DNA from: an uncultured Bacteroidota bacterium
GTDB taxonomy: Bacteria; Bacteroidota; Bacteroidia; Bacteroidales; VadinHA17
Assembly: GCA_937864815.1 (NCBI GenBank)
Contig: CALMJY010000044.1
Span: 1-55,268 of the forward strand
DNA: 55,268 nt
Direction of reading: 5' to 3'
Made by a program: the position numbers and the translations under genes
Part shown: in pieces, positions 1-55,268 of the stretch
Layout of the letters: every line of letters begins with the position of its first letter
Numbering within the stretch: the first letter of the stretch is position 1
The notes under the pieces: model-generated
What the model saw: the letters and a program-made list of their open reading frames with translations, nothing else
What the model was told of the DNA's origin: nothing
Databases searched by the model: none

Positions 1-93
1 AAAGATGATATAATGAACCTTAATAGGAATTTAACTGAGAATGCGGTTTTAATTAACATCCTTTACTGTTTTCAGGAAGAACAGTCCAGAGAT

Positions 94-233
94 AGTAAAA
101 ACCAGAAGCCTTGACCACATTATGTCAGTATTTGCTCAAAAAACATCAGATGCATCATAACAGTGACTTACGGCCGGACAGGAGTGGTCAATTAACTCAG
201 GCTTTTAGTGGTCAGTGGCGCCTGTTTTCCACT
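94..233 (+). mobile_element. MITE-like element, copy A
   Basis: About 140 bp with imperfect terminal inverted repeats: the left end reads AGTAAAAACCAG..GCC and the right end read backwards is AGTGGAAAACAGGCGCC. The inner parts of both ends carry TGACCAC / GTGGTCA motifs. The core (CTCAAAAAACATCAGATGC, CATAACAGTGA) is shared with copies at 3148, 14275, 27423, 29207 and, inverted, 31311. There is no ORF of its own. It is the most diverged forward copy. It lies 22 bp from the 3' end of the nitrilase remnant. Confidence 0.75.
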
Positions 234-255
234 CCTACTTATGTATAATGCTCGG

Positions 256-575
256 ATTTTAAATATATTTCTTATAAATCTCCGGTCTGCGATAACCCCA
301 TCCCATCTATCCAGGTGGCTCATTATGAAATACATTTGAAATTCTGCCAATCGGTACCTCATAAGTCAGAACACCAGGATCAGCGTTCATCTGACAGAGC
401 AAATCTCCTTTCGGTCCAGTGATGAAACTACCTCCGTTAAATCTGCCAGCATGATTTACTACCACCATGAATAATTCATTGCAGGTTGATCCTACTCTTG
501 TAATGATTTCATTATCCGTTTCATTTTTATAAGTGGTCATATCACTTGTATCTGTTGCCAAAGGACAAAGTACAA
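256..575. repeat. 320-bp duplicated nitrilase segment, copy 1
   Basis: Nearly identical (a handful of substitutions over about 320 bp) to 27109-27428. Both copies begin three bases past the stop codon of the same nitrilase reading frame. Copy 1 continues further into the gene (to about 723), while copy 2 stops where MITE copy D begins. The two loci are 27 kb apart. Confidence 0.9.
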
Positions 576-723
576 TTTCTGCGCCCAATGATCTCATGTA
601 TCTTAATGATTCAGGGATTTCTCTGTCAAAGCAGATGATTGTTACGACTTTATGTTGTCTTCCCTGAAATTGAAGATCTGCTGTATAGAAGTTGTACTCA
701 TAGTGCTGACAGGTGTAATGTTT
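259..723 (-). pseudogene. Carbon-nitrogen hydrolase (nitrilase family) remnant
   Basis: The reading frame contains the catalytic-cysteine region of the nitrilase superfamily (ICFDREIPESLRYMRSLGAE; Cys codon at 631-633) followed by the C-terminal half, with NHAGRFNGGSF and a GPKGDLL segment. The part of the gene holding the catalytic Glu and Lys is absent: the frame is cut by a stop at 724-726. A TGG-to-TAG change at 307-309 also removes the last 16 or so residues, which copy 2 retains (WMGWGYRRPEIYKKYI). Missing N-terminus plus nonsense codon makes this a pseudogene. In intact relatives the enzyme hydrolyses amide, nitrile or carbamoyl C-N bonds; the substrate cannot be told. Confidence 0.85.
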
Positions 724-733
724 TCAATTAAAA

Positions 734-832
734 ATGGATATTTATTCTTCCGGAAGTAAACCGGGGGCTATAATTATTGATATAGAGGCAGTGGGAAAGG
801 ATAGTCCCAAATTATACAGAATGGAGGTATAA
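734..832 (+). other. Short open frame, possible gene remnant
   Basis: A 32-codon frame starting MDIYSSGSKPGAIIIDIEAV and ending KLYRMEV. It has protein-like composition and begins where the nitrilase remnant ends. I do not recognise it. It may be the tail of a gene lost in the same rearrangement, or chance. Confidence 0.2.
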
Positions 833-883
833 GAAAAGCGGTTCCTTCTGAAATTTTAAAATCATATTGGGATTTATTAATAG

Positions 884-916
884 TTGTCATTTTAATCGAT
901 TAAATTATTAACTTTG
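884..916 (+). promoter_or_regulatory. Bacteroidota-type promoter
   Basis: TTG at 884-886 and TAACTTTG at 909-916 fit the -33 TTG and -7 TAnnTTTG elements, with a 22-bp spacer (slightly long). The expected transcript starts near 921, about 25 bases ahead of the ATG at 947. Confidence 0.55.
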
Positions 917-946
917 AGAAAATAACCTGTTAACCAATTGATTACC

Positions 947-1441
947 ATGAAAACAAAAGCTATTATTATCCTGGGAATACTTCTGATATTTCTTTCATCT
1001 TCAATTGTAAAGGGACAGTCGTCACAATTCTCCGGTGAGTGGAAATTAAACAGGGAAAAAACAGCTCTGCAGAGCAGCTGGATATTTCTTTCGCAAATAA
1101 AAATACATCTTAAAAGTGACAGTCTCCTTACTACACGTATTTATGAAGCAGACAGTGGTGAAGAGTATCCTTTTGTGGAGAATCTGTCACTTGATGGGAA
1201 AGAGTGCAAAATAGTCATCTATGATATGCCCAGAACAACTAAAGCTCTATTTTTTGCCAAGACCGGATTAATAAATGTAGAATCCACAACAACCTTTAAC
1301 GGTGATTATGGGGAGGATAATTTTAAGGCAAAAGAGACATGGAAAGTTGAGGACAAAGGTAAAACACTCTCTATAGCTGCCTCAAGCACATCTTCAGGAG
1401 GTTCATCATCTGATACACTTTATTTTGACAGAGTAAAATAA
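947..1441 (+). CDS. Secreted lipocalin-like protein, unknown function
   Basis: 164 residues from the ATG at 947. A TTG three codons upstream (938) is possible, but the ATG gives a better signal peptide. Residues 1-24 are a hydrophobic export signal ending near VKGQS. The mature part starts FSGEWKLNREKT, typical of the small lipocalin-like beta-barrels common in Bacteroidota, and ends in a Ser/Gly-rich stretch before DTLYFDRVK. It stands alone behind its own promoter-like sequence. The protein probably sits in the periplasm or outer membrane; ligand and role are unknown. Fold assignment is by pattern only. Confidence 0.7.
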   Translation: MKTKAIIILGILLIFLSSSIVKGQSSQFSGEWKLNREKTALQSSWIFLSQIKIHLKSDSLLTTRIYEADSGEEYPFVENLSLDGKECKIVIYDMPRTTKALFFAKTGLINVESTTTFNGDYGEDNFKAKETWKVEDKGKTLSIAASSTSSGGSSSDTLYFDRVK

Positions 1442-1548
1442 TGGATTGCACGATCTTAATCAAAAAGACTTTTGTTTAGAATAATTTATTTCGTTGAAGT
1501 CAGATCTGATAAGAATTGTAGTTATATCTGTACAATAATAACATTGAT

Positions 1549-2862
1549 ATGAAAAGACCGATTCTGCCTGTAAATTCACCAAAAGTAATCAATGCCTGGT
1601 GTTCTTACGATATCGCCAATTCCGCATATAGTTTAAGTGTGAATACCGTGTTATACCCTATATTCTATCAACAGGTAACTCAGAATGCATTTGGATCGGA
1701 AATGGTGACTTTTATGGGTTTGAGTATTAAGAATACCGTTTTATATGAATACGCCATTGCACTGGGTTACTTTTTAGTCATACTAATGACATTATCGTTA
1801 TCGGGAATTGCCGATATGGGCGGATACCGAAAGCGTTTCATGCAATCTTTTACAATGCTTGGTTCCTTTGCCTGCATGGGATTGTACTTTTTTACGGGTG
1901 AAAATGTTGGGTTGGGAATATTGCTTCCGATGCTGGCTGTTATGGGCTTTGCCGGTTCCCTTGTTTATTATAATTCATTTTTGCCGCTTATTTCCACACC
2001 CGACCGACACGACCGCATAAGTGCCAAAGGCTTTTCATTCGGATATGCCGGTAGTATGATATTGCTGATCTTTAATATTTTTTCACTGCAAAAATATCAG
2101 TTGTTCGGATTTTCTGACAGTTTGGAAACCATAAGATTTTCTTTTATTCTTGTGGGAATATGGTGGCTGATCGTTTCCCAGATTGCTTTTTACTATTTGA
2201 GGGAAGAACGTAGATTGGTACATTGGGATTTAACCATTTTTACCAGAGGATTCCGTGAGGTCTTTAATGTATTTGGTTTTATCAGGAAACATAAGACCAT
2301 GTACTGGTTTCTTATATCCTTCTTCTTTTTCAGCATGGGTGTTCAGACCATCATAATAGTTGCTTCTCTTTTTGGTAAAGCAGAACTGGGGATCACTGAT
2401 ACCAAGCTGATTATGACAATCCTTATAATTCAACTTGTAGCTATTCTGGGTGCGTTTATATTTGGCAGGGTTTCTTCCCGTTTTGGAAATAAAACCTCCC
2501 TGCTATGGATGCTTGCAATTTGGGTATTTGTTTGTTTATCAGCTTATTTTGTGAGTACTGAATATCAATTTTATATTCTTGCAGCACTCGTTGGTCTTGT
2601 AATGGGAGGAATCCAGTCTCAGGCACGCTCAACATGGTCGAAATTAATACCTTCAGATACAACTGATACGGCTTCTTATTTTAGTTTTTACGACAGCACT
2701 GAAAAACTTGCTATTGTAATTGGAATGTTCGGTTTCGGCTTTATCGAACAAATAACAGGCAGTATGAGGAATAGTACCTTGTTGCTGTCATTATTCTTTA
2801 TTGTAAGCTTTCTGATTATTGCATTAACAAAACTGAAAAAAGAGGAAGTTTCACCTGTCTAA
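1549..2862 (+). CDS. MFS transporter, UMF1 family
   Basis: 437 residues, highly hydrophobic, with about 12 membrane segments. The N-terminus (NAWCSYDIANSAYSLSVNTV) carries the W..YD.ANS.Y motif of the UMF1 branch of the major facilitator superfamily, related to yeast Atg22 vacuolar effluxers. The segment GGIQSQARSTWSKLIP in the second half matches the conserved loop of the family. Length is normal. Substrates of bacterial members are not established; export of amino acids or similar small molecules is a guess from Atg22. The gene is monocistronic and followed by a strong hairpin at 2933-2973. Confidence 0.88.
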   Translation: MKRPILPVNSPKVINAWCSYDIANSAYSLSVNTVLYPIFYQQVTQNAFGSEMVTFMGLSIKNTVLYEYAIALGYFLVILMTLSLSGIADMGGYRKRFMQSFTMLGSFACMGLYFFTGENVGLGILLPMLAVMGFAGSLVYYNSFLPLISTPDRHDRISAKGFSFGYAGSMILLIFNIFSLQKYQLFGFSDSLETIRFSFILVGIWWLIVSQIAFYYLREERRLVHWDLTIFTRGFREVFNVFGFIRKHKTMYWFLISFFFFSMGVQTIIIVASLFGKAELGITDTKLIMTILIIQLVAILGAFIFGRVSSRFGNKTSLLWMLAIWVFVCLSAYFVSTEYQFYILAALVGLVMGGIQSQARSTWSKLIPSDTTDTASYFSFYDSTEKLAIVIGMFGFGFIEQITGSMRNSTLLLSLFFIVSFLIIALTKLKKEEVSPV

Positions 2863-2932
2863 ATGTTAAGGAATCTTTTAATAGAAGAAAGGTGTAGTAA
2901 GAGTATTTTCTAATTTGAAGTGACTGTAAAAC

Positions 2933-2973
2933 AAAAAATGCCGCTCTTCGGCTTCGATCAGGACGGCATTTTT
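2933..2973. terminator. Bidirectional terminator-like hairpin
   Basis: AAAAAATGCCG at 2933-2943 pairs with CGGCATTTTT at 2964-2973, with A/T runs on both sides. It can end the UMF1 transcript. On the minus strand it directly follows a tRNA-Gln 3'-end relic, the place where a tRNA terminator would sit. Confidence 0.75.
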
Positions 2974-2975
2974 GT

Positions 2976-3017
2976 TGCTCCGTTAGGGCTCCCCTCAGAC
3001 GTATACTCCTTCGGAGC
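2976..3017 (-). pseudogene. tRNA-Gln relic with internal deletion
   Basis: The first 16 bases (TGCTCCGTTAGGGCTC) are identical to the 3' acceptor and T-arm of the intact tRNA-Gln at 31517-31589, in the same orientation. After a gap, TCAGACGT and CGGAGC also match in order. The middle (anticodon arm) is missing, so it cannot function. It may be an old attachment-site duplication or a dead tRNA copy. Confidence 0.6.
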
Positions 3018-3147
3018 CGGCTTGATTATTTTAAGATTGTCAAGCCAGAAGGATACATAATTATGGATCCCTTTTTCTCATTTTCCAGTATGGATGCATT
3101 TAAAAACCAGTGTTTACAGTTTTAGAGGTGTGCAGTTATTCCTTTTA

Positions 3148-3284
3148 GTGCAAAAGCGGAGGCCCTGACCACATTTGGCCTCTATTTTCTCAAAAACATA
3201 AGATGCCTCATAACAGTGATTTACAATCGGTCAGAGGTGATCAATTAACTCTGGCGGGAAGCGGTAAATGGCACCGGCTTTTCT
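3148..3284 (+). mobile_element. MITE-like element, copy B
   Basis: About 137 bp. The left end is GTGCAAAAGCGGAGGCCCTG followed by ACCACATTTGGCC; the right end is GGTAAATGGCACCGGCTTTT. The core AAAACATAAGATGCCTCATA is shared with the other copies. It lies between the tRNA relic and the DUF6090 gene. The interval 3018-3147 holds nothing I can identify. Confidence 0.85.
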
Positions 3285-3381
3285 ATTATAACAAGCAGAT
3301 TCATTATTTTCATACTTTAATTTTCATTATTTTAGTTGGTTATAAAACAATTGACGCTGAGACAACTCTAATTAAAATTCT

Positions 3382-4089
3382 ATGCTATTGAAAGTGAAAG
3401 AAATACGAAGAAAGCTCCTTGAGGAAGGGAGGTTAACAAAATACATAACTTATGCTTTTGGTGAAATAATAATTGTATCTGTTGGTATCCTTCTTGCCTT
3501 ATACCTGAGTAATTGGAATGAAACCAGAGCTGACAACAAATTGGAAATTCAATATTATCAAAGTATAAAGTATCAGTTGCAGGAAGATTCAAATATTCTG
3601 ACCGGTGAGATACATTATAATCAGATCTATTTTTCTCAGTTTAGATATGCCAGTAGTCTGATCAGATCGAATGCAAGAACCGAAATAGATACATTGGGGA
3701 AAATAACCTTCAATATGCTTCGATACTCTGATTTCAGACGAAAAAGCAATATTTACCAGACTTTAATAAGTAACGGTGAGATAATAGTTTTGAAAAACAA
3801 TGATATTATAGAAAAGCTTCAGAATCTGGAAGAAACGTATCTCTATATAAACAGGCTTGAAGATAACCATTCCACTATCATTTTTTCTCAGATAATCCCG
3901 GAAATCAAAGAAACTCTTGAGGTTGATTCAATAAAAGTTGTGAGACCTGAATTAATATTCAACTATAAGTTCAAAAACAATTTTGACCTTCTTACCGGAC
4001 TCATGAATGAGAAAATGAATGCATATAAGCAAGCTGGGGATATTATTGATACTATTATCGATTTAATTGATAAGGAGCTAAACGATTGA
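3382..4089 (+). CDS. DUF6090 family membrane protein
   Basis: 235 residues. The N-terminus (REG-type motif LLEEGRLTKYITYAFGEI, then IIIVSVGILLALYLSNWNE) is the hallmark of DUF6090: a short cytoplasmic helix, one membrane segment at about residues 25-45 ending in NWNE, then a mostly helical extracytoplasmic region. No catalytic motif is visible. Members are abundant and often multi-copy in Bacteroidota and have no assigned function. It stands alone, 98 bp after MITE copy B. Confidence 0.8.
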   Translation: MLLKVKEIRRKLLEEGRLTKYITYAFGEIIIVSVGILLALYLSNWNETRADNKLEIQYYQSIKYQLQEDSNILTGEIHYNQIYFSQFRYASSLIRSNARTEIDTLGKITFNMLRYSDFRRKSNIYQTLISNGEIIVLKNNDIIEKLQNLEETYLYINRLEDNHSTIIFSQIIPEIKETLEVDSIKVVRPELIFNYKFKNNFDLLTGLMNEKMNAYKQAGDIIDTIIDLIDKELND

Positions 4090-4203
4090 CTGTCAGAGTT
4101 GCAACCAAATCCTGGTCAGAATTGACCATGAAACTTCCCAAGATTTTATCATTTATTAAAGAAAGTTGTTTCAGGATTAATTGCCTTTAATGTCAGATAC
4201 AAT

Positions 4204-4647
4204 TTACTTGATAATTGTTTTAATGAATGATTTCAGATCAGTATAATTTTCAACGCTGCGGTACACTTCACATTCCCTGCAATTAGTATTCCTGCACAGA
4301 GTCCCTTTTTCAGATGCTTCCCAGCATGGATTAGTCTCACAAATATATGCCTGACATTTTTCACGATCCGTTTCAGAGCACTGTCTGATTTTCCAGCAAG
4401 GGATAAGAGCCAGCAAAGATTTTATGCCTGCAATGTTTAAACCATCTTTCTCCAGTAATTTATGGATATATTTTAATCTGATAATATCCACCTCAGAGAA
4501 AAGATTCCGGCATGATACTTTTTTGAAAGGAATTATCAATCCCTTGTCAATGTACTGACGTATTGAATGAACAGCGATTCCTGAAAGATCTGCTGCCACA
4601 CTTAACGTATAAACCGGTGTTGTGCTTGAAGTTGAGCTTTGTTTCAT
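4204..4647 (-). CDS. MerR-family regulator with Cys-rich C-terminal domain
   Basis: 147 residues. Residues 11-80 form a MerR winged-helix domain (YTLSVAADLSGIAVHSIRQY, followed by DIIRLKYIHKLLEKDGLNIAGI). The C-terminal third has nine cysteines in the pattern CW..C, C.AYIC, PCW, C....CRECEVY, which resembles a metal or Fe-S binding effector domain. It probably senses redox or metal state. It diverges from the SusC operon, with a 560-bp gap holding a promoter-like box and a dyad (4787-4831), so autoregulation or control of the neighbour is plausible. Confidence 0.82.
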   Translation of the reverse strand: MKQSSTSSTTPVYTLSVAADLSGIAVHSIRQYIDKGLIIPFKKVSCRNLFSEVDIIRLKYIHKLLEKDGLNIAGIKSLLALIPCWKIRQCSETDREKCQAYICETNPCWEASEKGTLCRNTNCRECEVYRSVENYTDLKSFIKTIIK

Positions 4648-4786
4648 GATTGTTAATCAATGTATTCTGACTCAAAGCCAGAAGGATTACTCTCTGCTGC
4701 TTTTATTGTTAATATATTAACAGCATTATTTTCAGAAATTTATTATAAAAAGTCATAGTAAACCAAATAATATATTATACATTTAA

Positions 4787-4831
4787 CAAATATATGAATT
4801 TGTCAGTACTGAAAATATGTATTTACTGACA
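4787..4831 (-). promoter_or_regulatory. -7 box and dyad upstream of the MerR gene
   Basis: CAAATATA at 4787-4794 is TATATTTG on the minus strand, a perfect TAnnTTTG -7 box for the MerR gene. Immediately upstream is the dyad TGTCAGTA (4801-4808), 15 bases, TACTGACA (4824-4831), which overlaps the expected -33 region. The arrangement suggests a regulator binding its own promoter. No good -33 TTG is seen at the expected distance. Confidence 0.45.
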
Positions 4832-4874
4832 CATTATTAATGTACTGATATTTTCCCTGAACAATATTTCCTAA

Positions 4875-5000
4875 AATAGTATCAGATTAAGGAGGTATCC
4901 GAAAATCCTTTTTAGAGGAGGAAAACTTAGCCTGAGCCTTATTGTACCTGATGGTCAAACGGTAAAAGACATTGAAGTCAACTTCAACAAAACTAAATAA
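4875..5000 (+). pseudogene. C-terminal gene remnant, unknown family
   Basis: A 41-codon frame closed upstream by TAA (4872-4874) and without a start codon. It ends in GGKLSLSLIVPDGQTVKDIE then VNFNKTK and TAA. The alternating hydrophobic pattern looks like the last strands of a beta-sandwich protein. I do not recognise the family. Confidence 0.3.
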
Positions 5001-5208
5001 ACAGGCATACCAACAAAGTTGGCCTAAACCATCAAGACCACAAAATACCGGGGATGGTTAAGCATTGTCTATAATTATAACTGATGATAAATGGGCATAG
5101 GATCCAATTGAAGCATTTCTCAAACCAGGTTACAATCGGAATGATAATGATTAAAAAGCAAAAGTGTAAAGTTTTCCGGAACGAGACAAAAACTTAAAAC
5201 TAACTTGT
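5001..5208. other. Leader region of the SusC operon
   Basis: 208 bp without a gene. No convincing TAnnTTTG box, riboswitch or hairpin was found; the sequence is AT-rich just ahead of the SusC start. Confidence 0.4.
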
Positions 5209-8200
5209 ATGAAGAAACTATTTCTGCTGATTATTTTGATTGTGTCTGCCAGGGGAACATCCCTTATTGCACAGAGTAAAGTAATTGCAGGTACGGTTAA
5301 CTCATCAGTGGAGGGAGGAGGGCCGATTCCCGGTGTTACAGTTCAGGTTAAAGGGACCAATGTTGGTTCCTTTACAGACGGGAACGGCAAATATTCTATT
5401 TCAGTGCCTCCTGAGGCCGCTACTCTTATTTTCACCTATATCGGTATGAAAACAATAGAAGTTGAGATTGCCGGCCGGAGTATTCTGGACATTGTTCTGG
5501 AGCCCGATATTATTGGTTTGAATGAAGTTGTTGTTACTGCTCTTGGTATATCCCGTGAAAAAAAATCTCTGGGTTATGCAACACAGACAGTTGCAGGAGA
5601 AGCTGTTTCAACAGTAAAGTCTGGCAATTTTGTAAACTCACTCTCTGGTAAAGTTGCTGGTGTAAACATTAAGGACAACAACAACATGGGTGGATCTACA
5701 AATGTTATCATAAGAGGTTCCAAGTCTCTTACCGGGAATAACCAGGCACTCTTCGTAATCGATGGCGTTCCTGTTGACAATTCTATTACAAACAATTTTG
5801 GCCAGAGGACAGGGAGAAGCGGATATGATTATGGTAACGCTGCTGCCGATATAAATCCAAACGATATTGAGTCAATTGAGGTTTTGAAGGGCTCAGCAGC
5901 TTCCGCTCTTTATGGATCAAGGGCAGCTAATGGAGTCATAATGATAACTACAAAGAAAGGTAGTGCAAAGCCAGGGAAAGCCCTGGGTGTAAATCTGAGT
6001 TCAAACGTAACTTTTGGTCTGATGGATAAAACCACTTTCCCGAAATATCAGACAAACTATGGTGGTGGTTATGGGCCATATTACAGCGGTGGCGCATATC
6101 CCGGGTTAGAAGATTTTAATGATGTTGACGGTGACGGAAATACAGATCTGACAGTTCCTTTCTACGAGGATGCTTCGATGGGACAGAAATTTGATCAGGG
6201 GCTTAATGTTTATCACTGGGATTCCTTTTCTCCTGAATCACCAAATTATAAGAAGGCAATGCCCTGGGTAAATACACAAAATGGAGCAGATAAATTCTTC
6301 GAGACAGCCGTATCTTATACAAACAGCTTTGAAATATCCGGGGGAGAAGAAAAATCGACATTCAGGCTGGGTTATACAAATATGAATCAGACTGGTATTA
6401 TGCCCAACAGTTCAATAATAAAGAACAGCTTTAATTTCAATGGATCGTATAATTTGCTCAAAAACCTTAAGGTTTCTGCAAACGCCAACTATGTGAATAC
6501 ACGCGGGAAAGGCCGTAATTCAACTGGCTACAGCGACAACATTATGTCTTCTTTCCGCCAGTGGTACCAGGTTGATGTGGATATTAACATGCTGAAAGAT
6601 CTTTATAATAAGACTGGTCGCAATATTACATGGAACCCTAAAGGTTTTGATGGTAACGGAAACTTCGACTTTACTCCAAATTACTGGGATAATCCATATT
6701 GGGTAAGATATAAGAATTATGAAACTGATGAACGCAACAGGCTGATAGGTTTCACCCAGCTCGATTATAAAGCAACGGAATGGCTGAGTCTTATGGGAAG
6801 GGTTTCAATAGATACATACAGCGAACTTCAGGAAGAGAGAAAAGCAGTAGGTTCCGTAGCAGGAGAACTTGGCGTCAATCGTCCTAATGTAAAATCCGGA
6901 TATTCAAGATATACAAGGAATTTCCTCGAAACAAATGCTGACTTCATGGCAAATTTCAAAAAGAATTTTGGTGATAAATTCAACCTTAACGGATTCCTGG
7001 GAACCAATATACGCAGAAACAGACTTGACAGGGTATTTGCATCCACGAATAACGGATTAAGTGTACCTGATGTTTACGCCTTAAGTAATAGTGTTGATCC
7101 TATGGAACCACCTGAAGAATTGTTGGCAAAAATTGGATTAAACGGTTATTTTGCCAGTTTATCACTGGGATATAACAATATTTTCTACCTCGATGCAACT
7201 TACCGTATTGATCAGTCTTCAACTCTGCCGGAGGACAGCTGGACATATACCTACCCTTCAATATCCGGAAGTTTCCTTTTCTCTGAATTATTTGACGCAC
7301 CATGGCTTGATCTTGGTAAAATCAGGTTGAATTATGCAGAGGTTGGCAGCGATGCTCCTTATGCAAGCGTTCTGGACACTTATGTTCCTATTACACCATT
7401 CAACGGTAATCCAATGGTATCTGTTCCTAGCACAAAGAACAATTCCGATCTGAAACCGGAAAGAACCAGGAACATTGAAACCGGTCTGGAAATGAGTCTG
7501 TTTAAAAGCAGACTTGAGTTCGACTTTGCCTTGTATAAATCAAATACAATTAACCAGATTCTTCCCGTAAATGTATCTTATGCTACAGGTTATTCATCAA
7601 AGTATGTAAATGCCGGTGAAGTGCAGAACAAAGGGATGGAACTCAAACTCACCGGAACTCCGGTCAGAACTGACAATTTTCAGTGGGATCTGATTATTAA
7701 CTGGTCAAAGAACATTAATGAAGTTGTTTCTCTGGAAGAGGGGATTGAAAATCTTCAGATTGCAACTCTTCAGGGAGGTGTTACCATTAACGCCCGTATC
7801 GGAGAACCTTACGGAACCATACAGGGAACTGATTTTGTTATAAATGAGGCTACCGGTAAGCGCCAGATTCTCGCTTCAGGTTATTATCAGTCTTCATCAA
7901 CATCAGATAAGGTTATCGGGAACGTTAATCCGGACTGGAATGGTGGTCTGCAGAATACGTTCAGCTATAAAAACATCAGCCTTAGCTTCCTTATCGACCT
8001 GCAACAGGGAGGGGATATTTTCTCTTTAGATATGAATTATGGAATGGCTACAGGACTTTATGCTGAAACAGATTTCATTAATGACCTGGGCAATCCTGTA
8101 AGAAGCCCCGTTATCGGAAGTGTTGCGGCAGGATATAATCCAGCGAGCGGAGGAGTTGTTCTTGACGGTGTTCTTGCAAACGGGACTCCTAACCTCAGAC

Positions 8201-8511
8201 GCGTTCCGGGTGGAGATTATCGTCTGTTCGGATATGCAAGGAATCCTAACTCTGCATTTGTTTATGATGCATCCTATACCAAGCTTCGTGAAGTTATATT
8301 CACATACAGGATTCCCCGGTCGGTTATTGATAAGACTTTCTTTGGGGGTGCTTCTGTAAGCTTTGTTGGATCAAACCTGTGGATCTTCAACAAGAACCTG
8401 CCCCATGCAGATCCTGAGTCAAGTCATGGTGCAGGAAATATTCAGGGATGGCAGAGCGGAGTTATGCCAACCACCCGTAATTATGGTTTCACTGTTAATC
8501 TTCAGTTCTAA
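5209..8511 (+). CDS. SusC/RagA-like TonB-dependent outer-membrane transporter
   Basis: 1100 residues, a normal length. A signal peptide (1-22, ending LIAQS) is followed by a carboxypeptidase-regulatory-like beta domain (about 26-105, with GTVNSS, PGVTVQVKGTNVGSFTDGNG). Next come the TonB-box-like EVVVTALG, the plug domain (QALFVIDGVPVD; GSAASALYGSRAANGVIMIT) and a large barrel ending in aromatic FTVNLQF. It imports an oligomeric nutrient with its SusD partner, using TonB energy. The SusD ATG overlaps the last base of the stop. No glycoside hydrolase or peptidase lies nearby, so the substrate cannot be inferred. Confidence 0.95.
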   Translation: MKKLFLLIILIVSARGTSLIAQSKVIAGTVNSSVEGGGPIPGVTVQVKGTNVGSFTDGNGKYSISVPPEAATLIFTYIGMKTIEVEIAGRSILDIVLEPDIIGLNEVVVTALGISREKKSLGYATQTVAGEAVSTVKSGNFVNSLSGKVAGVNIKDNNNMGGSTNVIIRGSKSLTGNNQALFVIDGVPVDNSITNNFGQRTGRSGYDYGNAAADINPNDIESIEVLKGSAASALYGSRAANGVIMITTKKGSAKPGKALGVNLSSNVTFGLMDKTTFPKYQTNYGGGYGPYYSGGAYPGLEDFNDVDGDGNTDLTVPFYEDASMGQKFDQGLNVYHWDSFSPESPNYKKAMPWVNTQNGADKFFETAVSYTNSFEISGGEEKSTFRLGYTNMNQTGIMPNSSIIKNSFNFNGSYNLLKNLKVSANANYVNTRGKGRNSTGYSDNIMSSFRQWYQVDVDINMLKDLYNKTGRNITWNPKGFDGNGNFDFTPNYWDNPYWVRYKNYETDERNRLIGFTQLDYKATEWLSLMGRVSIDTYSELQEERKAVGSVAGELGVNRPNVKSGYSRYTRNFLETNADFMANFKKNFGDKFNLNGFLGTNIRRNRLDRVFASTNNGLSVPDVYALSNSVDPMEPPEELLAKIGLNGYFASLSLGYNNIFYLDATYRIDQSSTLPEDSWTYTYPSISGSFLFSELFDAPWLDLGKIRLNYAEVGSDAPYASVLDTYVPITPFNGNPMVSVPSTKNNSDLKPERTRNIETGLEMSLFKSRLEFDFALYKSNTINQILPVNVSYATGYSSKYVNAGEVQNKGMELKLTGTPVRTDNFQWDLIINWSKNINEVVSLEEGIENLQIATLQGGVTINARIGEPYGTIQGTDFVINEATGKRQILASGYYQSSSTSDKVIGNVNPDWNGGLQNTFSYKNISLSFLIDLQQGGDIFSLDMNYGMATGLYAETDFINDLGNPVRSPVIGSVAAGYNPASGGVVLDGVLANGTPNLRRVPGGDYRLFGYARNPNSAFVYDASYTKLREVIFTYRIPRSVIDKTFFGGASVSFVGSNLWIFNKNLPHADPESSHGAGNIQGWQSGVMPTTRNYGFTVNLQF

Positions 8512-9986
8512 TGATGAAATTTATGAAAAACAGATATATCATTTGTTTGGTACTGGTTGCATTCTTTGCCTCCTGTACTGATAAATTCGAGGAATTCAAT
8601 ACGGATGTAAAACATCCTGCTAATGTATCGGGAGAGTCATTGTTCAGCAATGCTGAACTTTCCCTGGTTGACCAGATATCAAGTACCAATGTGAACAACA
8701 ATGTCTGGAAACTGTTTGCTCAATACTGGACCGAGACTACCTATACAGACGAGGCAAACTACATTATTGTCAACAGAACTATTCCTGATTTTACATTCAG
8801 AGCTTATTACAGGGGATTTCTGAAAGATTTTAATGAGGCTTCCAGTTTAATCGCCATATCAAAACCGACAAGCGCTGTCGGTGAAGTCGAAAAGACAAAT
8901 AAGCTGGCTATTATTGAGTTACTCAATGTTTATTCATATCAGAATCTGGTTGATATATTTGGTAATATACCCTATACAGAAGCATTGGATATAAATATTA
9001 TTCACCCCGTTTATGATGATGCCTCAGCAATTTATCAGAATCTCATCACCAGGCTTGATGCTGCAATTGCAAAACTCAATACATCGGAGGGCAGTTTTGG
9101 TTCGGCCGATCTAATCTATGGCGGAAATGTTGCTTTATGGAAAAAATTTGGTAATACACTTAAACTGAAAATCGGTATCACTCTTGCTGATGCCAATTCT
9201 GAACTATCCAGGGCTACCGTTGAAGCTGCTCTTGCAGGAGGTGTAATTTCATCAAATGAGGAAAATGCTTTACTCTATTATTTGCCTGCCATTCATACTA
9301 ATCCGATCTACACTGATGTAGTGCAGAGTGGAAGAGATGACTTTATTCCTGCAAATACAGTTATTGATTTAATGAATACTCTTACCGATCCACGCAGGCC
9401 TAAGTACTTTACTCAGATTGATACTTCATCAACTGAAACTGAAAAATTTGCATATGTTGGTGGTATATATGGTGAAAGCAATCAATTTTCCCAGTATTCC
9501 CATATTGCAGATGCTATTATAGCACCAGACTTCCCCGGCATTTTATTTACTTACGATGAAGTGCTTTTCTACCGGGCAGAAGCAGCAGAAAGAGGATTTG
9601 CAGCCGGTGGTACAGCCAGTGCCTTATATTCAAATGCTGTTGCTGCTTCTGTTCTTTTTTGGGGAGGGACCCCAGCTGAGGCTGCAGGTTATCTTGCTCA
9701 GCCGAATGTTAACTATGCAACTGCAGCAGGTACATGGAAGCAAAAGATTGGAACACAGTCGTATATTGCATTATATACAAGAGGTCTTGAGGGTTATACC
9801 CAGTGGAGAAGGCTGGATTATCCGATCCTGAATCTTCCTCCATCAATCTCTGAGTACTCAGAAATTCCAAAGAGGTTCACTTATCCTGTAAATGAGCAGA
9901 CACTTAATGCGGCAAGCTACGAAGCTGCATCAATTGCAATTGGCGGGGATAATATGCTAACAAAAATATTCTGGGATAAATTCTAG
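8511..9986 (+). CDS. SusD-like nutrient-binding lipoprotein
   Basis: 491 residues from the ATG that shares one base with the SusC stop; ATGs at 8514 and 8523 are equally possible starts. Lipobox VAFFASC puts the lipidated Cys at residue 22. The body (NNNVWKLFAQYWTETTYTDE; YRGFLKDFNEAS; LLNVYSYQNLVDIFGNIPYT) fits the SusD-like family 2 (PF12771), an alpha-helical TPR-like lid that binds substrate over the SusC barrel at the cell surface. Translational coupling suggests equal stoichiometry. Confidence 0.94.
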   Translation: MMKFMKNRYIICLVLVAFFASCTDKFEEFNTDVKHPANVSGESLFSNAELSLVDQISSTNVNNNVWKLFAQYWTETTYTDEANYIIVNRTIPDFTFRAYYRGFLKDFNEASSLIAISKPTSAVGEVEKTNKLAIIELLNVYSYQNLVDIFGNIPYTEALDINIIHPVYDDASAIYQNLITRLDAAIAKLNTSEGSFGSADLIYGGNVALWKKFGNTLKLKIGITLADANSELSRATVEAALAGGVISSNEENALLYYLPAIHTNPIYTDVVQSGRDDFIPANTVIDLMNTLTDPRRPKYFTQIDTSSTETEKFAYVGGIYGESNQFSQYSHIADAIIAPDFPGILFTYDEVLFYRAEAAERGFAAGGTASALYSNAVAASVLFWGGTPAEAAGYLAQPNVNYATAAGTWKQKIGTQSYIALYTRGLEGYTQWRRLDYPILNLPPSISEYSEIPKRFTYPVNEQTLNAASYEAASIAIGGDNMLTKIFWDKF

Positions 9987-10078
9987 TCTTGTCAACCGGA
10001 ATATTTTGAATAATATAGATGAAGCTGGCTAGCTTTAACAAACATTTTCGATTTTAAAATTTGCATTGAATATTTATT

Positions 10079-12496
10079 ATGTCAAGTCTGATTACCGGTT
10101 TTGAATACGATATCTTCATCAGTTACCGTCAGAAAGATAACAAGCATGATGGCTGGGTTACTGAGTTTGTGAGGAACCTGAAGGGAGAGCTTGAATCGAC
10201 TTTCAAAGATGAAATCAGTGTATATTTTGATATAAATCCTCATGATGGATTATTAGAGACTCATGACGTTGGTGCTTCCCTGAAAGAAAAGCTCAAGTGC
10301 CTGATATTCATCCCTATCATCTCACAAACCTATTGTGATCCCAAGAGCTTTGCCTGGCAATATGAGTTTGTTGCTTTTAATAAACTGGTAAAAGAAGATC
10401 AGTTTGGAAGAGATATAAGACTTGCCAGCGGCAATATAGCCAGCAGAATATTACCTGTCAGGATTCATGAGCTGGATTCTGATGATAGTGCATTTCTTGA
10501 AAACGAACTGGGAGGTATTCTCCGGAGCATAGATTTTATATTCAGATCTGCCGGAGTGAACAGACCATTAAAACCTGATGATATTCCTGAAAAAAACCTT
10601 AATAACACTTATTACCGGGATCAAATCAACAAAGTAGCCAATGCTGTTAAGGATATCATTTATTCACTTAAAAAATTTAGCAAAAAGGATCCATATCTGT
10701 CACAGGAACAAGTTAGAACAAATACTTATACCAAAAAGAAAATTGGATTTAAATCAATTATTGTACCTGTTGCAGTAATAGCATTATTAATAACCGGATT
10801 CTTCATTATTCCAAAACTGATTAAATCATCAGGAGATTCTGAAGAATTGGAAAAAACACTTGCTGTATTACCATTCAGAAACTTAAGTAATGATTCAACC
10901 CAGGATTATTTCTGCGATGGATTTATGGATGAGATTTTGAATAATCTCCAGGGAGTAAAAGAATTCACAGTCAGGTCGCGGATTTCTTCTGACCAGTATA
11001 AAAAGAGCGACAAAACTTTAAGTACGATTGGCAAGGAGATGAAAGTCAATTATATTGTACAGGGAAGTGTAGGCAGGGATAATAATAATCTTAAAATATG
11101 GATTCAGCTGACCAATGCAAAAACAGATGAGAATATCTGGGCTAAGGATTATGTCAGGGAGATAAAGCAGATATTTACTTTGCAAAGTGAGATAGCCAAA
11201 GAGATCGCTAAAGAACTGAAAACTGTATTGACTTTTGATGATATAGAGAGGATTGACAAAAAGCCTACAAAAAACCTTGAGGCATATAATTATTACCTTC
11301 TTGGCAAAGATTATCAATTTCAGAGTTTCAATAAACAAAACTATGAAATTGCAATAAAAATGTACAGGAGGGCAATCGATTTAGATCCGGATTTTGCACT
11401 TGCATATATAAATATCTCACAGTGCTATTTGCAGTTACACTGGTTCCATTATGATAAAAGCGAAGAGAGGGTAGCAAAAGCAAAAGAGGCAATTGATGCC
11501 GCTATCACGATTGATCCTGATTTGCCTGAGCTTCATGTAGCCCAGGGTAACTATTATTATATCGGTTTTCTAGATTATTCCAATGCTATCAAACAGCTGG
11601 AAATAGCACAACAGGAGTCAGGTAATAATCCTGATGTATTGTATACAATGGCTAATATTTACCGTCGAGCTGGAGAATGGGAATTGTCAGATAAGTACTA
11701 TCTGATGGCTCATGAACTTGATCCTGTATTACAGGTGATAAATCATAATCTGGGTGTAAATTACTCCATGAAAAAAGATTATCTGAAGGCTGAAGAGTAT
11801 TTTAATAAAGCCTTATCGATAAATCCTGCCTTCATCGAAGCTATATGGCAAAAATGTTTTATGTATCTTAAATCAGAAGGTGATACATTCAAAGCCAGGC
11901 AAGTACTGGTTGATGCCTTTCAATTAAGTGAATGCAAATCCAGCCCGTTATTGTTTGAATCAGCTGTCCTTATTGATATATATGAGAATAAATATCAGGA
12001 AGCCCTGTCGTTTCTTTCAGTTAATGACATAAACTTTATTACCGTTCAGTTTTATATCAACCTCAAATCATTACTTTGTGCCAGGGTATATGATCTTATG
12101 AACAAACAATCGGAAGCTGATAAATACTATAACTCTGCCCTGATTACTCTTGACTCCATGATTATTAAAAACCCGGAGGATTCAAGGTTGTACAGTGCAT
12201 TGGGAATAGCTTATGCAGGCATAGGGATGAAGGAAAAAGCAATTGAAGCCGGCAGAAAAGGCGTTGATATGATGTCAATCAGTAAAGAAGCCTACCGCGG
12301 GGTATTCAGGACAGAAGACCTTGCCAGGATATATGTAATGGTCGGTGAATATGAAGCAGCACTTGAGCAGATAAAATTATTACTGACGATCCCATCTCGC
12401 TTATCTGTGAATTTATTACTTCTTGATCCTGCGTGGAAGCCATTATGGAATCTGCCTGAATTAAAGAGAATTATAAAAAGTTCTTCAGAGAAATAA
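10079..12496 (+). CDS. TIR domain - TM - TolB-like - TPR protein
   Basis: 805 residues. Order: TIR domain (about 8-160; YDIFISYRQKD at the first strand and FAWQYEF with Glu96 at the position of the catalytic Glu of NAD-cleaving TIR domains); one membrane helix (about 226-246); a TolB/FlgO-like alpha-beta domain (about 258-385; TLAVLPFRNLSND, VNYIVQGSVGRD); then TPR repeats (about 395-800; AIKMYRRAIDLDPDFALAYI, AEEYFNKALSINPAF). TolB-like plus TPR is the output architecture usually fused to adenylate cyclases or kinases; here the cytoplasmic signalling part is TIR. It follows SusD by 92 bp and precedes a secreted protein by 10 bp. A signalling role is inferred; NADase activity is untested. Confidence 0.85.
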   Translation: MSSLITGFEYDIFISYRQKDNKHDGWVTEFVRNLKGELESTFKDEISVYFDINPHDGLLETHDVGASLKEKLKCLIFIPIISQTYCDPKSFAWQYEFVAFNKLVKEDQFGRDIRLASGNIASRILPVRIHELDSDDSAFLENELGGILRSIDFIFRSAGVNRPLKPDDIPEKNLNNTYYRDQINKVANAVKDIIYSLKKFSKKDPYLSQEQVRTNTYTKKKIGFKSIIVPVAVIALLITGFFIIPKLIKSSGDSEELEKTLAVLPFRNLSNDSTQDYFCDGFMDEILNNLQGVKEFTVRSRISSDQYKKSDKTLSTIGKEMKVNYIVQGSVGRDNNNLKIWIQLTNAKTDENIWAKDYVREIKQIFTLQSEIAKEIAKELKTVLTFDDIERIDKKPTKNLEAYNYYLLGKDYQFQSFNKQNYEIAIKMYRRAIDLDPDFALAYINISQCYLQLHWFHYDKSEERVAKAKEAIDAAITIDPDLPELHVAQGNYYYIGFLDYSNAIKQLEIAQQESGNNPDVLYTMANIYRRAGEWELSDKYYLMAHELDPVLQVINHNLGVNYSMKKDYLKAEEYFNKALSINPAFIEAIWQKCFMYLKSEGDTFKARQVLVDAFQLSECKSSPLLFESAVLIDIYENKYQEALSFLSVNDINFITVQFYINLKSLLCARVYDLMNKQSEADKYYNSALITLDSMIIKNPEDSRLYSALGIAYAGIGMKEKAIEAGRKGVDMMSISKEAYRGVFRTEDLARIYVMVGEYEAALEQIKLLLTIPSRLSVNLLLLDPAWKPLWNLPELKRIIKSSSEK

Positions 12497-12506
12497 GTGA
12501 TGTAAA

Positions 12507-14270
12507 ATGAAAATTGTAGTTTTCTCCGGTTTCCTGTCGATAGCACTCCTCTCTTTGCCATTGAAGGCGCAGAAGTTTTTTGATATATACTCATTCACCG
12601 TTCCGGATAATTATAGCCAGGAAAATGTGGAACAATCACTTATCTTGTCAGATCCTGAAGGTAGAGTCAGTTTTGTCCTTAATCCTGTTAAGCCTGCCAG
12701 CGATATTCCTTATGTTGAATTCGGGAATGACTGGAGTCAGTTTATCACTTCCCAATACTCTGTGCTCGGATTTCCCAAACGCGTAACGACAGGTTTTCCC
12801 GGCGGATGGGAAATGACAACAGGTCAGGCGAAAATATTCAACGATAAGGTAACCCTCTGGGCCCAGGTAAGGAGCTTTACACGGCAGGGTAGGAAGGCCA
12901 CAATAGTGATATTTGCCATAGACGACAAACAGCAGGAATTGATAAATGAGTTTATGAAAAGCCTCAGCCTGACGGAGGCTGATGTTACTTCTGATATTAA
13001 TCCTTCTGTTAACCGGGAGACAACTGCCGCAGATAAATCCCAACCTGACACAAAAGAAACCATAGGTAATGCTGGAGTGACAGTAGAAAGAGAAGCCGTC
13101 CAGGTTCAGGAAAGCGACGGGCAGATGGGTTATGGGAATTTCAAATTCAGGATACCGGAGGGATGGATTCATAAGGAGTCGCCTAAGTTCCTTGAGCTTT
13201 TCCCGAAGTCTGTAAAGGATGGAGAGATCTTCAGTATCATATTAATGAAGGGTAAAATATCGTCCGCATCACTTGAAGATGAACTGGCAGTTCTGTGGGA
13301 TGAATTTGCTACAATGATGGGGGCTCAGAAACTGAACCAGGTAAGCGGGAAGAATTTTAACGTTGAAGATTCTGGCATGACCATGGCAGGCTGGGAATAC
13401 ATTTACGGCAGAGGAGACATTAGGTCCAGCGGTGATTATTTTGTCCATTCATATGTGATCAGGGCAAAAGAAAGGATTGAGAGGGTAATCGTGCTGTCCA
13501 AAACGATATCCCTTGATGCTGTAAGAAATAATATTGATCCTACTGTTCATCATTACCCGTATTACCTTACAATAACTGACTTCGTTTTTAATCTCAGGTT
13601 CTCAAATCTCACTTCTCCGGTATTGCCTGCCGCATCTGCAAAAGGTGCAGGGATAACAGGATGCTGGGCCGGAATCGGATTCATGGGCGGAAAACTAAAG
13701 ACTACCTTTATGATCTTCTTCAGCAACGGACAGGTTTATTATGGCAGCAGGTTTCCGATCACAGGACTTTACGGATTGAACACTTATGCTGACAGTGAAC
13801 GAATAAAATCTTACTGGGGTACATATACCTTCTCAAACGGAAAGGGGGAGGCAAAGATCCGGGGCTCAAATTTCCCCGTAAGAATTGAATCCGGCAAGCT
13901 TATTGTCGCCCCGATAAGCGAAGAGCATACTTATATCCGCCTGCCCGAGGTGGATAATGCTGTCCTTGATGGTACATGGATGATCACGGGTGAAAACGAT
14001 ATCCCCTGTTTCATAACTTTCAGGAAAGATGGTACCTTTACTGACAAGGGAGCCCTGAAAGTGCTGGATCATTCCCTTTACCAGTATTATAGTATTGCAG
14101 AGGGAGGAGGTTCAGGAAAATATGCCATTAAGGATCATACGATTATTTTTACCTACAGTGATGGACGGGTTCTGCACATTGTATTTCCCGGATTGGAGTT
14201 CGATCCTTCCGATCCATCTCCTGCAACTCTTTGCCTGAGTTTCAACCAGGATTACCTTGTTAAACAATAG
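12507..14270 (+). CDS. Secreted protein of unknown function
   Basis: 587 residues with a signal peptide (1-21, ending LPLKAQ). Two similar N-terminal modules are visible: one at about 24-150 (YSFTVPDNY...VSFVLNP) and one at about 215-360 (FKFRIPEGW...FSIILMKG). They are joined by a polar Thr/Glu-rich linker. The C-terminal part (from GCWAGIGFM) has three strand-rich repeats of the type seen in small lipocalin-like domains. I do not recognise a named family. It lies 10 bp behind the TIR-TPR gene and is probably cotranscribed, so it could be that protein's periplasmic partner; that is inference from spacing. Confidence 0.7.
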   Translation: MKIVVFSGFLSIALLSLPLKAQKFFDIYSFTVPDNYSQENVEQSLILSDPEGRVSFVLNPVKPASDIPYVEFGNDWSQFITSQYSVLGFPKRVTTGFPGGWEMTTGQAKIFNDKVTLWAQVRSFTRQGRKATIVIFAIDDKQQELINEFMKSLSLTEADVTSDINPSVNRETTAADKSQPDTKETIGNAGVTVEREAVQVQESDGQMGYGNFKFRIPEGWIHKESPKFLELFPKSVKDGEIFSIILMKGKISSASLEDELAVLWDEFATMMGAQKLNQVSGKNFNVEDSGMTMAGWEYIYGRGDIRSSGDYFVHSYVIRAKERIERVIVLSKTISLDAVRNNIDPTVHHYPYYLTITDFVFNLRFSNLTSPVLPAASAKGAGITGCWAGIGFMGGKLKTTFMIFFSNGQVYYGSRFPITGLYGLNTYADSERIKSYWGTYTFSNGKGEAKIRGSNFPVRIESGKLIVAPISEEHTYIRLPEVDNAVLDGTWMITGENDIPCFITFRKDGTFTDKGALKVLDHSLYQYYSIAEGGGSGKYAIKDHTIIFTYSDGRVLHIVFPGLEFDPSDPSPATLCLSFNQDYLVKQ

Positions 14271-14274
14271 TAGC

Positions 14275-14413
14275 CTGAAAAGGCCGAAAATCCTGACCAC
14301 ATTTGTCCGGTATTTTCTCAAAAATTTAAGGTACTTCATAAGAACGATTTACAACAGGTCAGGTGTGGTCAATTAACACAGGCGGGAAGTGGTAAATGGC
14401 ACCGGCTTTTCCA
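14275..14413 (+). mobile_element. MITE-like element, copy C
   Basis: About 139 bp, starting five bases after the stop of the upstream gene. The left end carries GGCCG and TGACCACATTTG; the right end is GGTAAATGGCACCGGCTTTT then CCA. It abuts and truncates a TIR-domain gene on its right side. Confidence 0.85.
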
Positions 14414-14573
14414 GATTTATATCAAAGTAAATGCTGATATCTTCCTTAAATGTTGATTCAAGTTCTGTTTTTACAGCTTCAACAAACTCACTCACCCACC
14501 TGTCGCCTTTATTGTCTTTCTGGCGGTAGGAGATGAAGATATCGTAATTAAAACCTTCGATGATGCTGGACAT
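14414..14573 (-). pseudogene. Truncated TIR-domain gene (paralog of 10079-12496)
   Basis: The frame starts MSSIIEGFNYDIFISYRQKD, closely matching the first 53 residues of the intact TIR-TPR protein (MSSLITGFEYDIFISYRQKD). It runs to YFDIN and then passes straight into MITE copy C, where it ends after a few element-encoded residues. The rest of the TIR domain and all downstream domains are gone. It lies on the same strand and just downstream of the histidine kinase gene at 14633. Confidence 0.85.
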
Positions 14574-14632
14574 CTGAGGTCTATTAATTTCATTATCAAA
14601 TTTAAAACCTTATTTAAACCAAAGTCAATTTT

Positions 14633-15979
14633 CTATCTGATTCCAAACACATTTGGATTTTTAGGAAGTGATACGGTAAATCTAGTCCAAATTCCGGGTT
14701 CGCTTTTTACCGAAATTTTGCCTTTATGGTTATCAAGTATTTGTTTTACAATGGAAAGCCCCAGGCCTGATCCGGTTTTAATATCTTTGGGGACATTGCT
14801 GGCCCTGTAAAACTCATCAAAAATTTTTGGTATTTCTTCCTGTGGTATTCCTATTCCGGAATCAGTAATCTCGGTAATAATTTTATCATTATGTTCCCTC
14901 ACAAACAATTCAATCTTACCATTATTTGGGGTATATTTTATTGAATTAAATAACAAATTTGAGAACATTTCTTCAATTGTAAACGGATTACCTGTGATTG
15001 TTTTTATTGAATCATCTACTGAAACATTGAATTCTATTGATTTATCTTTGGCAAGGAGCTGAACCGATGCTGCGACCTTGTCAATTACTTCCTTTAAATT
15101 ATATTCTTCAAACTCCGTTACCTGTGTCAACCTTTTTTTTGTGAGGTTCAATAAGTCCTTGACAAAATTAACCAGTAGATTAGTCCTGTTGTATGCACGA
15201 TTTACGAGTTCATCCTGAATTTCATTCAAGGTACCGGCCTTTTTGTCTTTAACTACTTCCAGACAACTGATAATAGCTGATAAATGACCTTTGATATCAT
15301 GAGTTACATGCAGTACATACTCATTCTGGAGTTTATCTTTTTTTTCAAGTTCCAGATTTGTTTTCACATACGATTCTTCCACTTTAATTGATTTGGTGAC
15401 AATTAAATGGGTCAATCTTACCAGCAGGATTGATGAAACCGCAATTACAGAACCTGCCCCAAAAATGAAAAATTTGTTACTGTATAAATCATGGTCGACA
15501 AATCCCTCCAGGTGATAATGGGGTATAATACCGTAACATTCAAATAAAACCATTAATCCAAATAACACAAGTATAAATACGGCGTGCATATAGCTTTCGA
15601 ATGAAGAAAACAATGCACTTGCAACGATCATATGAAAGAAATATAGTACAATTAAAGGGTTCTCAATTCCTCCTGAAAAATGCAGAAGGAAAGTTAAAAC
15701 GATGATATCTGTAACTATCTGGAAATGAATAAATAATTTAATTAATACCATTGCCCTTTTCTCTTCTTTTTCGATTATTCTTTTCAAAATAGAGAAATGA
15801 ATAAGATTTAATATCAGCAGACTGAAGGAAATAGTGAAGACAGGAATCAGCGGGATGGGAATATTAAGCAGTTGATTAATGATGTAAGCTGATATGAAAA
15901 GCAGGGATATTGCAATCCATCTGATTTTGATAAACCATTGGGCAAATATCAGATGTGCCGGTATTGGTTTTTCGTTCAC
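14633..15979 (-). CDS. Membrane sensor histidine kinase
   Basis: 448 residues. About six membrane helices occupy residues 10-190 (for example WIAISLLFISAYII, FFIFGAGSVIAVSSILLV), with no large periplasmic sensor, so the membrane domain itself or a partner is the likely sensor. The phospho-acceptor is His227 in VTHDIKGHLS. The ATP-binding domain has N (NLLFNSIKYTPN), G1 (DSGIGIP) and G2 (GSGLGLSIVKQI) boxes. It follows the receiver protein at 16031 by 51 bp and probably phosphorylates it. The position at the 3' end of the Hdr/Qmo genes suggests a link to redox or H2 metabolism. Confidence 0.9.
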   Translation of the reverse strand: MNEKPIPAHLIFAQWFIKIRWIAISLLFISAYIINQLLNIPIPLIPVFTISFSLLILNLIHFSILKRIIEKEEKRAMVLIKLFIHFQIVTDIIVLTFLLHFSGGIENPLIVLYFFHMIVASALFSSFESYMHAVFILVLFGLMVLFECYGIIPHYHLEGFVDHDLYSNKFFIFGAGSVIAVSSILLVRLTHLIVTKSIKVEESYVKTNLELEKKDKLQNEYVLHVTHDIKGHLSAIISCLEVVKDKKAGTLNEIQDELVNRAYNRTNLLVNFVKDLLNLTKKRLTQVTEFEEYNLKEVIDKVAASVQLLAKDKSIEFNVSVDDSIKTITGNPFTIEEMFSNLLFNSIKYTPNNGKIELFVREHNDKIITEITDSGIGIPQEEIPKIFDEFYRASNVPKDIKTGSGLGLSIVKQILDNHKGKISVKSEPGIWTRFTVSLPKNPNVFGIR

Positions 15980-16030
15980 ATTGCTATGTTTTACAATTCA
16001 AGTGTAAAAGGTTTAGATCTGCCTTTTCAT

Positions 16031-16429
16031 CTATTCCTTTATCATATCTTCAATTATTTCCACCAATTTTATAGGGGGTATCGGTTTATCCTGAAAACGT
16101 ACGTTAGGGAGTGCTTTTACATCTTCAACTACCGAATACAGATTTACACCAATTTGATCGGTCATTCCAGTGAGAAGCAGCACAGGAATCATTTTATATT
16201 CAGGTTCTTCTTTTATTTTATGAAGAAAATTATATCCTTCAAGGTTTGTTTTCATCATTACATCAAGAATAATGATATCGGGTTTTTCCTTTTTTAATGA
16301 TTTTAAACCTTCCTCACTATCTGTTGCTGTTGTCACTTCATATCCGATAATTTCCAGGTTTATATGAAAAGACCTTAAAAGATCCTGATCATCATCTATT
16401 AATAGAACCTTTCTTTTCATTTTATTCAA
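16031..16429 (-). CDS. Single-domain response regulator (receiver only)
   Basis: 132 residues, a complete CheY-like receiver with the acidic pair (LLIDDDQD), phospho-Asp56 (IIILDVMM), Thr (LLLTGM) and Lys (QDKPIPP). There is no output domain, so it acts by protein contact or in a relay. The start may also be the ATG three codons in (MKRKVLL). It sits 51 bp after the HdrA-like gene and 51 bp before the kinase, so it is probably part of the long minus-strand transcription unit. Confidence 0.9.
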   Translation of the reverse strand: MNKMKRKVLLIDDDQDLLRSFHINLEIIGYEVTTATDSEEGLKSLKKEKPDIIILDVMMKTNLEGYNFLHKIKEEPEYKMIPVLLLTGMTDQIGVNLYSVVEDVKALPNVRFQDKPIPPIKLVEIIEDMIKE

Positions 16430-16480
16430 GTTTTAAGTTATTAAGGGATCTGAAATTATCCTGACTCTCAGTTGTTTTTA

Positions 16481-18229
16481 CTATTCTGCAAAATGTACGA
16501 CTTCCATCAAACCATCAATCTGGGCAAACACTTGTGAATCAGTAAAATGTCTTCCTTTTATTGCCGATGATGGACAAGCCGCAACACAGACCCCGCAAGC
16601 TTTGCACATAGCAGCAATAACATGGCTATGCACCTCCTTTTCATCAAACTCAATTGCACTGAATGGACACAGTTTATTACAGAAACGGCAACCTGAACAA
16701 AGGTCCGGATCTACTTCAGAATAAATTGCATCCACCTCTATTTTACCCTTTGATATTTTTGCAAGAATACGTGCGGCAGCGGCTCTTGCCTGTGCAACGG
16801 TATCAGGAATATCTTTTGGGGCAACACAAGTTCCGGCAATAAAAATTCCATCAGTAGTTGTGGCAACAGGTTCTAATTTTGGATGGCTTTCAATAAACCA
16901 TCCTTCTTTATCCTGGCTTATATTTACGAGACGGGCTACCTCTGCGGAATCTTCACGCGCTTCCATCCCAACCATCAACACAATAAGATCAGCAGGTATT
17001 TCAATAGTTTCACCTGATAGCTTTTCATTAACCTCGATAAGCATTTCACAATCGTCTTTAGGCCCTGCACGCCGGATAACAGGCCTGTCATTTTTTTCGT
17101 ACATAAGGAATAAGGTCTTCGCTTCTGATGAACGCCGGTAAAAATCTTCGTGCCCTTTGCCAAAGGCATGCATATCAATATAAATATCTGAAATATAACT
17201 TTTTGCATTTGCGGATTTTATTTCATGAGCATATTTTAGGGCAGTCATACAGCAGACCCTTGAACAATATCCGTGAAATTCGAGGCTTCGGCTTCCGACA
17301 CAATGAATAATAGCAACATATTTTGGTATTTTTCCTTCTTTTGTTTCAATTTTCCCTTCACGGATCATTTTCTCCAATTCAAAAGAGGTAATAACATTTG
17401 GCAATTTTCCATATCCATAGTGAGTTATGCGTGATGCATCAAATTCTTTATATCCTGTGCATACCACTACATTTCCGATCTTTACTTCAGTTAGTTTCTC
17501 ATTTCCATCAGTCTTACCATTCTGTTCGTATATTTTAGCCCTGAAATTACCGACAAATCCTGTCAGTTCTGTAACTTTTGAGTTCAGGTGTAAATGAATA
17601 TGGTCAATTGTTTTTATCCTTGTAATTCTTTCTGTCAGAAGATCTCTGGCTGAATATAAATAAGGAGCGGTAAGATCTACACGTGCAAGATTGCCACCGA
17701 GATGATTGTTTTTCTCAACCAGGTAAACACTGTGTCCTGCATCAGCAAGCTCCAGTGCGGCAGTCATTCCTGCAATTCCTCCTCCAATAACAAGGCTAGT
17801 GGGACACATTTCAACTGACAGGCTTTCCAGTGAATCATGGAGTTCAACCCGTTGAATAGCGGCACGGGTTAGTGCGATAGCTTTTTCAGTTGCATCTTTT
17901 GGATCATCGTGTACCCAGCTACATTGCTCCCTGATATTTGCCATCTCAAAAAGGTATTGATTGATTCCTGCTTTTCTTAAAGCTGCACGGAAAGTTCGTT
18001 CATGCATATTTGGGCTGCATGCTGCAACTACAATCCGGTTGAGTTTATGCTCCTTTATATGATGAATAATCATTTCCTGGCCGGGATTGGAGCACATATA
18101 CTTGTAGGTTTCAACCAATTCAACATGAGGGAGTTTAGAAACCGATTTTTTAACTGCCTCTGCATCAATTATTTTGGCAATATTGGTCCCGCACATACAA
18201 ATGTAAACCCCTATTCTACAGTTTTCCAT
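16481..18229 (-). CDS. HdrA-like flavoprotein, C-terminal ferredoxin type (QmoA/QmoB-like)
   Basis: 582 residues. The N-terminal Fe-S region is present (GVYICMCGTNIA; YMCSNPGQ; ACSPNMHERTF). The FAD domain has SLVIGGGIAGMTAALELADA at about 146-165 and the HCVGSRS/CSRVCCM cysteines. The C-terminus carries two [4Fe-4S] motifs (CSGCRFCNKLC; CKACGVCVAAC). Unlike full HdrA it lacks the ferredoxin insert inside the FAD domain; the partner HdrA at 19411 has that insert but no C-terminal ferredoxin. It probably moves electrons between the hydrogenase side and the QmoC-like membrane subunit, from which it is 11 bp away. It acts in the cytoplasm at the membrane. Confidence 0.88.
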   Translation of the reverse strand: MENCRIGVYICMCGTNIAKIIDAEAVKKSVSKLPHVELVETYKYMCSNPGQEMIIHHIKEHKLNRIVVAACSPNMHERTFRAALRKAGINQYLFEMANIREQCSWVHDDPKDATEKAIALTRAAIQRVELHDSLESLSVEMCPTSLVIGGGIAGMTAALELADAGHSVYLVEKNNHLGGNLARVDLTAPYLYSARDLLTERITRIKTIDHIHLHLNSKVTELTGFVGNFRAKIYEQNGKTDGNEKLTEVKIGNVVVCTGYKEFDASRITHYGYGKLPNVITSFELEKMIREGKIETKEGKIPKYVAIIHCVGSRSLEFHGYCSRVCCMTALKYAHEIKSANAKSYISDIYIDMHAFGKGHEDFYRRSSEAKTLFLMYEKNDRPVIRRAGPKDDCEMLIEVNEKLSGETIEIPADLIVLMVGMEAREDSAEVARLVNISQDKEGWFIESHPKLEPVATTTDGIFIAGTCVAPKDIPDTVAQARAAAARILAKISKGKIEVDAIYSEVDPDLCSGCRFCNKLCPFSAIEFDEKEVHSHVIAAMCKACGVCVAACPSSAIKGRHFTDSQVFAQIDGLMEVVHFAE

Positions 18230-18240
18230 ACTCTAAATTT

Positions 18241-19401
18241 TTACTTTACTGAAATAGCATATGACCCTGATATGACTTCCTGTTTTTCTTTTGCATCTGT
18301 ATAAACAGCTGCAAAATACATGGCAAGAGGGCGATAGACCAAATGTGCCCATTTACTAAAAGGCATTCTCAGCAACCAAGGAACGACACACATTAAATGA
18401 ATCACATAAATAATGTTTGCCCAATAAGGAATACCTGTACGATGTAAAATGTGCTGTGCAATTCCTGTTAAAACAATTAGAAACAACAGGCATACAAATA
18501 CCCAATCGGTATCGTGCGATTTTTTGTATTGTACATATTTTGATTTGATCAGACGGTTCCTGATAAAATAGACTGTTCCTATGATTAAACCTATGCTGGC
18601 CAGGTATCCGAAAATATGAACTTTCCAGATTATATCAGGCCCATATTGCAGCTCTTCAATATATACCATAACCAACACAAGCATAATTGCATAGCCGAGC
18701 ATCAAACCCAGATGGATCAGCCAGGGCATGAATATTCCTGATTTATTTTTTGATTCACACTCAGCATAACGCTTTTGTGTGAAGAAATGCAATGGCAGGG
18801 TAAAGATATTTTTCAGCCAGTACCACCATGGGATGTTAAAATCAACTCCTTTAATCATGGTAAAATACCACATTCGGATAGCATTAATCAGAAGAAAAAT
18901 TGCCATTACGGATCCGATTAACAAATCAAATTTATGGATAAAGGTGCTTGGAAGGAATGCTCCTTCGCCATCATATATTTGCAGATTTCCCCCTGAAAAT
19001 CCATAAATAACCAAAAATAATCCGGTAAGTATTGCAACACCAATAATAGAGAGTACTTCGACCAGCTTCGACCTGAAAAATTGCCTGGCAATGCCCGTAA
19101 AATCGTAACGGGAAATAAGCCAACGCCTCAGGCTCATCATGGATTCTCCCGGATCGGCTTCACGCGGGCATTGAGTAGAGCATTGTCCGCAATAATAACA
19201 AAGCCATGGTTCGAAGGTAGTTTCAATCTTTTGTTCAAGTCCCATCTGTAAACGACGCATCGATTTTCGGGGGAAATTGAAAATCTCACCAGAATGTTGA
19301 CAAACTGCCGAACAATCGCCACAATGGTAACAAAGTTGAACATCTTCTGCTCCAAAGCTGTTGAGCTCGTCAATAAGTGTTGGATTAATTCTGATTGCCA
19401 T
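18241..19401 (-). CDS. QmoC-like membrane subunit (HdrC Fe-S domain plus cytochrome b)
   Basis: 386 residues. Residues 1-100 are an HdrC-like domain with two [4Fe-4S] sites (Cys24-27-30-34 in CYHCGDCSAVC; Cys68-71-74-78 in CYYCGQCSTQC). From about residue 112 come about six membrane helices with histidines that could bind haem b (IHLGLMLGYAIML; QHILHRTGIPYW), as in the NarI/QmoC type. It should pass electrons between Fe-S clusters and menaquinone in the inner membrane. It lies between two HdrA-like genes with gaps of about 10 bp on each side. HdrB, with its CCG domains, is absent, so this is a Qmo-like rather than a classical Hdr complex. Confidence 0.88.
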   Translation of the reverse strand: MAIRINPTLIDELNSFGAEDVQLCYHCGDCSAVCQHSGEIFNFPRKSMRRLQMGLEQKIETTFEPWLCYYCGQCSTQCPREADPGESMMSLRRWLISRYDFTGIARQFFRSKLVEVLSIIGVAILTGLFLVIYGFSGGNLQIYDGEGAFLPSTFIHKFDLLIGSVMAIFLLINAIRMWYFTMIKGVDFNIPWWYWLKNIFTLPLHFFTQKRYAECESKNKSGIFMPWLIHLGLMLGYAIMLVLVMVYIEELQYGPDIIWKVHIFGYLASIGLIIGTVYFIRNRLIKSKYVQYKKSHDTDWVFVCLLFLIVLTGIAQHILHRTGIPYWANIIYVIHLMCVVPWLLRMPFSKWAHLVYRPLAMYFAAVYTDAKEKQEVISGSYAISVK

Positions 19402-19410
19402 ATGATAATC

Positions 19411-21213
19411 TTATAATGTGTGAATAATTTTTGCTCTTGATTCTATTTCGCTGAGTGTAACACTGCTAAGATGGCCAATACCTTTACCACTTGAAATGCT
19501 TCCTAAAACTCCTGCAGCTACAGCTGAAGCCTGGGCCACAGTATCCGGAATATCTTTTGGTCCCTGGCACATTCCGGCAACATAAATACCTCCTCTCTCT
19601 GTATCGGTTGGGTTACCATTGTAGTCTAATTCAGAAAACCAACCATCTGGATCTCTGGCAATACCCAAAATCCTGCTCAGGTAATCCGTACCTTTTGCAG
19701 GTATAAGGCCAACTGCCAGTATAACCATATCAACATAAAATTCCACCATTTTATCGTTCAAAATATCTTCACCCCTTACTATTAATTGTTCTCCTTTCAT
19801 TTCTACATTAGTTGAATGCCCTCTTACAACAAATGTCCCTTCATGCTTTATTCGTTCTGCAAATTCCTCGTAACCTTTTCCAAATGCACGCATATCAATA
19901 TAGAATTCATAACAGTTCACATTCGGGATCTTCTCTTTAATCAGATGAGCGAATTTTAAAGAATACATGCAGCATACCCTTGAGCAATAAGCATTATAAT
20001 TCTTATTCCTTGAACCGACACAGTGGATGATGGCCACATTTCTGGGAGGAGCACCTTCCGGAGAAAAAATCCATTCATCAGCACCTGTCTTTTTATTTAT
20101 TTGTCTGGTTTTGGTTACAATTCTTCCTCCGGTTGATCCTGATGCATTGGTTAATCGTTCAAATTCAAGTGATGTAAGGACATTTGGATATTTTCCATAT
20201 CCATATTGTTCTATTTTTCCGACATCCAGCAATTCATATCCTGTTGCAATAATAATATTGCCAACTTCTATATCAATATCCTTGTCTGTTTCATTGAGAT
20301 TAATGCATTCTTTCGGACATTTTTTAACACAAGCACCACATTTTTGACCTTCTGAAAGAATATATGTACAATTCTCGGGATCAACCAGGTAAGAATTTGG
20401 AACTGCCTGAGGAAATGGAATATAAATTGCTTTTCGTAATGAAATTCTGGAATCGAACTCGCTTTCGACCTTTACCGGGCAAACATCAGCACAAATATTG
20501 CAAGCCACACAGGCATCAACATCTACATACCTTGCATGCTGGTGAATTTTTACTCTGTAAGCCCCTGGTTTACCGCTTACTTCGCTTACCCTTGATTTAG
20601 TCAACAGGTGTATCATTTCATGTTGTCCTGCTGAAACCATTTTAGGGGTCAGGATACATGCAGCGCAATCAAGTGTCGGGAATGTTTTATCGAACATGGC
20701 CATATGGCCACCTATGGTACCTGTTTGCTCCACAAGGTAGACATGCTTTCCTGCGTTGGCAATTTCAAGTGATGCCTGTATTCCGGCTATTCCGGCACCA
20801 ATTACAAGAGTAGCATGGCTGACAGGATTCCTTTTTGGTGAGGCTACAAGAGAAAAAGGTACAGCCATATTGGCACAGGCAATTATAGCTTTTGCCCTGT
20901 CTAAGGCATATTCACCACGAACCCCGTGTTCCTGGAATGATGCTAATCTGACTTCATCAGTATTTTGCTCTGCCAGCAACATCGCTTTTGTGAAAACGGG
21001 TTTGTAATATCCGGGCATATCCCCGGCAATGACTAACCTGTTTAGCTTATTTGTCATAATTATTTCACTAAGCAATTTTGCGTCCAGATGTGGTTTTACG
21101 CCAAGAATCTGGACAATCTCAACCCCGGGAAGGTTTGCTGAATATTTAGCAATAGCATCGATATTCAGATTTTTGCCATTTTCAACCTGACAGAAGAAGA
21201 CTCCGGTTCGCAT
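19411..21213 (-). CDS. hdrA: HdrA-like flavoprotein with internal ferredoxin domain
   Basis: 600 residues. The FAD/NAD(P)-binding core begins at about 135 (LVIGAGIAGIQASLEIANA). An inserted ferredoxin module has Cys235-238-241-245 (CVACNICADVC) and Cys292-295-299 (CGACVKKC). HCVGSRNKNYNAYCSRVCCM is the usual Cys-rich HdrA segment. The N-terminal domain has lost the usual CxCGTN cluster motif (here FFCQVENGKNLNI), and there is no C-terminal ferredoxin. It probably takes electrons from MvhD and may bifurcate or confurcate at FAD. It lies 67 bp behind the hydrogenase large subunit. Confidence 0.88.
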   Translation of the reverse strand: MRTGVFFCQVENGKNLNIDAIAKYSANLPGVEIVQILGVKPHLDAKLLSEIIMTNKLNRLVIAGDMPGYYKPVFTKAMLLAEQNTDEVRLASFQEHGVRGEYALDRAKAIIACANMAVPFSLVASPKRNPVSHATLVIGAGIAGIQASLEIANAGKHVYLVEQTGTIGGHMAMFDKTFPTLDCAACILTPKMVSAGQHEMIHLLTKSRVSEVSGKPGAYRVKIHQHARYVDVDACVACNICADVCPVKVESEFDSRISLRKAIYIPFPQAVPNSYLVDPENCTYILSEGQKCGACVKKCPKECINLNETDKDIDIEVGNIIIATGYELLDVGKIEQYGYGKYPNVLTSLEFERLTNASGSTGGRIVTKTRQINKKTGADEWIFSPEGAPPRNVAIIHCVGSRNKNYNAYCSRVCCMYSLKFAHLIKEKIPNVNCYEFYIDMRAFGKGYEEFAERIKHEGTFVVRGHSTNVEMKGEQLIVRGEDILNDKMVEFYVDMVILAVGLIPAKGTDYLSRILGIARDPDGWFSELDYNGNPTDTERGGIYVAGMCQGPKDIPDTVAQASAVAAGVLGSISSGKGIGHLSSVTLSEIESRAKIIHTL

Positions 21214-21280
21214 ATATCCTCCTTGTTGTTTATTTTATCAACTTTCTTTTTATAATATCACAATTCAAATGCAGACATCA

Positions 21281-22744
21281 TCAATCCCTTGAAACACTTC
21301 TCAATAGATTTCCTTTCGCATCTCTTAAGCATACTATCATTGGCATTTTTCCCGGCAAACTATGTGTTGCACATGAAAAGCATGGGTCGTAAGCACGAAA
21401 TGCCATTTCAATAAGGTTCAGGACACCATCGTCAATAATTGTCCCTTTTTTGATAAATCCCTGAGCGGCTTTTTTTATTGACATACAGATAGCTGCATTG
21501 TTATTTGTGGTACCAACAATAATATTTGCTTTAGTTATTATCCCTTTCTGATCTGTCCAATAGTGATGTGTCAGAGTACCTCTTTGTGCTTCAACAATTC
21601 CAACACCTTCACCTGTAATTCTTTCAATTGGCGTGCGGAGTTCCTTCCCTGCAATTATATCATTCCGGGCCAGTTCCAGTGCCCGTTCAGAAGAATACAA
21701 TAATTCAATTAATCTGGCCCAGTGCATTGCCATTGTATTATGTACCGGTTTCCCTCCTAAAGTTGAGTACATTCTTTCATATTCTTCCTGTGCCAATGGA
21801 GTTGCCATTCCGTCAGAAGCATTTAAGCGCGAAAGAGGTGTTGCGTGATAAACCCCTGAATCTTTGCCATCTTCAAATCCCTTCCATCCAATTTTTTTCA
21901 GATATGGAAATTTGAGGTAGCTCCAGGGTTCAATACGTTCAGCTATAAATTCCCTGTATTCGGTTGGTGAATATTTACAATGTTCAACACCATCCTGATC
22001 AACTACCCGAACCTTTCCGTCGTAGAAATTCACATTATTGTTTTCATCTACCAGGCCCATGGAATATAAATCCAGTTTATATGGCCCTTTCAGGATAATA
22101 TCAACATAGTTTTTATTGGACAACACAATATCTTCAAAAACTTTAAGTGAGAATTTTGAAAATTCCACAAATCCCTCCGACTTAGATATCATATCGAGAC
22201 GTTGTTCTTCTGTGAGTCCCTTCCTGACTCCTCCGGGCATATTAAGCATCACATGTGTCTGATGTCCACCTAATAAAGCCTGAATCTCCTGGGCAATCCT
22301 GCGCTGTTTAATTACTTCGGTACCTATCTCTGCCCCAACTTTTGCTATAACGCCCAGAATATTTCTTTCTGCTTTCGGAGCTGTTGGACCAACAACAAAA
22401 TCTGGGGCAGCAAGTGCGTAGAAATGTGCAATATGGCTATGAACAAAATGTACCATATAGAAAAATTCACGCAACATTTTTGCCGTTGGAGTAGGCTCAA
22501 CACCAAATGCCATATCAACAGCCTTTCCGGAAGCCATATGATGACAACCAGGGCATACGCCACATATTTTGGTTACAATATGCGGAACTTCTTCGGCAGG
22601 TCTGCCTTCGATGAATTTCTCGAATCCCCTTAATTCAGGAACCTGGAAATATACGTTATTCACATCGCCTTCATCATTCAGGAAAATTTCAATTTTCCCA
22701 TGCCCTTCAAGACGGGTTATCGGGTCTATAGTAATTTTTTTCAT
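21281..22744 (-). CDS. mvhA: [NiFe] hydrogenase large subunit, MvhA type (group 3c-like)
   Basis: 487 residues. The L1 motif KICGVCPGCHHM gives Cys61 and Cys64; the L2 motif DPCFSCATH gives Cys455 and Cys458. All four nickel-site cysteines are present. A 26-residue tail after His461 (starting SLPGKMPM) should be removed by a maturation protease, so the enzyme looks catalytically competent. The N-terminus ITIDPITRLEGHGKIEIF is characteristic. It oxidises or forms H2 in the cytoplasm with MvhG. Its ATG overlaps the mvhG stop (ATGA). No hyp maturation genes or protease lie in the window. Confidence 0.95.
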   Translation of the reverse strand: MKKITIDPITRLEGHGKIEIFLNDEGDVNNVYFQVPELRGFEKFIEGRPAEEVPHIVTKICGVCPGCHHMASGKAVDMAFGVEPTPTAKMLREFFYMVHFVHSHIAHFYALAAPDFVVGPTAPKAERNILGVIAKVGAEIGTEVIKQRRIAQEIQALLGGHQTHVMLNMPGGVRKGLTEEQRLDMISKSEGFVEFSKFSLKVFEDIVLSNKNYVDIILKGPYKLDLYSMGLVDENNNVNFYDGKVRVVDQDGVEHCKYSPTEYREFIAERIEPWSYLKFPYLKKIGWKGFEDGKDSGVYHATPLSRLNASDGMATPLAQEEYERMYSTLGGKPVHNTMAMHWARLIELLYSSERALELARNDIIAGKELRTPIERITGEGVGIVEAQRGTLTHHYWTDQKGIITKANIIVGTTNNNAAICMSIKKAAQGFIKKGTIIDDGVLNLIEMAFRAYDPCFSCATHSLPGKMPMIVCLRDAKGNLLRSVSRD

Positions 22745-23715
22745 ATCATTTTCCTCCTTATCATTGACGAAGGAAGACTAAAACGGTAAAAAGTTCCTGC
22801 TGTGTCAACCAGATCTTCCAGCACTTTTTCAATATCATCCGGTTCTTTTGCATCAATTATACTTGATATTGCCGACATCATTTTTGTTCCCGGGTCGCTG
22901 TCGTCCGATACAGGACCATAGCAGCCACGGCAGGGTGCGTTTCCTGCAATGCACCGGTGCCCGCATCCCAGCCTGGTAGCTGGCCCCATGCATAATATGC
23001 CTTGTTCCATAAAACATGTTATTCCGTCATCAATAATTTCCCATGGACGATAAAACTTCTTTATTTGCTTATTTTCTGTCTTTTTCCTGGCACACTCCTC
23101 ACATTGAGCCTTACTGCCAGCTCCAATCACAGATCCTTTATGGGGCAGGTGTGCACCTGTTACTATTGCCATGAATACCTCAACAAGGCGTTCTGTCTGA
23201 GGAGGACATCCCGGAAGATAATAGTCGACTTCAACAACACGGTCAAGAGGCCTGACATCATTATAAAAAACAGGTAATTCAAGAATTCCTTCAGGTACCT
23301 TATTTTCAGGTTGTGGTCTTATTTTATCTCTGTTTACTGTAGATTCGCATTCCTCGTAGACCCTTTTGAATATTTCCTCTTTATTTGAGAAATTTGCAAG
23401 ACCAGGAATGCCCCCAAGATGCGAGCAGCTTCCATATGCAACAAGAATTCTGGATTTTTGCCTTAAGAGTTTTGCCATATGCTCATTCTCACTGTTTCTG
23501 ATTGCCCCGTTAAACAGCGTAACATCAATACTCCCGTCAGCCATTTCTTCCACATCGGAATATTTAATATCAAGGGCAATAGGCCAGAATACCAGGTCTG
23601 CAGATGCAACAACTTCAAAGAGTTTTTCATGTACATCAAGAACTGAGACGCAACATCCGCCGCAGGCAGCAGCCCAATAAACAGCCAGTTTTATTTTTGG
23701 TTTTGTTTTTTCCAC
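22741..23715 (-). CDS. mvhG: [NiFe] hydrogenase small subunit, MvhG type
   Basis: 324 residues, without a Tat signal, so cytoplasmic. The proximal-cluster region CGGCCVSVLD (Cys18, 21, 22), YGSCSHLGG and YLPGCPPQ are conserved. A Cys-rich C-terminal half (CEECARKK; GCGHRCIAGNAPCRGCYG) binds further clusters. It carries electrons from the Ni-Fe site to MvhD. It overlaps mvhA by four bases and follows mvhD by 17 bp. Confidence 0.94.
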   Translation of the reverse strand: MEKTKPKIKLAVYWAAACGGCCVSVLDVHEKLFEVVASADLVFWPIALDIKYSDVEEMADGSIDVTLFNGAIRNSENEHMAKLLRQKSRILVAYGSCSHLGGIPGLANFSNKEEIFKRVYEECESTVNRDKIRPQPENKVPEGILELPVFYNDVRPLDRVVEVDYYLPGCPPQTERLVEVFMAIVTGAHLPHKGSVIGAGSKAQCEECARKKTENKQIKKFYRPWEIIDDGITCFMEQGILCMGPATRLGCGHRCIAGNAPCRGCYGPVSDDSDPGTKMMSAISSIIDAKEPDDIEKVLEDLVDTAGTFYRFSLPSSMIRRKMI

Positions 23716-23732
23716 AGGTAAAATATTAAGGC

Positions 23733-24170
23733 TTAGGTTAAAACTTCCATTGTCTCTTTTATCATACAGGGACCAAGTTCCGATATCGTCTCTGTAAAGC
23801 TGTTAACCAGATCTGCAAACTGCTTTCCTTCGCTGGCACTTATCCATTCAAGCTTAAGCCTGGATGGTTCAATTCCCATCTGCTGAATGTATTTTTGTAA
23901 CAGGTGATATCTCCTGAGGCATTTGTAGTTTCCCTCATGGTAATGGCAATCGCCCGGATGGCATCCACATACAAGTACTCCATCAGCACCCTTAAGGAAT
24001 GCCCTTAGAACAAAAGTTGGCTCTATACGTCCCGAACACATGACCCTGATTGCTCTGACATTAGGTTTGTATTTGATCCGTGAAGTGCCTGCCAGATCAG
24101 CACCGGTATATGAACACCAGTTGCAAAGAAATGCCAGTATTTTTGGCTTAAAATCTGCATTATTTGACAT
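23733..24170 (-). CDS. mvhD: Hydrogenase delta subunit MvhD (electron link to HdrA)
   Basis: 145 residues, normal for stand-alone MvhD. Conserved cysteines: LCNWCSYTGAD (Cys16, 19), VMCSGRI and VCGCHPGDCHYHEGN, which bind a [2Fe-2S] cluster. It connects the MvhAG hydrogenase to HdrA. It is first in the minus-strand operon mvhD-mvhG-mvhA-hdrA-qmoC-hdrA. The 228-bp gap upstream (24171-24398) holds only a weak TAAATTTA -7-like sequence at about 24254 and no clear -33 element. Confidence 0.92.
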   Translation of the reverse strand: MSNNADFKPKILAFLCNWCSYTGADLAGTSRIKYKPNVRAIRVMCSGRIEPTFVLRAFLKGADGVLVCGCHPGDCHYHEGNYKCLRRYHLLQKYIQQMGIEPSRLKLEWISASEGKQFADLVNSFTETISELGPCMIKETMEVLT

Positions 24171-24398
24171 TTTTGTAAATATTTGTTTATGAAGATTTTA
24201 CGATTTTTCTGATCTTTAAATTTGAAAAACCCCTCCATTAAGTAATAAACTATAAATTTATTGCATACACAGATGATACTCTGTAGTTTAATAACTGAAA
24301 GTATTGTAGGAAAGAGGGGAAAGCTGATGTAGTGCGTTTTATTACAAATCAGGATGATCGCTGACAGAAAGAGAAGATGGGAAATGTTGTCTGAATTA

Positions 24399-25031
24399 CT
24401 AATCTAAAAGCCAGTTATCCATCATATAGTGCATGATCATTGCATTGTTTTTTAAATTCATTTTTGTAAGAACTCTTGCCCTGTAAGTGCTTATTGTTCT
24501 TGTGCTTAAAGACAATATATCTGCGATTTCCTTTAGCGTTTTTCCCGATCCTATCATACACATTACTTCGAATTCCCTTGCAGATAATTTTTCATGATGT
24601 GCTTTTTCAGCTGGAGACTGAAGTTCAGTTACCATTTTTTCTGTAACAAAAGGTGTGAGATAATTTCTCCCTGAATAGACTATTCTGATAGAATTGACCA
24701 ATTCTTCAGGTGCGGTTTCTTTTGTCAGGTATCCTGATGCTCCTGCTTTTATAGCTCTGATCGCAAACCTTTCCTCGGGATACATACTTAGCATGATTAT
24801 TCTAACTTTCGGGTTTAACGCCTTTAAATCTTTTATTGCTTCCAGTCCACTCATACCTGGCAGGGAAACATCCAGGATTACAACATCTATTTCGGTTGTT
24901 GACATAATTCTGATAGCTTCAGATGCATCTTTTGCCTGCCCTGAAGCTAAAATATCCGCTTCCATCTGAATAATTTTTTTAATCCCCTCCCGAACAATGC
25001 GGTGGTCGTCAACAATAAGTACTTTTATCAT
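24399..25031 (-). CDS. NarL/FixJ-type response regulator
   Basis: 210 residues: receiver domain (about 1-118, phospho-Asp54 in VVILDVSLPGMSG, Lys in LTKETAP) and a LuxR-type helix-turn-helix (about 145-205, LSAREFEVMCMIGSGKTLKE then IADILSLSTRTI). It binds DNA when phosphorylated. Its kinase is encoded 27 bp upstream (25059-26771), and the hydrogenase operon starts 228 bp downstream on the same strand, so it is a candidate activator of that operon. Confidence 0.93.
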   Translation of the reverse strand: MIKVLIVDDHRIVREGIKKIIQMEADILASGQAKDASEAIRIMSTTEIDVVILDVSLPGMSGLEAIKDLKALNPKVRIIMLSMYPEERFAIRAIKAGASGYLTKETAPEELVNSIRIVYSGRNYLTPFVTEKMVTELQSPAEKAHHEKLSAREFEVMCMIGSGKTLKEIADILSLSTRTISTYRARVLTKMNLKNNAMIMHYMMDNWLLD

Positions 25032-25058
25032 GATTTTTGATCACTTATATATTTCAGG

Positions 25059-26771
25059 TTAATTTAATGGGATATCTACTTTAATTGTTGTTCCATGACC
25101 TTCGATCCCCTCAATTTGAAGTTTTCCTCCAAAAATAAGTGTACGCTCCTGCATTCCAAGAATACCAAATGACTTTATATTGTTAATGTCTTCTTTTTTA
25201 ATACCGATTCCATTATCATGAACCAATAAAAAAATCGTTTCTTTCTTCTTCCTCAGAAAAACAGTTACCTCTGTTGCTTTGGAATGTCGAGCAATATTTA
25301 TAAGGATTTCCTGAAAAATCCGGAATATGGTTATAGACCGTTTTTTATCGGTAACGATATCTTTAGGAAAAACAGTTGCCTTGAATTTAATATTAGTACG
25401 TTTTTCAAATTCACTGACATACCAGCGTATGGCTTCTCCAAGGCCAAGTTCATCAAGAAATTCAGGGCGCAATTCCTTCACTATTCTTCGCATTAGTCCA
25501 AATGTTGTATCAATCAGTTCGGTCATTGATTTAATATTGTTTATAATTTCATTAACAGGTTTGTTGCTGCAACACTCCAGAATATTCCGTTTAAGCATTG
25601 TTAAATCCATTTTCAAACCAGTTAATGAAGATCCCAGACCATCGTGAATTTCTCTGGACAGGGTTAATCTTTCTTCTTCCCTGATTGTTGTCAGATGATC
25701 AGAAAGGGATCTGAGCTGATCCGTATAGGCAATCATTTTTTCTTCTGCAAGCTTTTTTTCCGTAATGTCCCGGTGAGTGGTCATACGGGCAATTATGGTT
25801 TTATCATCGTTCAATATTATTGAGGACGAAACCAGAAGAGAGAAAAGGGAACCATCTTTTTTCCTGCCCGTTAATTCTCCTATCCACCCTCCCTCATCAT
25901 TAATTTGAATAGACTTCAGCAATTTCCTGTAAGTATCATCAGGATAAAGGATATCAATTTTTTTCCCGATTAATTCGTCCCTCGGATAACCAAACATTAC
26001 TTCAAAAGCATTATTTACATAAATCAGTCTTTTATCAAGATCACTTAATCCGATTGCTTCAAGGGAGTTTTCAGTAGCCTTGAAAAACATACTGACTTTA
26101 TCCTCTTTCAACTTACGTTCCGTTATGTCCCTCGTAACAATTTTAATAGTTTTTTCTCCATTCAGGTAAATCAAACTTGTATTCATTTCAATTATAATAA
26201 TTGGACCCTGGTTTTTTCGATGATGAAGAACAAAAGTTGCCTGGTCCATTTTGTGCTCCGCAATTTTCTCCAATATTTGTTGCACATTATTTCTTTCCAT
26301 TCTTGGATGAAGGTCCTCAAATGACAAGCTCCTTAACTCTTCTATCGTATAACCGGTCATTTCAACAGCTTTCCTGTTGCAATCAATGATTTTAAGATTG
26401 ACCGGCTCAATCAGATAAACTGCGTCAATTTGATTATCAAATAAATATCGGAATTTCTCCTCAGAATTTTTCAATGCCAGATACGATTGATTCATCGTCT
26501 TAAAAATCGCAACCAGCATTATGATAGTTATCGTAAGAACAACCAATAAAAGGGAATCGTATATCTTTTTATTTAAAGGTGAAAATCCGGATCCTGTATT
26601 AATTAAAAATATTTGCAGGCCTGCAGTTTCACTTATTGCCATCAGTAATATTATTGCTCCAAGTATAATCCAAAGAATATATTTGCTTTCATGACTTTTC
26701 AGCTTTATAGTCATAAATGCGGCAATCAACAGAAGTGCAATAGGAAATCCCAGTACTATGGCCACCTGCAT
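25059..26771 (-). CDS. PAS-containing sensor histidine kinase, NarX-like (HisKA_3)
   Basis: 570 residues. Two membrane helices lie at about 5-22 and 30-50, then a third at about 72-92. Two PAS domains follow (about 103-215, FRYLFDNQIDAVYLIEP; about 228-345, FKATENSLEAIGLSD), then HisKA_3 (EERLTLSREIHDGLGSSLTG, His in EIHDGLG) and an ATPase domain (DNGIGIKKED; FGILGMQER). It pairs with the NarL-type regulator directly downstream. The PAS domains have no obvious haem or Fe-S ligand motif, so the signal is unknown. Confidence 0.92.
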   Translation of the reverse strand: MQVAIVLGFPIALLLIAAFMTIKLKSHESKYILWIILGAIILLMAISETAGLQIFLINTGSGFSPLNKKIYDSLLLVVLTITIIMLVAIFKTMNQSYLALKNSEEKFRYLFDNQIDAVYLIEPVNLKIIDCNRKAVEMTGYTIEELRSLSFEDLHPRMERNNVQQILEKIAEHKMDQATFVLHHRKNQGPIIIIEMNTSLIYLNGEKTIKIVTRDITERKLKEDKVSMFFKATENSLEAIGLSDLDKRLIYVNNAFEVMFGYPRDELIGKKIDILYPDDTYRKLLKSIQINDEGGWIGELTGRKKDGSLFSLLVSSSIILNDDKTIIARMTTHRDITEKKLAEEKMIAYTDQLRSLSDHLTTIREEERLTLSREIHDGLGSSLTGLKMDLTMLKRNILECCSNKPVNEIINNIKSMTELIDTTFGLMRRIVKELRPEFLDELGLGEAIRWYVSEFEKRTNIKFKATVFPKDIVTDKKRSITIFRIFQEILINIARHSKATEVTVFLRKKKETIFLLVHDNGIGIKKEDINNIKSFGILGMQERTLIFGGKLQIEGIEGHGTTIKVDIPLN

Positions 26772-26965
26772 AAAACTTAATCCATTTTTAGTGAAAGGAT
26801 GGAATAATCAATCTCTTCTTCTTTGTCTTTACCAGAAACATACTTTGAAAGGGATGGTTTTTATTTACCCATTCCTCAAGAACCATCATGATCTGGTCTT
26901 CAATTATAACGGTCATGAGTATTATCTTTTTGTAATAAACCTGCAATAGAGAACGAGCATATATG

Positions 26966-26996
26966 TAAAGTTATAAGAACTTTACATTAAAGTCAA
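26966..26996 (-). promoter_or_regulatory. Promoter of the PAS kinase/regulator operon
   Basis: On the minus strand TTG (26994-26996), a 20-base spacer and TAACTTTA (26966-26973) match the Bacteroidota -33/-7 pattern except for the last base. The leader to the ATG at 26771 would be about 190 bases. The rest of 26772-27108 shows nothing else. Confidence 0.45.
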
Positions 26997-27108
26997 TTAT
27001 TTATTTTTCTGAGAAAGCAGCAAGAAAATAATTAACTCTTCTAATTCTCACGTTTTGAGAGTTTATTGGAAAATTTACCGGCTTTTGAAGGAACAGGGGA
27101 TCAATTGA

Positions 27109-27428
27109 ATTTTAAATATATTTCTTATAAATCTCCGGTCTGCGATAACCCCATCCCATCCATCCAGGTGGCTCTTTATGAAATACATTTGAAATACAAC
27201 CAATCGGTACCTCATAAGTCAGAACACCAGGATCAGCGTTCATCTGACAGAGCAAATCTCCTTTCGGTCCAGTGATGAAACTACCTCCGTTAAATCTGCC
27301 AGCATGATTTACTACCACCATGAATAATTCATTGCAGGTTGATCCTACTCTTGTAATGATTTCATTATCCGTTTCATTTTTATAAGTGGTCATATCACTT
27401 GTATCTGTTGACAAAGGACAAAGTGCAA
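27109..27428. repeat. 320-bp duplicated nitrilase segment, copy 2
   Basis: Near-identical partner of 256-575. Its right edge merges with the left end of MITE copy D at 27423-27428. Confidence 0.9.
27112..27425 (-). pseudogene. Nitrilase-family C-terminal fragment, copy 2
   Basis: About 105 codons of the same nitrilase as at 259-723, from LCPLSTDTSDMTTYKNETDN to the natural C-terminus WMGWGYRRPEIYKKYI. The catalytic Cys region is missing because the gene is replaced by MITE copy D. An ATG inside the MITE keeps the frame open but cannot give an active enzyme. Confidence 0.88.
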
Positions 27429-27561
27429 AAGCTGGAGGCCTTGACCACATTTGGCCGGAATTTTCTCAAAAATATAAGATGCATCATAACAGTGATTTAC
27501 AATCTGCCATAGGTGGTCAATTAATTCTGGCGGGAAGTGGTCAAGGGTGCCGACTTTTCCA
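27423..27561 (+). mobile_element. MITE-like element, copy D
   Basis: About 139 bp. Left GTGCAAAAGCTGGAGGCCTT then GACCACATTTGGCCGG; right AAGTGGTCAAGGGTGCCGAC then TTTTCC. It contains the core CATAACAGTGATTTACA. It truncates the nitrilase fragment on its left. Confidence 0.88.
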
Positions 27562-27653
27562 GTTTGATGATATTAATCATAATCATTAGAAAGTCTGGGT
27601 GATTTCATACCTTTACTCTGCATAAGATACAGATTTGACAATATACCTGCATT

Positions 27654-27899
27654 ATGGCAAAGGAGAAACTTGAAGATCTATGTAATGGGGTTCTCAGGAA
27701 AAGGAAAAAATTTGTTTTCTTCATTATGGGTGTCTGCTTCGGAATGTCCTTTTTTATTTTCTGTTTGATGATCTTTATAGGAAAACCGGAGAGTACCATA
27801 ATTTTAGTTTTCGGATTGTTACTTTTAATATGTGCTTTGATTATGTTCATGACTGGAAAGAAGATAGATACGGAATTAGCCAGGAGGAAAGACACATAG
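27654..27899 (+). CDS. Small two-TM membrane protein
   Basis: 81 residues: a charged N-terminus (MAKEKLEDLCNGVLRKRKKF), two membrane helices (about 21-41 and 48-68) and a basic tail (TGKKIDTELARRKDT). Both termini are predicted cytoplasmic. No family recognised. It lies 50 bp ahead of a multi-pass membrane protein on the same strand and may be cotranscribed with it. A longer minus-strand frame across it lacks protein-like features. Confidence 0.6.
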   Translation: MAKEKLEDLCNGVLRKRKKFVFFIMGVCFGMSFFIFCLMIFIGKPESTIILVFGLLLLICALIMFMTGKKIDTELARRKDT

Positions 27900-27949
27900 A
27901 AGACATTGTCTGCAGAAAAGGTAAAAAGTTTACTTAAACATTCGATTAA

Positions 27950-29131
27950 GTGAGAGAGAAAACTCCCCAATGGCTTATTGATATTCAAAATAACAGCTGG
28001 TCCCCTGAAATATTTATCTCGGGTATGACTATTACATTTGTCATCCTTATAAATGATTCAATTATAAATTTTTTTGGCATGCTCATACAGCAAGTAGGTG
28101 CTGAACTTACCGCAATAGCCATGTTTTATATATTTATTCACTGCGTTAATATTATAAAAATAGCGCTCATTTTTCATTTATTCCTCCGGGGGCTTTGGGC
28201 AGCGTTGGTTGGTTTAAGTTATGTCTATCCGGAAGGAATTGTAGTGGAGAAACTTCCTAAACAGGCAAGACATGTAAGTTTTAATAAACCAGTGGATCTG
28301 GTTCTCAAAGTGGAAAAAGTCTGCAGCCTTTCCTTCTCTGTTATATACGTATTTATACTTATTATGCTGATGGTAAGCTTGATATATTCTCCACTTATTG
28401 TTATTGAGTCATTGATGCTTGAAAGTTCTTTTATTTTTTATTTTGGTTATCTCATCATAATTCTCGTTTTACTCTCGACAGCGATGAGCTTGAGCAAGAC
28501 CAGATTTGTCACTAAACTAATGAATAACCTGTTCAATAATATCGTATATACTTTTTCTACCAATACGGGCAATAAGTTTTCATTAGTCTTGTTCGGAATA
28601 ATGATATTAGTTTCAATTCCCATTTCCAGTAATCAGGCCAGTGCCTTTGGATTTAATAATATTGCTGACACTAAAATCGATAGACTAAACCCTCAGTTGA
28701 TTAATGAGCATTATATTACATTAAGGAATAATGAAATTCGTATCTCAAAAGCTGCAATTGAAGATCTTAAGCTGATAAATAATTTTCCTGAATTACTGAT
28801 AGGTGAATATAAATCTGATGAGGTTACAATAGAAAAAATTAGCAGCAGGTTTGATGAAATAAGGAAGTTGGGTTTTATAGTAGATACAAGTAATCCAGGA
28901 GTAGCTGACCTTTACCAGATATATATAGATACATTGCAAATTCATGATTTGAAGATATTCAGGTTCAAAAATCAAGTTACAGGACAAAGAGGCCTGAAGA
29001 CTATTTTGTCAATAGACGGTCTTGATGCAGGGTATCATACCATCTTTATTAATAAATTGATCTGGAATAGAAATATCAGAAAATTCATGGTGGTAAAGAA
29101 CTGGGATCAGATAGTCTTTTATAAAACCTGA
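27950..29131 (+). CDS. Multi-pass membrane protein, unknown function
   Basis: 393 residues from a GTG at 27950, which directly follows an in-frame stop. The next ATG (28024) would cut off TPQWLIDIQNNSWSPEIFIS, which looks like real protein, so GTG is preferred. About six membrane helices occupy the first 230 residues; the C-terminal 160 residues are soluble and polar and include a KISSRFDEIRKLGF helix. No motif identifies an activity. It sits between two MITE copies, so it may be accessory. Confidence 0.7.
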   Translation: MREKTPQWLIDIQNNSWSPEIFISGMTITFVILINDSIINFFGMLIQQVGAELTAIAMFYIFIHCVNIIKIALIFHLFLRGLWAALVGLSYVYPEGIVVEKLPKQARHVSFNKPVDLVLKVEKVCSLSFSVIYVFILIMLMVSLIYSPLIVIESLMLESSFIFYFGYLIIILVLLSTAMSLSKTRFVTKLMNNLFNNIVYTFSTNTGNKFSLVLFGIMILVSIPISSNQASAFGFNNIADTKIDRLNPQLINEHYITLRNNEIRISKAAIEDLKLINNFPELLIGEYKSDEVTIEKISSRFDEIRKLGFIVDTSNPGVADLYQIYIDTLQIHDLKIFRFKNQVTGQRGLKTILSIDGLDAGYHTIFINKLIWNRNIRKFMVVKNWDQIVFYKT

Positions 29132-29206
29132 GCCTGATTCGATGAATCTGCAGGATTTACATCCTTGTTTCGGACAGGTTTATAAATATTTGCGTTGTGA
29201 AAAAGA

Positions 29207-29346
29207 GTGGAAAAGCCGGAAGCCTTGACCATATCTGGCTGATATTTTCACAAAAACATAAGATGCATCATAGCAGTGATTTACAGCTGGCCATAGGTGG
29301 TCAATTCACACAGGCGGGAAGTGGTCAATGGCACCGGCTTTTCCAC
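29207..29346 (+). mobile_element. MITE-like element, copy E (best preserved ends)
   Basis: 140 bp with clear terminal inverted repeats: left GTGGAAAAGCCGGAAGCCTT then GACCA; right, read backwards, GTGGAAAAGCCGGTGCCATT then GACCAC. Two direct GTGGTCAAT motifs lie inside the right end, spaced about one and a half turns apart, which recalls the multiple terminal repeats of IS21-type elements. No coding capacity. Confidence 0.9.
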
Positions 29347-29392
29347 CATGGAACAGGTAGGGTTAAAAAATATCACTTTAGATTACGAAATG

Positions 29393-29413
29393 TACCAAAT
29401 TTTGGTATATTTG
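29393..29413 (+). promoter_or_regulatory. parDE promoter and palindromic operator
   Basis: TACCAA-ATT-TTGGTA (29393-29407) is a perfect 15-bp palindrome. It overlaps the -7 box TATATTTG (29406-29413). The ATG of parD is at 29430. A dyad on the promoter is the standard layout for autorepression by a ribbon-helix-helix antitoxin. Confidence 0.75.
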
Positions 29414-29429
29414 AAGAAAAATAGTCAAA

Positions 29430-29681
29430 ATGGACAGAAATACCTCGATTTCATTAGGAAATTACTTTGACAGATTCATTAAAAGTAGAATATCAGAAGG
29501 AAGATATAAAAACGCCAGTGAAGTTGTACGAGCTGGATTACGTTTGCTTGAGGAGGAGGAAAATAAACTTGTTGCACTTAAAGAAGCAATCCGGGATGGA
29601 ATTGACAGCGGGATTGCCACAGACTTTGATCCTAAGTTACACCTCACTGAACTCAAAGCAAATAGAAAATTGAATGGCTAA
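29430..29681 (+). CDS. parD: ParD-like antitoxin
   Basis: 83 residues. The N-terminal ribbon-helix-helix (TSISLGNYFDRFIKSRISEG, then RYKNASEVVRAGLRLLEEEE) matches ParD/CopG antitoxins; the acidic C-terminal tail should wrap the toxin. It overlaps parE by eight bases. It probably binds the palindrome at 29393-29407 to repress the operon. Confidence 0.92.
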   Translation: MDRNTSISLGNYFDRFIKSRISEGRYKNASEVVRAGLRLLEEEENKLVALKEAIRDGIDSGIATDFDPKLHLTELKANRKLNG

Positions 29682-29976
29682 GTACAAGCTTTCAAACAAG
29701 GCGGTTGAGGACTTGACCCGTATTTGGAGTTATACTCTTGTTAAATGGTCAGAGAAACAAGCAGACAAATACTATAACCTGTTAATTGACACCTTTATTG
29801 AAATCTCTAAAAATCCCGGATTAGGAAAGGACTACCCGGATATTTTTGAAAACATTCTTGGCTTTAGGGTCGGCAGACATATTATTTTCTACAGAATAGT
29901 TCATGAAAAGGATATTGAAATAATAAGGATTCTGCATGAACGAATGGACCTTGAGATAAGGCTTAAGGAAAAATAG
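29674..29976 (+). CDS. parE: ParE-like toxin
   Basis: 100 residues of the RelE/ParE fold: YKLSNKAVEDLTRIWSYTLV at the start, GLGKDYPDI in the middle and GFRVGRHIIFYRIVH then IEIIRILHERMD at the end. These match ParE rather than the ribosome-dependent RelE branch; ParE toxins inhibit DNA gyrase. Length is normal and the frame is intact. Confidence 0.92.
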   Translation: MAKYKLSNKAVEDLTRIWSYTLVKWSEKQADKYYNLLIDTFIEISKNPGLGKDYPDIFENILGFRVGRHIIFYRIVHEKDIEIIRILHERMDLEIRLKEK

Positions 29977-30008
29977 CCCTGGGAAGAAATGTCTTGCAAG
30001 TCATGTCC

Positions 30009-30049
30009 CGCGGCAAAGCCGCGAGGATGCTCGATCCGCTCCCGGATCG
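30009..30049. repeat. Two short GC-rich hairpins
   Basis: CGCGGC-AAA-GCCGCG (30009-30023) and CGATCCG-CTCC-CGGATCG (30032-30049) lie back to back 33 bp after parE. There is no U-run, so they are not classic terminators. They look like a piece of a dispersed palindromic repeat; the interval 30050-30193 holds nothing else apart from a GCAAGACC-type short direct repeat near 30150. Confidence 0.5.
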
Positions 30050-30193
30050 GCACAGTCATGCTGTCATGCAGTCTGTTTTTAACTATCGATAACAATCATT
30101 CTAGAAGTTACAAGGCTTAATGTTTTGACAGCAAGACAATCAGACTGCAAGACCGCAAGACCAAAGTGTGAGTCTGAGAGCGGGTGTGAGAAC

Positions 30194-30238
30194 AAAAAGA
30201 GTGAGCCGCTCGCTCTCGCTCACACTCTCACTCTTTTT
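30194..30238. terminator. Hairpin next to tRNA relic
   Basis: AAAAAGAGTGAG (30194-30205) pairs with CTCACTCTTTTT (30227-30238). On the minus strand it follows the tRNA-Gln 3'-end relic, as a tRNA terminator would. It can also end the parDE transcript. Confidence 0.65.
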
Positions 30239-30240
30239 AT

Positions 30241-30281
30241 TGCTCCGTCAGGGCTCGAACCTAAACTATTCTGATCCAAAG
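30241..30281 (-). pseudogene. tRNA-Gln 3'-end relic
   Basis: 41 bases matching the 3' half of the tRNA-Gln at 31517-31589 with about three changes, in the same orientation. It covers the acceptor 3' strand, the T-arm and most of the anticodon arm, then diverges. It lies 1.24 kb from the intact gene, and the MNT/HEPN pair is between them. The interval 30282-30457 holds nothing recognisable. Confidence 0.75.
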
Positions 30282-30457
30282 GTATATTCAAATATTTTAT
30301 TTAACACATTGATTGTCAGGTATAATTTAAAATGTTAAAACCTTGATATATCCATTATTTAATTCCTGTTAGCCCCAAAACCTGGCAAGAGACCTGGCAA
30401 AGATTCTAATTTATAATGATTTCTGGACTTTAAATCAAGGGGTTTCCCGGAAAATTA

Positions 30458-30465
30458 TAAATTTG
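30458..30465 (+). promoter_or_regulatory. -7 box for the MNT/HEPN operon
   Basis: TAAATTTG is a perfect TAnnTTTG box ending four bases before the ATG at 30470, which would give an essentially leaderless transcript. No TTG is seen at the -33 distance. Confidence 0.4.
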
Positions 30466-30469
30466 TTGC

Positions 30470-30787
30470 ATGAAAGATAAAAACCACATATTGCAATTAA
30501 TTAAAAAATCGGTAATTAGTACAGAACCAAATGCAATACTGATTTTGTATGGTTCATATGCCAGAGGGGATTCCAGAGATGATTCTGATTTAGATCTATT
30601 GGTTCTTGTCGATAAAGATAAAATTACCCGATCTGACCAAAAAAGGATAAAATATCCCTTATATGATATTGAATTTGATACAGGAACTATAATAAGCCCA
30701 TTGATATTTTCTAAAAAGGACTGGGAGTTGATACATAAGAAAACTCCATTCTATGAGAATGTTGCCAGGGAGGGTAAAGTCTTATGA
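30470..30787 (+). CDS. MNT-domain nucleotidyltransferase antitoxin
   Basis: 105 residues of the minimal nucleotidyltransferase fold. The motif YGSYARGDSRDDSDLDLLVL gives the GS and DxD catalytic residues. In MNT/HEPN systems the MNT partner neutralises the HEPN RNase, in studied cases by adding AMP to it. It overlaps the HEPN gene by four bases (ATGA), typical of coupled pairs. Confidence 0.9.
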   Translation: MKDKNHILQLIKKSVISTEPNAILILYGSYARGDSRDDSDLDLLVLVDKDKITRSDQKRIKYPLYDIEFDTGTIISPLIFSKKDWELIHKKTPFYENVAREGKVL

Positions 30788-31179
30788 ATAAGGAAGAGCG
30801 ACAGGAGTTAGTAAAATACAGGATTAAAAAAGCAAGAGAAACATTTAATGAAGTTAACTTGCATGTGGAAAATGAATTATGGAATACTGCTGTTAACAGA
30901 CTTTACTACGCTTGTTATTATGCTGTAATTTCTCTGCTCATTGATAAAGACATTAAGGCTCAGACTCACTCAGGTGTAAGACAGATGTTTGGATTACATT
31001 TTGTTAAGTCGGGTATTATTGATAAGGATTCAGCTAAGTTTTATACAGACATTTTCGATATGAGGCAAACGGGTGATTACGATGACTATATTGACTTCAA
31101 GAAGGAAGATGTATTGGATTTGATAGGACCTGCAAATGAATTGATTTCAAAAATCGAAAAACTATTATCAAAGTATTAA
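30784..31179 (+). CDS. HEPN-domain toxin partner
   Basis: 131 residues, all-helical HEPN domain (WNTAVNRLYYACYYAVISLL). The usual RNase motif is R-x4-H-x-D-Y; here the aligned stretch is RQTGDYDDY, with Tyr at the His position, so RNase activity by the standard mechanism is doubtful although the Tyr that is modified in related systems is present. It lies just upstream of the tRNA-Gln region. Confidence 0.88.
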   Translation: MNKEERQELVKYRIKKARETFNEVNLHVENELWNTAVNRLYYACYYAVISLLIDKDIKAQTHSGVRQMFGLHFVKSGIIDKDSAKFYTDIFDMRQTGDYDDYIDFKKEDVLDLIGPANELISKIEKLLSKY

Positions 31180-31310
31180 ACTTGATATCACAATTTGTGA
31201 CCTCAAGATTTTAATCAACCAGATAGGTTTAATCATAAAAGCGTAATTGAGCAAACTATAAGGTGTTATTATCTTATTCTGATCCGATTTAGAAAAAGAC
31301 ATGCTATAAA

Positions 31311-31451
31311 GTGGAAAAGCCAGTTCCCCAGACCACTTCTAGCCGGAATACACTGACCATGCATTTCCGGGATTAAATCATTAAGGGATAGATAATAATT
31401 CTTATTACAGCCTGCCCGATTAAATGTGGTCAGGCCTTCCGGCATTTGCAC
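31311..31451 (-). mobile_element. MITE-like element, copy F (inverted)
   Basis: 141 bp. The left end (GTGGAAAAGCCAGTTCCCCA then GACCACTTC) matches the right ends of the other copies. The right end read backwards (GTGCAAATGCCGGAAGGCCT then GACCACATTT) matches their left ends. So the copy is inverted, and its middle is strongly diverged. The interval 31180-31310 holds nothing recognisable. Confidence 0.75.
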
Positions 31452-31470
31452 CTAGCAGAAACCAAGCAAC

Positions 31471-31507
31471 AAAAAAGACACTCACAAAAATGAACTTGTA
31501 AGTGTCT
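31471..31507 (-). terminator. tRNA-Gln terminator
   Basis: On the minus strand AGACACT (31507-31501) pairs with AGTGTCT (31482-31476) and a six-base U run follows (31476-31471). It lies 10 bases past the tRNA 3' end. Confidence 0.8.
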
Positions 31508-31516
31508 GATTATCTG

Positions 31517-31589
31517 TTGCTCCGTTAGGGCTCGAACCTAAACTCTTCTGATCCAGAGTCAGACGTGTTGCCAATTACACTACGGAGCA
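31517..31589 (-). tRNA. tRNA-Gln (anticodon CUG)
   Basis: 73 nt cloverleaf: acceptor TGCTCCG/CGGAGCA, D-arm GTGT..CAC, anticodon stem TCTGA/TCAGA with loop CTCTGGA (anticodon CUG), T-arm TTAGG-TTCGAGC-CCTAA, discriminator A. CCA is not encoded. It has its own -7 box and terminator. glnS lies 1.6 kb away on the same strand. Confidence 0.95.
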
Positions 31590-31601
31590 TTTTGGCGGCT
31601 G

Positions 31602-31609
31602 CAAATATA
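31602..31609 (-). promoter_or_regulatory. -7 box of tRNA-Gln
   Basis: TATATTTG on the minus strand, 12 bases upstream of the tRNA 5' end. It matches TAnnTTTG exactly. No clear -33 TTG. Confidence 0.6.
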
Positions 31610-31694
31610 AAAAATCTTTCTGAATACTTCTCCTGGTAAAATAAAAATAGCTCTGCTGCCATATTAACTGGCAGCAAAGCTATCTCATCATTTT

Positions 31695-33101
31695 TTAAAA
31701 AGTATAATAGATCGTCAGTTTGGGTCTCATGTTTGGTTCCGGAAAATCACTTGAAGCAAAACGGAAGCCTGGGAACTTATCGGCAGGCCATAATCTGAAA
31801 AGCATGCCATGATTTGGTATTTCAGTCCCATCGGAAGTTGTTGCTGGGGGGAGGAAAAGCCTTGTGACATCAATATTTATGAAATTGATATTCCTGTTAA
31901 ATGGGGGAATAAAAACCTGGTTGATGTCTGTAGTTTTTGGCTGAGAATTCCAGGTGACCTTGTCTTCTTCCCATTGTTCAACAATCTGCTGCAACACCCC
32001 ACCATACCAATCAATACCTGGCGACGGATAAATATCAGGTTTAAAAATACTTATATCATAGGGTACCGGAAAATCATAGGAAAGTGTAAGAATGATTTTC
32101 TTTAAAACTGCCGATTCCGGTAGAGAATCAAGATTGAATTTTATAAGGCTTCTGTTTGAACGCATTACAGTAAGCAAAGGTTCGGAAAGAAAAGTTGCTT
32201 CAAAATATTTATGACCACCGAAATTTTTATCGGGCTCGAGGTTGGAGACCAATGCATCCTTTCCCTTTTCAGGCCCGGGCTGTAGGGAAAGTACTTTGTA
32301 ACCTGCAGAAGATGGTATCTTAAGCACCAGGGGTTTATCCTGCGTTGTGGACTTTAGTTCTTCGGCAGAAATATGAAACTTCTGAGGTTCGAATCCCTCT
32401 TTTTCAACCAGTAAGTCATAAAAATCTGCCCCACCCCTTATAGTTATATTATTGGGAGAAGCCTGAAGCCGGAATGTAAAACGCCATCCGGAAGGAGATA
32501 TGACCGTCAGATTCGCAAAGGTTAGCTGTACAGGGGACTCAGCCAGTGGATTATCAAGCAAGCATACTACCCAGAAAGCCAGTGGATTAATAACCTGGAA
32601 TCCGAATGCTGCATATCCGAACTGGTCGGGATTCAGATTACCGACCTGCAGTACTTCAGGCATTACCTTTGTAACATGGTTTGTCATTATGTTGAATGTC
32701 AAAGGCAGAGGTCTGGTAGTAAGGTATGCCATAGGTGATCCTGCAACAGGGGCAGCAAAGAGAACTTTGCCTGCAGTATTGATTACCATAAATTTTGTCA
32801 ACCTGTACTGTCCTGTTGCCAACTCAATATTTTTGCTGACATATTCGGTTCCGAAAGTATACAATGGTATTACTTTATCAGTAAACACCGGAATACCAGC
32901 CATATTCTCAACTGAAATCATAATGCCGGAAGGAACCGAAGAAGAGTCAGAAGAAGATTTAGCATCCTGTTCAGATTTCAGGTCGAAAGAAAACTCAGCA
33001 GTTCCCTGCCCGGATTCGGTTTTATTTAATTGTTCGCATGAAACCAGGCCAGCAAATAAACAAACAAACAATCCGATAAATAATTTAACTGATGTTTTCA
33101 T
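31695..33101 (-). CDS. Lipoprotein with C-terminal DNRLRE-type domain
   Basis: 468 residues. Lipobox LVSC gives lipidated Cys22. A Ser/Asp-rich linker follows, then a beta-rich region (about 60-270; includes GADFYDLLVEKEGFEPQKFH). The C-terminal 190 residues resemble the DNRLRE beta-sandwich found in secreted Bacteroidota proteins: KNFGGHKYFEATF, RSLIKFNLDSLPE, WEEDKVTWNSQP and the closing MRPKLTIYY. It is probably anchored in the outer membrane as a surface adhesion or substrate-contact protein; no enzyme motif is seen. It stands alone on the minus strand between glnS and tRNA-Gln. Confidence 0.75.
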   Translation of the reverse strand: MKTSVKLFIGLFVCLFAGLVSCEQLNKTESGQGTAEFSFDLKSEQDAKSSSDSSSVPSGIMISVENMAGIPVFTDKVIPLYTFGTEYVSKNIELATGQYRLTKFMVINTAGKVLFAAPVAGSPMAYLTTRPLPLTFNIMTNHVTKVMPEVLQVGNLNPDQFGYAAFGFQVINPLAFWVVCLLDNPLAESPVQLTFANLTVISPSGWRFTFRLQASPNNITIRGGADFYDLLVEKEGFEPQKFHISAEELKSTTQDKPLVLKIPSSAGYKVLSLQPGPEKGKDALVSNLEPDKNFGGHKYFEATFLSEPLLTVMRSNRSLIKFNLDSLPESAVLKKIILTLSYDFPVPYDISIFKPDIYPSPGIDWYGGVLQQIVEQWEEDKVTWNSQPKTTDINQVFIPPFNRNINFINIDVTRLFLPPATTSDGTEIPNHGMLFRLWPADKFPGFRFASSDFPEPNMRPKLTIYYTF

Positions 33102-33219
33102 GTCAAAAAATTTTAGATTTAAAACAAAATTATATCAAAGCTGAACTAAAGTCAAGACCAGATAATCAAGTGAATGGTTGCAAAGTTTGTTCTTTGCCGG
33201 ATGCCCATTACCTTACAGC

Positions 33220-34929
33220 CTATTTGTTAATCTTAGCCCAGGTATCCTTAAGTCCGACGGTCCTGTTAAAAACAAGCTTATCAGGGTTAGAATCATAATC
33301 TATGCAGAAGTAACCAAGACGCTGAAACTGAAATTTATCAAGTGGTCTGGCTGATGCCAGTGAGGGTTCAACTTTACATCCGGTAAGAATTTTCAACGAT
33401 TCAGGATTAAGGAATTTTCTGTAATCATCATCCTTCTGACCGGCAGGGTCCTCGTGGTCAAACAGCCTGTCGTAGAGTCTTACCTCAGCCTCAATGGCAT
33501 GACTGACTGATACCCAGTGAAGAGTTCCTTTTACTTTCTTTTCAGAGGTTTTTCCACCACTGCGGGTATCAGGATCGTAAGTACAATATACCTCCTCTAT
33601 CACTCCCGTTGTTTCATCTTTTTTAACGCCTTCGCATTTTACTATATAAGCACCTTTCAACCTTACTTCCATGCCAGGGGCCAGGCGGAAAAATTTATTC
33701 GGGGGATTTTCCATAAAGTCGTCAGCATCTATAAAAACCTCACGACTGAAAGGAACCATCCTTTTACCCTGACTTTCATCCTCGGGATTATTGATCAGTT
33801 CTACTTCCTCCACTTTACCCTCCGGATAGTTTGTAATTATAACCTTCACAGGATTAAGCACTCCGAAAACCCTGGGAGCTCTTTTGTTAAGATCTTCTCT
33901 TACTGCATGTTCCAGAAGCGAAACATCATTAATCGCTTCCACCTTTGTATAACCGATAAGGTCGACAAAGTTCCTGATTGATTCGGGGGTATAGCCCCTT
34001 CTTCTGAGTCCGCACAGAGTGGGCATCCTGGGATCATCCCAACCGCTTACCCTGCCTTCCTGAACCAGCTCGAGCAGTTTTCTCTTGCTCATCATTGTGT
34101 AGGTGAGGTTGAGCCTGTTGAATTCGATCTGGCGAGGTCTGTAATCGCCTGTCTTCAGCTGATCGATAAACCAGTCATAAAGAGGACGGTGAACTTCAAA
34201 TTCAAGTGTGCACAGGGAATGTGTTATTCCTTCAAAATAATCACTTTGTCCATGTGCAAAGTCATACATAGGATAAACCATCCAGGTGCTTCCGGTACGG
34301 TGATGCGGCGATTTGATAATCCTGTAAATTATCGGATCGCGCATATGCATGTTAGGTGATGTCATGTCAATTTTTGCCCTCAGAACACGACTACCCTCAT
34401 CAAACTCACCCTTGTTCATCCTTTCAAAAAGATCGAGATTTTCGGCAGCAGACCTGCTGCGATAAGGACTTTCCGTTCCCGGTTGGGTAGGGGTTCCTTT
34501 CTGTGACGATATCACATCAGCAGGCTGGTCATCAACATAGGCCAGATTTTTTCTGATGAGGCTTACTGCAAATTCATACAGCTTGCCAAAGTAATCGGAG
34601 GCATAATATTCCCGGTCTTCCCAGTCAAAGCCGAGCCAGTTGATGTCTTCCTTTATTGAATCAATATATTCGACCTCCTCCTTAACAGGATTTGTATCAT
34701 CAAAACGAAGATTGCACTTTCCACCGAATTTCTGAGCCATTCCGAAATCGAGGCAAATAGCTTTTGCATGTCCGATATGTAAATATCCGTTCGGTTCGGG
34801 AGGGAAACGTGTATGAATTCTTCCGTTATTCTTTCCCTCTTTTAAATCGTCGGCAATAAACTGTTCAATAAAGCTTATGGAGGGTTTCGATTCTTCTTTG
34901 TCCCTCAGTATTGCGTCACTCATCCTCAT
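33220..34929 (-). CDS. glnS: Glutaminyl-tRNA synthetase
   Basis: 569 residues, class I synthetase of the GlnRS type. HIGH motif at 51-54 ([13 protein letters not shown]), KMSKS-type loop at 279-283 (MMSKR), and the QTG..SPYR-like region [20 protein letters not shown] that recognises the acceptor end. The C-terminal anticodon-binding beta-barrels are complete (about 345-560). It charges tRNA-Gln with glutamine directly, so this organism need not use Glu-tRNA(Gln) amidation. A -7-like TATTTTTG lies at 34944-34951 on this strand. No T-box-like leader is visible. Confidence 0.97.
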
Positions 34930-35000
34930 AAAAATTAAGACTACAAAAATAGGATGATTTTGAGATGATATGACTTACAACTGACTATATTTTATTTTCT

Positions 35001-35072
35001 ATCTGTGTTAATCTGCGATATCAGTGGGAAATTTTTCTGTTTTTCCCGCAGATAGCGCAGATTTTCGCAGAT
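35001..35072. repeat. Imperfect palindromic repeat
   Basis: AATCTGCGATATCAGTGGGA (from 35010) is the inverted partner of TTTTCCCGCAGATAGCGCAG (35041 onward). A long hairpin can form between glnS and the HTH gene. It looks like a dispersed intergenic palindrome of a kind frequent in Bacteroidota. Confidence 0.6.
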
Positions 35073-35375
35073 TCATCTGAGAGTGCCTGGATTCAGATAT
35101 TCTTTCAAAGCTTTAACATACTCAGTGAATTTCTCCCTTCCGAGGGGAGTTATTGTGCATAGGGTCTGAGGATAGTTGTTTTTGAATTTCTTCTCAACCT
35201 CAATATAGCCTGCTTCTTTCAGCTTTGTAATCTGTATACTCAGGTTTCCCGCTGTTGCACCTGTCTGTTCCTTTATCCAGGTAAATTCAGCAACTTCGGC
35301 ACCCATAAGCAGCGATACAATCGCAAGTCTTAGCTGTGAGTGCAGTACAGGGTCAAGATCTTTAAATTTCATCAT
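35073..35375 (-). CDS. Winged-helix transcriptional regulator (HTH_34-like)
   Basis: 100 residues, a single MarR/ArsR-like winged helix: LDPVLHSQLRLAIVSLLMGA, then FTWIKEQTGATAGNLSIQIT as the recognition helix region, and a wing at EVEKKFKNNYPQTLCTITPL. No effector domain. It overlaps the membrane protein gene upstream by 14 bases, so the two are translationally coupled. Such pairs usually autoregulate; the palindrome AACTAGTT at 36006-36013 between the promoter boxes is a candidate operator. Confidence 0.88.
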   Translation of the reverse strand: MMKFKDLDPVLHSQLRLAIVSLLMGAEVAEFTWIKEQTGATAGNLSIQITKLKEAGYIEVEKKFKNNYPQTLCTITPLGREKFTEYVKALKEYLNPGTLR

Positions 35376-35949
35376 GGCCTGCCCTGCTTTTAAGAAGATA
35401 TCCCGGTATCAGGTAGCCTGTTAGCATTGCAACAGGAACAGAAAGAGCTGCAAGATCATGTCCTCCCAGATGTCCTATAATGGCAAAGATCCAGAATAGG
35501 ACTCCTCCGGCAATCAATGGTTTGAATTTCAGAATAAAACCTGAAATGAATGTGGGTAATGCTGCAATGGCAAGTATAAAGGGACCAAATGATCCCATCC
35601 TGTCGGAAAGAAGAACAAACAGCACTACTGCTGTAAAAAAGAAGGCAATCCAGGTCCAGACATACAACATGGTAGCATAGGTCCTGACTGTTGACTTTCT
35701 CCCCTTTGTAAATCCGTAGATAAAGGATACAAAAATGCCCGGTACAACAAAAAACCAAATATACCAGGGAGTTGCAAAATCAGTAAACTTGTAAAGCAGA
35801 TATTCAGAAAGACTGCAGAATACTATCAGCCATCCCCAGAAGAGGAGGTGAAAACTTCCCTGCTTTATATCAACTTTTGTTTTGTTGATCATCTCTGTGA
35901 TGATCTTAAGACTTTCTTCACCTGTCATCAATTTTTCATCTGTTTCCAT
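35362..35949 (-). CDS. Multi-pass membrane protein paired with HTH regulator
   Basis: 195 residues from the ATG at 35949 (METDEKLMTGEESLKIITEM). The upstream ATG at 36000 lies inside the -7 box (35998-36005) and is rejected. A short cytoplasmic helix is followed by about five membrane segments (e.g. WYIWFFVVPGIFVSFIYGF; FGPFILAIAALPTFISGFIL). The family is common beside HTH_34 regulators in Bacteroidota and has no known function; a sensor or regulator-sequestering role is possible. Confidence 0.8.
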   Translation of the reverse strand: METDEKLMTGEESLKIITEMINKTKVDIKQGSFHLLFWGWLIVFCSLSEYLLYKFTDFATPWYIWFFVVPGIFVSFIYGFTKGRKSTVRTYATMLYVWTWIAFFFTAVVLFVLLSDRMGSFGPFILAIAALPTFISGFILKFKPLIAGGVLFWIFAIIGHLGGHDLAALSVPVAMLTGYLIPGYLLKSRAGHDEI

Positions 35950-35997
35950 AATAATGATTATTTTAGTAATAGAACTTTTAATTACATAAACATATTG

Positions 35998-36028
35998 CAA
36001 ATATAAACTAGTTAATAATATAAACCAA
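35998..36028 (-). promoter_or_regulatory. Promoter of the membrane protein/HTH operon
   Basis: On the minus strand TTG (36026-36028), 20 bases, TATATTTG (35998-36005): a full match to the Bacteroidota -33/-7 consensus. The self-complementary AACTAGTT (36006-36013) lies directly beside the -7 box. The start near 35993 gives a leader of about 45 bases to the ATG at 35949. Confidence 0.75.
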
Positions 36029-36079
36029 ATTTATTTGCAATTATTTTTAGTAATAATTGTAAACTATTGATTATTAATC

Positions 36080-36223
36080 ACCCCCAAACCCCCCAGGGGG
36101 GGCTTAAAGAAACAGGATAGACGAAAAAAGAAATCAGAAACAAGAATTATCAGATACTTCTGTGTCGGGAATTCGTTTGTTCAGATGTTCTTCCTTCAAG
36201 TCCCCCCCGGGGGATTTAGGGGT
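36080..36223. repeat. GC-rich palindromic element ahead of folB
   Basis: 144 bp bounded by inverted arms: left ACCCCCAAACCCCCCAGGGG..GCTT (36080-36104), right, read backwards, ACCCCTAAATCCCCCGGGGG..ACTT (ends 36223). Each arm is itself a small C/G palindrome. The same arms bound a 74-bp element inside tamB (47328-47401). It has no gene, though the right arm can be read as KSPPGDLGV. Confidence 0.8.
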
Positions 36224-36236
36224 AAAAGGAAACAAT

Positions 36237-36587
36237 ATGGGATTAATACAAATTGAAGGCATGGAGTTTTACTCTTTCCATGGTCATTTTAAGGAGGAGA
36301 GGATAGTAGGCAATAGGTTTCTGGTTGACCTGACTATTGAAACCGATATGCAGAAACCGGCAGAAAGTGACAATCTAAAAGATGCTGTCAATTACCAGCA
36401 GGCCTACCAGATAGTGAAGCAGGAGATGGAAAAGAAATCACACCTCCTTGAGCACATTGCCGGAAGGATACTGGATGCCCTCTATTCCGAAATGCAGGGA
36501 ATTAAAAAGGCAACTGTGAAAGTCTCGAAAATGAATCCACCAATGGGAGGCAGGATACAATCAGTAAGTATTGTACTAACCCGCTAA
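36237..36587 (+). CDS. folB: Dihydroneopterin aldolase
   Basis: 116 residues from the ATG at 36237, preceded by AAAAGGA. A longer frame from 36162 only adds residues encoded by the palindromic element and is rejected. Family features: IEGMEFYSFHGHFKEERIVG at the N-terminus with the pterin-site region, VNYQQAYQIV, and SHLLEHIAGRILDAL. It splits dihydroneopterin to hydroxymethyl-dihydropterin and glycolaldehyde in folate synthesis. Length is normal. No other folate gene is adjacent. Confidence 0.92.
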   Translation: MGLIQIEGMEFYSFHGHFKEERIVGNRFLVDLTIETDMQKPAESDNLKDAVNYQQAYQIVKQEMEKKSHLLEHIAGRILDALYSEMQGIKKATVKVSKMNPPMGGRIQSVSIVLTR

Positions 36588-36617
36588 AAGAAATCAGATA
36601 GTTACTCTCCTATAAGC

Positions 36618-37823
36618 CTATTTCAGCCATTTTTCAAGCCACTTAACAGCGTCATTCTGCATTTCCACATTAAACAGATGAGGTACATTGTACCAGTTAG
36701 CAGAGAACTTATCTGAGGCATTGGCTTTCTTATATACTGCAGCTATTTTATCAGCAGCAACCTGCATGGCATCCATGGTGTATAGTCCGTCCTGTTTGCA
36801 GTTTATTATCATAAGGGGTTTTGGAACACTCAGGGATACAACATCCGGAAGATCGAGGTATTCCAGTTGTCTGGGAACGTAAATCATCCATGTATGGTGA
36901 CGCAAATGATTATCAATTTGCTTTGGGTATGATGTCATCCAGCCGGCATCTATCCCGACACTAATCCTTGGGTCGAGACCAAAAAGATGCGCACTCCTGA
37001 ACCCTCCTATCGAAAGTCCTACACAGCCTATTCTTGAAGGATCAACTTCCGGCCGGGTAAGCAGATAATCGACACTTACCCTGTCGCTGTGAAAAAGAAT
37101 TCCCGGCCAGGTTGTACCGGAATCGAAAATGTATCTGGCCATAATATTTTCGTATGGTGAGCAGAACTGGTTGAAGGCATTAATGGCTTTGTTTTTATCA
37201 GATGATTTAATTTCCGGATACTCATTCAGAAAATAATCATCCAAAAGGTTTATGTCAATTTTCTGAGAACCGAAATAAAATGCATCAGGACAAAGGACTA
37301 TAAAACCTTTTCGTACCAGCTCATCAGCGTATGGTCTTCCGCCATATGCCTCTCCTATGAAATCCTTTAGAACCTGAGGTTGATCTTCAGTTTCAGTAAT
37401 TTTTTCCTTTCCATAGTAATAAAAACCGCCATGATCATGTAATGCAATGACTGCAGGGGCAGGTTTTGTCAATCCGTCAGGTATCAGAAGGAAAGCTTCT
37501 GTTTTCCGGTGAGGTGTAACGGAATACCTTATCTTGTAACGGGTATAGCCGGATTTTTTAACCTTTTCAATTATTTCCGGATTTAGCGGAGCCGGTTCAG
37601 GTCTGAAGCTGAGAAGTTCCATCATTTTGGCCCTGCCCTGTACCCTCCATTGTTCCAGCTCAGGCCACTCTTCCGCCAGATATGATAATTTCATTGACCG
37701 GCTGTCAGCATATGACTGTAACTCGGTATAGTACTGGCCCAAATCTTTTTTCTCTGGCTGTCCGAATAATAATATTTCCGGATAGAGAAGGAGAGATAAC
37801 AGAACATAGTTCTTTACTTTCAT
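36618..37823 (-). CDS. Secreted alpha/beta hydrolase (esterase-like)
   Basis: 401 residues with a signal peptide (1-21, ending LLFGQP). Alpha/beta-hydrolase fold: oxyanion region PAVIALHDHGGFYYYG, nucleophile elbow GLSIGGFRS, and a likely catalytic His in NVPHLFNVEM near the end. It resembles the dienelactone hydrolase/acetyl-xylan-esterase type enzymes of family Abhydrolase_7 in Bacteroidota. It probably acts on ester-linked sugars or related compounds in the periplasm; the substrate is unknown. It stands alone. Confidence 0.82.
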   Translation of the reverse strand: MKVKNYVLLSLLLYPEILLFGQPEKKDLGQYYTELQSYADSRSMKLSYLAEEWPELEQWRVQGRAKMMELLSFRPEPAPLNPEIIEKVKKSGYTRYKIRYSVTPHRKTEAFLLIPDGLTKPAPAVIALHDHGGFYYYGKEKITETEDQPQVLKDFIGEAYGGRPYADELVRKGFIVLCPDAFYFGSQKIDINLLDDYFLNEYPEIKSSDKNKAINAFNQFCSPYENIMARYIFDSGTTWPGILFHSDRVSVDYLLTRPEVDPSRIGCVGLSIGGFRSAHLFGLDPRISVGIDAGWMTSYPKQIDNHLRHHTWMIYVPRQLEYLDLPDVVSLSVPKPLMIINCKQDGLYTMDAMQVAADKIAAVYKKANASDKFSANWYNVPHLFNVEMQNDAVKWLEKWLK

Positions 37824-37865
37824 AAAACTTTGATTTTTACATATAAATATACTAATAATGTTAAT

Positions 37866-38432
37866 TCAGGGTGGATTTTCATTATATGCATGTTCTTGTA
37901 TAATAATTTGCATCCCCATCCTAACCTTCCCCCAGGGCATAGCCGTCAAGCTAAGACTGTAATTAGTAGAGGGAATGCGAAAAAAGTTTCCCCTTTTGAA
38001 GGAGGGGTGTCCCGACACATCAGTGTCGGGACGGGGTGGTTGATTTTTATTTGGGGTTGATTCATTATTCCGGTTCAAAACTTTTCGTATCTCACTTTTA
38101 ATGTATTCAGGCTCCTGGAATACAAATCTGTTTTCAAACCTCAATACAGTGAATCCTAATCTCAACAGATACTTATCTCTGTTTTCATCTTTTTGTATCT
38201 TATGATATTCACCATGCAGATCCCCATCAAGTTCAATGATAAGTTTTTCTGAAGGACAACAAAAGTCTGCAATAAAACTACCAATACTGTATTGTCTTCT
38301 GAATTTTCTTCCGTCCAGCTTCCTGGATTTTAACATATCCCATAATGTAGATTCAGCTGAAGTGGAACTCTTTCTTAGAGATGATCTGAAAGATTTAAGA
38401 TCCTTTCTATTGAAGAGGTTATTGTTATTCAT
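37866..38432 (-). CDS. DUF559 family PD-(D/E)XK-like nuclease
   Basis: 188 residues from the ATG at 38432; a start at 38465 would add residues from the right inverted repeat. The core DUF559 domain spans about 8-120: LRKSSTSAESTLWDMLKSRK, then the Vsr-like catalytic block FIADFCCPSEKLIIELDGDL with Asp56, Glu67, Asp69 and His73, and DENRDKYLLRLGFTVLRFEN. The last 65 or so residues (starting NESTPNKNQPPRPDTDVSGH) are simply the left inverted repeat read in frame, so the working protein may end near residue 122. The gene is enclosed by inverted repeats (see 37911-38646). DUF559 proteins are predicted DNA endonucleases; no methylase or mismatch-repair gene is adjacent. Confidence 0.88.
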   Translation of the reverse strand: MNNNNLFNRKDLKSFRSSLRKSSTSAESTLWDMLKSRKLDGRKFRRQYSIGSFIADFCCPSEKLIIELDGDLHGEYHKIQKDENRDKYLLRLGFTVLRFENRFVFQEPEYIKSEIRKVLNRNNESTPNKNQPPRPDTDVSGHPSFKRGNFFRIPSTNYSLSLTAMPWGKVRMGMQIIIQEHAYNENPP

Positions 38433-38646
38433 AGGTACTAAGATAAACAGAATTGAATGAATCAACCACCCCGGCCGGGAAAGTTACTTTGTAAATATCA
38501 GATAATCAACAGTCCCGGCCACCCCTCCTTCAAAAGGAGGGGAAACTTATGCTACACCTTCAATTCAGGTTATAATTTCTATAGATTGACGGTTATACCC
38601 TTAGCTTGACAGCCCTGCCCCATGGGGAGAAATTAAAAAGGGGGGT
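37911..38646. mobile_element. Inverted-repeat cassette carrying a DUF559 nuclease
   Basis: About 736 bp. The left arm (37911-38045) and right arm (38459-38646, inverted) share, in order: a CCCCCA.GGGCA block, GTCAAGCTAAG, AAGTTTCCCC, the palindrome TTTTGAAGGAGGGGTG, a GC hairpin (GTCCCGACAC..GTGTCGGGAC left; GGCCGGGA..TCCCGGCC right), and GGGGTGGTTGATT. Only the DUF559 gene lies between the arms. The shared blocks are long and ordered but separated by unlike sequence, so the repeats are imperfect. This looks like a mobile or formerly mobile unit. Confidence 0.7.
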
Positions 38647-38724
38647 AAGAAATGATAAAAAAATGTATGTAATGTGTTACTAAAATTGTGAAGTATTACA
38701 TAGCTACCACGCTCAAACAGTAAC

Positions 38725-39492
38725 TCAAAGGAAAAGAAGTGCAGAAGTGGCAAGAGTAGTGAATATGACAAATACTCTGTAAACTTTTTCCGGTAAAAGC
38801 TTTACTATCCAGATACCCAGAAAGAATCCGGTAATAAGCACCGGGAGAGCCACAAGGCCGGCAAAAAGTGTATTAAGGGTTATATTTTTCCAAACAATTG
38901 CCTGAAGTGGAAGTTTCCCTGTATTCAATATCAGGAACAACCATGCGCTAGTTCCAATGAACTCTTTTTTTGGAAGATGCATCGCAAGGAAATATAGTGT
39001 GAAAACCGGACCGGCAGCATTTCCTATCATTGTTGAAAATCCACCGGTAAGACCCATAACTGAGGCGAAGAAGTGATTTTCAGGGATCTCAGTACCTTTT
39101 TTCTGTCGCAGATCATTTGCCAGCATAAGGATAAGCATTATCCATACGATAGTCAGAAGAACGAGTCTGAAATGGTTGTCATTAATGAGGTTGCCTGTTA
39201 TAAGGGCAATGATTATGCCTGCCACGGCCCAGGGTATAACCCTCAATATATGTTTCCAGACTGCATGGCTTTTGTAATATGCAACAGCCATTATATCGGC
39301 GGTAATAAGCATTGGTAAAATGACTCCTGTTGATTCCCTTGCCCCGAAAATCAGAGCCATCATTGGAACCATTGCAAGTCCAAGACCGCTCAGACCTGCC
39401 TTCGACATTCCAATCGTAAGGGCTGAGAGAAGAAATAGAATAAAAAAACCAGGGGTAAGATCGGGGTGGAGTGATTGGAGGATTGACATCAA
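38725..39492 (-). CDS. TauE/SafE-family membrane exporter
   Basis: 255 residues, about eight membrane helices. The first repeat has GMSKAGLSGLGLAMVPMMAL, the second GGFSTMIGNAAGPVFTLYFL; these paired Gly-rich motifs define the TauE/SafE family of sulfite, sulfoacetate or other organosulfur exporters. It starts 9 bp after the outer-membrane protein gene upstream. The substrate cannot be inferred. Confidence 0.9.
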   Translation of the reverse strand: MMSILQSLHPDLTPGFFILFLLSALTIGMSKAGLSGLGLAMVPMMALIFGARESTGVILPMLITADIMAVAYYKSHAVWKHILRVIPWAVAGIIIALITGNLINDNHFRLVLLTIVWIMLILMLANDLRQKKGTEIPENHFFASVMGLTGGFSTMIGNAAGPVFTLYFLAMHLPKKEFIGTSAWLFLILNTGKLPLQAIVWKNITLNTLFAGLVALPVLITGFFLGIWIVKLLPEKVYRVFVIFTTLATSALLFL

Positions 39493-39501
39493 ATAATCGT
39501 A

Positions 39502-40125
39502 TCAGAATCTTCCGATTAATCCGGCAGTAAAATCACCATGTACACCGGCAATTTTTGTTTTTACACCCTCTCCGGGAGGAGGTGCTCCCTCTTCAAAAAG
39601 ATAGCCCTCGAAAAACAGCGGCAGATACATTCCTGCCTGAAACCTTACCCCGAAATGTTCGTTAAAGTAAAGCTTCACTCCGCCTGCCAGATTGAAATGC
39701 ATTACTCTTTCATTGTTTTTGTCACTTTCAAGTGGCTGATAGATCGTTGTTCCGCAACCAAACTTGGTAAAAGGATTAACCATGTCGGTCACCAGGAAAT
39801 CGTAAATGCCTCCGAAGGAAACATTATGAACCGCAAGATCGCAGACCGGATGTATATTATCAGCTGTGTCAATTTCAAGAAAGGAGCCCTGCCGGCTGTA
39901 GGAGACGTATACTTTAAACGGTCCGCCGGATGAACCCAGAGCAAAATTCAACCCGTATGTCAAACCTCCCGAAATATGAAATTCACCTTCATAACTCTGG
40001 ATTTTTGCACCTGTCTGGTATCCTGCAAAGGGGATTACCTCAAATCTCTGGGCAAAGATATCTGACATGCAGAAGAGAGTAATAAACAGAGCTGCAGTTA
40101 ATGAATATCTGAATTTATTTTTCAT
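39502..40125 (-). CDS. Outer-membrane beta-barrel protein
   Basis: 207 residues with signal peptide (1-25, ending DIFAQR). Alternating strands (FEVIPFAGYQTGAKIQSYEG; YGLNFALGSSGGPFKVYVSY; FTAGLIGRF with terminal Phe) suggest an eight-strand OmpW/PorT-like barrel. Function unknown. It is probably cotranscribed with the TauE gene downstream. Confidence 0.8.
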   Translation of the reverse strand: MKNKFRYSLTAALFITLFCMSDIFAQRFEVIPFAGYQTGAKIQSYEGEFHISGGLTYGLNFALGSSGGPFKVYVSYSRQGSFLEIDTADNIHPVCDLAVHNVSFGGIYDFLVTDMVNPFTKFGCGTTIYQPLESDKNNERVMHFNLAGGVKLYFNEHFGVRFQAGMYLPLFFEGYLFEEGAPPPGEGVKTKIAGVHGDFTAGLIGRF

Positions 40126-40202
40126 AGATTAATGATCAAATTAAAATTCCGGGACAACAATACTACAAATATACTAATAATGTAAAACAGGATTAATGAT
40201 AT

Positions 40203-40296
40203 TTAACCACGAAGGTAACAAAGGATTACACAAAGTAACTCAAAGGGAATTCCTTAGTGCGCCTTTGTGATTTACTTTGAGCGCCTTAGTGGTTAA
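40203..40296. repeat. Imperfect palindromic repeat
   Basis: TTAACCACGAAGG at 40203-40215 is inverted at the other end as CCTTAGTGGTTAA (ends 40296). ACAAAGTAACTCAAAG pairs with CTTTGTGATTTACTTTGAG, also inverted. It fills the gap between two outer-membrane protein genes and resembles dispersed AACCAC-type intergenic repeats of Bacteroidota. Confidence 0.65.
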
Positions 40297-40301
40297 GTAA
40301 G

Positions 40302-41033
40302 TCATTCTGTGCCCTTCAGGATATGATATCTGACGGCTACCTGGAACATCATATCTGTTTTCACAAAGCTGTCTTCATTTGTGTTCCGTGACCGTTGCCC
40401 ATAGTATTTGAATTCGGCTCTGAGTCTTCGTGTAAAGGCATATCCGACACCTGTCATAAACCTGTTACGTGCCGCATATCTTTCAAAAGCCTCACCATTG
40501 AAGTTAATAAAATACTCAGCATAGAATGGTATGTACCAGGTATTCTTATCGATAAAGATGTTATTAATGATAAATCTTCCGCCCAGCCTTGGCCTAAACC
40601 TTATTTTCTGATCTGTGGTTCCGTCCTCATAATTAAGAAACCTGTTGTCGAGCCGGAAGTAGAAATATGGTAACTCAAGATGGATTTTTTCAATAAAAGT
40701 GGTGAAAAAGAATTTCTGACCGATATACATGTATATTTCATTGTTATTCTGAGCCTGTGGATCTATTGTCTTATGCAATTCAAGGCCTGCTTCCGCCTGG
40801 TACCAGTTGATGCGCTGGTAAGTGAGTGTATTGGCAATGTAATAATCATTCCAGCCATTATCGGCGAATAGAAATGCTGCCCCCAGGTTTCCTTCGTATT
40901 CGAAATATCCGAATGGTTTTACCACATAAGCATCCATCCATCCCTGGACATCCTGAGAATTGGTTTCGGGTGGCAATAAAAAGAAACCTAATATTGCGAC
41001 CAGGTAAATTTTAAATTTTGTCTTTATCAGCAT
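40302..41033 (-). CDS. DUF2490-like outer-membrane protein
   Basis: 243 residues with signal peptide (1-26, ending TNSQDV). The mature part (DGWMDA-type start QDVQGWMDAYVVKPFG; LHKTIDPQAQNNNEIYMYIG; RFRPRLGGRF; RLRAEFKYYGQRS) matches the DUF2490 family, predicted outer-membrane beta-barrels with many aromatic girdle residues. Role unknown. It lies 25 bp behind tamL on the same strand. Confidence 0.75.
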   Translation of the reverse strand: MLIKTKFKIYLVAILGFFLLPPETNSQDVQGWMDAYVVKPFGYFEYEGNLGAAFLFADNGWNDYYIANTLTYQRINWYQAEAGLELHKTIDPQAQNNNEIYMYIGQKFFFTTFIEKIHLELPYFYFRLDNRFLNYEDGTTDQKIRFRPRLGGRFIINNIFIDKNTWYIPFYAEYFINFNGEAFERYAARNRFMTGVGYAFTRRLRAEFKYYGQRSRNTNEDSFVKTDMMFQVAVRYHILKGTE

Positions 41034-41058
41034 AAGTTCATTTTATGTTATTTTATTA

Positions 41059-43359
41059 TCAGAAGGGATATCCTATTGCCAGGTTAAAGGTAGTACCTCC
41101 CACGATATCCCTTGTCTTTCTTACCCAGTTAGAGTCTTCTATAAGATAAGCTGTCCTGAGAGGGAATCCCAGATCGGTACGGAGAACAAAGAATGAGAAA
41201 TCAAACCTCAGGCCGAATCCTGTTCCCATATAAAGCTGATCGGCAAAGGTATTAAAGTGAAACTCTGCTCCGGGCCTGTTTACATCGGGTCGCAGAAGCC
41301 ATATGTTCCCTGCATCTACAAACAATGCTCCATGAAGCACTTTGGAAAGTCTGAACCGGTACTCCATGTTTCCTTCAAGTTTTATATCTCCTGTCTGATC
41401 GATGATATCAGAGGTTTCATCAGGTTTAAGGCTTCCGGGGCCCAGCGATCTCGCAATAAAAGCCCTGATGCTGTTTGAGCCGCCGCTGTAGAACTGTTCA
41501 ACATATGGCATAACAACTGAATTGCTGTAAGGGATTCCCAGGCCAGAATAGAAACGGAATACCAGACTTTTATCCTGTAATTTCCTGTAATACCTGATAT
41601 CAGTTGTGAATTTCATGAACTGTGAGTAGATATTCCTTCCTATTGAATAAGGCCTTTCCTCATCCTTTGATGTTGCAGTTTTAACAATATCGATCAGATT
41701 TCCGGATGAACTTATCCCTGCCTGGAAATAGAATCCATTTCGTTTTCCGGATGTGCTGTTGTCATAAATGAAATCGTACTTCATCCCTGCAATAAATTGC
41801 TCTTCAAAGCTTTTCCTAATGTATGGATTCTCGTTCAGGATCGAATCAAATTCAGGGGTGGTCTTAAGCAGGTCAACTGAATTGAACCAGAGGGGATAAA
41901 AGACATGTGTTATTTTATCAGGTTTTTTCCACTGGTATCCAAATCCCAGGTTCAGGGAACTCATCCGGTAATACTGGATCTTATTCAGGAAGTCAAAACC
42001 GGCAGTCAGTGATGTCTGGGGCAGGTTAAAACTGTCTGAATTGAAAAGTTTTGCAGGTTTTATCAGCTTCGGAAATGTTAGGGATGTTGAGACACCGACA
42101 TTGTATGATACCTGCCCCAGTGTGCTGTTGGAGTTCCCGTTAATCTGCCATTCGATACCTCCGTTAAGTTTCAGCTGAAGCCTGTTTGCCGCCTTTGAAA
42201 GATTACCGTGCGCCAGTTTAGCCTCAAATCCGGGTCCGGCAAAACCGGTTGACTTGGTTACAACATTGGACTCAAGATCGAGACTGATGTTTTTCATGAG
42301 TGTGAGATCCATCAGGGCATCCATCTTATTAAAGGAAGTATCGGTGTCTGGTATATACTGAAGGTTGATAAACCTGAATACTCCATAGCTGTTAAGATGG
42401 CTCAGCGTTTGCCTGTGCTTAAGTGCAGAATAGCATTCACCTTTCCTGAAATAGATACTGCGGGCAAGAACTTCAGGCTTAAGACTCATTCCGCGGGAAA
42501 TTATATTTATCCCGTTGAAAATGATAGTATCTTCCGCCAGATATTGATCATTTATATCAGTTGAATTAATTATTCTTGCAGTGATGTTACCTATAAAAAA
42601 TTTTCTGCCTGCATTTTGCATCAGTTCATCATTTGTTCCGATCCTCAGATCGATCTTGTATGGAATATGGTTGGTGTCGGCAGTCCATTTAACATGGTTG
42701 GGAGTAAAATAGAAATATCCCTTTTCCAGTACCTGCGATGAGATCCTTTTTGCTTCACTCTTTACTGTCTCAAGAGAGAATATATCATTGGGTTTAATCA
42801 TCAGATCTTTCTGAACACTGCTTATTATACTGTCAACTTCATCAACCGGGGGATCAAACGATATTTCATGATAACGGAAAGGCTGACCGGGTTTGATATT
42901 GTAGTTTATTTTTGCCTTATGTCTGTTTCTTCGTGAGGTATCAATTTCCGACCAGACCCGTGAATGGAAATATCCGTTGCCAAAAAGTTCGGATTTAAGC
43001 TTCTGACTTCTTAAATGAGGTTCAACCTTTGAGACCAGAACGGGTTCTTTTGAAAAAGTCCTGAAAAGCCAGCCGGGCTTCTTTCCCTCTTTTGGTTTCA
43101 TGTAATTATAGATCCACAGGCCCAGAGGTGGCAGCAGCCTTTTCCCTGCCAGCGAGTTATTTGGCTGGTATGCCGTAACCGATTCAATTGTCTGTTTGGC
43201 GTTGATATCGGAAAACTTTGCGGAGTCGCTTATTATTATCGTTTTCCTGCCTGTGTACAACAATTGATCACCGGCAAGAAATTTCGTGTTGGAACATGAA
43301 CACATGATCATGGTTACCAGTACATAAAGGAGATTGTATTTAATATGTTTATTGCTCAT
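41059..43359 (-). CDS. TamL-like BamA/TamA-family outer-membrane lipoprotein
   Basis: 766 residues. Lipobox IMCSCSNTKF (lipidated Cys20 or 22) instead of a plain signal peptide marks the Bacteroidota TamL form of TamA. POTRA-like domains occupy about 30-400; the Omp85 barrel follows, with GSNSIRAFIARSLGPGS near the conserved strand region and a C-terminal FNLAIGYPF strand. It assembles outer-membrane or surface proteins together with TamB, whose gene overlaps it by 11 bases upstream. Confidence 0.9.
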   Translation of the reverse strand: MSNKHIKYNLLYVLVTMIMCSCSNTKFLAGDQLLYTGRKTIIISDSAKFSDINAKQTIESVTAYQPNNSLAGKRLLPPLGLWIYNYMKPKEGKKPGWLFRTFSKEPVLVSKVEPHLRSQKLKSELFGNGYFHSRVWSEIDTSRRNRHKAKINYNIKPGQPFRYHEISFDPPVDEVDSIISSVQKDLMIKPNDIFSLETVKSEAKRISSQVLEKGYFYFTPNHVKWTADTNHIPYKIDLRIGTNDELMQNAGRKFFIGNITARIINSTDINDQYLAEDTIIFNGINIISRGMSLKPEVLARSIYFRKGECYSALKHRQTLSHLNSYGVFRFINLQYIPDTDTSFNKMDALMDLTLMKNISLDLESNVVTKSTGFAGPGFEAKLAHGNLSKAANRLQLKLNGGIEWQINGNSNSTLGQVSYNVGVSTSLTFPKLIKPAKLFNSDSFNLPQTSLTAGFDFLNKIQYYRMSSLNLGFGYQWKKPDKITHVFYPLWFNSVDLLKTTPEFDSILNENPYIRKSFEEQFIAGMKYDFIYDNSTSGKRNGFYFQAGISSSGNLIDIVKTATSKDEERPYSIGRNIYSQFMKFTTDIRYYRKLQDKSLVFRFYSGLGIPYSNSVVMPYVEQFYSGGSNSIRAFIARSLGPGSLKPDETSDIIDQTGDIKLEGNMEYRFRLSKVLHGALFVDAGNIWLLRPDVNRPGAEFHFNTFADQLYMGTGFGLRFDFSFFVLRTDLGFPLRTAYLIEDSNWVRKTRDIVGGTTFNLAIGYPF

Positions 43360-46300
43360 CCCCGGTGTTCAATTCCTTTGAATCTTTTTTATTCTGACGT
43401 CTCCAGATATCACCAAGCCTGTTATAATTTTTCCGGTATATATAACCTATGCCTGATTTTATTACTTCTCCTTCAAGAAGGTCCTCATAATTCTGCTGAC
43501 GGTAGACCTTCAGATATTTTGATCTTGCTGAATCGAGGGCATACTCAAATATGAAATTTTCGAGCATGTTGTTAGTTGGGGCTCCGGCCTGGCTGTTATC
43601 ATTCATTCTGCCTGAAACCATTACTGTACCCCTTTCATTGAACATTTCTTTTTTTACTTCGTATGTTAAGGAGGTATATGTCTGCTCGCCACCTCCTTCC
43701 TTTGCCCCGGTGTAAGTATCGATTCCAAATGAAAGATCCACACCTTTAATAGCCGATTTTGTGAGCTGATTGAGCTGTGATTCCCAGAACTGGTTTATCT
43801 GCTGGGTCACATAATCAGATGAACTTGCCATATTTGGCAACTCAACCCGTTCAAATATCAAAAGGTTTATTGCCTGCTTCATCCTTTCATCGGCAGATAA
43901 TGTATTGAATACGCTGGTTAAATACTGATCATTACTGCTGACATCAAACAGAATTTCTAGCTGTGAAAGTCTGTTAAAAATTTTCATATTGACAATGAAA
44001 TTTACTTCCCTGTTTTTACTGTCAACGGGATTATAGTATGACCCCCTTACCTTGCTTGTTGTTTCAATATTAAGTTCCGGATCATCTGCAGCCCCGTTCC
44101 ATTTTACAGAACTGCCGGTGGTGATTATAAAATCTTTCCGGGGCCATCCGGGAATCTTAAGTTCTGACTTTCCCTGGTTTATTCCATAGGTACCGCTCAG
44201 ACTTATTGTCCCGTTAGGAAGTGAGGCATAATTCAGAAAGCCTCCGCCGGTGATAGATATACCTATATCATAACCCCTCGATATTTCGAAGCTGAAAAGA
44301 CTGTTCGGGTTTACTTCAATGGAGGCCTCAATATTCGGAAATCTGGAAATCAGATTTACTTTGGGTTTTTCAGATCCGGCATCTTCATTAAGACTGGCAA
44401 ATGTAACTGTCTTTTCCGTTTCAGATACATTCAGGTTTTCCGTAAGCTTATATTTTACATTGGTTCCTTCTGCAAGGACAATACTTCCTGAAATAGCCGG
44501 TTTCTGGACAGGTCCTGTTACAGTAAGCCTGGAATCCACAAATACAGATCCGTTAAAAGCAGGATTTTTGCTGGCAGAGGTATTCATAACCTGCAAATGA
44601 TCGGATGTTATTTTTAAGTCAGCAGTAACATTTCCGGGCTGACTGAAGTCTATTTTACCGTTTAGACTCAGCTCCTTATTTAGTGAATCCAGAACTCTGA
44701 ATTGTTCGAATATCAGGTTGCTGTTTTCAATAAGGATATTATCGTCATCCAGAAAGAACATGGCATTGAGAGGTACAACCTTCAGTTCAGTGTTCCTTAT
44801 AATTATTTCACCATCCAGCCTTGGCTTTTCAGAAACAGATGCAATTTTAAGATTCCCGCTCACCTCACCTTTCAGACCGCTGACATACTTGGTGGTAAAT
44901 GATTCCAGCAAATTAAGGGGGATATCCCTTAATTCAGAGCTTATGCTGTTCTGCTTAGTCTTCCGGTCTGACCTTATGGTAATATCTAATCCGGAAGTAT
45001 CATTCAGAATGCTTCTTATTTCACCTGATGTATTTCCAAGGGTATCGCTGGTATAATTACCGTCGATACTAAGATCTCCAAGAATATTCCCCGATAGTTT
45101 CATCTGGTTCAGATCCATCCTGACATTCAGTTCATTCCCGTTTTTGCCCTGGTAATCAATAAGACCTGTCAGCTCGGCTTCATAACCAAATATGTTCATG
45201 CCCGGAATGGCCAGCATACTCAGCCAGACCTTTTCCAGTCCAAGAAAGAGCTTTTCAGATTTTCTGCCATAAAAATCGATTGTGTGATCACCGTTCTTCC
45301 AGTGAAGATCTGCAGTGAGATCTTTTCCTGAAGGGTCAATAACCAAAAACACACCTGGATTAACAGTCCAGTGATTACCATTTATTACCCATTCAGGCTG
45401 ATTTGTTATCATTTTTATGCTTTGGTCATCCTTGAAGGCAGCTCCAGAAATGCTGTACAACATAGTATCTTTTTTACTCACTGCCTTCAACCTGTAAAGA
45501 AGGGTATCCCCATCAGCTTCAATTTCAGCCCTCAGACCTGCAAGTGAAATACCTCTGAATCTTATGCTGTCTGATTTAAGTTGAAAAACAGAACTATCGG
45601 AATGACTGTTAAAATTCATAACAATGGAATAACTGCTGCTCGTTCCCAGCTTAATCCTGTCAACAGTCATATCAGCTCTTGCCGTCCCTTCAGGATCCTT
45701 GGTTATAAAAACTTTGATTCTGTTATAACTGAGGCCAGAGTCACTTATGAAAAGGCCTAAAAGAGGATCATAGGTTGTCTCAAGAGAGAAGTTCAGGGCC
45801 GGAAGTACCGAAACAAAAGGTATCCTGTTGCTTACCGTTGAATCGACAAGGTAGAAGCCTTTTATTCGGTTTCCTGAAAAAATGCCGGCTATATCGTCCA
45901 GAGAGCCTGAAAGTCTGAGATCTGCCTTAGCAAAGTCAGTTTTAAGGCTTCCGGTGACCAGACTGTCACCTGAATGAAACCTGATTGCCAGACTGTCAAG
46001 TTTCTCAGTCTGTGATCCATTGCTGACAACTAGATCTTTAATGGAGCCTGAAGCTTCTATTTCGCTTCCGGATCTTCGGAGAGCTGCATCCAGGAATCCT
46101 CTGGCAGTTATTCCCCTGTAGATATTCAGTTTTCCTGCATCGGCATCAAAACTGCCCGAAAGAGTTGCATCTGTCAAAGTTTTTTGAAGGGCAGCTGTGC
46201 CTTTAAGATCAAGTAAAAGAGATGGATCGACAGAGCGCAGGGAATAGTCAAACATACCATTATCACCCGATACTTCGGCATTAATTCCATGATATAAATA

Positions 46301-48328
46301 TCCCCTGTAATTCGCAGAATCAACTTTAACAGATGCCTTCAGTTCAATTTTTTCAGGTGAATATTCCCGGCCCGATATATTAAGTCTGCCTGAGATCCTT
46401 CCCAGGTCTTTCATCCCGGTAAGCTTTCCGGCCTCCAGGCCTGAATAATCCATTTGCAGTTTATATCTTTTATCTTTCAGACTGAAAGAACCTGTAGCTT
46501 CAATATTACCTGACATTCCCCCGAGACTGATAAGAAAATCCTGTGAAGTTAAGTTCCCCTCCAGCTTCCCCTTGAGTGAAGTTGGTTCGAAATCAGGTAA
46601 GTCTGACGGAGATCCTTTAAACAGAAGGATTTCCTCAATTCGCGAGGCTGTTATCGGACTGGTCTGAAAACCGATATTTATCCTGGCAGAATCAGGATTT
46701 AAAATATCTTTAATTTGTCCGTTAAATGAAAGGCTGTTGCCTGCAGGAGTCCTGAAATTCAGATCCCTGATACAAAGTGAATCTGAAGTGCCGGTTATGT
46801 TACAGTTTAACACGAGTTTTAATTTGCTCTCCCGCCAGGGAGTGGATTTTTCATTATGTGTTGGGAGGAATGCAAGAATGTCAACCAATGACACTTCTGT
46901 CTTATCAACATTCAGGGAAAAGGGAACATTTTTCCATGATCTTAATATGGCAGCCAGATCATCTTCTGCTTCAATCCTGAAATGGATACTGCTCAGTTCA
47001 GTCACCAAGCTGGATTGAAGCGTAGTGTAACGTGTTGAATCAGAATGAAATGAAATCTCACCATTATCCAGTCTTAAACCGTTATCCAGGACCAGTGTAA
47101 TACCGTTCATTGTGAAACCTGATTCGGAACTGCTAAGATTAATGTCGGTCATTTCAGCTGATAATCCGGCTATCTGAAGGATTGGTTTTTCAGTTAAAGA
47201 TGCTGATGTGTCTGCAAATGACCCTGAGTTATAAAATCCGTTGTTAAACTTTACATTTTTACCTGAAATAATCCACGGTCCGGGGAAGAAGGAGGAGGCT
47301 GTCTCAGAAGCAACTTTATTTAAATACACCCCTAAATCCCCCAGGGGGGACTTATTGAATGACAAAGGATTGTAAAGCCCCCCTTGGGGGGTTTGGGGGT
47401 TAATACCTGCTTCTGAGACAACCTCATTCTTTCCTGTTTCAGAGGGTGAGGAAAATACCTCGACACCGGGCTCCTCCAGAGAAAGACTGATTGCAGAAAT
47501 CCTTTTACCTGCAAGTTCAAATCCTGCCTCTGAAATATTGCTTTTGCCCATGTAAAAATCAATTTGCTGCTTATTCTGCGGCTGAAGGAGAGTGAACTTT
47601 ATATCTTTCAGATTGCCTCTCCGAAGTTTAAATTTCCAGTCGGCCGGAGTTATTTTTAAAGTATCGGTTTCTGGAGCAGATTGTAAAAGCTCAACCCCTC
47701 CAATGGCATTTTCAAGATCTATATAATCAGCAAAGATTTCCTTTTCCTGGAGTGAGAACCTGTCAATACCAATTTTCAGATTTTCAACATATTGAAATAC
47801 GCTGGTTCCATTCTTTTTATCATTGAAGGTGAAACGGATATTCTTCAGACTGACATTATTAATGCCGATATCCGGTATTTTTCCGGGAGTGCTGTCTGGT
47901 TTTTTTGTATTTTCTTCACCTGAGAAGGCCCTGACAAGATTAAGATTACCTGTAGTGCTGTCGATTGACAGATTCACAACCGCATCAATAATCGAGATGT
48001 TGTCAACTTTAATTTTTTTGAAAACAAGTGGCAGCATTTTTACAGAAACTTTTATCATGCCTGCATAAATAACTGTATCAGATTTATTTATAATTAATTC
48101 CGGTTTGGTGATTCCTACTCTGCCGTCGATAAGCAATGTTACCTTTTCAACATGCAATGGGATATTTTTCTGAATAAAGGCATTATTTACCTTTGAGGTA
48201 ATGAACCTTTGCACGAATGGCAGGTTTACACCGGCCAGCACCACGACGAAAAGTATTGCCAGAGAGAATATGAGGTATTTAACAAAGGCAAGAACCCTGT
48301 TAAACAGTTTAAAAAAGGTTAGCATCAT
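43349..48328 (-). CDS. tamB: TamB translocation/assembly module protein
   Basis: 1659 residues. One N-terminal membrane anchor (about 12-35, FVKYLIFSLAILFVVVLAGV) is followed by a very long repetitive beta structure (AsmA-like at the start, KSDTVIYAGMIKVSVKMLPL). The C-terminal DUF490/TamB domain (about 1150-1640) contains GGFLNYASLPNGTISLSGTY and ISGSIVLAEGTNVKYKL. It spans the periplasm and carries lipid or substrate to TamL. Residues about 310-334 are encoded by a palindromic repeat (47328-47401) without breaking the frame. Confidence 0.93.
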   Translation of the reverse strand: MMLTFFKLFNRVLAFVKYLIFSLAILFVVVLAGVNLPFVQRFITSKVNNAFIQKNIPLHVEKVTLLIDGRVGITKPELIINKSDTVIYAGMIKVSVKMLPLVFKKIKVDNISIIDAVVNLSIDSTTGNLNLVRAFSGEENTKKPDSTPGKIPDIGINNVSLKNIRFTFNDKKNGTSVFQYVENLKIGIDRFSLQEKEIFADYIDLENAIGGVELLQSAPETDTLKITPADWKFKLRRGNLKDIKFTLLQPQNKQQIDFYMGKSNISEAGFELAGKRISAISLSLEEPGVEVFSSPSETGKNEVVSEAGINPQTPQGGLYNPLSFNKSPLGDLGVYLNKVASETASSFFPGPWIISGKNVKFNNGFYNSGSFADTSASLTEKPILQIAGLSAEMTDINLSSSESGFTMNGITLVLDNGLRLDNGEISFHSDSTRYTTLQSSLVTELSSIHFRIEAEDDLAAILRSWKNVPFSLNVDKTEVSLVDILAFLPTHNEKSTPWRESKLKLVLNCNITGTSDSLCIRDLNFRTPAGNSLSFNGQIKDILNPDSARINIGFQTSPITASRIEEILLFKGSPSDLPDFEPTSLKGKLEGNLTSQDFLISLGGMSGNIEATGSFSLKDKRYKLQMDYSGLEAGKLTGMKDLGRISGRLNISGREYSPEKIELKASVKVDSANYRGYLYHGINAEVSGDNGMFDYSLRSVDPSLLLDLKGTAALQKTLTDATLSGSFDADAGKLNIYRGITARGFLDAALRRSGSEIEASGSIKDLVVSNGSQTEKLDSLAIRFHSGDSLVTGSLKTDFAKADLRLSGSLDDIAGIFSGNRIKGFYLVDSTVSNRIPFVSVLPALNFSLETTYDPLLGLFISDSGLSYNRIKVFITKDPEGTARADMTVDRIKLGTSSSYSIVMNFNSHSDSSVFQLKSDSIRFRGISLAGLRAEIEADGDTLLYRLKAVSKKDTMLYSISGAAFKDDQSIKMITNQPEWVINGNHWTVNPGVFLVIDPSGKDLTADLHWKNGDHTIDFYGRKSEKLFLGLEKVWLSMLAIPGMNIFGYEAELTGLIDYQGKNGNELNVRMDLNQMKLSGNILGDLSIDGNYTSDTLGNTSGEIRSILNDTSGLDITIRSDRKTKQNSISSELRDIPLNLLESFTTKYVSGLKGEVSGNLKIASVSEKPRLDGEIIIRNTELKVVPLNAMFFLDDDNILIENSNLIFEQFRVLDSLNKELSLNGKIDFSQPGNVTADLKITSDHLQVMNTSASKNPAFNGSVFVDSRLTVTGPVQKPAISGSIVLAEGTNVKYKLTENLNVSETEKTVTFASLNEDAGSEKPKVNLISRFPNIEASIEVNPNSLFSFEISRGYDIGISITGGGFLNYASLPNGTISLSGTYGINQGKSELKIPGWPRKDFIITTGSSVKWNGAADDPELNIETTSKVRGSYYNPVDSKNREVNFIVNMKIFNRLSQLEILFDVSSNDQYLTSVFNTLSADERMKQAINLLIFERVELPNMASSSDYVTQQINQFWESQLNQLTKSAIKGVDLSFGIDTYTGAKEGGGEQTYTSLTYEVKKEMFNERGTVMVSGRMNDNSQAGAPTNNMLENFIFEYALDSARSKYLKVYRQQNYEDLLEGEVIKSGIGYIYRKNYNRLGDIWRRQNKKDSKELNTGDEQ
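47328..47401. repeat. Palindromic element inside tamB, read in frame
   Basis: 74 bp: left arm ACCCCTAAATCCCCCAGGGG (from 47328) and right arm ending GGGGGGTTTGGGGGTT (47386-47401), inverted to each other across a 20-bp centre. The arms match those of 36080-36223. On the tamB strand it is read NPQTPQGGLYNPLSFNKSPL then GDLGVY with no stop. Confidence 0.88.
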
Positions 48329-48372
48329 TCAAATTTACTACATATTTCCTTCCTTTTTCTATTTATAGTTAA

Positions 48373-48406
48373 TTGTAATATTAGACGGGGAGGTTTAATA
48401 TTTTTG
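48373..48406 (+). promoter_or_regulatory. Promoter-like sequence of 48452 gene
   Basis: TTG (48373-48375) and TATTTTTG (48399-48406), spacer 23 bases, longer than usual. The transcript would start near 48411, about 40 bases before the ATG. Confidence 0.4.
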
Positions 48407-48451
48407 AAAAAAATAGATTATTTTAGTGTCCTCATTTAAAAAAATAAATCT

Positions 48452-48916
48452 ATGAAAAAGGTAACATTATTATTTGCTGCGTTATTAATGTTTGCATATG
48501 TAAACGCACAGTCTGCAAAGGAAGAACTTGATCTGATGCAGGCTGCATTCGGCATGGAGAAAAAAGCCATGGTTGCTGAGTTTGTAAAAGTTGATGCAGC
48601 TCAGAAAGATGCTTTCTGGAAATTATATGATGAATATGAAACAGCCCGTAAGGACCTTGGAGCAAAGAGGGTTCAGCTGCTGGACAAGTATGCCACTGAA
48701 TTTGATAAGCTTACGAATGAATCTATGGATAAAATGTTAACTGAGACCATTGATCTTCAGAAGAAGACAGATGCTCTCATATTATCATATACAAACAAGA
48801 TTAAAAAGGTAACCAGTCCTGTTGTGGCTTTTCAGTTTTACCAGGTAGAAAACTATATTCTTTCAGGTATCCGTCTTTCAATACTCGAAGCGCTTCCTCT
48901 TCCTGATCTGAAATAA
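48452..48916 (+). CDS. Small secreted helical protein, unknown function
   Basis: 154 residues with a signal peptide (1-20, ending YVNAQS). The mature part is almost wholly helical and charged (EELDLMQAAFGMEKKAMVAE; FWKLYDEYETARKDLGAKRV), resembling small periplasmic helical-hairpin proteins of the LTXXQ/Spy-like type, but without a clear LTxxQ motif. A chaperone-like role is only a guess. Its own promoter-like box and a strong terminator show it is a single-gene unit. Confidence 0.75.
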   Translation: MKKVTLLFAALLMFAYVNAQSAKEELDLMQAAFGMEKKAMVAEFVKVDAAQKDAFWKLYDEYETARKDLGAKRVQLLDKYATEFDKLTNESMDKMLTETIDLQKKTDALILSYTNKIKKVTSPVVAFQFYQVENYILSGIRLSILEALPLPDLK

Positions 48917-48947
48917 TGAATTCAGAATAGAATAAGGTTTAAATATT

Positions 48948-48982
48948 AATCCGGACAGCGACTATCTGGCCGGATTTTTTTT
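48948..48982 (+). terminator. Rho-independent terminator
   Basis: AATCCGG (48948-48954) pairs with CCGGATT (48970-48976) and a run of Ts follows to 48982. It ends the 48452 transcript. Confidence 0.85.
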
Positions 48983-49049
48983 GCAATATGTTTTCACTGG
49001 TTTTACTTGAAATTAGAATACCGGTTTTGACAATAAAAATTACTGAAAG

Positions 49050-49766
49050 ATGAAAAGATATTTATTGGCTTTTGTTTTCATGGTAACAGGCTATGTGGCT
49101 AATTCACAGATCCTCATTTCCCTTTTGCTTGGAGATGTCCTGAATTCAGATAAAATTGAATTCGGGTTAGACGGCGGAGTAAACTTCGCTAAAATTGCCA
49201 ACCTTGAACCGAGTGAATCTCTCAGAATATTTAACCTGGGTTTCTATTTTGATATCAGGCTGAAACAGCAGCTGATGTTGCATACAGGTGTCCTTGTAAA
49301 ATCTAACCAGGGTGCAGATAAACTCAATACATACCCGATAAATAATCCATATCTGAATAGTTTATTCTCATCCGGATCCGGATATGTTACCAGGAAAATC
49401 AACAACTTCAGTGTCCCGATATTGATGAAATACAGGTTTGCCACTCTTTTTCATGTTGAGGCAGGTCCTATGCTTGCTCTCAGGACCAGAGGCTATGACG
49501 AATTTAAAATTTCGGTTGTTGATGATGATGATACCAGTTACAAAGTCGACATAAAGGATAATTACAAACGGATAGATGCGGGTATTATGTGTGGTGCCGG
49601 TATGAAGTTATCAAAAGTCCCCAAGAGTTCACAAATAGGAATCAGATACTATTATGGTCTTATTGATCCTCTGAAGGTTAATTCAGGAGATGCCCAGAAT
49701 TTCTCATCGCTTTATCTATATTTCTCAATCCCCATAGGAGTAACCAGTACTGTAATAGAAAATTAG
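49050..49766 (+). CDS. Outer-membrane beta-barrel protein (PorT-like)
   Basis: 238 residues with signal peptide (1-19, ending VANSQI). Pattern of small barrels: LDGGVNFAKI, LGFYFDIRLKQQLMLHTGVL, FSVPILMKYRF, VEAGPMLALRTRG, GAGMKLSKV and SSLYLYFSIPI. This matches the outer membrane protein beta-barrel 2 (PorT-type) group of Bacteroidota. Exact role unknown. Confidence 0.82.
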   Translation: MKRYLLAFVFMVTGYVANSQILISLLLGDVLNSDKIEFGLDGGVNFAKIANLEPSESLRIFNLGFYFDIRLKQQLMLHTGVLVKSNQGADKLNTYPINNPYLNSLFSSGSGYVTRKINNFSVPILMKYRFATLFHVEAGPMLALRTRGYDEFKISVVDDDDTSYKVDIKDNYKRIDAGIMCGAGMKLSKVPKSSQIGIRYYYGLIDPLKVNSGDAQNFSSLYLYFSIPIGVTSTVIEN

Positions 49767-49797
49767 TACCTTTCATTAATATTTAAATGTTGTGAAA

Positions 49798-50880
49798 ATG
49801 GAAAGCAGGGATGAGAAGAACTTTATAATGGAGAACAAAAGTATTGACCTCACGCTAAGGATCATGTTAATAGCAGGTCTATTTGCCTGGTGTATAATGA
49901 TCATTCTTCCCTTTGTAATCCCTGTGCTTTGGGGAGTTATCCTTGCCATAACATTATTCCCCTTATACAGCAAGTTTCTTATTCTCTTCAGGGGAAGAAG
50001 AGTACTCGCAAGCTCTGTCACTTCGGGCATACTTCTTGTGATATTAATTGTACCTTCTGCCTGGCTCATATCTGCAGTTGTGGAAGGTACGCGTTTATTC
50101 ATCGAATCAATCCGGTCGAATACTCTTAAGATACCTGCTCCTGATCCGGCTGTGGCAAATTGGCCAGTGATTGGCGATCCGATATACAATGTATGGCTGG
50201 CGCTTACCACTAATCTTGAAGCTTCAATCATAAAATACAGTGAGCAAATATTAAAGCTGAGTGACAGATTTTTTCTTGCTCTCACTAATTTTGCTTCAGG
50301 TCTGGGGATGTTTCTTCTGTCTGTAATCATAGCCGGAATTTTCATGGCCGGCAGCGGGAAATCGGGAAAATCAATCAGTAGCTTTGCCTTAAGGATAGGC
50401 GGTAAACAAGGTGAGGAGTTTATAAAAATTATAATACTTACAGTCCGCAATGTTGCCAAAGGAATTCTAGGTGTTGCATTTATGCAGTTCATGCTGCTTG
50501 GTGCGGCTTTTGTCCTTGCTAAGATTCCCTTTGCAGGCCTGTGGGCAGTCATCGTTCTTCTGCTGGCGATCGTTCAGCTACCTTCAGGTATTGTAGGCAT
50601 TCCGGTTATGATTTACCTCTTCACAACGAGGGAGCCTCTGCCTGCTGTTTTATGGTCGGTGCTGATAGTTGTATTATCATTAAGTGATAACATCCTGAAG
50701 CCATGGCTTATGGGAATGGGAGCTCCTGTCCCTATGATAGTGATTTTCCTGGGCGCCATAGGAGGTATGCTCATGTCGGGATTCCTCGGGCTTTTTACAG
50801 GAGCAATTATTCTTTCTCTTGGTTATAAGCTGGCAACTATGTGGATGAATGGCGATATAGCAGAAACTAAAGCTGATTGA
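49798..50880 (+). CDS. AI-2E family transporter
   Basis: 360 residues from the ATG at 49798; a GTG two codons upstream and an ATG at 49828 are alternatives, the latter closest to where homology-like sequence begins (IDLTLRIMLIAGLFAWCIMI). About eight membrane helices, with the C-terminal motif region (SDNILKPWLMGMGAPVPMIV; GFLGLFTGAIILSLGYKL) characteristic of the family once linked to AI-2 export (TqsA) and also containing Na+/H+ antiporters. It is the last gene before the accessory stretch. Confidence 0.9.
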   Translation: MESRDEKNFIMENKSIDLTLRIMLIAGLFAWCIMIILPFVIPVLWGVILAITLFPLYSKFLILFRGRRVLASSVTSGILLVILIVPSAWLISAVVEGTRLFIESIRSNTLKIPAPDPAVANWPVIGDPIYNVWLALTTNLEASIIKYSEQILKLSDRFFLALTNFASGLGMFLLSVIIAGIFMAGSGKSGKSISSFALRIGGKQGEEFIKIIILTVRNVAKGILGVAFMQFMLLGAAFVLAKIPFAGLWAVIVLLLAIVQLPSGIVGIPVMIYLFTTREPLPAVLWSVLIVVLSLSDNILKPWLMGMGAPVPMIVIFLGAIGGMLMSGFLGLFTGAIILSLGYKLATMWMNGDIAETKAD

Positions 50881-50931
50881 AGAGAAGAATCTATGAGTTC
50901 TGTAATAATACGTCCGGTCGTAAGAAAAGTA

Positions 50932-51141
50932 CATCCGGCCGTCAGCATCACACTGTCACCCGTCAGCGCCTTACTGTAACACCCCAGCAGCCCACTGTCA
51001 CCGGCCAGCACCAGGCTCTCACCCGTCATTATTCGACTGTAACTCTTTAGCAGGCCACTTTCACCCGCCAGCATTCGACTGTCACTCGTCAGCCGCCGAC
51101 TGTTACCAGCCAGCCCCTGACTGTCACATGCTTCAGACTTG
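50932..51141. repeat. 21-bp degenerate tandem array
   Basis: Ten consecutive units with exact 21-base spacing (unit starts at 50932, 50953 and every 21 bases to 51121). Consensus on the plus strand is about CTGTCACCCGTCAGCATTCGA, with many substitutions but no indels. On the minus strand the array is an open frame of heptapeptides of the type LAGDSRL/LTGDSVM. No start signal or flanking gene supports its translation. The stretch 51142-51241 holds nothing else. Confidence 0.9.
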
Positions 51142-51241
51142 GTTTTAAATCCTATAGGTACATAAGGAAATTTGGCAAAAACCAAAACAGCCTCAAATCT
51201 CGAAAGACATTTTTCATCTCACCAAAATGGAAGTTAGTGTA

Positions 51242-51306
51242 TGAAGAATTATTCCCTTTTGTTAACCCGGGGCAAGTTTTTTTCATAGCCCCATCCGTCT
51301 TAGTGG
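51242..51306. repeat. Dispersed direct repeat, copy 1
   Basis: The block CCTTTTGTTAACCCGGGGC, then TTTTTCATAGCCCCATCCGT, is shared with 52955-53020. A short GGGGC/GCCCC stem can form. It lies 100 bp downstream of the AraC-type gene on that gene's strand. Confidence 0.8.
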
Positions 51307-51406
51307 TTCGTACTTTTTAAAAATCTTGTTTAATTGAAAGCCTCCTATATGGCAATACCTTTTTACATTCATTTGCTTCTTAATTCTCTGCTATTATTTA
51401 CAAGCA

Positions 51407-52297
51407 TCAAGCAGTCTCTAAGGATATTGTTATTTCTCTATCAATCTTAGAATAAGAAGTTGTTGCAGGATTATTTGTTAGAAATTCTACAACAAATGAA
51501 TTCTTGATACGGTAACCACTATGTGGAAGCCACAAGTCGTAAAAAGTATGCAGTCCTTGAAATGTCTGTTTGGAATTACCTCTTAAATGAAAGCTGGCGT
51601 ATTTGCCGCCCTCTACTGTCAGACTGCTTATTTCGTCAGGAATCTTCTGTTGGATATTAACAAGCACTGCTGCACAATACCGATCCTGATGAGGATAAAT
51701 GAGTCCTGCAAACTTGGGTTTCGAAGCAATTAAGTTGTTAACCTCTGCTAACTGCATGATTTTTATGAATGCAAGCCTGATTTTGTCATTGTCTGATAAA
51801 GGTGCTTTTATATAGATAAATCTTGTTGTTGGAATACGCAGTACTTTAACATCTAACTTTTGTTTCCATCGCCTGTCGTTGTATACATTGTCATGGTTTT
51901 GGATACTCTCTTTTGGGTCTTGCATCTTTTTAACTGAAAACTCTCCAATTGGTGTTGTCTGGCGAAGCTGTCCAGCAGAAATTCCAAAGTAATTTTTAAA
52001 TGTCCTTGCAAAAACTGAAGATGAAGAAAAACCGTTCTCCAAAGCTATTCCCTTTATTGACTTATGTCTATGCAATAGAACCGAGTGGGCGACTTTCTCC
52101 AGCCGCAGCTTATTCAGGTATTGCTTAGGTGAAGTGCCAACTACTTCTTTAAATATTTTTTGAAAATGAAAAGGTGAGTAGTTGGCGACTGATGCTAATT
52201 TTTCCAGGGCATATGAACCAATCAGATCGTCTGAAATGAAATTGAGAACCTTGTTTACTCTTTTTACATGGTCCTTGGAAATTTCATTTTGCTTCAT
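51407..52297 (-). CDS. AraC-family regulator with GyrI-like effector domain
   Basis: 296 residues. Two helix-turn-helix units at about 12-110 (LEKLASVANYSPFHFQKIFK; IKGIALENGFSSSSVFARTF). The C-terminal half (about 130-295; KVLRIPTTRFIYIKAPLSDN; YPHQDRYCAAVLVNI; GGKYASFHLRGN) is a GyrI-like small-molecule-binding domain, as in Rob/SbmC-type regulators that sense drugs or amphipathic compounds. It overlaps the small membrane protein gene by 14 bases. Confidence 0.92.
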   Translation of the reverse strand: MKQNEISKDHVKRVNKVLNFISDDLIGSYALEKLASVANYSPFHFQKIFKEVVGTSPKQYLNKLRLEKVAHSVLLHRHKSIKGIALENGFSSSSVFARTFKNYFGISAGQLRQTTPIGEFSVKKMQDPKESIQNHDNVYNDRRWKQKLDVKVLRIPTTRFIYIKAPLSDNDKIRLAFIKIMQLAEVNNLIASKPKFAGLIYPHQDRYCAAVLVNIQQKIPDEISSLTVEGGKYASFHLRGNSKQTFQGLHTFYDLWLPHSGYRIKNSFVVEFLTNNPATTSYSKIDREITISLETA

Positions 52298-52538
52298 GGT
52301 TGATATTCTGAATTATTTCATGGTGAATGTTGCCAGCAGTTCCAGAATGAAAGTGGTGGACAATTCCATGAATTACAGTAGCAAAGAAAAACACATGTAA
52401 TAATACAACAATTGTCTTACTAATATGAGAATACCATTTGGCAAGTTGCTGTTTGCCTACATAAATGTGGAGTGCAACGGCACCAGTCAAAGCTAAAAGT
52501 TGAAGGGTTAATAAACCCAGGATTTGGATGTGAATCAT
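52284..52538 (-). CDS. Small His-rich membrane protein
   Basis: 84 residues, two membrane helices (about 5-25, ILGLLTLQLLALTGAVALHI; about 41-62, TIVVLLHVFFFATVIHGIVH). Histidines are frequent, especially VIHGIVHHFHSGTAGNIHHE, suggesting metal or haem contact, but no known motif is formed. It is translationally coupled to the AraC-type regulator and could be its target or its signal input. A TACATTTG -7-like box lies at 52593-52600 on this strand. Confidence 0.65.
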   Translation of the reverse strand: MIHIQILGLLTLQLLALTGAVALHIYVGKQQLAKWYSHISKTIVVLLHVFFFATVIHGIVHHFHSGTAGNIHHEIIQNINHEAK

Positions 52539-52600
52539 GATTGCTTAAATTTTAAAGTTTGACATTTAAATTATGGAGCAAATATTCAAAATCAAATGTA

Positions 52601-52735
52601 TTAAGTGTTCCCATTTCTTGTCAGATAGTTTGCAAATCTTGCGATTGTGTCGTTTAATTTTTCTTCGTTTTTCACTGCAAGATTGAAATATATTGACCAG
52701 GACTCACCTTTTTTTGAAGAGTTATTCTTAACGAT
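52601..52735 (-). pseudogene. C-terminal gene remnant, unknown family
   Basis: A 44-codon frame with no start codon, closed upstream by TAA (52736-52738). It reads GESWSIYFNLAVKNEEKLND then TIARFANYLTRNGNT and stop. The composition is protein-like and unlike the random frames around it. I do not recognise the family. It lies between the two dispersed direct repeats. Confidence 0.4.
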
Positions 52736-52868
52736 TTAACTGATTATCAAATCAGTGATGTATGACCACTAACTTGTTTTTAGTGTTATTGTTCTTGTTC
52801 TTAAACTCTTCCTCATGAATTGCAGTATTGTTAATTTATTAACAGACATGATATCGTGGCTTTACAAT

Positions 52869-52931
52869 CCTTTTAAAACCAGTTTTGCAGGAACAAAATT
52901 TGATAGATCGCTAATAGCCTGATTTTAAAGG
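52869..52931. repeat. Imperfect inverted repeat
   Basis: CCTTTTAAAACCAG (52869-52882) is inverted at 52918-52931 as CCTGATTTTAAAGG, with a 35-bp centre. No U-run. The remainder of 52736-52954 shows nothing else. Confidence 0.4.
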
Positions 52932-52954
52932 ATTTTTTAAGAAGTTAATAAGAG

Positions 52955-53020
52955 AAGAATATCATTTACCTTTTGTTAACCCGGGGCGAGTGTTTTTCAT
53001 AGCCCCATCCGTATTATGGA
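52955..53020. repeat. Dispersed direct repeat, copy 2
   Basis: Same orientation and near-identical over about 50 bp to 51242-51306 (TTTGTTAACCCGGGGC; TTTTTCATAGCCCCATCCGT). It lies 22 bp downstream of the DUF6398 gene stop, again on the 3' side of a minus-strand gene. Confidence 0.8.
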
Positions 53021-53042
53021 TAGTTCTGTTTTCTTTATTCAT

Positions 53043-53540
53043 TCATTCGGTGGTAAATTCTATGTCGCCACCTTGTTCCCTAACTTCCTTTACCCTTTTT
53101 TGCAAGATGGGAGGTAAAGTATCGAGTGGTAAGATTAGTCCATCTACCATTACAAGGTTGTTAAACGGATTATCTTTTATCATCTTTTGTGTGGAAAATT
53201 CATGATTAAAATGCCATAGATTTAGCATCTCCTTAATTTCACGGGCTTTGTTGGAAACCGTCGAATTTTTTGTTCCAAAATATTCACTAATCTGAGCAGA
53301 TGTCACATATGGTATAAATGATTTATCGAATAAGAAATTGATTGAACCTAACGCCTGGATAACAGCAGCAGCCCAAATCTCAATTTTCCCTCTTTGGAAT
53401 GGGACATCACGTTTTCGTCCAAGCTTTTTAATTAATTTTACACAAAGAGATTTGTACTCATTATCTAGGTTGTTGTCACAAAATGAGTTAGTTAACTCAA
53501 TTAACTGTTCTTCTAGCTTTTTGATTTCTTGTTTATCCAT
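53043..53540 (-). CDS. DUF6398-domain protein
   Basis: 165 residues. The central region (CVKLIKKLGRKRDVPFQRGK, then IEIWAAAVIQALGSINFLFD) and the following helix-turn-helix-like part (TSAQISEYFGTKNSTVSNKA) match DUF6398, a family with SEC-C-like or HTH character often found in accessory regions. The HTH-like stretch suggests nucleic-acid binding. Function unknown. It is followed by dispersed repeat copy 2. Confidence 0.75.
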   Translation of the reverse strand: MDKQEIKKLEEQLIELTNSFCDNNLDNEYKSLCVKLIKKLGRKRDVPFQRGKIEIWAAAVIQALGSINFLFDKSFIPYVTSAQISEYFGTKNSTVSNKAREIKEMLNLWHFNHEFSTQKMIKDNPFNNLVMVDGLILPLDTLPPILQKRVKEVREQGGDIEFTTE

Positions 53541-53857
53541 AAGTCAAATCTTCATATAGAAATTTTTGAATCCCAATGTATCAATATTATAATAAATCAA
53601 AGTTAATCAATCGAACAACATGAGCGATGGCTTGATTCAGGAATTGATCAGAATTTTTACGTTGGCAACATGCATTATTTATTTATATCCTCAAAATATT
53701 CAAAAATGTATTCAGGGTGTACACATGGAGGCAAAGCAGTTGCAGATATTTTATAAATATTTGCAGAGACTTAGGCTTCTCTGTCTTAAGGTTATCTTAA
53801 GCAATGCCTTTACCGTTCGTATATCAGGTGTTATTTTTCTCAATTCTAAATTTATAT
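53541..53857. other. Intergenic region without a supported gene
   Basis: 317 bp between the DUF6398 gene start and the Fic gene end. A plus-strand 86-codon frame (53620-53880) has biased, low-information composition and overlaps the Fic gene, so I do not call it. No clear promoter was found. Confidence 0.5.
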
Positions 53858-54975
53858 CTAAGTTTCAGATAATAAGTTGAATAAATCGAGATTCAAAAAT
53901 ATTATTTCCTTACTTATTTTTTGAGATGTCATGATCCCGAGTTCTTCCATCTGCCTTAAATATTTCTTTGCTGTATTTAGGCTTCTGATATCATGACCAA
54001 GTATTTTCTTAGGACTTATATAAGGCTGTTCAAAGATTTTTTCTACTGTTTCCTTTCGAATATGGGGTAATTTACGACTGATAAGGTCATTAGTCCTATG
54101 AAACAGATAGTCTATTTCGGTTATTTTCTTAACAGTATAAAGTGAGGTTTCTTCTATTGCTTTGAGCATGTAAAGAATCCATTCTCTCCAATTTCTTAAT
54201 GTTGTCACGTTATTAAGAAGGTGGTAATAATCATCCTTATTCTCTATAATATAGGCACTTAAATAAAGAATAGGCACATCCAAAAGTTTTTTTGGGACAA
54301 TAGCAATGGACTCAGAATCCTTCCTGCTCTGCCATTCCCATTTCTAAATGGATGAATTGCCTCAAACTGATAATGTGAAATGGCAAGTTTAATTAATGCA
54401 TCATGTGAATATTTGTTATCATCATTCAGGTATGATACAAGGTTTTCTAATTTTTGTTTGATCACTTTTTCACCACGGGGAGGTGTATAAACCACTGTCC
54501 CTCCCAGATTACCACTCCCTCTTTTTTTGATTACGGTTTCTGTTTGCGGAGGTCGTATACCATCATTTACTTGCTTGATCTCCTGATAGATTTTAATCAT
54601 TAAATCTATACTGAGACCTCCTTTAGTCCGGATGTTATTAAAGCCCGACAAGAGTGCCTGACGATATCTCAATACCTCTTTTGCATTACCCTTTAATCCA
54701 TCATCTTCACCCGAAAGGGCTTTATAGAGTTCATCATCGGTAGTAAATATATTTTCGATCTCTGTACTTGCTTTTGCTTCCCGAAGGGAGATTGTGTTTA
54801 CCAGCATTGACTGGTTCGGGAGTGTTTTAGCTAACCCTTTCAATTCTGCTAAAGCCTTGTTTGCACCAATTGCTGCTTGCAGGATCTCTACAGTTATTAC
54901 CTTTTCATAAGGAGGCGGAAGTAAAGGTAGTTCATTGTATGGCTGATTCCGATCGTATGGAGTTTTTTTTGACAT
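53858..54975 (-). pseudogene. Fic-family AMP transferase, frameshifted
   Basis: The N-terminal part (54975 to about 54290) carries the Fic core with HPFRNGNGRAGR starting at residue 208 and an inhibitory-helix motif S70-xxx-E74-N75 (STEIEN), class II. At a run of seven A residues (seven T on the plus strand, 54287-54293) the frame shifts. The next frame continues the family sequence directly (LLDVPILYLSAYIIENKDDY) to a C-terminal winged helix ending at 53858. One extra A would restore a 370-residue protein. It may be a pseudogene, a phase-variable tract or a sequencing error. Intact relatives transfer AMP to target proteins. Confidence 0.85.
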
Positions 54976-55121
54976 TTAATATTCTTTTTGTCAAATATAG
55001 TTATAAATTGACAGATTTATTAATCTTATGTCATTTTCTTAATCATTATGATATTTACAATATGAAATCATCACATCTGACAGATAAAGTGTCAATTGTC
55101 AATTTTGAGTGCTTTTTGACA
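54969..55121. promoter_or_regulatory. Iterated TGTCAA sites and -7 box upstream of fic
   Basis: The hexamer TGTCAA, in either orientation, occurs six times: 54969-54974, 54989-54994, 55008-55013, 55090-55095, 55097-55102 and 55116-55121. Two of them form a dyad (TGTCAA, 13 bases, TTGACA; 54989-55013) that overlaps TATATTTG (minus strand, 54992-54999), a perfect -7 box for the Fic gene. The final 55122-55268 holds nothing I can identify. Confidence 0.55.
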
Positions 55122-55268
55122 GTTCGAAGGCTCCGGTGTTAGCGGTACATTGGCTATAACTTGCATTTTGTATTAATCGCCTATACTTTTTATCCTGAAT
55201 TGCAGGAGTGTTAATTTAGGGTTTGGTGAAATAGTTATAAACAATTGATTGTTAATAATATACGAGGT

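Follow-up and report, generated by a model that had tools for sequence, protein, structure and literature searches.

A DUF559 gene inside two nested pairs of inverted repeats

The stretch of DNA analysed here (the window; 55,268 nt from an uncultured Bacteroidota bacterium of the VadinHA17 lineage) carries a DUF559 nuclease gene enclosed by two nested pairs of inverted repeats (Table 1). The protein scores 110.2 bits (E 5.9e-32) against PF04480, where the curated cut-off is 20.6, and this places it in DUF559 and agrees with an earlier note, made from the letters of the window alone, that had recognised a full DUF559 block in the gene. The reading frame as listed begins at TTG 38465 (37866-38465, reverse strand) and continues across the 3' arm, then across the outer repeat, to its end at 37866, outside the element; the gene thus does run into an arm at its 3' end, as that note had described. 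It was also right that a single gene lies inside, as no gene other than DUF559 was found between the arms, nor was a Y1 HUH transposase found between the repeats.

Table 1. Coordinates of the two-layer element and its parts in the window
Feature	Position	Strand	Remarks
Whole two-layer element	37938..38617	.	680 bp
DUF559 nuclease CDS	37866..38432	-	188 aa from ATG 38432; PF04480 E 5.9e-32
DUF559 / Vsr-like EDxHD nuclease domain	38076..38399	-	
Inner 5' arm	38466..38542	-	exact triplex motif if the extra hairpin is taken as loop 2
Inner 3' arm	37987..38046	-	one stem shortened
Outer terminal inverted repeat CATAGCCGTCAAGCTAAG	37938..37955	+	IS4/DDE-type element end
Outer terminal inverted repeat, opposite end CAGGGCTGTCAAGCTAAG	38600..38617	-	
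Left 10-bp flank TCCCCCAGGG	37928..37937	.	possibly decayed target duplication; 6/10 positions as in the right flank
Right 10-bp flank CCCCATGGGG	38618..38627	.	

Four inverted pairs (I1, I2, I5 and I8, of 37, 21, 17 and 12 nt) join 37926-38066 to 38456-38629, in line with the claim that the same ordered blocks recur in both arms. The element had been placed at 37911..38646 and is real, but its proper bounds are 37938-38617; likewise, treating each arm as one unit held for the inner palindrome, hairpin and G-rich tail, but not for the outermost block GTCAAGCTAAG, which is an IS4-type terminal repeat. A single-layer reading of the arms was therefore rejected, since the outer ends belong to DDE cassettes with 10-bp duplications of their own (see below).

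From the outside towards the gene, the inner unit consists of the palindrome CCCCTCCTTTTGAAGGAGGGG, an extra GC hairpin and the G-rich tail GGGGTGGTTGATT. The 5' arm has the palindrome at 38522-38542, the extra hairpin at about 38470-38520 and a third G strand (GGGGTGG) at 38466-38472, followed on the gene side by TTGATT, and the 3' arm has a shortened palindrome (TTTCCCCTTTTGAAGGAGGGG) at 37987-38007, an extra hairpin (GTCCCGACAC/GTGTCGGGAC) at about 38009-38032 and GGGGTGG at 38033-38039, plus TTGATT. Scanning the window for intrastrand-triplex motifs returned an exact motif in the 5' arm only, with the extra hairpin allowed as a long second loop, and none in the 3' arm, where one stem is shortened. 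With that long loop, the 5' arm has the pyrimidine stem, purine stem and mirror third strand of the BoxC/PIT/TM repeats. An empty site for the window copy was sought in 62 genus genomes (its own included) and none was obtained; G210 has a 70 percent match to the neighbouring gene.

The outer layer belongs to an IS4-type DDE element

The outer layer comprises the 18-bp terminal repeats of an IS4-type DDE element and is separate from the nuclease system. The pattern CATAGCCGTCAACNTAAG, with one mismatch allowed, is present in 15 of 40 genus genomes and has 13+6 matches in the window's own genome (control 0). In the relative G017, two such ends lie 1.63 kb apart around a 453-aa frame matching DDE_Tnp_1 (PF01609; locus L129). 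PF01609 places numbered 34, of which four yielded no locus; among the 30 loci examined, two have the outer repeat (L129 at both ends and L130, in G019, at one end) and 28 are without it, and it was not found at the three PF01609 loci of the window's genome (G000), whose assembly consists of 348 contigs.

Thirty cassettes with both outer ends were gathered from the fetched loci, and a 10-bp flanking duplication is exact in six of them and present with at most one mismatch in ten, where mispaired flanks predict 0 and 0.14. The duplicated sequences are rich in GC, and many are palindromes (CCCCAAGGGG, CCCCGAAGGG). Comparable ends, 10-bp duplications, GC-palindromic targets and cargo cassettes characterise IS231-like IS4 elements, the family to which we take the outer layer to belong on the strength of PF01609; the cassettes collected here resemble them in ends, duplications and targets, and the window cassette differs in its cargo, the DUF559-triplex element. 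At the window copy, the flanks agree at 6/10 positions, so that its 10-bp duplication is decayed or doubtful, and this sole insertion signature at the locus belongs to the outer DDE layer. Because the window element sits inside an IS4-type terminal-repeat cassette, its last move was probably the work of a DDE transposase supplied in trans, and two engines would then be superposed at this locus.

When the eight PF04480 loci of the window's genome were scanned for outer ends (at most 4 mismatches), a pair was found at the window locus only, a single end at L007 and none at L001, L003-L006 and L008. The same tolerance gave no end pair in 29 phylum loci and 80 genome_contigs loci. At L098 (G047), a Y1_Tnp gene (PF01797, E 8e-20) lies between these outer ends and carries its own palindromes.

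The nuclease is predicted to have a Vsr-like fold

The AlphaFold model of the window protein has a mean pLDDT of 83.9, and Foldseek matched it in the PDB to NGO0050 (3hrl, E 3e-8), to the homing endonuclease I-Bth0305I (3r3p, E 2.4e-4, TM 0.62/0.74) and weakly to Vsr (1cw0, E 0.011, rmsd 9.7). E27, D56, E67, D69 and H73 (numbered from the ATG) are invariant in an alignment of 37 proteins, so the copies look catalytically intact. Judged by model and alignment, the window protein would thus have the EDxHD/Vsr-like fold with the catalytic E, D, xD and H residues. I-Bth0305I, an EDxHD homing endonuclease, shares this catalytic fold and the invariant E, D, D and H, but the window protein is short, lacks an evident extra DNA-binding region and is flanked by repeats.

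In the text available to us, PMC9403480 places a DUF559 gene in the EDxHD homing endonuclease family, PMC1189080 detects Vsr with a YcjD profile, and PMC12907096 reports that the Caulobacter DUF559 protein VsrA causes an SOS response in a methylation mutant and proposes that it acts in mismatch repair, linking it to 5mC, SOS and breaks. NGO0050, YcjD and VsrA belong to the same family as the window protein, but unlike it are not described as parts of repeat elements in the portions of PMC1189080 and PMC12907096 drawn on here.

Inner elements occur dispersed, deleted and as gene-less pairs

The window's genome has eight PF04480 places, seven with DUF559 (one broken, L007) and one with a Vsr gene. 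By eye, each of the seven DUF559 places is bordered on either side by inverted GC palindromes, of types that differ between subfamilies, and none was seen at the Vsr gene. This Vsr gene adjoins an apparent cytosine methyltransferase gene.

The window-type palindrome (at most 2 mismatches) occurs 27 times in the window's genome, 35 times in G002, 51 times in G012 and 24 times in G019, compared with 2, 0, 0 and 0 matches to a reversed control pattern, a frequency above chance; the palindrome is absent from 23 of the 41 genomes. A general triplex pattern matched the window's genome 450 times, a count inflated by overlapping matches, and its control once. Inverted pairs are also seen where no intact gene is present: of 20 regions fetched from G002, 14 have a gene-less inverted pair spaced 257-414 bp, and none of these 14 regions scores as DUF559 at E 1e-8. 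DUF559 remnants were detected in two of the paired regions (L059, L062) and in an unpaired one (L070), and G019 holds three internally deleted DUF559 copies.

The 34 DUF559 loci of the window's genome and its relatives form 561 pairs, 557 of which have differing surroundings, defined as outer flanks without strong similarity, with short flanks counted as different. Comparing arms with proteins (34 of 39 loci kept, five dropped; 557 pairs), we found that the fraction of pairs with an arm score of at least 40 is 0 below 40 percent protein identity, 0.02-0.03 at 40-50 percent, 0.23 at 50-60 percent, 0.94 at 60-70 percent and 1.0 above. Arm similarity thus tracks nuclease identity, and none of 500 permutations gave an equally strong association. 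These data support the view that the nuclease gene and the triplex-type repeats form a unit whose behaviour is that of a selfish element and whose offspring include gene-less copies.

DUF559 genes of many phyla carry triplex-type arms

From a scan of named genomes, the best 80 of at least 573 confirmed DUF559 candidates were taken as loci; they span Proteobacteria, Chloroflexi, Planctomycetota, Verrucomicrobia, Bacillota, Caldisericia and others, and 76 were usable after four with short flanks had been dropped. An inverted-repeat score of at least 34 between the 350-nt flanks was obtained at 59/76 DUF559 loci and at 0/271 control windows from the same contigs (62/76 and 5/271, respectively, for a score of at least 30), leaving 17 of the 76 loci, the Caulobacter one included, below the arm threshold. 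Inverted arms are therefore carried by DUF559 genes of many phyla as well as by those of the window's genome, an outcome that strongly supports the core of the earlier proposal, in which DUF559 takes the place within a REP-like palindromic element that RAYT has in REP.

The commonest layout, judged by eye at 25 printed loci, has a palindrome outside and a G-rich tail GGGGTGAGGG towards the gene on both sides, which is an intrastrand-triplex architecture. Any such motif was found at 67/76 of these loci compared with 8/411 control windows, and two inward-facing arms at 40/76 compared with 0/411. In two Bacteroidota sets, 18/31 and 19/27 DUF559 loci have any motif, versus 1/36 and 3/30 controls, and both arms face inward at only 4 loci in each set. 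At loose settings a mirror and a parallel third strand are not separable (67 versus 64 of 76). When the comparison is confined to exact stems and informative cases, 88 arms have a tail nearer to the mirror of the purine stem and 17 a tail nearer to a parallel strand (stem 8), and the strict counts are 57 versus 19 at stem 9 and 47 versus 14 at stem 10.

The family controls were drawn from one set of 148 Bacteroidota genomes, with 500-nt flanks and complete loci only (incomplete loci, dropped: 6/30 DUF559, 3/30 Vsr, 3/30 Y1_Tnp). The triplex motif occurs at 16/24 DUF559, 0/27 Vsr and 0/27 Y1_Tnp loci, and an inverted score of at least 34 at 9/24, 0/27 and 12/27, respectively. Y1_Tnp genes thus have arms of their own, as expected for REP/RAYT, but not the motif of DUF559. 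In the same genomes, motif and DUF559 counts are correlated (Spearman 0.48, a statistic that ignores kinship), and at least three motif matches are present in 36/63 genomes with DUF559 and 17/85 without it (Fisher p 4.8e-6 in a tree-blind test), the latter class including 15 genomes with weak PF04480 matches only. A reversed control pattern was not enriched in the DUF559 genomes of this set. Fourteen of the 85 DUF559-negative genomes, two of them with a weak PF04480 match, have at least five motif matches, so the repeats can exist without the gene.

Copies lie in frame within large host proteins

At 21 of 115 scored loci, DUF559 lies inside an open frame that extends for more than 150 codons to either side. 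A Pfam scan of 20 of these (all but L157) detected host-protein domains in all 20 long ORFs, and in 15 they flank DUF559 on both sides: in LeuRS (L020, L158 and L160 before the editing domain, L182 elsewhere), MetH (L171 and L176 at one linker, L188 at another), HsdR (L161, L163, L196), a type ISP protein (L156), a helicase (L192), MmeI (L206), PriA (L215) and Mfd (L222). The remaining five have a host domain on one side only, so that fusion is possible there (N6 methylase L168, HsdS L186, DUF1156 L191, MmeI methylase L193, N4/N6 methylase L202). The Pfam scans brought up DUF559-type and host-protein families only, and no intein family.

In MetH of L176 the insert occupies residues 476-627 (152 residues) where solved MetH has 753-771 (19), and in LeuRS of L158 it occupies 301-460 (160 residues) where T. 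thermophilus LeuRS has 237-239 (3); the genus of the LeuRS-insertion host, in which congeners would be compared, holds one genome. The printed arm translations are Pro/Ser/Gly-rich peptides. Among the arms scored, 69 of free genes face inward and 26 outward, and those of coding insertions face outward in 11/12 cases in Bacteroidota and inward in 13/13 in others. This varying orientation is not accounted for by the resident-gene model and counts against it.

A BoxC repeat lies beside E. coli ycjD

The DUF559 gene of E. coli, ycjD, lies between sapF and fabI, and a query of ycjD with its flanks matches 3361 of 5426 genomes over at least 80 percent. PMC4666352 describes, in the text available to us, 23 BoxC/PIT/'TM' repeats in MG1655 with five inverted pairs, reports no transposase or integrase remnants around them and notes that BoxC regions vary between strains. 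Its repeat TMECO no. 9 (1351204-1351239) lies 167 bp from ycjD (1351407-1351760) in E. coli K-12; the word ycjD is absent from the main text of that paper. Recognisable BoxC units are present on the 3' side of ycjD only, and on the 5' side none is visible and a different inverted repeat occurs.

As described there, the BoxC/PIT/TM repeats have the same succession of pyrimidine stem, loop, purine stem, short loop and mirror G-rich third strand as the DUF559 arms, and like these they are dispersed, partly in inverted pairs, with copy no. 9 beside a DUF559 gene; the window arms differ in the extra hairpin in the second loop and in one shortened stem. The E. coli BoxC consensus CCCTCNCCC..GGGNGAGGG..GGGNGAGGG was not found in the window arms, which read CCCCTCC/GGAGGGG/GGGGTGG and thus keep the BoxC architecture with a sequence other than the E. 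coli consensus. A search of the open-access literature, a scope that excludes preprints and most subscription papers, listed fourteen papers containing 'DUF559', none with a title on repeats.

BoxC pair 1+2 (hrpB-mrcB) differs between E. coli strains. Among 40 database matches spread over the ranking, 24 had full cover, 2 covered 95 percent (one of them an internal deletion), 13 covered 87-88 percent and 1 was a stray. Three of the 13 were aligned and lack the pair at a simple junction with no obvious target duplication; this site without the pair could reflect deletion instead of insertion. At ygfF-gcvP, many E. coli strains match one side only. Two further sites were rejected as empty/filled pairs, namely sapF-fabI, where the four fetched strains without ycjD carry a multidrug efflux operon, known as eef (PMC12817139, as excerpted), and alx-sstT, where two of the shorter sequences have lost internal DNA down to a single hairpin and a third is unrelated.

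DUF559 as the probable resident gene of a mobile repeat

The reading that we consider probable, if not securely so, has DUF559 as the resident gene of a mobile element that ends in BoxC/PIT/TM-type intrastrand-triplex palindromes and works in a manner like REP/RAYT. The association of DUF559 with BoxC suggests that the nuclease is the missing partner of this repeat and that the two make up a so far unrecognised type of selfish DNA; going by the sequences compared here, spread of BoxC/PIT-type repeats is likely driven by the nuclease. A bolder version, on which our confidence stops just short of even, holds that a stand-alone Vsr/EDxHD nuclease recognises the triplex and spreads its own gene along with a far larger population of gene-less BoxC/PIT repeats, in frame even in essential enzymes, in many phyla including E. 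coli, and without transposase, intron or intein.

The gene-bearing copy would lie between two inverted repeat units, of which the gene-less inverted pairs would be non-autonomous offspring. The nuclease most likely recognises and nicks or cuts the folded repeat (a hairpin or triplex on exposed single strands), and we infer that this folded repeat on single-stranded DNA is its natural substrate. Hydrolytic nucleases of this fold do not join strands by themselves, so the copying step would be left to the host: repair or replication restart may copy the repeat pair, either alone or together with the gene, to a new place. In-frame insertions in large host proteins may be tolerated since their arms are short, can be translated and keep the frame. 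In E. coli, strain differences at BoxC pairs might then record arrivals, though their direction could be the reverse. The inner layer showed neither a target duplication nor a constant target, including at the one E. coli empty site that was aligned; the missing duplication is not accounted for by the model and is a point against it. Further points against it are the 17/76 loci below the arm threshold, the smaller share of Bacteroidota DUF559 loci (9/24) than of Y1_Tnp loci (12/27) that reach it, the motif-bearing genomes classed as DUF559-negative, the BoxC units on one side only of ycjD, the weak Foldseek match to Vsr and the mismatch-repair role proposed for VsrA.

Two alternatives would assign mobility to a known transposase. 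If the IS4-type DDE cassette with its 18-bp terminal repeats did all the moving, palindromes and DUF559 would be passengers, which is true of the outer layer: the same repeats enclose the 453-aa PF01609 frame in L129 and the Y1_Tnp gene in L098, and their 10-bp duplications (6/30 exact, 10/30 with at most one mismatch) exceed the expected 0 and 0.14. As a general account, this explanation is unlikely and already insufficient, since the end pair occurs at the window locus only among the eight own loci and at none of the 29 phylum and 80 genome_contigs loci, and since the specificity of the motif for DUF559 is left without account. Movement of the triplex repeats in trans by a Y1/RAYT (HUH) transposase, with DUF559 as a regulator or hitch-hiker, is equally improbable; Y1_Tnp is indeed present in 106/148 genomes, is flanked by inverted arms (score at least 34) at 12/27 loci and occurs once within the same outer cassette (L098), but the triplex motif was found at 0/27 Y1_Tnp versus 16/24 DUF559 loci of the same genome set. 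The latter comparison also led us to reject DUF559 as RAYT cargo.

The nuclease could instead be a host repair enzyme akin to Vsr or VsrA that resolves repeat structures, in which case the proximity would be functional and the unit not self-mobile. The ties of Caulobacter VsrA to 5mC, SOS and breaks (PMC12907096, in the text available) and the variability of BoxC regions among strains (PMC4666352, likewise) speak for such a role. We rate it no higher than the two transposase accounts, as copies in frame between the domains of LeuRS, MetH, HsdR, MmeI, PriA and Mfd look selfish, and so do the deleted copies and the differing surroundings in 557/561 pairs, unlike a conserved repair gene. The idea that a small gene came to lie beside terminator-like palindromes by chance has in its favour that palindromes are common in intergenic DNA, but it is refuted by the control windows, by the two family controls (Vsr, Y1_Tnp) and by the permutations, and we give it practically no credence.

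The preferred reading, DUF559 as the resident gene, has parallels in known repeats. REP/REPIN with RAYT likewise comprises a gene between inverted palindromic units, dispersed gene-less pairs and co-variation of repeat and gene, and the DUF559 element differs in having a Vsr/EDxHD nuclease instead of an HUH enzyme, a triplex third strand and in-frame insertions into host genes. Rickettsia palindromic elements are palindromic repeats that lie in frame within protein genes, as DUF559 copies do, and we know of no nuclease gene in them.

DUF559 is a widespread nuclease family still labelled as of 'unknown function' and BoxC is an old orphan repeat, so the link gives each a partner, and it makes the question testable in E. 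coli K-12, which has both ycjD and BoxC copies. If the nuclease drives the repeats, these would be transposase-free elements in which a restriction-fold nuclease and a folded-DNA target constitute a new mechanism. With the in-frame copies, nature would then in effect have carried out protein-insertion experiments on LeuRS, MetH, helicases and restriction enzymes. On a cyanobacterial plasmid (L376), a DUF559 gene with such arms lies beside the BREX gene PglX and apparently splits it.

Orientation and layout of the repeats at DUF559 loci

In the coding insertions, where DUF559 lies in frame inside the ORF of a host protein, the G-rich third-strand tails of the flanking palindromic arms differ in direction: in Bacteroidota (L171, L176, L182, L020 and other loci) these tails point outward from the gene in 11 of the 12 scored arms; in the coding insertions outside Bacteroidota they point toward the gene (13/13 arms). 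Restriction-modification and helicase genes appear prominent among the hosts of in-frame copies as listed, which also include LeuRS and MetH.

Long direct repeats containing palindromes bracket the DUF559 genes of L207, L199, L167 and L165, occurring in addition to, or in place of, the inverted arms. Among the Xanthomonadaceae-type loci, drawn from the best 80 of at least 573 DUF559 candidates in named genomes, the element resides at one common place (L219, L220, L224, L230, L234, L237 and L263), which we take to be hppD-hmgA. Dyella jiangningensis harbours two DUF559 copies (L237 and L239), with flanks that are identical as far as printed.

Other cargo and target sites of the outer cassette

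Outer terminal repeats of the window type also enclose, in a cassette at L098:1501-2512 (G047:C205), a Y1_Tnp gene that has its own palindromes, and this cassette is flanked by an exact 10-bp duplication. The insertion sites of such DDE cassettes are GC-rich and often palindromic (for example L083, L119 and L065), and their targets are perhaps other dispersed palindromes.

Related hairpins and nucleases

Comparison of E. coli alx-sstT loci (L380 and L381 versus L379) revealed that in some strains an internal deletion leaves a single hairpin of the BoxC pair, an effect that is described too in PMC4666352.

The genome that carries the window encodes a Vsr gene (G000:C235; L008/L340), adjoined by an apparent cytosine methyltransferase, judged by reading, and no palindromic arms surround the Vsr gene in the locus as read. 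The predicted DUF559 model also resembles mitochondrial-ribosome proteins of Toxoplasma and Tetrahymena (9i05, 9g6k and 6z1p), matches that we presume may reflect Vsr-like RAP domains.
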